From the IMG/VR virus record IMGVR_UViG_3300047586_000068, positions 1 through 24,714 of that record: a stretch of 24,714 bases of DNA; one strand, 5' to 3'. The number at the start of each line of letters is the position of its first letter. The stretch's first letter is position 1. Below the pieces are notes generated by a model. The model was not told the origin of the DNA. It did not search any database and was given only the letters and a program-made list of their open reading frames with translations. The stretch is from a virus. Shown here in pieces: positions 1 to 24,714 of the stretch. The translations under genes and the position numbers were made by a program.

Positions 1-63
1 GACAGCGGCACGGCCACGGCTGGCGACAGAGGCACGGCCACGGCTGGCGACAGCGGCACGGCG
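1..63 (+). repeat. 24-bp tandem repeat inside the first gene
   Basis: Two full units at 1-24 and 25-48 differ only at base 6 of the unit (C or A). A partial third unit follows at 49-63. Each unit encodes eight residues, so the repeat keeps the reading frame and can change copy number by slippage. It probably continues to the left of the window. Confidence 0.85.
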
Positions 64-213
64 AAAACGGGAGATATCGGAATCATCGTCTGTCGATGGT
101 ACGACGATGCGAAAGAGCGCTATCGCCTGACCGTTGGATACGTCGGCGAGGATGGGATCGAGCCGAATACGTTCTACCGCTGCGACGAACGCGGAAAGCT
201 GGTGAAAGCATGA
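1..213 (+). CDS. C-terminal part of repeat-containing phage protein (DUF7666-like)
   Basis: The reading frame is open from base 1 to a TGA at 211-213, so the start lies left of the window. The visible 70 residues begin with glycine-rich repeats of about eight residues (DSGTATAG, DRGTATAG, DSGTA). A compact tail follows, containing GIIVCRWYDD and ending NTFYRCDERGKLVKA. This layout, with Gly/Ala/Thr repeats running into a short beta-rich domain with a W-Y and a closing 'xWYxxxDGxxV'-like segment, matches phage proteins I know as DUF7666 or 'pentapeptide-like repeat' proteins. Their function is not established. The family name rests on memory of its general shape, since the N-terminus is missing. 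The stop overlaps the next small ORF by ATGA. Confidence 0.6.
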   Translation, partial: DSGTATAGDRGTATAGDSGTAKTGDIGIIVCRWYDDAKERYRLTVGYVGEDGIEPNTFYRCDERGKLVKA

Positions 214-263
214 GAACGCACACACGCAAGCCAGCGCCGACGCGCAGGCGGGAGGGGCGCTGA
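210..263 (+). CDS. tiny basic ORF (17 aa) bridging two genes
   Basis: The ATG at 210 overlaps the upstream stop (ATGA), and its own TGA at 261-263 shares a base with the ATG of the exonuclease gene (TGATG). It encodes MRTHTRKPAPTRRREGR, which is strongly basic. It may be a real micro-protein or only a coupling segment that carries ribosomes to the next gene. The purine-rich GGGAGGGG near 250-257 is the ribosome binding site of the exonuclease and lies inside this ORF. There is no homology evidence. Confidence 0.3.
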   Translation: MRTHTRKPAPTRRREGR

Positions 264-1225
264 TGGAGACCCAAGACGTTCAGCTTGTGAAGTACGACAG
301 TCGCGAAGAGTGGCTGGCCGCCCGCACGGCATCGATCGGTGCCAGCGAGTCGGCCGCACTGTTCGGCCTTGCGCCAGAAGGCCGTGAATCAGAGTTCAGC
401 CTATGGGCAAAAAAGGCCGGCATGGTTGAGCCAGAGCAGATCGACGAGGAATGGCTGTTCTGGGGCGCGGCACTCGAGCAGCCGATTGCCGACCGTTACG
501 CCAAGCGAACTGGCCACAAACTCTGGACGCCACCCAATGCGTTCTGCGTGGCAGTCCACCCGCGCCTGCCGTTCCTGACCGCAACCATCGACCGATGGAT
601 CATCGAGGCAGCCGGGCGCACCGAGCGCGGAGACCTGGAGATCAAGAACGTCGGAGCCTTCAACGCTGATTGGCGGGAGGATGGCGCCGCCGCCCTGCCG
701 CTCTACGTACAGGCGCAGGTGCAGCATCAGCTCGCCGTGACGGGGTTCGGGTGGGCCGTGGTCGCGGCACTCGTCGGCGGCAACAAGCTGGAGACCTTCG
801 AGATCGAGCGGAACCCGGAATTCATCGCCGAGCTCGAAGCGAAGGCCGAGGAGTTCTGGGGCAAGGTGCAGCGCAAGGAAGCGCCGCCAGCCGACGGGAA
901 GACCGCTACCACCAAGGCTCTCAAACGTCTCCACCCGGATGACAATGGCGAGACGATGGAACTCGACGCCGCTGCGGTAGAGCTGGCCGCAGAGCTCGAA
1001 GCAGCCAAGGCATGGAAGAAGGCTGGTGAAGACGCGGCCGAGGAAGCTGGCAACAAGCTGCGCGCCATCCTCGGAGCCAACACGTACGGCGCCCTGCCGG
1101 ACGGCCGGGTCGTTTCGCTCAAGACGACAGAAACCAAGGGCTACACCTGCGTGGTCGAGCCCAAGAAATATCGAACACTCAAGATCCTCAAGGCGAAGGC
1201 CGCAACGAAAGGAAAGAAATCATGA
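263..1225 (+). CDS. YqaJ-family phage recombination exonuclease
   Basis: A 320-residue protein with the YqaJ viral recombinase fold (lambda-exonuclease-like PD-(D/E)XK). Visible hallmarks are an early R-x3-IGASE segment (residues 21-29), GAALE (E72) and the catalytic core TIDR (D110) with LEIK (E126-x-K128). The Q150/Q154-H155-Q156 helix follows the core, as expected. Family members degrade one strand of double-stranded DNA to make single strands for an annealing protein. The C-terminal third (about 205-320) is helical and charged and may be an accessory domain. The start is an ATG with GGGAGGGG just upstream. The next gene, overlapping by ATGA, is the candidate annealing partner, which is the normal exonuclease/annealase order. 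Confidence 0.93.
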   Translation: METQDVQLVKYDSREEWLAARTASIGASESAALFGLAPEGRESEFSLWAKKAGMVEPEQIDEEWLFWGAALEQPIADRYAKRTGHKLWTPPNAFCVAVHPRLPFLTATIDRWIIEAAGRTERGDLEIKNVGAFNADWREDGAAALPLYVQAQVQHQLAVTGFGWAVVAALVGGNKLETFEIERNPEFIAELEAKAEEFWGKVQRKEAPPADGKTATTKALKRLHPDDNGETMELDAAAVELAAELEAAKAWKKAGEDAAEEAGNKLRAILGANTYGALPDGRVVSLKTTETKGYTCVVEPKKYRTLKILKAKAATKGKKS

Positions 1226-2280
1226 CCGACAAGACCCAGGAGATGGTGCGAGTTCCCCAGGCCGGCGAGCTGGCGCGTGAAGAGTTCGGCGCGAACTCCA
1301 TTGAGAAGCGCGGAGAACTTGCCGACCGCGCCCTGGCCAAGCAGGCAGAAGCGCAGGTGCAGGCCCGCTATCTCATGGCGATGAAAAACCCGCGGGACAT
1401 GATGGAGGCTCGTGAGCGGTTGTTGCGTGACTGCTCTCGCCCGGTGTTCGCGCGCAAGGCGATCTACAAGAAGCCCGTCGGCAAGGGCGTCGAGGGTCCG
1501 TCAATCCGGCTGGCCGAGGCCGCTGCTCGCGCCATGACCAACATCATCACCGACGTCATGGCGGTGTACGATGACACGCAGAAGCGGATCATTCGCGTGA
1601 TGGCCAGTGACCTGGAGGCCAACATCACGTTCACCAAGGACGTGACGGTCCACAAGGCGGTCGAGCGGTCGAACGCCACCGGCCGCAAGGTCATCAGCTC
1701 GCGGACCAATTCCAACGGACAGTTGACCTACTTGGTCGAGGCCACGGACGACGAGATCGCCGACCGCGAGAACGCGCTGGCGTCGAAGGCGATCCGCGGC
1801 TGCCTGCTGCGGCTCACCCCTGGCGACATCCTCGAAGAGGCGATCCAGCGCTGCTACGAGACCATGCTCAAGAAGGACGCCGAGGACCCGGACGGCGCGC
1901 GCAAGGAAATGTGCGACGCATTCGCCGACATCGGGGTGACGGTCGAGCAGATCGCCAGCTACCTCGGCCACCCGCTCGATCAAACGGTGGAGCCAAAGGA
2001 GATGAAGGACCTGCGTGGCATCTACAACGCCATCAAGGACGGAGAGGCCACGTGGTCGGAAGCCCTCGCGGCGCGCGCTCCATCCCAACAGAAGCCAGGG
2101 GAGGGAAAGACCCCGGCCCCAGACACTAAGCCAGCGACACTCGCCGATGCTGCTGCCAAGTCGAAGGCGTCACGCGAGAAAGCCCCGGAGGCCGCACCCG
2201 AGAAGCAGCCCGTGGTCAAGCTTGAAGGCACGGACGGCAAGCAGATGGAACTCGGGAGAACACCGGGAGAGGAGGGCTGA
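1222..2280 (+). CDS. putative single-strand annealing protein (RecT/ERF-like role)
   Basis: A 352-residue protein starting in an ATGA overlap with the exonuclease. The central region (about 50-215) looks like one conserved domain: YLMAMKNPRDMMEARERLL, then a CSRPVFARKAIYKKPVGKG segment, a GPSIRLAEAAARA helix, several beta strands (VMAVYDD, IIRVMASDLEA) and SKAIRGCLLRLTPGDILEEA. The last 80 residues are rich in Ala, Lys and Pro and look disordered, which is usual for annealing proteins. I recognise it as a common phage protein beside YqaJ or Rad50-like genes. Assignment to a named annealase family is inference from position. It would coat the single strand made by the exonuclease and pair it with homologous DNA. 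Confidence 0.65.
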   Translation: MTDKTQEMVRVPQAGELAREEFGANSIEKRGELADRALAKQAEAQVQARYLMAMKNPRDMMEARERLLRDCSRPVFARKAIYKKPVGKGVEGPSIRLAEAAARAMTNIITDVMAVYDDTQKRIIRVMASDLEANITFTKDVTVHKAVERSNATGRKVISSRTNSNGQLTYLVEATDDEIADRENALASKAIRGCLLRLTPGDILEEAIQRCYETMLKKDAEDPDGARKEMCDAFADIGVTVEQIASYLGHPLDQTVEPKEMKDLRGIYNAIKDGEATWSEALAARAPSQQKPGEGKTPAPDTKPATLADAAAKSKASREKAPEAAPEKQPVVKLEGTDGKQMELGRTPGEEG

Positions 2281-2285
2281 CCACC

Positions 2286-3584
2286 ATGACCAAGCTCATC
2301 GAGTTCCGCGCCGAGAACACCCGTGTCTTGAAAGCCGTCCGCATCACCCCCGACGGCAACATGGTCATTCTCGGCGGAAGAAACGGTTCTGGAAAAACGA
2401 CTGTGCTCGACGACATCGAGCTGCTGTTCGCCGGCGCCGGTAGCGACAAGATGCCGGCCGTGCCCATCCGCACCGGCCAGACCTCGGGCCGCACCTCGGG
2501 CAAGCTCTCCAACGGCATCACGCTGGAGCGCGAGTGGTCCGCGACGGGCACGCGCCTCATCGCCCGCGATGCCGACGGCAAGAAGTTGCCGGGCGGCCCC
2601 CAGGCCGTCGCCGACAAGTTCTATTCGTCAGTGGCGTTCGACCCGCTCGAATTCGCCGACAAGATGGAGCCCAGGAGACAGGCCGAGGTGCTACGCAAGC
2701 TCGTGGGCCTCGACTTTGCCGAGCTGGATGCCAAGCGCGCCAGCATCTACGCCGAGCGCGAGGACGGCGGGCGCGACTTGAACCGGCGCAAGGGACAGCT
2801 CGCGACCATGCCAGAAGTTCCGGGCGCACCCGACGCCGAGGTGAGTGTCGCCGAGCTCGTACAAGAGAAGGACGCGGCCGAGGCGCACAACCGCAACAAC
2901 CAGAGGGTGCGTGGCGCCTACGTTGCCGCCCAGGAAGCCGAGCAACGCGCCAGCATCGCGGTATCGAAGGCCAAGGCCGCCCTGGAAGAGTCGGAGAGGC
3001 AGCACGCCGAAGCGCGCGCCAAGACGCTCACCGCTGCCAACGCGATGGAGGCACTGAAGGACAAGGAGACCACCCCGCTTATCGAGCGCATCAAGGGGGC
3101 CGAGGACATCAACCGGACTGTGCGGGCTCGCAAGGAACGGGAGAAGGTGGCGACCGATGTCGACCGCATGGAGTCCGAGCGCCGCGCCCTCACGGCCAAG
3201 CTCGAAGCCATCGACGCCGAGAAGGCCAAGGCGCTGGCCGAGGCGAAGTGGCCAGTCGATGGACTCGGGTTCAGCGGCGACGGCGTGACCTACCAGGGCC
3301 TGCCGTTCGCCCAGGCGAGCAAGGCGCAGCGGTACGGGGTCAGCGTGGCGATCGGCGCCATGCTCAACCCGGAGTTGCCCGTGATGCTCATTCGGGACGC
3401 CAGCGCGCTCGACGAGGACGCCATGGCGTTGCTTGCCAAGCTGGCCGAGGAGAAGGGCCAGCAGCTCTGGATTGAGAGGGTCGGCAAGAATGACGTGGGC
3501 GCCATCATCCTGGAGGACGGCGAGGTTGCTGGCGTGGTGACGGAGCCGGGCAAGGTGGGGCCCATCGAGACCGCGGGGAAGTAG
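2286..3584 (+). CDS. SMC/Rad50-like AAA ATPase
   Basis: A 432-residue ABC-type ATPase. Residues 30-38 (GGRNGSGKT) are a clear Walker A motif. A long alanine- and glutamate-rich coiled coil spans roughly 146-316. The C-terminal lobe has VTYQGLPFAQASKAQR, occupying the place of the ABC signature, and a degenerate Walker B near 364-373 (LPVMLIRDAS) followed by LDED. The short coil suits the mini-Rad50/RecF-like ATPases that phages carry beside exonuclease and annealase genes. It probably helps end processing, although no SbcD-type nuclease is adjacent. The ATG lies five bases after the previous stop, with GAGAGGAGG upstream. A related C-terminal lobe without Walker A is fused to another gene at 5739-6926. 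Confidence 0.85.
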   Translation: MTKLIEFRAENTRVLKAVRITPDGNMVILGGRNGSGKTTVLDDIELLFAGAGSDKMPAVPIRTGQTSGRTSGKLSNGITLEREWSATGTRLIARDADGKKLPGGPQAVADKFYSSVAFDPLEFADKMEPRRQAEVLRKLVGLDFAELDAKRASIYAEREDGGRDLNRRKGQLATMPEVPGAPDAEVSVAELVQEKDAAEAHNRNNQRVRGAYVAAQEAEQRASIAVSKAKAALEESERQHAEARAKTLTAANAMEALKDKETTPLIERIKGAEDINRTVRARKEREKVATDVDRMESERRALTAKLEAIDAEKAKALAEAKWPVDGLGFSGDGVTYQGLPFAQASKAQRYGVSVAIGAMLNPELPVMLIRDASALDEDAMALLAKLAEEKGQQLWIERVGKNDVGAIILEDGEVAGVVTEPGKVGPIETAGK

Positions 3585-3588
3585 GGCC

Positions 3589-3669
3589 ATGCCCATCCCC
3601 AACACCATCGTCCAGATGCCGCCGCTGCATCCGCTGCTGGCGGCGCTTGTCGCGAAGGCGGCCACATGA
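3589..3669 (+). CDS. small ORF (26 aa), coupled to next gene
   Basis: The ATG at 3589 lies four bases after the ATPase stop, and the TGA at 3667-3669 overlaps the next ATG as ATGA. The product is hydrophobic and proline-containing (MPIPNTIVQMPPLHPLLAALV, then AKAAT). The tight spacing on both sides favours a translated peptide. No function can be assigned. Confidence 0.4.
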   Translation: MPIPNTIVQMPPLHPLLAALVAKAAT

Positions 3670-4013
3670 CCGCCATCTGCCCCACGTGCCGCTGCCTGCC
3701 CGTTCTGGAGCACGACCACCGAGGCTTTCGCTACGGCTGCGCAAACAGGAACCGACACCACATCCGCTCTGGCTTCGCCGGCCACGGCTGCGAGAACTGG
3801 ACGGTGTACTATGCGACGACCGAACGAGTCGCCCGCAAGTCGTGGAACCGGGCCGTGGCGACCGAGCCTGGCAAGTGCGTTTGCGGGTTGCGTCTGCCGT
3901 GCAACGACTGCCTCGTGGGCAGAAGTGCGACGTCCCGTGACGCCGGGAAAAGTCAATGGTGGGCGCAACGGAAGGACCACCATCCCTACTCCAACGAGGA
4001 CTCGCGGCCATGA
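3666..4013 (+). CDS. small zinc-ribbon protein, Lar-like
   Basis: A 115-residue protein beginning MTAICPTCRCLPVLEHD, with cysteine pairs at C5/C8, further cysteines around residues 25 and 42, and RKSWNRA at about 57-63. A CPxC knuckle, a second cysteine pair and a C-terminal 'xxWNRR'-type helix form the pattern of the Lar (restriction alleviation) zinc-ribbon family that phages often carry. A second cysteine cluster (KCVCGLRLPCNDC) follows, so it may hold two metal sites. The role is inferred only. It starts in an ATGA overlap and ends in an ATGA overlap with the next gene. Confidence 0.6.
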   Translation: MTAICPTCRCLPVLEHDHRGFRYGCANRNRHHIRSGFAGHGCENWTVYYATTERVARKSWNRAVATEPGKCVCGLRLPCNDCLVGRSATSRDAGKSQWWAQRKDHHPYSNEDSRP

Positions 4014-4264
4014 GCAAGCGCGCGCAGTCCTGGGAGCTTGGCGGGGAGCGCCCTTCGGTGATCAACCCGCGCGCCAATGTCAGGGCCAAGCGGCGGGCGC
4101 GGCCGTTCGCGCGGTGGACGGCGCTACACCAGACCATGGTTGCCTACGATGGGCAGCCGGTGTTTGTCATCTCGCCGGAGGAAATGCGCGAGCTAGTCGT
4201 GCGCGCCCTCAACGCGGCCAAGGTGACGCTGCCCAGGCCGCGGGCCGGTAGGGCAAGTAGGTGA
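4010..4264 (+). CDS. small basic hypothetical protein
   Basis: An 84-residue protein starting at the ATG that overlaps the upstream stop (ATGA). The N-terminal half is very basic (RANVRAKRRARPFARW). The C-terminal half, VFVISPEEMRELVVRALNAA, predicts a strand followed by an amphipathic helix. It could bind nucleic acid, but I do not recognise a family. It overlaps the next gene's GTG start by four bases. Confidence 0.6.
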   Translation: MSKRAQSWELGGERPSVINPRANVRAKRRARPFARWTALHQTMVAYDGQPVFVISPEEMRELVVRALNAAKVTLPRPRAGRASR

Positions 4265-4479
4265 CCATGTGGAATTTCGCCATCGCGTTCTCGTCGGGCC
4301 ATCCCTGGCTGTTCACCTTTTCGCTGCTCGTATCACTGTGGGCAGCGGTGCAGCCGTTTCACTATTTCTTCCTGTGCTGGAATCGCTGGCTGCGCTCGCG
4401 AAACATCAAAGCGCATGGCTGGCCAACACCACCGATTGACGGCGACGGCGACGTTGTCCAGAGGGAAAAGGAAGCATGA
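4261..4479 (+). CDS. small membrane protein
   Basis: A 72-residue protein with a GTG start in a GTGA overlap; an ATG two codons later (4267) is an alternative. Residues about 14-40 form one long hydrophobic stretch rich in Trp and Phe, probably one transmembrane helix. A basic and then acidic tail follows (NRWLRSRNIKAHG, ending VVQREKEA). It sits directly before the secreted lytic transglycosylase and overlaps it by ATGA, so it may help envelope access or act as a small holin-like protein. That role is inference only. Confidence 0.6.
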   Translation: MTMWNFAIAFSSGHPWLFTFSLLVSLWAAVQPFHYFFLCWNRWLRSRNIKAHGWPTPPIDGDGDVVQREKEA

Positions 4480-4976
4480 CCCGCGTCGCCCTGGCCATCA
4501 TCGGCGCCGCTCTCTGCCTGACCGCTGAATGCGGGCCGGCGCGCGCCACGACCACCGAGGACGCCATCGCCATTGCCTGCGGCCCTGGCCACGTCCACCT
4601 CGCCCCGATGGTCGACGCGGCGGCACGGCGGTACATGCTCGACCGGGTGACGTTGGTGGCCCTGATGTACGTCGAAAGCCGCTGCCAGACGCACGCCGTG
4701 AGCCGTAGAGGCGCGATCGGGCTCCTCCAGGTACTCCCGCGCTCCCCGGCCGCCAATCGTCGCACCAGCGCGCAGCTACGCGACCCAGCGGAGAACATCC
4801 CCACGGGCGCTCGCTGGCTTTCCCTGATGACCGTGTGGTGCGGCGGCCTGCCGGCCGGGCTGGGAGCCTATAATTCGGGGAGCTGCACCAAGAGCCGGCG
4901 CTTCGCCCGCCACGTGCTCTCGGTCGCGAACCGGATATGGCGCGAGCTGGCCAGGCGCCGCGAGGTGCGAAGTTGA
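4476..4976 (+). CDS. secreted lytic transglycosylase (SLT domain)
   Basis: A 166-residue protein with an N-terminal signal peptide (hydrophobic residues 4-17, cleavage likely near PARA at 21-24). An SLT/goose-lysozyme-like catalytic domain follows. The catalytic glutamate is E67 in LMYVESRCQTHAVS, followed by RGAIGLLQVLP (79-88) and LGAYNSG (129-135), which are the standard motifs of this fold. The enzyme cleaves the glycan backbone of peptidoglycan to give 1,6-anhydro ends. In phages such proteins help DNA entry or lysis. The position among early recombination genes, far from the holin at 13866, is unusual. Residues 147-166 are basic. Confidence 0.9.
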   Translation: MTRVALAIIGAALCLTAECGPARATTTEDAIAIACGPGHVHLAPMVDAAARRYMLDRVTLVALMYVESRCQTHAVSRRGAIGLLQVLPRSPAANRRTSAQLRDPAENIPTGARWLSLMTVWCGGLPAGLGAYNSGSCTKSRRFARHVLSVANRIWRELARRREVRS

Positions 4977-4988
4977 AGGGAGACCACG

Positions 4989-5507
4989 ATGCGATACGCA
5001 GAAGGAACGACCGTCACCGAGGAAAAATCCCGGTACGAAATCGAGCAGACGATCCGCCGGTACGTCGGGCGAGACGCTTTCTTTTCCTACGGGCAGGCGT
5101 CCGGGAAGGCGGCAATCCAGTTCGCGGCCCACGGCCGACAGATCAAGTTCGAGCTCCCGCTGCCGTTGCGCGAAGAGGCCGAGAAGGGAGCCAAGCGCAA
5201 GGGTTCGTACCGCGACGCCACCGATCGGCAGATTGAAGAGTGGCTCAACCAGGAACACCGGCGCCGCTGGCGCTGCATGCTGCTCATCATCAAGGCCAAG
5301 TTCGAGGCGGTGCAGATGAAGCTAGAGCTGGCCGAAACCGAGGACGCGAAGGCGCAGGTGTTCGAGCAGGAGTTTCTCGCCTGCATCGTCGGAGACGGCG
5401 GGCAGACGCTCTACCAGGCGATTCGTGAAGCGAAGATCGGCGGGCAGAGACTACTGCCGCCGGTCGAACGTCCTGGCGTCGTCGACATCGCGGACGCGCG
5501 CAAGTGA
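4989..5507 (+). CDS. conserved phage protein of unknown function
   Basis: A 172-residue soluble protein with an ATG preceded by GAAGGGAG. It opens MRYAEGTTVTEEKSRYEIEQ, then RYVGRDAFFSYG, AAIQFAAHGRQIKFELPLP, a charged helical middle with RRRWRCMLLIIKAKFEAV, and FEQEFLACIVGDGGQTLYQ. I recognise this arrangement from many tailed phages of high-GC hosts, where it usually lies among replication and recombination genes. No activity is known to me. It is the last gene before the first large gap, so it probably ends the early operon. Confidence 0.75.
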   Translation: MRYAEGTTVTEEKSRYEIEQTIRRYVGRDAFFSYGQASGKAAIQFAAHGRQIKFELPLPLREEAEKGAKRKGSYRDATDRQIEEWLNQEHRRRWRCMLLIIKAKFEAVQMKLELAETEDAKAQVFEQEFLACIVGDGGQTLYQAIREAKIGGQRLLPPVERPGVVDIADARK

Positions 5508-5512
5508 CTCTC

Positions 5513-5568
5513 CCCGCCACCCCCGTTGAAACCCCGGGCCTCAGCAACCCGTGACGAGCGGTGGCGGG
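5513..5568 (+). terminator. stem-loop after the early operon (possible terminator)
   Basis: CCCGCCACC (5513-5521) is perfectly complementary to GGTGGCGGG (5560-5568), with a 38-base loop holding a smaller GTTG/CAAC pairing. The bases after the stem are ACTTTCC, a weak T-run, so it is not a classical intrinsic terminator. Its place, five bases after a stop codon and before a promoter-like element, suggests transcript end formation or 3' end protection. Confidence 0.5.
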
Positions 5569-5587
5569 ACTTTCCTCGAAATGGATA

Positions 5588-5617
5588 CTTGACAAGCGGA
5601 CCCGAAAAGCCGATTCT
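5588..5617 (+). promoter_or_regulatory. promoter-like element with CTTGACAAG
   Basis: TTGACA at 5589-5594 is a perfect -35 hexamer. Seventeen bases later, GATTCT (5612-5617) matches the -10 consensus at only 3 of 6 positions. The -35 sits inside the dyad CTTG-A-CAAG (5588-5596), which recurs at 13664 and 24534. Transcription from about 5624 would serve the small ORF at 5638 and the replication gene at 5739. Confidence 0.5.
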
Positions 5618-5637
5618 CTTTCTCGCTTAGGATCACC

Positions 5638-5739
5638 ATGCATCCTCGACACACGAGATCGACCGCGTACCCCACCCCGGTGGTCCTAAGCAGCTATTGG
5701 GTGCAGGAGTGCGCGGCCGTTCTGGGGGGTCGAGGCTAG
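5638..5739 (+). CDS. small ORF (33 aa) leading the replication block
   Basis: The ATG at 5638 is preceded by TTAGGATCACC, a reasonable ribosome binding site. The TAG at 5737-5739 shares its last base with the GTG start of the next gene (TAGTG). The product starts MHPRHTRSTAYPTPVVLSSY and ends ECAAVLGGRG. It could be a leader peptide coupling translation to the downstream gene. I recognise no family. Confidence 0.4.
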   Translation: MHPRHTRSTAYPTPVVLSSYWVQECAAVLGGRG

Positions 5740-6926
5740 TGCGCTGGGAAGACGAGCCATGGGTGAAGCTCTACACCCGAGACACCCTCGACTGGGACGC
5801 GCTTGGGTGGGAGGCGCAGGCGGTTTGGTTTTTCGTCTTCAAGAAGCTCGACACGGCCGGGATCCTCGACCTTGGCAGGAAGGGAACCAAGGGGTTCGCC
5901 GCTGCCCTTGGGATGCCGTTCGATCTGTTCGGACGGGCACTCGCAACCCTGCTTGAGGATGGCTGCCTAGTGCTCCGTGGGAACGTGCTGGTGATGCCAA
6001 ACTATGTCGAGGCGCAGCAGGCGAGAAAGTCTGACAGACAGCGGCAGCGGGATTCGCGTTCAAGGGCAAGGGACGCGGCATTGTCACAGAAAGTGACAGA
6101 AGATGGCGGGCACGTCACGCCAACGCAGTTGCCGTCACGGGAACGCGATGGCCGTCACGTGAGCACTGCGACAGTGCCAGAAGAGAAGAGAGGAGAAGAG
6201 ATCTCTCGTGATCTTTCCTTTTCACTCTCAGCTCCGGATCCGGATCAGAGCAACCAGCGTGCCAAGACCGGGCACGACTGGCTGTGTTACTTCAACGCGC
6301 GATTCTTCCAGGTGCGCGGGAAGCAGCGCGGGTGCGCCTCGGACGCCAAAGCGTCTGCCGTCCTTGGCGACGCCCTAGCCGCGCAGCCAGAAGCCGCCAT
6401 CGAGTTCACCCTGGACGGGGATGGCGATCCCATCGCAGTTCAGGTCGCCGGCGCCGAGCAAGCCCTCGGGGAGGCCAAGGTCGCGGTCACGGAGGCCGAG
6501 CGCGGCGCCGAGCTGGCCAAGACCCGCCTGGAGCACACCGATGCCAAGGCGGCCGTCGAGCGCGGCGAGGCCGAGGCCGAGCGGCTGGACGCCATCGTCA
6601 ACCGGCTGACCAAGGACGCGCCGGCAGAGCTGGCCAAGCGGTCCAACCTCATCCCGGGCCTGGAGCTCACCCCGACCACCATCACCCTGGACGGCACGCC
6701 ACTTGACAGCCGGAGCGGCAAAGAGCAGATGTTCTTCGCGGTGGAGCTGGCCAAGCGCATGAACGCCCGCTCTCGGATCTTGATCGTGGACGACCTCCAG
6801 GATCTCGACCCGGACCAGCAGCCCGAGTTCATCAAGATGGCCCGCGAAGGCGGCTGGCAGCTCATCGGCTCTCTCGTCGCCCGCGGCGACCTGGCGGTCA
6901 TCGGCCTCAAGGACGAGGCAGAGTAG
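5739..6926 (+). CDS. chimeric protein: phage replication-type N-terminus fused to SMC-like ATPase C-lobe
   Basis: With the GTG at 5739 (TAGTG overlap) the protein is 395 residues; an in-frame TTG at 5697 would add 14. Residues 1-90 (VRWEDEPWVKLYTRDTLDW, then GLGMPFDLFGRALATLLEDG-like text and LVMPNYVEAQQARKSDRQR) resemble N-terminal winged-helix domains of phage replication proteins. Residues 175-215 (HDWLCYFNARFF, DAKASAVLGDALAAQPEA) fit the start of such a protein's C-terminal domain. From about residue 220 (nt ~6395) the text changes to ATPase sequence: FTLDGDGDPIAVQV, a coiled coil at 237-300, an ABC-signature-like SRSGKEQ (324-330) and a Walker B ILIVDDLQDLD (347-357). There is no Walker A. 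It looks like an in-frame fusion of two genes. Function is uncertain; the N-terminal DNA-binding part may still work. Confidence 0.75.
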   Translation: MRWEDEPWVKLYTRDTLDWDALGWEAQAVWFFVFKKLDTAGILDLGRKGTKGFAAALGMPFDLFGRALATLLEDGCLVLRGNVLVMPNYVEAQQARKSDRQRQRDSRSRARDAALSQKVTEDGGHVTPTQLPSRERDGRHVSTATVPEEKRGEEISRDLSFSLSAPDPDQSNQRAKTGHDWLCYFNARFFQVRGKQRGCASDAKASAVLGDALAAQPEAAIEFTLDGDGDPIAVQVAGAEQALGEAKVAVTEAERGAELAKTRLEHTDAKAAVERGEAEAERLDAIVNRLTKDAPAELAKRSNLIPGLELTPTTITLDGTPLDSRSGKEQMFFAVELAKRMNARSRILIVDDLQDLDPDQQPEFIKMAREGGWQLIGSLVARGDLAVIGLKDEAE

Positions 6927-7008
6927 ATCCCCGGCCGAGCCGCACGGCCATTGACCGTCGCCGTTTTGAACACGCCGGCGCCGGATGCGGCACCTTCCAA
7001 GGTGAACC

Positions 7009-7461
7009 ATGAAAGCCATTACCTTCCACCACCCATTCCCCTGGGCCATCGTGAACGGCAAGCCGGTCGAGAACCGGGGCTGGGAGCCTCCCGACAACCA
7101 GCTCCGCCCTGGCGACTGGCTTGCCTTCCACGGCGGCAAGTTCCCGACCGGGATAGCTCTGGCCGAGGCCGCGACGGACTACCAGTGGATCATCGACCGC
7201 GGGCTGCTCAAGCCGGCCGGCGGTCTGCTGAGCCAGTTGATCTCGCCCTACGCTAGCGCCATCTTTGCCGTGGTCCACTACACCGGCGTGGTCACGAAGC
7301 ACGACAGCCGGTGGTTCTTCGGACCCTTCGGGTGGTGCTGGGACAAGATCATCATCCTGCCCACGCCGGTGCCGTGCCGAGGAGCACAGAAGCTGTGGGA
7401 TGTCCCGGCCGATGTGCTCGACAAGATGCGAGCGCAGTTCAGGAAGTCCGATGGCCGGTGA
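7009..7461 (+). CDS. ASCH-domain protein
   Basis: A 150-residue protein with an ATG preceded by AAGGTGAACC. It begins MKAITFHHPFPWAIVNGKP and continues VENRGWEPP, a GDWLAFHGGKF strand, AIFAVVHYTGVV and a WDKIIILPTPVPCRGAQKLW segment. This is the ASCH beta-barrel pattern (PUA-related), including the early 'Q/HPW/FA..I..G.K..E.R.W' signature. ASCH proteins bind RNA or modified nucleosides, and some are N4-acetylcytidine amidohydrolases. Which activity applies here cannot be told. The gap at 6927-7008 before it holds only a TTGACC without a good -10. It overlaps the next gene by 11 bases. Confidence 0.88.
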   Translation: MKAITFHHPFPWAIVNGKPVENRGWEPPDNQLRPGDWLAFHGGKFPTGIALAEAATDYQWIIDRGLLKPAGGLLSQLISPYASAIFAVVHYTGVVTKHDSRWFFGPFGWCWDKIIILPTPVPCRGAQKLWDVPADVLDKMRAQFRKSDGR

Positions 7462-7771
7462 AGACCCCGCTCGCCTCGCCTTCGTGCGCACCCTCCCGTG
7501 CTGCGCTCCAGGCGCCCCCACTGGCTGCCTCGGCACGGTAGCTCCTCACCATCACACCCAGTACCGTGGCATGGGCCAGCGGTCGATGGACGACCAGACC
7601 ATGCCGCTCTGCTGGGGTCACCACCGGGCCTTCCACGACGGCCGAGGGCCATTCCTGGGCTGGGGCCAGGGCCACCGCCGGGCCTGGCAGGACGAGCAGG
7701 TGGCCGCCTGCCAGGTGGCCTGGGACCGGAGTCAGGCCGGGCTCGAGTACGAGCCGCCCATCCCTTTCTAG
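7451..7771 (+). CDS. HNH-type nuclease, DUF968/Ref-like
   Basis: A 106-residue protein starting at an ATG inside the ASCH gene, with AGGA at 7441-7444 as ribosome binding site. It shows the zinc and HNH signature LPCC...GC...APHHHTQ (C17, C18, C26, H33-H35), MDDQTMPLCWGHHRAFHD (C54, H57/H58, H62). This matches small phage proteins of the DUF968 / RecA-dependent nuclease (Ref) superfamily, which cut DNA during recombination or Holliday junction processing. Activity is inferred. The remainder (65-106) is Trp-rich and probably packs against the zinc core. Confidence 0.8.
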   Translation: MAGEDPARLAFVRTLPCCAPGAPTGCLGTVAPHHHTQYRGMGQRSMDDQTMPLCWGHHRAFHDGRGPFLGWGQGHRRAWQDEQVAACQVAWDRSQAGLEYEPPIPF

Positions 7772-7840
7772 TTTACTTCCTTGGACCAAGAGAATATGGT
7801 GTCAGGCGCTGAGATGAACATCCTAACAGCTCCACGTTTG

Positions 7841-7912
7841 AAGGCGGCCACCCTCCCCGGTGGATGCTCGTCTCAGCAACTTGCCGAAGTTGGGTTGCAG
7901 GGTGGCCGCCTT
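7841..7912 (+). promoter_or_regulatory. long leader hairpin abutting a ribosome binding site
   Basis: AAGGCGGCCACCCT (7841-7854) is a perfect inverted repeat of AGGGTGGCCGCCTT (7899-7912), with a 44-base loop. Inside the loop CAACTT (7877-7882) pairs with AAGTTG (7887-7892) across GCCG. The right arm ends directly at GAGGAG (7913-7918), the ribosome binding site of the gene at 7927. The whole 7772-7926 gap is otherwise gene-free. The geometry suggests an RNA element that could gate translation, or a terminator for the previous gene without a T-run. Confidence 0.7.
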
Positions 7913-7944
7913 GAGGAGTGGATCACATGAAACTTGGTGAAGTT
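7878..7944. promoter_or_regulatory. paired AACTT-N4-AAGTT palindromes
   Basis: AACTTGCCGAAGTT (7878-7891) and AACTTGGTGAAGTT (7931-7944) lie 53 bases apart, about five helical turns. With the following GGG they share 15 of 17 bases. One copy is in the leader hairpin loop, the other covers codons 2-6 of the gene at 7927. They could be operator sites for one dimeric regulator or a local duplication. Confidence 0.45.
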
Positions 7945-8289
7945 GGGCACGACCTACGAGGCTTCGAACTGATTGAATTCAGGGACAGATATGACGTCCC
8001 ATGTTCTTTGCAAATGTCGTCTCTTGCGGACTACGAACAGCCTGGCATCAGCGCGGTATGGTTAGGGCCAGACGACGCGGCCCCGAAAGTATTGGCGTCG
8101 AAGGCTGCAAGGCTTGGGGTTGAGACGACGGAAACAACCGGATGGGTTCCGTACCCGGTTCCCAGAGAAGTCCTTCTCACAACACGAGCGCACCTGGGAA
8201 GGGGACAAGTGCAGGCGTTGATCGATCACCTACAAGCGTGGCTCAAAACTGGGTCATTTGAGATTGTGGAGAACGTGGCGAAGGCGTAG
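7927..8289 (+). CDS. small conserved phage protein
   Basis: A 120-residue protein. I chose the ATG at 7927 because GAGGAG lies eight bases upstream; a GTG at 7918 would overlap that site. The text FELIEFRDRYDVPCSLQMSS, AVWLGPDDAAPKVLASKA, TTGWVPYPVPREVLL and RAHLGRGQVQALIDHLQAW is familiar from many phages: a small alpha/beta domain with a C-terminal helix that contains the 'xxLxxxQVxxLixxLxxf' motif. Its role is unknown to me. This gene and the next have clearly lower GC (about 48-57% in the 60-base rows I counted) than the rest of the window, which suggests separate acquisition. Confidence 0.7.
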   Translation: MKLGEVGHDLRGFELIEFRDRYDVPCSLQMSSLADYEQPGISAVWLGPDDAAPKVLASKAARLGVETTETTGWVPYPVPREVLLTTRAHLGRGQVQALIDHLQAWLKTGSFEIVENVAKA

Positions 8290-8296
8290 GTGGCTC

Positions 8297-8725
8297 ATGG
8301 ACTACTCCAAGTTGCTCAAGGATATACGCTGGCAAAAGAAGCGCCTAGAAACCCTTAAGGATGCCGGGTGGAAATGCGAGTTGCTGGGAGAAACCGGAGA
8401 TGGCGTTTCATTGAACGTGCATCACCGACGATACGTAGACGGGGCGATGCCTTGGCAGTACGAACGCGCCGATCTGCTTGTGTTGTGCGACGAATGCCAT
8501 GCGGATTGGCATGAATGGAAAAGGAATCGCAGTACACCATGGTGGATCTCTAGTTGGCGCGAGAAGATGTACGACTCTCTCATGGACTACAAGATCCCAT
8601 ACACGGACGGTAGCTGGGAATGGCAAGATGGACTGGACGAAGGAGACCGGCGTGTATGCTTTCGTCTTGAAAGAAAGTTTGATCGTTTCAAGAAGTTCGC
8701 TTCCGGCGAGGTCAACCTGTCGTGA
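8297..8725 (+). CDS. HNH endonuclease-like protein
   Basis: A 142-residue protein starting at ATG 8297 (MDYSKLLKDIRWQKKRLE). It has one zinc-bound HNH core: C27 in GWKCELLG, HH at 42-43 (LNVHHRRYVDGAMPWQY), and LLVLCDECHADWH (C64, C67, H68, H72). This is the form seen in many freestanding phage HNH proteins, which nick or cut DNA. The C-terminal 70 residues are charged and aromatic and are not recognised. Its gene is in the lower-GC island and its stop overlaps the GTG start of the replication gene, so it is embedded in the replication operon. Confidence 0.82.
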   Translation: MDYSKLLKDIRWQKKRLETLKDAGWKCELLGETGDGVSLNVHHRRYVDGAMPWQYERADLLVLCDECHADWHEWKRNRSTPWWISSWREKMYDSLMDYKIPYTDGSWEWQDGLDEGDRRVCFRLERKFDRFKKFASGEVNLS

Positions 8726-9456
8726 GCTGGGTCAAGCTCGATGACCGCTACTTTAGCAACGGCAAGATCCGGCGTTGCACACCAGGAGCACGTCTGCTCC
8801 ACGTCGCTAGTATGTGCCACTGTGCGGCAGCCTTGAACGATGGCGAGTTCCCGGCCACCGACCTCCCTATGATTCAAGCCGCCGCGGGCATTCCCGATCC
8901 AGAGGCCGTCAATGAGCTCACCAACGGCGGGCTTTGGGATGCGCTTAGGTCAGGATCATGTAACGCTGTTACGGGATACAGGGTTCACGACTTCTTGGAG
9001 TACAACCCACCCGCCGCTCGCGTCCTGGCTGCTCGTAAGGCAACTGCAGAACGTGTTGCTAAGTGGCGAGAGTCACAAGGTAACGCTGTTACTAACGGCG
9101 TTACAAACGGCGTTAGTAACGGTGCCTGTAACACTGCTCCCCCGTCCCCCGTCCCCCGTCCCCTTCCCGAGCCCGTCCCCGCACCAAGAAAACGATCACC
9201 CGCTGCGCGGGTGGAGTCCGCGGCCTTCACCGAGTTTTGGATGGCCTACCCGCGCAAGGTGGCCAAGGGCGCAGCGGTCAAGGCGTGGCCAGGGGACGAA
9301 CACCTTCCCGCCATCCTCGCCGCCTTGGCCTGGCAAGCCAAGAACTGGACCGATCCGAAGTTCATTCCACACCCGGCGACCTACCTGAACCAGAGGCGAT
9401 GGGAAGACGAGCGGCAGACCAAACTAGGTGGCGCCGCCAACTACGGGAGGCTGTGA
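8722..9456 (+). CDS. phage replication initiator / helicase-loader-like protein
   Basis: A 244-residue protein with a GTG start in a GTGA overlap. Residues 1-95 (WVKLDDRYFSNGKIRRC, LLHVASMCHCA, GIPDPEAVNELTNGGLWD, GYRVHDFLEYNP) form a winged-helix domain typical of phage primosome proteins. Residues 118-160 are low-complexity: a TNGV-type repeat, then a Pro-rich linker. Residues 168-230 (AFTEFWMAYPRKVAKGAAVKAW, WIPHP-like ATYLNQRRWEDE) match the C-terminal domain of lambda-O/DnaD-like replication proteins that meets the helicase. The linker DNA carries iteron-like repeats, and the next gene is a DnaB helicase, so it probably binds the origin and loads DnaB. Confidence 0.85.
   Translation: MSWVKLDDRYFSNGKIRRCTPGARLLHVASMCHCAAALNDGEFPATDLPMIQAAAGIPDPEAVNELTNGGLWDALRSGSCNAVTGYRVHDFLEYNPPAARVLAARKATAERVAKWRESQGNAVTNGVTNGVSNGACNTAPPSPVPRPLPEPVPAPRKRSPAARVESAAFTEFWMAYPRKVAKGAAVKAWPGDEHLPAILAALAWQAKNWTDPKFIPHPATYLNQRRWEDERQTKLGGAANYGRL
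8960..9136. repeat. iteron-like repeats, candidate replication origin
   Basis: GTAACGCTGTTAC occurs at 8960-8972 and again at 9080-9092. The second copy is followed without gap by related dyads TAACGGCGTTA (9093-9103), AACGGCGTTA (9106-9115), GTAACGG (9116-9122) and GTAACAC (9128-9134). Each full copy is a palindrome (GTAAC...GTTAC or TAACG...CGTTA). They lie in the linker-coding part of the initiator gene and are followed by a C-rich strand-biased tract at about 9138-9182. This is the arrangement of the lambda origin inside gene O. Origin function is inferred. Confidence 0.6.
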
Positions 9457-9458
9457 CC

Positions 9459-10826
9459 ATGGACATCGAGCTGATCCCTCCGCATTTCCCAGAAGCCGAG
9501 CGCGCCGTCATTGGGTCCGCGCTGCTCTATGCTGACCGTGCCCTGGCGAACACCGCCGGGCTCAGGCACGACGAGTTCATGCTCACGAACCACCGGGACG
9601 CCTGGGAGGCGATACGGGCGGCAGAGCGCAAGCCGGGCGGCATCGTTGACGTGATCTCGGTGGGCGCCGAGGTGAAGGCGCTCGGGACAGAGCCACGCTT
9701 CGAACGTGGCTGGGGACCGTGGGCGGTAGACACAGCAAAGGCGGCCTGCCTCCCCGAGCAGGTGTCTCATTTTGCCGGCATGGTGCGCGAGGCGGCGGCA
9801 GCCAGGAAGCTGATCGCGCTGTGCGCGGAGTTGCAGGCCAGAGCCTACACCGGGACCCCGTGGCCAGAGCTGCTAGACCAGGCGCGCGCTGGCATCGGGG
9901 AGCTTGAGACGGCCGGTGCGGACAGCCTCACCCGCCACATTTACGAGCCCATGAAGGAGTTCGTCTACGAGCTGGACCAGCAACAACAGGGGATCAAGCC
10001 CGAGATCATCAGCACATCGATCGCCACGCTCGACGACGTTCTCGATGGGTTCGAGGGTGGGCAGCTTATTGTCGTGGCGGCCCGGCCCGGCAAAGGCAAG
10101 ACCGCCCTCGCCTGCAATATGGCGGCGGCAAACGCTCTCCGGTGTGTGCCGTGCCTGATCTTCTCGCTCGAAATGCGAATGCGCAAGCTGGCCCGCCGGA
10201 TGCTCATCTGGGCTACGAAGGTCACGGGGCGCGACATGGCCGGCGCAGACTTGGCTACCTGGAAGAAAATTCAGGCGGCGGCAGGCGACTTCGAGAATTC
10301 AACGCTCTGGCTGAATGACCGCACCATGCGGCTCGGGCAGATCGTCGCCGAAGCTTGCCGATGGCACGCGCGGCACGTTCGCGGCAAGAGCAAGCGCGCG
10401 ATCGTTTTCGTGGACTACGCGCAGCTCATCCGCGGCGCAGGCGTCAAGGGCGGGCACCGCGAGCAGGAGGTTGCCGCCATCTCGGGGGCCATGAAGGGGC
10501 TTGCCATGCACCTTGACGTCCCCGTGGTCCTACTCGCGCAGCTCAACCGAGAGTGCGAGAAGCGCGGCGGCGCTCCGCTGCTGTCCGACCTGCGCGAGTC
10601 GGGCGCCATCGAGCAGGATGCCGACATCGTGCTTTTCCCACACCGCGAGATCCCCGCCGAAGACCAGGCCATGCGCAACGAGGCCGGGCCGGCTGAGATC
10701 ATCGTAGCCAAGAACCGAGACGGCCGGATTGGCAGTGCGGCGGTGAAGTGGATCCCGGAGCTGATGACTTTCCATGCGGCGACAGATCCGAACGTGGCAG
10801 AGCCGCGAGATTGGAGCGACCGATGA
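9459..10826 (+). CDS. dnaB: replicative DNA helicase, DnaB family
   Basis: A 455-residue protein starting at ATG 9459 with GAGG nine bases upstream. The N-terminal domain (MDIELIPPHFPEAERAVIGS, residues about 8-150) is the DnaB primase-interacting domain. The RecA-like motor has Walker A ARPGKGKT (208-215), Walker B IVFVDYAQL (315-323) and the family signature DLRESGAIEQDAD (377-389). FSLEM (235-239) and AQLNRECEKR (360-369) are the other usual DnaB motifs. It unwinds the fork as a hexamer. The overlapping upstream loader-like gene and the candidate origin inside that gene complete an initiation module. Confidence 0.96.
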   Translation: MDIELIPPHFPEAERAVIGSALLYADRALANTAGLRHDEFMLTNHRDAWEAIRAAERKPGGIVDVISVGAEVKALGTEPRFERGWGPWAVDTAKAACLPEQVSHFAGMVREAAAARKLIALCAELQARAYTGTPWPELLDQARAGIGELETAGADSLTRHIYEPMKEFVYELDQQQQGIKPEIISTSIATLDDVLDGFEGGQLIVVAARPGKGKTALACNMAAANALRCVPCLIFSLEMRMRKLARRMLIWATKVTGRDMAGADLATWKKIQAAAGDFENSTLWLNDRTMRLGQIVAEACRWHARHVRGKSKRAIVFVDYAQLIRGAGVKGGHREQEVAAISGAMKGLAMHLDVPVVLLAQLNRECEKRGGAPLLSDLRESGAIEQDADIVLFPHREIPAEDQAMRNEAGPAEIIVAKNRDGRIGSAAVKWIPELMTFHAATDPNVAEPRDWSDR

Positions 10827-10990
10827 CTGACGAAGCGAAGCTAGCCCGCATTTCCGAGATCATGATCGCGTGGGTGAATCGAGGAGACGAAGACGAGTCA
10901 TCCGCCGACGTGTACCTGGAAAACATCATGGAAGCGCTGGACGGGCGGACCATCAACGGTCTGCCGCTCTCTCCGGGAGGAGACGCATGA
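10823..10990 (+). CDS. small acidic hypothetical protein
   Basis: A 55-residue protein beginning at the ATG that overlaps the helicase stop (ATGA). It is acidic and helical (EAKLARISEIMIAWVNRGDE, ADVYLENIMEALDG). It ends in an ATGA overlap with the next gene. No family is recognised. Its coupling to dnaB suggests co-expression with replication genes. Confidence 0.55.
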   Translation: MTDEAKLARISEIMIAWVNRGDEDESSADVYLENIMEALDGRTINGLPLSPGGDA

Positions 10991-11199
10991 CCAGCACGCC
11001 GATTGAAGACCGCGCCGACTGGTCCCGTCACCGCACCGCCGTCATCGCCGCCCGGTCGGCCGGCCTCTGCTGGTGGTGCGCGCAGCTCGTCGGATTCGCG
11101 AAGACCGCCGTGCCGACGACGACGCCCGAGCTGTGCCCGCGGTGCCGAGCCACGCACCCGAGCCAGCCCGTCACCGCGGAGGTTTCGTCATGCCGCTAG
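10987..11199 (+). CDS. small zinc-finger-like protein
   Basis: A 70-residue protein in ATGA overlap with its upstream neighbour. Two cysteine pairs, CWWC near residues 28-31 and CPRC near 50-53, with 18 residues between them, make a four-cysteine zinc site. Basic and polar flanks suggest nucleic acid or protein binding. The family is unknown. It overlaps the next gene by ten bases. Confidence 0.55.
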   Translation: MTSTPIEDRADWSRHRTAVIAARSAGLCWWCAQLVGFAKTAVPTTTPELCPRCRATHPSQPVTAEVSSCR

Positions 11200-11402
11200 C
11201 CCCCTCCCCCTGTTCCGACTGCGGCCTCGCGCCCGGCCCGCTTGGGAGCGGCGCGGTCTGGTACTGGGAGTGCGGGACGCCGCAGTGTCCAAGCCACTTC
11301 GCCTTCACGCTGGGCCGCACGCTCGAAGAGGCGACCGAGCGCTGGAATTTGGAGCAGTCCCGGCGCGCGGCTGAGCTGGCGGCGGCGGAAGGGAAATCAT
11401 GA
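11190..11402 (+). CDS. small zinc-ribbon protein, Lar-like
   Basis: A 70-residue protein; GCGGAGG at about 11176-11182 serves as its ribosome binding site, inside the upstream gene. Cysteines at CSDCG (8, 11) and WECGTPQCPSHF (28, 33) are followed by TLEEATERWNLEQ. The 'EAxxxWN' helix after a zinc ribbon is the feature that defines Lar-like proteins, so restriction alleviation is one possibility. The similarity is short and the claim moderate. Its stop overlaps the helicase gene start by ATGA. Confidence 0.6.
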   Translation: MPLAPSPCSDCGLAPGPLGSGAVWYWECGTPQCPSHFAFTLGRTLEEATERWNLEQSRRAAELAAAEGKS

Positions 11403-12787
11403 GCGACTACGCAAAATTCGTATCCACCAAAATCAAAGCCCCAGACGTCTTCGGGCATGAGCCTTCCGCCATTCACCCGATGCTGTTTGACTTCCAGGAG
11501 GCGATCACGAAGTGGGCGATTCGTCGTGGCCGCGCGGCCATGTTCGCCGACTGCGGGCTCGGGAAGACGCTCTGCCAGCTTGAATGGGCGCGGCAGTCTG
11601 GCGAGCGAATCCTGATACTCGCGCCGCTCGCGGTGGCAGAACAGACCATCGCCGAGGGCAAGCGCATCGGGCTAGACGTGCGCAAGGTTGACCGACCGGA
11701 CAGCGGGCCGGGAATCCAGATCACCAACTACGAGAAGCTACACCACTTCATCGGCGCGCCCTACGATGGGATCGTCCTTGACGAGTCGGGGATCCTGAAG
11801 AGCCTAGACGGCAAGACGCGCACGATGCTGCTGCGCGAGTTTACGGCCATTCCACGTCGACTGTGTTGCACGGCAACCCCGGCGCCGAACGACCTATCAG
11901 AGCTTGCCAACCACGCCGAGTTCTTGGGGGTGATGTCACGGGTCGAGATGCTTGCGACGTTCTTCGTTCACGACTCCGACCGCAGCGGCTCCGATGGGTG
12001 GAGGCTCAAGGGACATGCCCAGGATGCATTCTGGCGATGGGTCGCCAAGTGGGCAACCTACGTGCGGATGCCATCGGATCTCGGGTTCGATGACGGCGAC
12101 TTCCAACTCCCCGCGCTCACCATCGACCAAGAACTTGTGCGGGTCGATTGGAAGCCAGAAGGGATGCTGTTCTCGGCCGGGCTTGGTGGCATCTCTGATC
12201 GTCGAGACGCCCGACGGAACACGCTAGATGCACGGGTAGAGCGGGCGGCCGAGATCATCAAGGCAAGCGGAGAGCCATGGCTCGTGTGGTGCGGCCTAAA
12301 TGCCGAGGGCGATGGGCTGGAAGATGCACTCGGAGAATCCTGCGAACAGATCGCCGGGTGTGATGCCGACGAAGCGAAGATCGAAAAGGAGCGTCGGTGG
12401 CGAACGGGCGGGGCCAAGACGCTCATCACCAAGTCGTCGATCTTCGGGTGGGGTATGAACTGGCAGCACTGCCACAACATGCTGTTTCTAGGCATCGGAG
12501 ACAGCTACGAGCAATACTACCAGTCGATCCGGCGTTGCTGGCGGTTCGGTCAGAAGCACCCAGTCCGCGCTGTCATCGTGGTGAGCGACGCCGAGCAGAC
12601 CGTGGCCGAGAACGTACGCCGCAAGGAAGTGGATGCCGCTGCACTCGCAGAGGGCATCATCGTCCACGCCAAGGATGCGATGCGGGCCGAGGTGCGTGGC
12701 GCCGAGAATCAGCCGGAAACCTACAACCCAACCGTCAAGATGAAGCTGCCCCCGTGGGCGAAAGGAATGAAGGAATGCGCAGCGTGA
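11399..12787 (+). CDS. phage SNF2/DEAD-like superfamily 2 helicase
   Basis: A 462-residue SF2 ATPase. Motif I is DCGLGKT (51-57), motif II is the DEAH variant LDES (127-130) and motif III is TATPAPND (158-165). The second RecA lobe has SIFGWGMNWQHCHN (347-360) and the arginine-finger motif QSIRRCWRFGQ (375-385). The QxxRRxxRxGQ form places it with SNF2-like phage helicases. Such helicases commonly sit directly before a DNA methyltransferase gene in tailed phages, as here. The pair may act in modification, anti-restriction or recombination-linked replication, but the role is not settled. The ATG is in an ATGA overlap, and the stop overlaps the methyltransferase GTG. Confidence 0.9.
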   Translation: MSDYAKFVSTKIKAPDVFGHEPSAIHPMLFDFQEAITKWAIRRGRAAMFADCGLGKTLCQLEWARQSGERILILAPLAVAEQTIAEGKRIGLDVRKVDRPDSGPGIQITNYEKLHHFIGAPYDGIVLDESGILKSLDGKTRTMLLREFTAIPRRLCCTATPAPNDLSELANHAEFLGVMSRVEMLATFFVHDSDRSGSDGWRLKGHAQDAFWRWVAKWATYVRMPSDLGFDDGDFQLPALTIDQELVRVDWKPEGMLFSAGLGGISDRRDARRNTLDARVERAAEIIKASGEPWLVWCGLNAEGDGLEDALGESCEQIAGCDADEAKIEKERRWRTGGAKTLITKSSIFGWGMNWQHCHNMLFLGIGDSYEQYYQSIRRCWRFGQKHPVRAVIVVSDAEQTVAENVRRKEVDAAALAEGIIVHAKDAMRAEVRGAENQPETYNPTVKMKLPPWAKGMKECAA

Positions 12788-13668
12788 AGGTTTTGGACCA
12801 GCGAATCGAGGCCGATTGGGCGCTCTACCATGGCGATACAATGGAGATCATCAAGGGCATGGAGGACGGCAGCGTAGACCTGTCGGTGTTCTCACCCCCA
12901 TTCGCATCGCTCTACACGTATTCTGCGAGCGAGCGCGACCTCGGCAACTCGAAGGACTATGAGCAGTTCTTCGCCGGGTTCGCTTTTCTCATTCGCGACC
13001 TTCTGCGGGTAACGAAGCCGGGCAGGATTGCGGCGGTCCACTGCCAGGACTTGAGCACCACGAAGTCAACTCACGGCGTGATCGGGTTGCGCGACTTTCC
13101 CGGAGACATCATCCGCGCGTTCTCGAAAGAGGGATGGATCTACGATGGGCGTGTGACCATCGACAAAGACCCACAGGCCCAGGCCATCCGCACCAAGAGC
13201 AAGGCGCTGCTGTTCGTCCAACTTGAAAAGGACAGCACGTGGAGTCGCCCAGCGATGGCGGACTATATCGTGAGATTCCGCGCTCCCGGAGAAAACCAAG
13301 CGCGGGTCAAGCCAGACCTCACCCGCGATGAGTGGATTCTGTGGGCGCGCCCTATCTGGCAGGACATCGACGAGTCGGACACACTCAACACCGCCCTCGC
13401 CCGCGAGGAGAAGGACGAGCGCCACATCTGCCCGCTGCAACTTGGGACCATCGAGCGCTGCGTGCGGTTGTGGTCGAATCCGGGAGAGGTTCTGTTCTCG
13501 CCATTCGCCGGCATCGGGAGCGAGGGAGTGGTGGCACTCCGGCAAGGCCGCAAGTTCATCGGCTGCGAGTTGAAGGAGAGCTACTACACGACGGCGCTGC
13601 GCAACCTCGCGAACGCCACTAGGCAGACCAGCATCTTCGACCGCATCGCCGGCACAGAGCAGACTTGA
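12784..13668 (+). CDS. site-specific DNA methyltransferase (beta class, N4-cytosine or N6-adenine)
   Basis: With the GTG at 12784 the protein is 294 residues. I prefer it to the ATG at 12775 because AAGGA (12770-12774) is nine bases before the GTG but touches the ATG. The catalytic motif SPPF (37-40, in DLSVFSPPF) precedes the SAM-binding FSPFAGIG (238-245), the order of the beta class. SPP[FYW] is more usual for N4-cytosine enzymes, and WARPIW and GCELKESYY are also typical of this phage group. It would methylate phage DNA at an unknown site. No partner restriction endonuclease is visible. The stop lies inside a CTTGACAAG element. Confidence 0.92.
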   Translation: MKVLDQRIEADWALYHGDTMEIIKGMEDGSVDLSVFSPPFASLYTYSASERDLGNSKDYEQFFAGFAFLIRDLLRVTKPGRIAAVHCQDLSTTKSTHGVIGLRDFPGDIIRAFSKEGWIYDGRVTIDKDPQAQAIRTKSKALLFVQLEKDSTWSRPAMADYIVRFRAPGENQARVKPDLTRDEWILWARPIWQDIDESDTLNTALAREEKDERHICPLQLGTIERCVRLWSNPGEVLFSPFAGIGSEGVVALRQGRKFIGCELKESYYTTALRNLANATRQTSIFDRIAGTEQT

Positions 13669-13672
13669 CAAG
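13664..13672. promoter_or_regulatory. CTTGACAAG element overlapping the methyltransferase stop
   Basis: This is a second exact copy of the nine-base dyad CTTG-A-CAAG. TTGACA at 13665-13670 could be a -35 box, but no good -10 follows at 16-18 bases. Another TTGACA occurs at 13701-13706. It may be an operator or a weak promoter for the lysis block. Confidence 0.4.
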
Positions 13673-13700
13673 CCAGCCAAGATGGCGGGGAAAAAGGAAC

Positions 13701-13802
13701 TTGACACCCAGGGAACGATTCATCACGGCACACCCTGAACTGCAAGCGCGCTCGAACATGGAACAAATAGCCAAGCTCCTCGCCGGGCCGCCACGCGGGT
13801 AG
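13701..13802 (+). pseudogene. C-terminal remnant of an HNH-AP2 homing endonuclease
   Basis: The frame from 13701 to the TAG at 13800-13802 reads PRERFITAHPELQARSN and then MEQIAKLLAGPPRG. The two intact HNH-AP2 genes in this window end with REVYIVAHPELMARPNF (near 15106-15150) and RELYIAAHPELMARSNF (near 23030-23080). The shared 'RE-x-[FY]I-x-AHPEL-x-AR-x-N' block shows common descent. The HNH and AP2 parts are missing and no start codon with a ribosome site is present, so this is the decayed tail of a third copy, deleted up against the methyltransferase gene. Its host-side sequence from 13669 to 13700 is unassigned. Confidence 0.75.
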
Positions 13803-13815
13803 ACATCCCCGCGTG
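13792..13815 (+). terminator. 8-bp GC-rich hairpin before the holin gene
   Basis: CACGCGGG (13792-13799) pairs perfectly with CCCGCGTG (13808-13815) around an eight-base loop. It overlaps the stop of the endonuclease remnant and lies about 50 bases before the holin start. No T-run follows, so it is a possible transcript boundary or RNA-stability structure rather than a classical terminator. Confidence 0.45.
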
Positions 13816-13865
13816 AAGGGCGCAAGATACAGGAGTCGCGAGTCCGAAAATGTGAGGAGGTCACC

Positions 13866-14396
13866 ATGAAAGCCCTGATCGCATCCATCGTACCCGAGAT
13901 ACTCGACCTGCTGACCCCGGTCCTCCTCGCCGTTTTCGGGTGGCTGAGCTGGCGCGCTGCCGGCTGGATCAACGCCTACACGAAGAACGCCAAGCTCAAG
14001 GGCATCCTTCTGCGCCTGGACGACGCCGTGTTTACCGCGGTCAGCGCGCTCGAGCAGACCGTCGTGGTCGCCGCGAAGACCGCCGCGAGCGATGGGCAGC
14101 TCACGAAGTCGGACGGCGCGGCCGTGAAAGCTGCGGCTCTCGCCGAGATCAAGTCACACCTCGGGCAGAAGGGCATCGCCGAGCTCCAGGCAATCCTCGG
14201 CGTGAAGCCGGAGGGCTTGGACTCGTTCCTATCGTCTCGCATCGAAGCCTCGGTTTTGCAGTTGCCCGTGCGAACGCAGGTGGCGGGCACGGGCGCCGTA
14301 TCGGTCCAGGTTTCATCCACCGAGGCCGAGACGCCAGTGCTACCCCTGGTCCCCAAGGACCTGGGCACCGCCAGCATCACGATCACCAAGGGCTAG
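13866..14396 (+). CDS. phage holin, LL-H family-like
   Basis: A 176-residue protein with a strong ribosome site (GAGGAGG, 13854-13860). Residues 9-33 (VPEILDLLTPVLLAVFGWLSWRAA within this span) form one transmembrane segment. A helical cytoplasmic part follows, with DDAVFTAVSALEQTVV, KTAASDGQLTKSDGAAVKAA and LGQKGIAELQAILG. The 'VxAVEQ...DGKLT...A' pattern is the LL-H holin signature. The protein would form membrane lesions that let endolysin reach peptidoglycan. The C-terminal 55 residues are Val- and Thr-rich and not typical of the shortest members. It opens the probable lysis region. Confidence 0.82.
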   Translation: MKALIASIVPEILDLLTPVLLAVFGWLSWRAAGWINAYTKNAKLKGILLRLDDAVFTAVSALEQTVVVAAKTAASDGQLTKSDGAAVKAAALAEIKSHLGQKGIAELQAILGVKPEGLDSFLSSRIEASVLQLPVRTQVAGTGAVSVQVSSTEAETPVLPLVPKDLGTASITITKG

Positions 14397-14399
14397 CCC

Positions 14400-14489
14400 G
14401 TGAAGCCCGCGCACACCATCGTCACGATTCTCATCGTAAGCGTGGTCGGCCTGTTGGCCTGCCTCGCCTTCCTTTTTCTAAGCCCTTGA
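14400..14489 (+). CDS. 29-aa single-pass membrane peptide
   Basis: A GTG at 14400, preceded by AAGGG in the end of the holin gene, opens a short frame: VKPAHTIVTILIVSVVGLLA and then CLAFLFLSP, stopping at TGA 14487-14489. It is almost entirely one hydrophobic helix. Position right after a holin suggests a holin accessory or antiholin-like peptide, by inference. The possibility that it is untranslated remains. Confidence 0.5.
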   Translation: MKPAHTIVTILIVSVVGLLACLAFLFLSP

Positions 14490-14514
14490 CGTTCTTGCCG
14501 TCCCGTGCTTCCAT
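14486..14514 (+). promoter_or_regulatory. weak promoter for the HNH-AP2 endonuclease
   Basis: TTGACG (14486-14491) matches the -35 consensus at 5 of 6 positions, and TTCCAT (14509-14514) matches the -10 at 3 of 6, with a 17-base spacer. The predicted start of RNA is at about 14521, exactly where the following inverted repeat begins. Moderate support only. Confidence 0.4.
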
Positions 14515-14519
14515 GGTCC

Positions 14520-14588
14520 TTGCGATGCTCAACAATTCTGCGATCCCCAGGTGGACCACGTGCCCCGCCCAACCGTTGGGCATCGCAA
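14520..14588 (+). promoter_or_regulatory. 14-bp leader stem-loop upstream of HNH-AP2 gene
   Basis: TTGCGATGCTCAAC (14520-14533) pairs with GTTGGGCATCGCAA (14575-14588) along 14 positions with one G-U pair. The loop is 41 bases. It fills much of the 14490-14641 gap and would form the very 5' end of the endonuclease mRNA if the promoter at 14486 is used. It could control translation or stability. The ribosome site of the gene (GGAGG at 14629-14633) is 40 bases downstream and not in the stem. Confidence 0.55.
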
Positions 14589-14641
14589 CTCATGCGGGCG
14601 AGCCGAGCGCGTGGCCCTCTTGGCGGTCGGAGGATGTGGCC

Positions 14642-15172
14642 ATGCGAGAAATCCCACTTACCCAAGGCAAGGTGGCGATCGTCGATGATGTGGACTTCGA
14701 GTCGCTGAATGAGCGCAAGTGGTTTGCGGCCCGGCGCCCGAACACGTTCTACGCCATGAGGAACGGGAGCCGACAAGGTGGAGGCCGTCGCGGTCCGCCA
14801 GAGTTGATGCACAGGGTGATTCTCGCGCGCAAGCTCGGGCGCGTTCTGGACCCCAGAGAGAAGCCGGACCACTGGAACGGCGACGGTCTTGATAATCAGC
14901 GCGACAATCTAAGACTAGCGACGCATGCACAGAACTGCCGTAATTGCCGGCGGCACGCGAACAACCTAGTGAGCCAGTATCTGGGCGTGGTCTGGCACAA
15001 GTGCACCAAGAAGTGGTGCACGCGAATTATGGTTAACCACAGGCAAGTCTACCTCGGCCTTTACCCCACCGAGATAGCCGCCGCCCAGGCCCGAGAGGTA
15101 TACATTGTCGCCCATCCCGAGCTGATGGCGCGTCCGAATTTTCCGCACCAACCACTGACACCCAACCCGTGA
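14642..15172 (+). CDS. HNH homing endonuclease with AP2 DNA-binding domain (copy 1)
   Basis: A 176-residue protein with an ATG preceded by GGAGG. It begins MREIPLTQGKVAIVDDVDFE, a common opening for this group. The HNH_3 core is MHRVILARKLGR, DHWNGDGLDNQRDNLRLAT and ends near residue 100. An AP2-type DNA-binding domain follows at about 115-165 (SQYLGVVWHKCTKKWCTRI, VYLGLYPTEIAAAQA), then the YIVAHPELMAR tail. Freestanding HNH-AP2 enzymes cut or nick DNA and spread by copying into the break. It interrupts the lysis region, has its own promoter-like sequence, and is paralogous to the gene at 22584 and the remnant at 13701. Confidence 0.93.
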   Translation: MREIPLTQGKVAIVDDVDFESLNERKWFAARRPNTFYAMRNGSRQGGGRRGPPELMHRVILARKLGRVLDPREKPDHWNGDGLDNQRDNLRLATHAQNCRNCRRHANNLVSQYLGVVWHKCTKKWCTRIMVNHRQVYLGLYPTEIAAAQAREVYIVAHPELMARPNFPHQPLTPNP

Positions 15173-15185
15173 AAGGAACCATTCC

Positions 15186-15713
15186 ATGAAGCGAATTCTC
15201 CTCTCCATCACCGCGCTGGTCTGCGCGTCCGTCCTGCTGTCCTCGCCGAAGGCTCGTGCCGATACTCCCACCTCACCCCAGCTCGGAGGGTGCGTCGCGA
15301 ACGGAGCGGTTTGCTTCGGGACCGCCGCCGACGTGGTGCTCACCAAGATCGGTCTGTCGGCCGACAACAAGGGCATCTCGGGCGGCTTCAGCACGGGCGT
15401 CGGGTACGGCGTCACGGTCGCGCCTGACAAGTTCTACGCGACGGGTCTCGACCTGTTCCTGAACGTCAACCTGAGCGGCTCCGCAGCGGTGGCCAGCCGC
15501 GTGTCCCCGGCGCTCATGCTGCACGCGATGAATTATCTGTTCTTCGGCGTCGCCATGGACATCACCGCTCCAACCGACACGGCGACGAGCTACGGCACCG
15601 GGTGGTCGCTGCTGCTCGGGTTCGGCTCGACGATCACGAGCATCACGCCTGGGTATGCCAAGGCGGAAGCCTCGCGGCAACTGACGGCCGAGCGGGCGAA
15701 GGCGGTGCAATAG
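15186..15713 (+). CDS. secreted or outer-membrane-like protein
   Basis: A 175-residue protein with GAAAGGAACC upstream and a clear signal peptide: MKRILLSITALVCASVLLSS, cleavage likely after KARA (residue 25). The mature part has alternating, glycine-rich strands (ISGGFSTGVGYGVTVAP, LDLFLNVNLSGS, WSLLLGFGSTIT) that could form a small beta-barrel or envelope-associated domain. No known family is recognised. Position between the holin and lipoprotein genes suggests a role at the envelope during lysis or superinfection control, by inference. Confidence 0.65.
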   Translation: MKRILLSITALVCASVLLSSPKARADTPTSPQLGGCVANGAVCFGTAADVVLTKIGLSADNKGISGGFSTGVGYGVTVAPDKFYATGLDLFLNVNLSGSAAVASRVSPALMLHAMNYLFFGVAMDITAPTDTATSYGTGWSLLLGFGSTITSITPGYAKAEASRQLTAERAKAVQ

Positions 15714-15880
15714 TGTGGTTGTATTTCAGTATTCCGGTTCTTTTCATAATCCTCGGCCTCCTGGTGTGGGTGATTTCGGCGAACCCCGTCGTCAAGGAAT
15801 GCGGCCGTCTGACCGTGCAGGCTGGGCTCATCGGGCTGGTCTTCGCGCTCTCAGGCCATTATTTCCCCAGGATGCGCTGA
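15713..15880 (+). CDS. small two-helix membrane protein
   Basis: The GTG at 15713 shares one base with the upstream TAG. The 55-residue product starts VWLYFSIPVLFIILGLLVWV, has a short charged loop (NPVVKECGR) and a second hydrophobic stretch (LTVQAGLIGLVFALSGHYF). Two transmembrane helices and location in the lysis region make it a candidate second holin or antiholin. Residue-level evidence for that role is lacking. Confidence 0.6.
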   Translation: MWLYFSIPVLFIILGLLVWVISANPVVKECGRLTVQAGLIGLVFALSGHYFPRMR

Positions 15881-16089
15881 TGGACTTCCCCACCGGCACG
15901 GTTGACATCGTTTTCGACGGCCCTCCCGGTCACGAGTCTGGCCGCTTCGTCGAGGTCGAGCGCAACGGGAAGTCGATCAAGATCGGCGAATGGGTTGAGC
16001 GCGAAGGCGGCCTGTGGGCGCTGCGCATCCCGGACCCGGAAGCAACCGCCGAGGTCGAGCCCCAGCCGGCCGGGAAGGAAGCGCCATGA
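15880..16089 (+). CDS. small conserved phage protein
   Basis: A 69-residue protein whose ATG overlaps the previous stop (TGATG). VDIVFDGPPGHESGRFVEVE, then NGKSIKIGEWVEREGGLWALRIPD, is a small beta-rich domain that I recognise from many tailed phages of high-GC hosts, usually as a short gene of unknown role. The last 15 residues are Pro- and Glu-rich. It ends in an ATGA overlap with the lipoprotein gene. Confidence 0.65.
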   Translation: MDFPTGTVDIVFDGPPGHESGRFVEVERNGKSIKIGEWVEREGGLWALRIPDPEATAEVEPQPAGKEAP

Positions 16090-16493
16090 TCCGCACATCC
16101 TGTTTCCTCTACGTGGCCCTCTACGCGCTCACCATGCTCGTAGCGTGCCCCCAACCCCTCCCGCCCACGCCGCCGCCCACGCCCGTGGCGGACGCCGCTC
16201 CGCCTGACAACGTGTTCGCCGGCCGCACGTTCGACTGCACCGGGATGGACACGACCAGCGCGCAGCCCTACGCCAACACCTGCGGCGATATGACCAACAC
16301 CGGCGTTTGCCTGATCAACTACGTCAACACGGGCGTGCCGGTGGCGCTCATGGCTTGCGCGGCGAGGGACGCCGAAACGGCGGCGTTCGTCGAGGTCGCG
16401 AAGGGCACGGCCAGCGATACGACCAAAGCACGGGCTTCCAGGCTCCGAGCGTGGTTCTGGGCCGAGGGCATGACCCTGAGGTCAGCGCCATGA
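16086..16493 (+). CDS. putative lipoprotein
   Basis: A 135-residue protein with an N-terminal signal and a lipobox: residues 18-21 are LVAC, so C21 would be lipidated. A proline-rich stretch follows at once (PQPLPPTPPPTP), as in many outer-membrane spanins. The remaining part contains four more cysteines (FDCTGMD, NTCGDM, TGVCLIN, LMACAA) that could form disulfides in the periplasm. It could be an o-spanin-like or envelope-modifying lipoprotein, but it is longer than a typical Rz1. It overlaps both neighbours by ATGA. Confidence 0.65.
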   Translation: MIRTSCFLYVALYALTMLVACPQPLPPTPPPTPVADAAPPDNVFAGRTFDCTGMDTTSAQPYANTCGDMTNTGVCLINYVNTGVPVALMACAARDAETAAFVEVAKGTASDTTKARASRLRAWFWAEGMTLRSAP

Positions 16494-17266
16494 GAATGTT
16501 CGGCAAGCTGCCCTTCACGCCTGACCACCGTGATCTGAAACTCGCGAAGTACATCGATTCAGGCGTCCTCATCGACGTGGCCATGGCCCCGCTCGGGGCC
16601 GACTGGACGGCCATGAGGACGCCAACCGGCGGGCTGCCGACGCCCGACACCGACCCGCTCTACAACGAAAAAGCCGGCTGCTGCGTCTTCTCGGCGCCCG
16701 GCCACATGGTCAACCTCGTGGGACAGCAGACCGCCAACAGCGCGCTCGTGGTGACGGCGGGCATGGTGCAGAAAGCATACTCGGCCGCCACCGGCTACAA
16801 CCCCGTGACCGGAGAGAACGACAACGGCTACTATGTCCGCGAGATGCTGAAGGCGTGGCAGAAGACGGGGTTGTACGGCACCAAGTGTCTCGCGTTCGCC
16901 GCGGTGAACTGGCGGGACGAGCAGGAGGTGGCGCTGGCCAACTGGATAGCCGGAGGGACCATCGGCGGCTACAACCTGCCATCGAACATCTGGGACCAAG
17001 AGGAGTCGCCGGGGAAGTTCACGTGGACGGTTCCACCTGGTGGCTTCCCATCCGATGCCGGGGGGCACTGCATGTACCAGCACGGGCAGCGCAACTGGAA
17101 CACCTGGGGTTGTTCGGCCATCGCCTCTCCGGGCTGGACCAACGCGCGCACGGACGAACTCTGGATCGTGTTGCTCGCCGAGTGGAAGATGGCGAGCGGC
17201 CGTGCGCCGGATGGGTTCGACTTTGCGCAACTCCTGGCAGACGTGAAGGCGAGGCAAGCGGCGTGA
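16490..17266 (+). CDS. papain-like cysteine peptidase (C1-type fold), phage
   Basis: A 258-residue protein without a signal peptide. It opens MRMFGKLPFTPDHRDLKLAK, like phage and bacterial C1-family proteins ('...PDxRDLxxxxY'). The likely nucleophile is C64 in NEKAGCCVFSAPG, in the place of papain's GSCWAFS. The catalytic histidine is H193 in DAGGHCMYQHG and the asparagine is N204 in NWNTWGC, the counterpart of NSWG. Such enzymes cleave peptide bonds. In a lysis region a peptidoglycan endopeptidase role is plausible but not shown. It could instead process or protect proteins. It overlaps the lipoprotein gene by ATGA and the next gene by GTGA. Confidence 0.8.
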   Translation: MRMFGKLPFTPDHRDLKLAKYIDSGVLIDVAMAPLGADWTAMRTPTGGLPTPDTDPLYNEKAGCCVFSAPGHMVNLVGQQTANSALVVTAGMVQKAYSAATGYNPVTGENDNGYYVREMLKAWQKTGLYGTKCLAFAAVNWRDEQEVALANWIAGGTIGGYNLPSNIWDQEESPGKFTWTVPPGGFPSDAGGHCMYQHGQRNWNTWGCSAIASPGWTNARTDELWIVLLAEWKMASGRAPDGFDFAQLLADVKARQAA

Positions 17267-17490
17267 TTGACCCCGTTGCCATTCCGCGCGCCGACGACCC
17301 AACCTGGCCGGTGCGCACTGCGGCTCTCGCCGAGTTCGTCAGGCAGTCGCCTCGCAGGACCGACGCCATCGTGTCATGGTGCCAGAGTAACGGCGCTGGC
17401 GGAACGATGGCGCGGAACCTGCTCGCCTCGCTATCGCTGCGAGGGGTGGTGCGGTTTCGCGACGACGTGCGGGCGTGGGTGGGCGCATGA
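17263..17490 (+). CDS. small helical hypothetical protein
   Basis: A 75-residue protein with a GTG start in a GTGA overlap. RTAALAEFVRQSPRRTDAIV, NLLASLSLRGVVRFRDDVRAW resembles a short winged-helix arrangement (helix, helix, then a small beta hairpin around RGVVRF). DNA binding is possible but not demonstrated. It continues the gene chain by an ATGA overlap. Confidence 0.5.
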   Translation: MIDPVAIPRADDPTWPVRTAALAEFVRQSPRRTDAIVSWCQSNGAGGTMARNLLASLSLRGVVRFRDDVRAWVGA

Positions 17491-17582
17491 GCACCGATTA
17501 CCCAGCCCTCTTTTTCGCCGTGGTGGTGGGCTGCTACCTGTCGGTCAAGCTGCGGCAGTTGCTCGGGACGAGGTGGCCGTGA
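17487..17582 (+). CDS. 31-aa membrane peptide
   Basis: The ATG at 17487 overlaps the previous stop and the TGA at 17580-17582 overlaps the next ATG (TGATG). The product starts MSTDYPALFFAVVVGCYLSV and ends KLRQLLGTRWP: one hydrophobic helix with a basic tail. Tight overlaps at both ends favour real translation. Function is unknown. Confidence 0.5.
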   Translation: MSTDYPALFFAVVVGCYLSVKLRQLLGTRWP

Positions 17583-17863
17583 TGGCGGGTGCAGGCAGAG
17601 AAGCGTCGCCGGTCGGCAAATCCGTCATCTCGCTGCGAAAGCACATCCGCGAGTGGCACAAGCTATCAGCATCGGGAGTCCCGGCTGAGTCCACGTGGGG
17701 ACTGGTGGAGGCCACAATCGAAACCCTCATCTTCGAGGTCATGGCGGAAACCTTGGAACAGAAGTGCGGAGCCGAAACCGTGCCAGAGAAAGCGCGCTAC
17801 CGGAGCGAGGTCATTGCGAGAACGCGCGACCGCGACGCCGTGCCGGTTTGGCGGAGAGGCTAA
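17582..17863 (+). CDS. small hypothetical protein
   Basis: A 93-residue protein starting at the TGATG overlap. It is helical, with SVISLRKHIREWHKLSA, STWGLVEATIETLIFEVMAE and a basic C-terminus ending RDRDAVPVWRRG. No motif or family is recognised. Confidence 0.5.
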   Translation: MAGAGREASPVGKSVISLRKHIREWHKLSASGVPAESTWGLVEATIETLIFEVMAETLEQKCGAETVPEKARYRSEVIARTRDRDAVPVWRRG

Positions 17864-17868
17864 CCGTA

Positions 17869-18072
17869 ATGGACGAACGTGGAAACATCCGAGAACTTGC
17901 CCAGGACGAAGCGTTACGGCCAGGCGAAATCGAACTACACGGCGACGTCAAGAACTACGAGAGCCTGAGCCGAGCGGCACGGCGGGACTACTACCGCGCG
18001 ATTCGGCAGGGGCTCAGCGTTGACGCTGCCATGGCGTGCGCGCAAGCAACCGACAGAGGCAGACTGCGGTGA
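17869..18072 (+). CDS. small hypothetical protein
   Basis: A 67-residue protein; the ATG at 17869 follows a TAA by five bases, with GGAGAGG at about 17852-17858 as the ribosome site. DVKNYESLSRAARRDYYRAI and QGLSVDAAMACAQAT form helices around a tyrosine-rich turn; the second half reads like a helix-turn-helix ('GLSVDAAMAC'), so DNA binding is possible. Not assigned. Confidence 0.5.
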   Translation: MDERGNIRELAQDEALRPGEIELHGDVKNYESLSRAARRDYYRAIRQGLSVDAAMACAQATDRGRLR

Positions 18073-18332
18073 ACATCGCCGGCAAGCCCGTCACCCGTGG
18101 CCCGTTGGTCGACCGCCCAAGGCAGCGCCCCGCCGACCTCATCGACGCCAGGCCCATCGACGAGCCCTGGGCGCCGACGCCAGCGTACCGGATGCCCGCC
18201 GCCGACGTGGCCGGCCACATGCGGCTTTGCCAGCGAGGCCACCTCGCCGCGCCGGGCAAGCCTTGTCGGTGGTGCGTACGGACGAAGCCGCGCGCCGGCG
18301 GATGGGACGTCGTGTGTGAGGGGAGACGGTGA
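18069..18332 (+). CDS. small zinc-ribbon-like protein
   Basis: An 87-residue protein with a GTG start in a GTGA overlap. The N-terminal half is proline- and arginine-rich. The second half has CQRGH (54-58) and CRWC (66-69), four possible zinc ligands, with a further cysteine at the end (VVCEGRR). The knuckle resembles a small treble-clef or zinc-ribbon. The role is unknown. Confidence 0.5.
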   Translation: MNIAGKPVTRGPLVDRPRQRPADLIDARPIDEPWAPTPAYRMPAADVAGHMRLCQRGHLAAPGKPCRWCVRTKPRAGGWDVVCEGRR

Positions 18333-18493
18333 TGTTTCACGGCACAGCATGCGCGAACCGGTGGTGCCTCTTTGTGGCCGTGGGTGCCGAGCGTATCTGT
18401 GGCCGATGCATCCGGCGGGCTCGCTACTACCGCCTGCGCTGGTATTCTCGTCTTGCCTTTTATGGGCTGCCGCCAGATTTGAGGGCGCACTGA
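18332..18493 (+). CDS. small cysteine- and arginine-rich protein (53 aa)
   Basis: The ATG at 18332 overlaps the previous TGA (TGATG), and the TGA at 18491-18493 overlaps the next ATG in the same way. The product MFHGTACANRWCLFVAVG and then ERICGRCIRRARYYRLRWYS has two cysteine pairs (C7/C12, C23/C26), a plausible zinc finger, followed by a basic aromatic helix. Overlaps at both ends support coding. Confidence 0.5.
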   Translation: MFHGTACANRWCLFVAVGAERICGRCIRRARYYRLRWYSRLAFYGLPPDLRAH

Positions 18494-18606
18494 TGCCACT
18501 CGCCCAGGGAAAGCGCATCGTGTTGATTACGCCCGCCGAGTTCGCGCTGCTCAAGGTGTGGACCAGGCCGGCGGATCTGCCGAAGGTGAAGGCGCGGCGT
18601 GGCTGA
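18493..18606 (+). CDS. 37-aa hypothetical protein
   Basis: It starts in a TGATG overlap and reads MPLAQGKRIVLITPAEFALL then KVWTRPADLPKVKARRG. One strand and one helix are likely, with a basic tail. It is the last gene of the overlapping chain before the promoter of the nuclease at 18655. No family. Confidence 0.4.
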   Translation: MPLAQGKRIVLITPAEFALLKVWTRPADLPKVKARRG

Positions 18607-18643
18607 GTGGCGCTTCTGGGTGCCCGGCCCATTGCTTTTGCGG

Positions 18644-18655
18644 TAGAATGTGACA
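18644..18655 (+). promoter_or_regulatory. -10 box for a probable leaderless start
   Basis: TAGAAT (18644-18649) matches the -10 consensus at 5 of 6 positions and lies 5 bases before the ATG at 18655. RNA would begin at or within a base or two of that ATG. The -35 region is poor (TGCCCG). This is the main reason for choosing ATG 18655 over GTG 18607. Confidence 0.45.
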
Positions 18656-19566
18656 TGCCAGCGACGGGGCAGAATCGGATCGATGCTCGCAACCGGTGGT
18701 TAGCCAGAAGGCGCGGCGAGATCGTCCCACTGCGGGTTAGGCCATGGACCACGCACGATGAGGCATTGTTGCGTTCCGCCTACGTTGCCAATGCCGGATC
18801 AAAGCGAGGCTGGCTCAACCGTCTGTCCCTGGAGTTAGGAAGGGCCAAGGCGAACGTGTGCCGAAAGGCGCGGGAACTTGGGATAGAGCGGGAGCGGAAC
18901 AGGACCCGCGGCCGACGCCTGAAGCAATTGCATCTTCCGGGGGCTGGCTGGCAGTTTGGTGGCCACGGACACCCGCGCGGGATGCTGGGTAAGCACCACA
19001 CGCCCGACGTTTGTGCGAGGATGGGCGCAGCGAGGCGTGGCAAGAAGATGCCACCACGTACGGAGGAAACACGCATGCGGCTATCGTTGGCGCAGGTTCG
19101 CAGGCTCCGAGGGGTTCCTGAGTCACTGAACCCGGGGAAGCGTGGCATCGGAGGCAGGCGCGCCGACCTCGGGAATCGATACTTCCGTAGTAGCTACGAG
19201 GCGAACTATGCCCGCTATCTCAACTGGGCGAAGATCCCATGGGAGTACGAAACGAAGACGTTTCGATTCGAAGGGATCACGCGGGGGACCATGTCTTACA
19301 CACCTGACTTCTTCCTCCCAGCCAAGAACGTCTACCACGAGGTCAAGGGTTGGATGGACGCCAAGAGCCGGGTGAAGTTGGCCAGGATGGCGAGGTACTT
19401 CCCCGATGTGAAGGTGGTGGTGATCGGGGCGGACTGGTTCAAGGCAGCCGAGCGGCAGGGCATGTGCTCGCTGATACCTGGCTGGGAATGTCGCCACACT
19501 CGGGCAAGGGTCACAGTCGTGCCGGTCGAGGCGCTGGCCGCGGTCGGCCCCAGGGCGGTCGGGTAG
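18655..19566 (+). CDS. PD-(D/E)XK homing-type nuclease with NUMOD3-like motif
   Basis: From ATG 18655 the protein is 303 residues; GTG 18607 would add 16. Residues about 31-78 (WTTHDEALLRSAYVANAG, LGRAKANVCRKARELGI) look like a Myb/SANT- or GcrA-like helix-turn-helix. GHPRGMLGKHHTPDVCARMG with AARRGKK (about 105-131) resembles a NUMOD3 DNA-binding repeat. The catalytic region has SSYEANYARYL (E182), YTPDFFLP (D218) and YHEVKGW (E229-x-K231), a PD-(D/E)XK nuclease core of the T7 endonuclease I/VSR type. Freestanding nucleases with NUMOD motifs are usually homing endonucleases. It has its own promoter and follows a break in the overlapping gene chain, which fits an inserted gene. Confidence 0.78.
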   Translation: MPATGQNRIDARNRWLARRRGEIVPLRVRPWTTHDEALLRSAYVANAGSKRGWLNRLSLELGRAKANVCRKARELGIERERNRTRGRRLKQLHLPGAGWQFGGHGHPRGMLGKHHTPDVCARMGAARRGKKMPPRTEETRMRLSLAQVRRLRGVPESLNPGKRGIGGRRADLGNRYFRSSYEANYARYLNWAKIPWEYETKTFRFEGITRGTMSYTPDFFLPAKNVYHEVKGWMDAKSRVKLARMARYFPDVKVVVIGADWFKAAERQGMCSLIPGWECRHTRARVTVVPVEALAAVGPRAVG

Positions 19567-19658
19567 GCCCCTGCGCGGCCCGTGGGCGCGTTCGCGGGCG
19601 GCGGGCGCACCAACAGGCGGGGCGGGTGTGGCGCGCGGTGGAGGCGCGAATAGCCACC

Positions 19659-19687
19659 TTGACCGCGCCCTGTGCAAGGTGCATACT
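19659..19687 (+). promoter_or_regulatory. promoter, probable leaderless transcript
   Basis: TTGACC (19659-19664, 5 of 6) and CATACT (19682-19687, 4 of 6) are separated by exactly 17 bases. The -10 box occupies -12 to -7 relative to the ATG at 19694, so transcription should start at that codon. There is no purine-rich ribosome site before the ATG. The gap 19567-19693 holds nothing else I can support. Confidence 0.65.
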
Positions 19688-19693
19688 TTGCGC

Positions 19694-19864
19694 ATGGTAC
19701 TCAAAGAGAGCCAAGACGTGCCGCCTCCCGAAGATGTGCGCGGAGTAGCGATCCGAACGGTGGACGATCAGCCCGCGCTGGTCTTCACCTGTCACGACGG
19801 CCAACGGGTTGTCGTGCCGGTAGCGCTGCGTCCGGTGCCATCCGAGGCGAGGCGCGCGGCATGA
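19694..19864 (+). CDS. small hypothetical protein from a leaderless-type start
   Basis: A 56-residue protein beginning at ATG 19694: MVLKESQDVPPPEDVRGVAI, then RTVDDQPALVFTCHDGQRVV and VPVALRPVPSEARRAA. It predicts a small beta-sheet. The promoter places the RNA start at the first codon. Its stop overlaps the next gene by ATGA. No known family; it is the first gene of a short operon. Confidence 0.55.
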   Translation: MVLKESQDVPPPEDVRGVAIRTVDDQPALVFTCHDGQRVVVPVALRPVPSEARRAA

Positions 19865-20403
19865 CTGCCGCCGAGGCGGCTGGAAACCGCGCCACGGTAG
19901 CGCTCATAGCGCGAGGTGCCCACGTGCGGGCCGAGGCCGTGGTGCGCGCGCTGACCGGGCTGGAGGTGCTGCCGCGCACCTATGCGGCCGTCCAGGTCGA
20001 GGCCGAGTTGGCTGGCGTCACCGGGATGCCACCGCTCGCGCCGCGGGCACCCCGTGTGCCTCCGGTCGAGCTGCGCGTGGCCAGATTGGTGGAGAGCATC
20101 GAGGCCGAACGAGCTGAGAACGTGCGCCTCACCTCCGAGCGCGACTTCGCCCGCGGCGAGGTGGCCACCCTGCGCGGGATTGTCGCGGAGCTGCGGGCAG
20201 AGCTGCGGGCAGAGCTGGGGGCCGCTGCAGCGCTGGCGCCGAAGCCGGCCGCGCCCACCGTGGAAATGCGGGAATTACCGCAGAAACGGCTACCTGCAGC
20301 GGCGGCGCGCGAGCCCCGCTTAGCCGCCGTCCCACCCTCCCGGCCGGTGGTGACCCTCGACCTGTCGGCTGTCCCGCCGGATGCGCTCGTCGAGACTGGG
20401 TAA
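19861..20403 (+). CDS. alanine-rich coiled-coil protein
   Basis: A 180-residue protein in ATGA overlap with its neighbour. Residues 1-55 form helices that look like a small helix-turn-helix (TVALIARGAHVRAEAVVRAL). Residues about 75-120 are a coiled coil (VARLVESIEAERAENVRLTS, LRGIVAELRAELRAELG). The tail is Ala/Pro-rich and probably disordered, ending DALVETG. DNA binding with coiled-coil dimerisation is possible, by inference. Family unknown. Confidence 0.6.
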   Translation: MTAAEAAGNRATVALIARGAHVRAEAVVRALTGLEVLPRTYAAVQVEAELAGVTGMPPLAPRAPRVPPVELRVARLVESIEAERAENVRLTSERDFARGEVATLRGIVAELRAELRAELGAAAALAPKPAAPTVEMRELPQKRLPAAAAREPRLAAVPPSRPVVTLDLSAVPPDALVETG

Positions 20404-20431
20404 CGGCATTGTCCTTGCTGCGCCTACCAGC

Positions 20432-20641
20432 ATGGACAAACCCGTGCGCGTCAAGCGCCAGCACACCAAGAACAAGCAACTTCCCTGCGTCAAGGTCGAC
20501 GAGGCCATGGAATCGGCGCTTGTCGCCGCCTGCAACGCGCTCGACGTGTCGATGTCAGAGGGCGTCAGGCTGGCCATAGAGCATTGGCTAGCTGCGCAAA
20601 ATGGCTGCCCAAAAGCGTCACCAAGTGCAATAGTTGCGTAG
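20432..20641 (+). CDS. ribbon-helix-helix (CopG/Arc-like) protein
   Basis: A 69-residue protein starting at ATG 20432. A basic N-terminus (KPVRVKRQHTKNKQ) precedes one strand (LPCVKVDEAM) and two helices (ESALVAACNALDVS, EGVRLAIEHWLA). This is the ribbon-helix-helix order, where the strand pairs in a dimer and contacts DNA. Such proteins repress promoters or bind centromere-like sites. Immediately downstream lies a gene-free gap with a parS-like palindrome and paired direct repeats, possible targets. No ribosome site is obvious before the ATG. Confidence 0.65.
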   Translation: MDKPVRVKRQHTKNKQLPCVKVDEAMESALVAACNALDVSMSEGVRLAIEHWLAAQNGCPKASPSAIVA

Positions 20642-20746
20642 CCAAAGTGACGTTTTCGGTACGCCTTGCATAGAGCGTTCCACGTGAAACCCACGGTAAA
20701 CCTAGACCTACGAGGTGTAGCCAAGGTGGCACCACTCATGCAATAG
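20626..20746. repeat. nested direct repeats flanking the parS-like site
   Basis: TGCAATAG occurs at 20626-20633 and 20739-20746. GTAGCCAAAGTG (20638-20649) recurs as GTAGCCAAGGTG at 20717-20728. The two pairs bracket the palindrome at 20677 in mirrored order. The 20642-20755 gap carries no gene. The repeats may be regulatory sites, or marks of a past duplication or insertion. Confidence 0.5.
20677..20690. promoter_or_regulatory. parS-like palindrome (chromosomal ParB site)
   Basis: GTTCCACGTGAAAC matches the conserved chromosomal parS core GTTYCACGTGRAAC at all 14 positions; the fully symmetric forms differ by one base. ParB-family proteins load on such sites as clamps. No parA or parB gene is in the window. 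The site is in a gene-free gap beside a ribbon-helix-helix gene. It may recruit host ParB, or be an operator that resembles parS. Confidence 0.7.
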
Positions 20747-20755
20747 GTGTCTGGT

Positions 20756-20926
20756 ATGAACTCGAACACGACGCAGACCACCCCGACCCAGACACGGCCG
20801 ACCATCGCGATTTGCGCTTACTGCAAGTCGGCCATCAAGCACGCCTGCCTCATCATCGAAGTCGATGGCAAGGCAACGTGCAGCGAATTTTGCGCGCGCC
20901 ACCTCACCGTCTACGGGAGCCGCTAA
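20756..20926 (+). CDS. small zinc-finger protein (56 aa)
   Basis: The ATG at 20756 opens a frame ending at TAA 20924-20926. After a threonine-rich start (NTTQTTPTQTRP) it has CAYCKSAIKH (C20, C23) and KATCSEFCARH (C42, C46, H49), a compact zinc-binding pattern like the MYM/FCS or TRASH type of metal finger. A binding role is inferred. It is the first gene after the parS-like gap, and the next gene begins one base after its stop. Confidence 0.6.
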   Translation: MNSNTTQTTPTQTRPTIAICAYCKSAIKHACLIIEVDGKATCSEFCARHLTVYGSR

Positions 20927-20927
20927 C

Positions 20928-21128
20928 ATGGCACTCACAATCGAAAGCGCGTTGATGGCCGCCAAGAATCGCGCCACCCACGTCGTCAGGCTGATCGAAG
21001 AAGCCGAAGTCAGCCACCGTCGTGGAGAACACGCGGACGCGGCAAGATTCGCCTGCACGGCGGTCAATGAATCGGCGTTACTAGAGAACGACCTCGGCGA
21101 CCTGATGAACGCCATCGGATCAGCCTAG
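20928..21128 (+). CDS. small helical hypothetical protein
   Basis: A 66-residue protein starting two bases after the previous stop codon's last base, with GGGAGC (20915-20920) upstream. LTIESALMAAKNRATHVVRL, EEAEVSHRRGEHADAARFAC and TAVNESALLENDLGDLMNAI form helices that look like a single TPR-like hairpin. No assigned function. Confidence 0.55.
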   Translation: MALTIESALMAAKNRATHVVRLIEEAEVSHRRGEHADAARFACTAVNESALLENDLGDLMNAIGSA

Positions 21129-21154
21129 CCCCACCACACGCACGAGGAGACGCC

Positions 21155-21700
21155 ATGACCAGTCACCAGACCTACTTCTGCGGCGCCTGCGGCAGACTCA
21201 TCCCAGGCCCGACCGGCGCCCCCTGCCGGCATTGCCTCGGCACCCCGCCGGCGCGCCACCGCCCCGAGCGCGTCGACCTGCTGGTGGCGTTGCTCGTCGG
21301 CGTGGCGGTCGGCGCTTTCCTGCTTTGGCCGAGCATGTGCCGGGCGGACGGCAGTTCACCCACCGGAGCCGCGAAGGCCAGCGCCAGCATCGCGACGGCC
21401 GCGCGCCTGAGCGCCGAGTGCATGTCTCCGAAGGAGTGCGCGGTCGCTGACCAGATGCTGGTCGCGGCACGTGCTGAGCTGGCGGCGGCTCTCGTGCTGG
21501 CGGATACCGCACCGAGGCCGCGCCACGCGCGAGGTCCGAGCGACCCGTGGGAGCCGCGCGACGCCTGCGCGAATCCGTTTGAGACGGACTACGAGGAGCC
21601 GTTCGCGTCGGTGGACACAGTGCCAGCCGCCGTAGAGGCGCAAGCGGCGTTCGAGCTGGCGGCGGTACAGGATGACCTCGACGGGATCGTGCGGCCATGA
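21155..21700 (+). CDS. zinc-ribbon membrane protein
   Basis: A 181-residue protein with a good ribosome site (GAGGAG, 21144-21149). The N-terminus is a zinc ribbon: FCGACG (C9, C12) and CRHC (C24, C27). One transmembrane helix follows at about 42-59 (LLVALLVGVAVGAFLLW). The rest is Ala-rich helix with two more cysteines and an acidic end. The layout matches bacterial 'zinc ribbon plus membrane helix' proteins of unknown role. The ribbon would be on the cytoplasmic side. Confidence 0.65.
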   Translation: MTSHQTYFCGACGRLIPGPTGAPCRHCLGTPPARHRPERVDLLVALLVGVAVGAFLLWPSMCRADGSSPTGAAKASASIATAARLSAECMSPKECAVADQMLVAARAELAAALVLADTAPRPRHARGPSDPWEPRDACANPFETDYEEPFASVDTVPAAVEAQAAFELAAVQDDLDGIVRP

Positions 21701-21978
21701 TGAAAGACTTCGACGAGTTCCGCTTCCAGGGCCGCGAGGTCCCCGAGCAAATGCGCTCCGGCATCACGCTCTACGTGGAGAAGCACATCGAGCCCGGCTC
21801 GTGCCTCATGGCCATTCTGGAGAACGACCTCAAGGAAGCGGTCGCACAGGCCGACGACGTCGTGATGTGGGCGCTGCCCGTGATCGTGGCGTACCTCTAC
21901 AACGAGATTCCCGGCGGGGCCTGGGGGTCGAAATCGAAGGTGGCCGCGTGGCTGGACGCGAGGGAGGTGGAGGCATGA
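21697..21978 (+). CDS. small conserved phage protein
   Basis: A 93-residue protein in ATGA overlap with its neighbour. FDEFRFQGREVPEQMRSGIT, LYVEKHIEPGSCLMAILEND, LKEAVAQADD and VIVAYLYNEIPGGAWGS are familiar from many tailed phages of high-GC hosts, always as a short gene of unknown function. The text is well conserved, with an aromatic Y-L-Y-N-E-x-P turn. It is soluble and helical. Confidence 0.7.
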   Translation: MMKDFDEFRFQGREVPEQMRSGITLYVEKHIEPGSCLMAILENDLKEAVAQADDVVMWALPVIVAYLYNEIPGGAWGSKSKVAAWLDAREVEA

Positions 21979-22166
21979 CCCGCACCCCGCCCGGCTGCAT
22001 CCGCCGCCCGACCGCGTGCCACGATTTGCCCGAGATGAGCACGGCCGACGAGCCAGAGCCGCCGCGCGAGAAAGCGTGGTGGGTCGACGACGGAACCGAC
22101 GACGAGTTCACCGAGTACGAGGCCGACGGCGGCGACTGCGCGCCGTGGGCAGGGAGGGAACGATGA
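21975..22166 (+). CDS. small acidic hypothetical protein
   Basis: A 63-residue protein in ATGA overlap. It is strongly acidic in the second half (WWVDDGTDDEFTEYEADGGD). It looks disordered. Acidic small phage proteins often mimic DNA or bind host proteins, but there is no direct evidence here. It ends in an ATGA overlap. Confidence 0.5.
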   Translation: MTRTPPGCIRRPTACHDLPEMSTADEPEPPREKAWWVDDGTDDEFTEYEADGGDCAPWAGRER

Positions 22167-22393
22167 CGAAAGGACGGCGAGCCGACCTGCTGCTTGAGGC
22201 GGCAAGTAATTGGCAATTCTCGGAGGTTGTTGAAAACGCTGAGACATTCAACTTTCCCGAAGAACTCTGGGATGAGTTCGACGACGTTGAAGGACAGGCG
22301 GGCTGGTTTCTCATGGCAAGCGCATGCCTCTCTGAAGTCGCCGCCCTTGGCTTCGACCTGGTGCAGGCGGACGGCAGCGAGGACGAGCCATGA
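22163..22393 (+). CDS. small acidic hypothetical protein, low-GC gene
   Basis: A 76-residue protein in ATGA overlap on both sides, with GGAGGGAA upstream. SNWQFSEVVENAETFNFPEE, LWDEFDDVEG and AGWFLMASACLSEVAALGFD are acidic and aromatic-rich helices. The row 22201-22260 is only 45% GC by my count, well below the neighbours, so this gene is probably a recent arrival. No family. Confidence 0.55.
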   Translation: MTKGRRADLLLEAASNWQFSEVVENAETFNFPEELWDEFDDVEGQAGWFLMASACLSEVAALGFDLVQADGSEDEP

Positions 22394-22587
22394 CCCCCGC
22401 CCGCTCTCTCTCTCCCCGCGACAAGCTACTGATCGTGTTGGGCTACACGGCCAGGCTCGCCCTCTTCAAGGTCAGTCACCACGGCTACGCCCCATGGGAG
22501 TGGGAAAGAATTGTACGAAGCGAATTTGAGTTTCTATCCGACGTGAGGGGGTTGGCAGACGAGAACAGGATAGGAGAAAAGGCGTGA
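22390..22587 (+). CDS. small hypothetical protein
   Basis: A 65-residue protein in ATGA overlap. DKLLIVLGYTARLALFKVSH, then WEWERIVRSEFEFLSDV is helical, with a weakly hydrophobic first helix. Its end carries AGGAG (22572-22576), the ribosome site of the HNH-AP2 gene, and the stop overlaps that gene's GTG. No assigned function. Confidence 0.5.
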   Translation: MTPARSLSPRDKLLIVLGYTARLALFKVSHHGYAPWEWERIVRSEFEFLSDVRGLADENRIGEKA

Positions 22588-23105
22588 AAGAAATTCCACT
22601 CAGCCAAGGCAAAGTGGCCCTCGTTGACGATGAGGACTACGGACCGTTGACCGTGTTCAAGTGGCGCGCGTATCGGTGCCGGAACACGTTTTATACGCAG
22701 CGGACAGTGACTCGGCCAGACGGAGGAGAGACGACAGAACGAATGCATCGCGTAGTACTCGCGCGCAAGCTCGGCCGTGTGCTCGTCAAAGGAGAGGAAT
22801 GCGAGCACGAGAACGGCAACGGGCTCGACAATCGGAGCGACAACCTGCGCTCGGCGACGAAGTCGCAGAACCATCGGAACCGCCATCATCGCAAGGATAA
22901 CCTCTCAAGCCAATACCTTGGGGTTTACCGGGACAATCGCTACAAGAGGTGGTGTGCGCAAATTCAAGTTCCAGGCAAACATGTCCACCTCGGCAGCTAT
23001 GCAACTGAATTGGAGGCAGCCATCGCCCGAGAGTTGTACATCGCCGCTCATCCCGAGCTGATGGCTAGAAGCAACTTCGCAGAGGCGGCGAAGGCGCTGC
23101 CATGA
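22584..23105 (+). CDS. HNH homing endonuclease with AP2 DNA-binding domain (copy 2)
   Basis: A 173-residue protein with a GTG start in a GTGA overlap and AGGAG eight to twelve bases upstream. It is colinear with the gene at 14642: KEIPLSQGKVALVDDEDY, RMHRVVLARKLGRVL, ENGNGLDNRSDNLRSAT (HNH_3), then SQYLGVYRDNRYKRWCAQI with VHLGSYATELEAAIARE (AP2) and YIAAHPELMARSN. Unlike copy 1 it is embedded in an operon by overlaps at both ends, so it is expressed with its neighbours. It should recognise a DNA target through the AP2 domain and nick or cut through HNH. Confidence 0.92.
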   Translation: MKEIPLSQGKVALVDDEDYGPLTVFKWRAYRCRNTFYTQRTVTRPDGGETTERMHRVVLARKLGRVLVKGEECEHENGNGLDNRSDNLRSATKSQNHRNRHHRKDNLSSQYLGVYRDNRYKRWCAQIQVPGKHVHLGSYATELEAAIARELYIAAHPELMARSNFAEAAKALP

Positions 23106-23458
23106 CGAAGCCGAGACTCTGGCCGCGCTGCTGGCATCGCGTCCCCGCCCGGGTGATGCGCGCGATCGGGCAGGACGCCCACCGTTGGGGGCACTCGAAA
23201 AGAAAGACCCAAGTGCAATGCGCGTCGGGGTTAGCGGGGCACGAGCTGTGGGCCGAGCTGATGATTGCCACTCAGGCTGTCTCGGACGACCCACGCGAGC
23301 GTGCGCGCGTCGGCGCCTCCATGCTGTACGGGCTAGCCGAGCTAGGGGACTACGTTGGAGAGATGTGCTGCCGCCGTCCGAGGTGCACGCGCGAGGCGTG
23401 GCCGACCTTCGACGGCGTGTGCTTCGAGCACGGGATGTTCCCCAGCGCGAAAGGTTGA
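23102..23458 (+). CDS. hypothetical protein
   Basis: A 118-residue protein in ATGA overlap with the endonuclease. It begins with a basic, Trp-rich segment (RLWPRCWHRVPARVMRAIG), then SGLAGHELWAELMIATQAVS and YGLAELGDYVGEMCCRRPRC helices, and ends with a cysteine-bearing loop (CCRRPRC, VCFEHGMF). Five clustered cysteines and two histidines might bind a metal. The family is not known to me. Confidence 0.55.
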   Translation: MTKPRLWPRCWHRVPARVMRAIGQDAHRWGHSKRKTQVQCASGLAGHELWAELMIATQAVSDDPRERARVGASMLYGLAELGDYVGEMCCRRPRCTREAWPTFDGVCFEHGMFPSAKG

Positions 23459-23460
23459 CC

Positions 23461-24555
23461 ATGCCTCAACGACGAAAACAACCGAACGGATCGGCGATGA
23501 ACCGGGCTCTAGACATCATGCGGGAGCGACGCCAGCCGGTAAGCGAGAACACCGACGAATATCGAGTCCACGATGCGGGCTACGCCGCGGCGATTGCCGA
23601 CGTGGTGGCCAAGTTGCGTGCCGTCCTTTTTGCAGTGGCTGTTCTCACCCTCGCGCGTTCCGCCTACGCGCAGAACATCGACATCACGATTCGGGGCGAC
23701 CCGTGGAAGGTGAGCCCGTCGGAGGCAAGGAAGCAGTACCTCCGAGGGCGCGAGGCCGACGAGATGATCCGCAAGGGCTACAAGTGCTTCCGCCTGCCCA
23801 GCGGCGCGTGTTCCTGGGAGAAGCTGGAGGACTTTGGGTTTTCCACGACGGCGAAGTGGGGGAAGTGCGAGCAATCGCGCGGCGCCGTGAAGGGTCGGAT
23901 CTGTGAGCGCCAGACGTCCTACAGTGTCACACAGCACTGCGACTTTGAACGTCCGCTGGTCCTTTTAAGCGAGAAACTTCACGACGCACAGAGAGCGGCA
24001 GACGAAACCGCTAGTGGGGCTGTCGACTCGGCCATCATCAAGCTCATGGCAGTGTTCCGGAAGAAAGCCTTGGGCATCTTCAAGCGACTGACCTATGAAC
24101 AGCGGGTGGTACTCGACCAAAACTTCGGGTACGTGATGGATCGAGCTTACCAGCTGGAGAGGGCGACCGACGAAGAGCGGCAGTCGCTAGTGATGAGTCG
24201 TGGGGCTGTGCGCGATCAAATCTGGAACAGCCTCGCCCAAAGAGTAACGAGTGAAGACCAGGACGCGGAAGCACCGGAGGCGGAGACGCCGGAGGAGCGG
24301 GTGGTGCGGAAGGCGCGGGAGGCGCGGGAGGCGGAGACGCCGATGGAGCGAATAGTGCGGGAGACGCGGGAGTTACGGGTATCGGCGGATCAAGCAAGTT
24401 GCGACCGACTAGCCGTAGGCGACTGGGGGCGGAGATTCCTCTCCTGCCTGCCTGAAGGAACGAAAGAAGTAAAATCGGTGGATAGCGCGGTGAATCCGGC
24501 GCCCATCCCGGATGCCGAGCAAGACCAGCGGGGCTTGACAAGACGATACAAGTAG
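23461..24555 (+). CDS. large envelope-type hypothetical protein with internal signal/membrane segment
   Basis: From ATG 23461 the protein is 364 residues. The start lies two bases after the preceding stop, with GCGAAAGG as a weak ribosome site. A hydrophobic segment at 51-66 with SAYA (67-70) before QNIDITIRG looks like a signal peptide placed 50 residues inside. The following part has cysteines in KCFRLPSGACSW, GKCEQS and RICERQ that may form disulfides. A helical region runs from about 165 to 265. Residues 273-306 hold two copies of a 17-residue charged repeat (EAETPEERVVRKAREAR-like). Either the N-terminal 50 residues stay in the cytoplasm or the true start is further in. No family recognised. 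Confidence 0.6.
   Translation: MPQRRKQPNGSAMNRALDIMRERRQPVSENTDEYRVHDAGYAAAIADVVAKLRAVLFAVAVLTLARSAYAQNIDITIRGDPWKVSPSEARKQYLRGREADEMIRKGYKCFRLPSGACSWEKLEDFGFSTTAKWGKCEQSRGAVKGRICERQTSYSVTQHCDFERPLVLLSEKLHDAQRAADETASGAVDSAIIKLMAVFRKKALGIFKRLTYEQRVVLDQNFGYVMDRAYQLERATDEERQSLVMSRGAVRDQIWNSLAQRVTSEDQDAEAPEAETPEERVVRKAREAREAETPMERIVRETRELRVSADQASCDRLAVGDWGRRFLSCLPEGTKEVKSVDSAVNPAPIPDAEQDQRGLTRRYK
24277..24378 (+). repeat. two 51-bp direct repeats in the preceding gene
   Basis: GAGGCGGAGACGCC occurs at 24277-24290 and 24328-24341, exactly 51 bases apart. The units encode EAETPEERVVRKAREAR and EAETPMERIVRETRELR, 17 residues each, with 11 identical. The period keeps frame and suggests a recent internal duplication in a helical, charged segment. 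Confidence 0.75.
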
Positions 24556-24566
24556 CGCCACATATG
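24534..24566 (+). promoter_or_regulatory. CTTGACAAG element before the last gene
   Basis: This is the third exact copy of CTTGACAAG (24534-24542), with TTGACA at 24535-24540. CATATG (24561-24566) is the only -10-like sequence, but the spacer of 20 bases is long. It overlaps the 3' end of the previous gene and precedes the likely packaging and structural block, so a promoter or operator here is sensible. Confidence 0.45.
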
Positions 24567-24571
24567 GTGTT

Positions 24572-24714
24572 GTGGCAGACGAGCCATTGCCAGGCAAAGC
24601 CGAGGACAAGGCGCCAACGGCCCGCGAGCGCATGGCCAAGGGCTGGGCAAATCTACGCCCCGTCGCTCCCGGCGAGGTGAGGAACAAGCTCGGCATCAAC
24701 GGCCGCGAAGGCGC
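24572..24714 (+). CDS. N-terminus of a probable packaging protein (small-terminase-like), partial
   Basis: The GTG at 24572 opens a frame that runs off the window (47 residues visible). It reads VADEPLPGKAEDKAPTARER, then MAKGWANLRPVAPGEVRNKL and GINGREG. The 'W-x-N-L-[KR]-P-x-x-P-G-E-x-R-N-x-x-G-x-N-G' segment resembles the N-terminal motif of phage proteins related to DUF5681 and small terminases. Without the rest of the protein this is tentative. No ribosome site precedes the GTG; an internal ATG at 24632 is an alternative start. Confidence 0.5.
   Translation, partial: MADEPLPGKAEDKAPTARERMAKGWANLRPVAPGEVRNKLGINGREG

Follow-up and report, generated by a model that had tools for sequence, protein, structure and literature searches.

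The stretch of viral DNA analyzed here (the window; a linear record of 24,714 bases from an uncultivated virus) carries on its plus strand an open reading frame (ORF) at positions 5739 to 6926 in which the front part of a replication initiator is joined, in frame, to the C-terminal half of a RecF/Rad50-like ATPase. An in-frame chimera of a replication protein and half an ATPase had been proposed at this place in a first-pass annotation of the sequence, and it was confirmed here, with separate, significant homologues for each half. The explanation that we favor, and to which we give about an even chance, is that the joint is real but probably useless, a scar left in the phage lineage by one illegitimate (non-homologous) joint. 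Real or artefact, the fused ORF does not speak for novel machinery of replication or repair.

The fused reading frame and its two halves

A single uninterrupted plus-strand frame spans positions 5739 to 6926, and both of its halves are open and show a strong coding signal. The frame extends further 5' to a TTG at position 5697, but the GTG at position 5739 was taken as the start because a relative of the protein, an initiator encoded on contig IMGVR_UViG_3300045973_000552 (here named L003), begins at the equivalent residue. The product has 395 amino acids. Comparison of its sequence with the PDB gave no match, and none of the NCBIfam and defence-system models matched it. When the halves were aligned separately, a check that had been suggested beforehand, the N-half led to the L003 initiator and the C-half to the ATPase family phrog_1499.

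Residues 1 to 156 of the product (positions 5739 to 6206, plus strand) are 65 to 67% identical to the start of this 270-amino-acid initiator (L003:8004-8813) and hold a winged-helix DNA-binding domain. In an AlphaFold2 model of the fusion, the winged helix lies at about residues 19 to 85, and a low-confidence section at residues 125 to 210 is followed by a long helix and an ATPase-like lobe; with a mean pLDDT of 65 and a pTM of 0.30, the model was used for its domain outlines alone. Foldseek searches with the model returned winged-helix regulators from the PDB, none below an E value of 0.001, and both phage replication-initiation proteins and Rad50/SbcC/SMC-type proteins from a viral library. 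The homology to L003 Rep, which reaches residue ~156, and the modeled winged helix support the earlier reading of the N terminus as a winged-helix replication protein. The C-terminal domain that L003 Rep has in common with a second initiator of the window (Rep2, described below) was not found in the fusion; this domain of L003 Rep matches Rep2 (E = 3e-7), not the fusion. Residues 165 to 222 have no significant homologue, the one weak match being to phrog_26653 (E = 0.016).

The ATPase C-lobe comprises residues 257 to 392 (positions 6507 to 6914, plus strand) and consists of a descending helix, a signature-like SRSGKEQ and a Walker-B-like VDDLQDLD, with no Walker A. Residues 259 to 388 match phrog_1499 at positions 287 to 417 of 427 (E = 3.7e-14), the C-half used alone matches the family with an E value of 6.1e-15 but at positions 286 to 417 only, and a profile built from 12 full-length ATPases matches residues 257 to 392. 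Both SRSGKEQ and RILIVDDLQDLD align with the phrog_1499 family. Walker A and the N-lobe are absent from the fused ORF, and a six-frame search found no trace of an N-lobe of this second ATPase elsewhere in the window; a split ATPase with its N-lobe encoded at another place in the window was rejected for this reason. The alignment and the six-frame search thus bear out the earlier description of a signature-like motif and a Walker B present with Walker A absent. When the N-lobe is missing, an SMC-type C-lobe would be expected neither to fold nor to bind ATP by itself, and the C-lobe of the fusion is predicted not to bind ATP alone.

Two further features of this region were observed. In most of the phrog_1499 members that were aligned, the Walker-B region has the form hhhIRDxSxLD; the subgroup around Pseudomonas phage Dolphis has VDG or VDD there, and the canonical DE pair is missing from this region of the aligned members. 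In addition, the model of the fusion places a hairpin of two strands at residues 221 to 236 (positions 6399 to 6446; IEFTLDGDGDPIAVQV); nothing comparable precedes the last helix in the model of the window's intact ATPase.

Position and composition of the joint

Homology to Rep ends at residue ~156 (nucleotide ~6206), and homology to the ATPase starts at residues 244 to 257 (nucleotides ~6468 to 6507). Within the fused ORF, third-position GC rises from 0.71 to 0.93, with the change point at nucleotide 6441. The joint was placed, with regard to the limits of homology as well, in the 2-lnL interval of this change, positions 6246 to 6480 (plus strand), an interval that includes the switch point of about 6395 named in the first-pass annotation. 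No permutation gave a change as strong (0/2000), and the LR of 16.5 compares with a maximum of 6.4 in five control genes from the same contig. Since the change is sharp at the joint and far weaker in the control genes, the two halves most likely have different histories.

There are no Ns at the joint. The tetranucleotide correlation was 0.42 to 0.56 across the joint and 0.37 to 0.44 within the right part. As tetranucleotide usage differs across the joint no more than it does within the right part, both modules fit similar hosts, and a join of phages from unlike hosts was rejected. The sole repeat of at least 13 bp in the joint region is a direct 13-bp repeat, TCACCCTGGACGG, at positions 6406 to 6418 and 6682 to 6694. 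It is probably due to chance, because both copies lie inside the ORF and both code for TLDG in frame, and a deletion between direct repeats, for which it is the sole candidate, was discarded.

Genes around the joint and in related phages

Left of the joint, in what we here call module A, are genes for a RecE-like/YqaJ exonuclease (263 to 1225, plus strand; phrog_434 and YqaJ), a phrog_3657 protein (1222 to 2280, plus strand) and an intact phrog_1499 ATPase, followed by small genes and the truncated Rep. The phrog_3657 gene is RecT-like by position and shares 65% identity with a gene from the corresponding neighborhood in an 82.8-kb record (here named L023); a single-sequence scan detected no relatives of it in IMG/VR. 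The intact RecF/Rad50-like ATPase (2286 to 3584, plus strand; 432 amino acids, Walker A GRNGSGKT) is full length and belongs, like the C-half of the fusion, to phrog_1499 (E = 1.5e-81), in agreement with the earlier annotation of a complete ATPase of related design. Its model (mean pLDDT, 81) has PDB fold matches to the heads of Smc5/6, Rad50, RecN and RecF, and this ATPase is ordinary. The C-half of the fusion is only ~25% identical to it and is nearer to the Dolphis subgroup, and a local duplication of the gene at 2286 as the source of the C-lobe was rejected on these grounds. One of the two readings offered beforehand, that a deletion fused two genes and left an orphan C-lobe, therefore stands in part: the fusion and the orphan lobe fit, but the arrangement looks like two phage modules meeting and not like a mere local deletion, and the lobe comes from a second ATPase of another subgroup instead of the one at 2286.

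Right of the joint are an ASCH-type gene directly 3' of the fusion (7009 to 7461, plus strand; phrog_3193, with a similar phage protein annotated as an ASCH domain), an HNH gene, Rep2, DnaB, a SNF2-type helicase and a methyltransferase. Rep2 (8722 to 9456, plus strand; phrog_2447, 9474 and 270) is a complete second replication initiator whose C-domain is common to L003 Rep, and it is adjoined by the DnaB-like replicative helicase (9453 to 10826, plus strand; phrog_19, E = 1.3e-79). Rep2 was not reported in the first-pass annotation and changes the reading of the locus, since the fusion is thus not the sole initiator of the phage. The position directly upstream of DnaB is occupied by Rep2, not by the fusion. 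In phage initiators, DNA-binding N-domains appear to be exchanged while a related C-domain is retained next to DnaB: L003 pairs the N-domain type that is orphaned in the window with a Rep2-like C-domain. Two HNH endonuclease genes of the window (13856 to 15169 and 22530 to 23102), ~8 kb apart, are 56% identical over 168 amino acids.

In L023, the genes for ATPase, RecE, RecT-like protein, Rep and DnaB are present in this order in one stretch, each once. Exactly one phrog_1499 gene, full length in all cases, was found in each of 13 related phage records (some of them near-duplicates), and the fusion was present in none of the 13. The usual phage order is recombination genes, ATPase, Rep and DnaB, and the window reads as two copies of this order joined once. 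No second fusion was detected in INPHARED, IMG/VR or GTDB at the sensitivity of these searches, the collection scans having used short peptide patterns by which distant relatives can be missed; no sister genomes with and without the joint were found. Full-length homologues of the same architecture in many phages, which would have marked the fusion as an ordinary family, were likewise not found in these scans, and an ordinary family was rejected on this basis.

Origin of the fusion and comparison with known systems

In the favored explanation, two related phage modules with similar gene order would have met by one illegitimate (non-homologous) joint, leaving the initiator gene of module A and entering the second half of the ATPase gene of a module B in frame. 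The product would be a truncated Rep followed by the C-lobe of a second ATPase. If made and stable, this protein would at most bind DNA via its winged helix, and it would lack the L003-type C-terminal domain that is presumed to hand over the helicase. Replication would be driven by Rep2 and DnaB, so that the fusion would be redundant, tolerated and probably young. A single joint between A and B accounts for the second Rep as well as for the additional half ATPase. A joint falls in frame by chance in about one of three cases. Against a scar, the frame remains intact to the natural C terminus of the ATPase and shows a strong coding bias, and this retention could mean function.

The same sequence would result if two co-occurring related phages had been joined in silico or by a chimeric DNA fragment, in which case the gene would be absent in nature. 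We regard such an assembly or library chimera as possible, though less probable than a joint made in vivo: the record is a linear contig of an uncultivated virus, its joint was found in no other record searched, and a join of two phages predicts this duplicated content just as well. In simulated viromes, chimeras made up <5% of contigs with a length of at least 10 kb (PMC5610896). The joint is free of Ns, shows no composition break between its sides and is in frame, all of which argues against a chimera; a long shared word that misleads the assembler would also not be expected between unrelated gene families. These weights, like the others given here, are a matter of judgement and not of computation.

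That the fusion is functional, with the winged helix bringing the ATPase C-lobe to the origin to pair with or inhibit the intact ATPase, or to compete with Rep2, we consider unlikely. In favor of such a role are the open frame, strongly coding on either side of the joint, the retained signature-like and Walker-B-like motifs, and the presence nearby of a gene for an intact phrog_1499 ATPase. However, no conserved homologue of the fusion was found, a complete Rep2 is present, and the C-lobe, lacking an N-lobe, would be expected neither to fold nor to bind ATP. A matched interface is also doubtful, as the lobe and the intact ATPase belong to different subgroups and share only ~25% identity. The second reading of the first-pass annotation, an ATPase half-site at the origin that pairs in trans, is without positive support: no relative with this architecture was found, the other family members found are all full length and single copy, and a complete initiator adjoins DnaB. 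Its specific form appears highly improbable: here the C-lobe, targeted to DNA by the predicted origin-binding winged helix, would act as a half-site and either modulate or poison the intact ATPase or else be a competitor of Rep2 at the origin. Least weight of all goes to an ordinary but rare, so far unsampled protein family with the fusion architecture. The scans with short peptide patterns could miss its distant members, but the halves differ in codon usage within one gene, a difference that should have been evened out in an old family, and every other phrog_1499 member found is full length.

A real joint would make the window a clear snapshot of phage mosaicism before selection has tidied the boundary: one point, inside two genes and in frame, with the duplicated flanking functions still there. 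In the case of an assembly error, the lesson would be that chimeric viral contigs can be flagged by duplicated modules combined with an abrupt change of codon usage within one ORF.

Compared with the phrog_1499 ATPases, such as Arthrobacter phage Mufasa8 gp42 and Pseudomonas phage Dolphis gp48, the C-half of the fusion aligns over the descending helix, the signature region, the Walker-B-like strand and the C terminus, whereas the ascending coil and the complete N-lobe, including Walker A, are missing. The fusion resembles the L003 initiator over the N-terminal ~155 residues at the identity given above; in contrast, the L003 initiator has a phrog_270-type C-terminal domain and sits directly before DnaB, and in the window this domain is missing from the fusion and carried by Rep2. 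Among the accepted models of phage mosaicism is illegitimate recombination with subsequent selection (PMC3233612). As in the mosaic joints of that comparison, relatedness in the window shifts abruptly at one point, and no homology was detected at the joint. Persisting mosaic boundaries, however, usually fall at gene or domain boundaries (PMC3233612), whereas the joint described here lies inside two genes and gives an in-frame protein.
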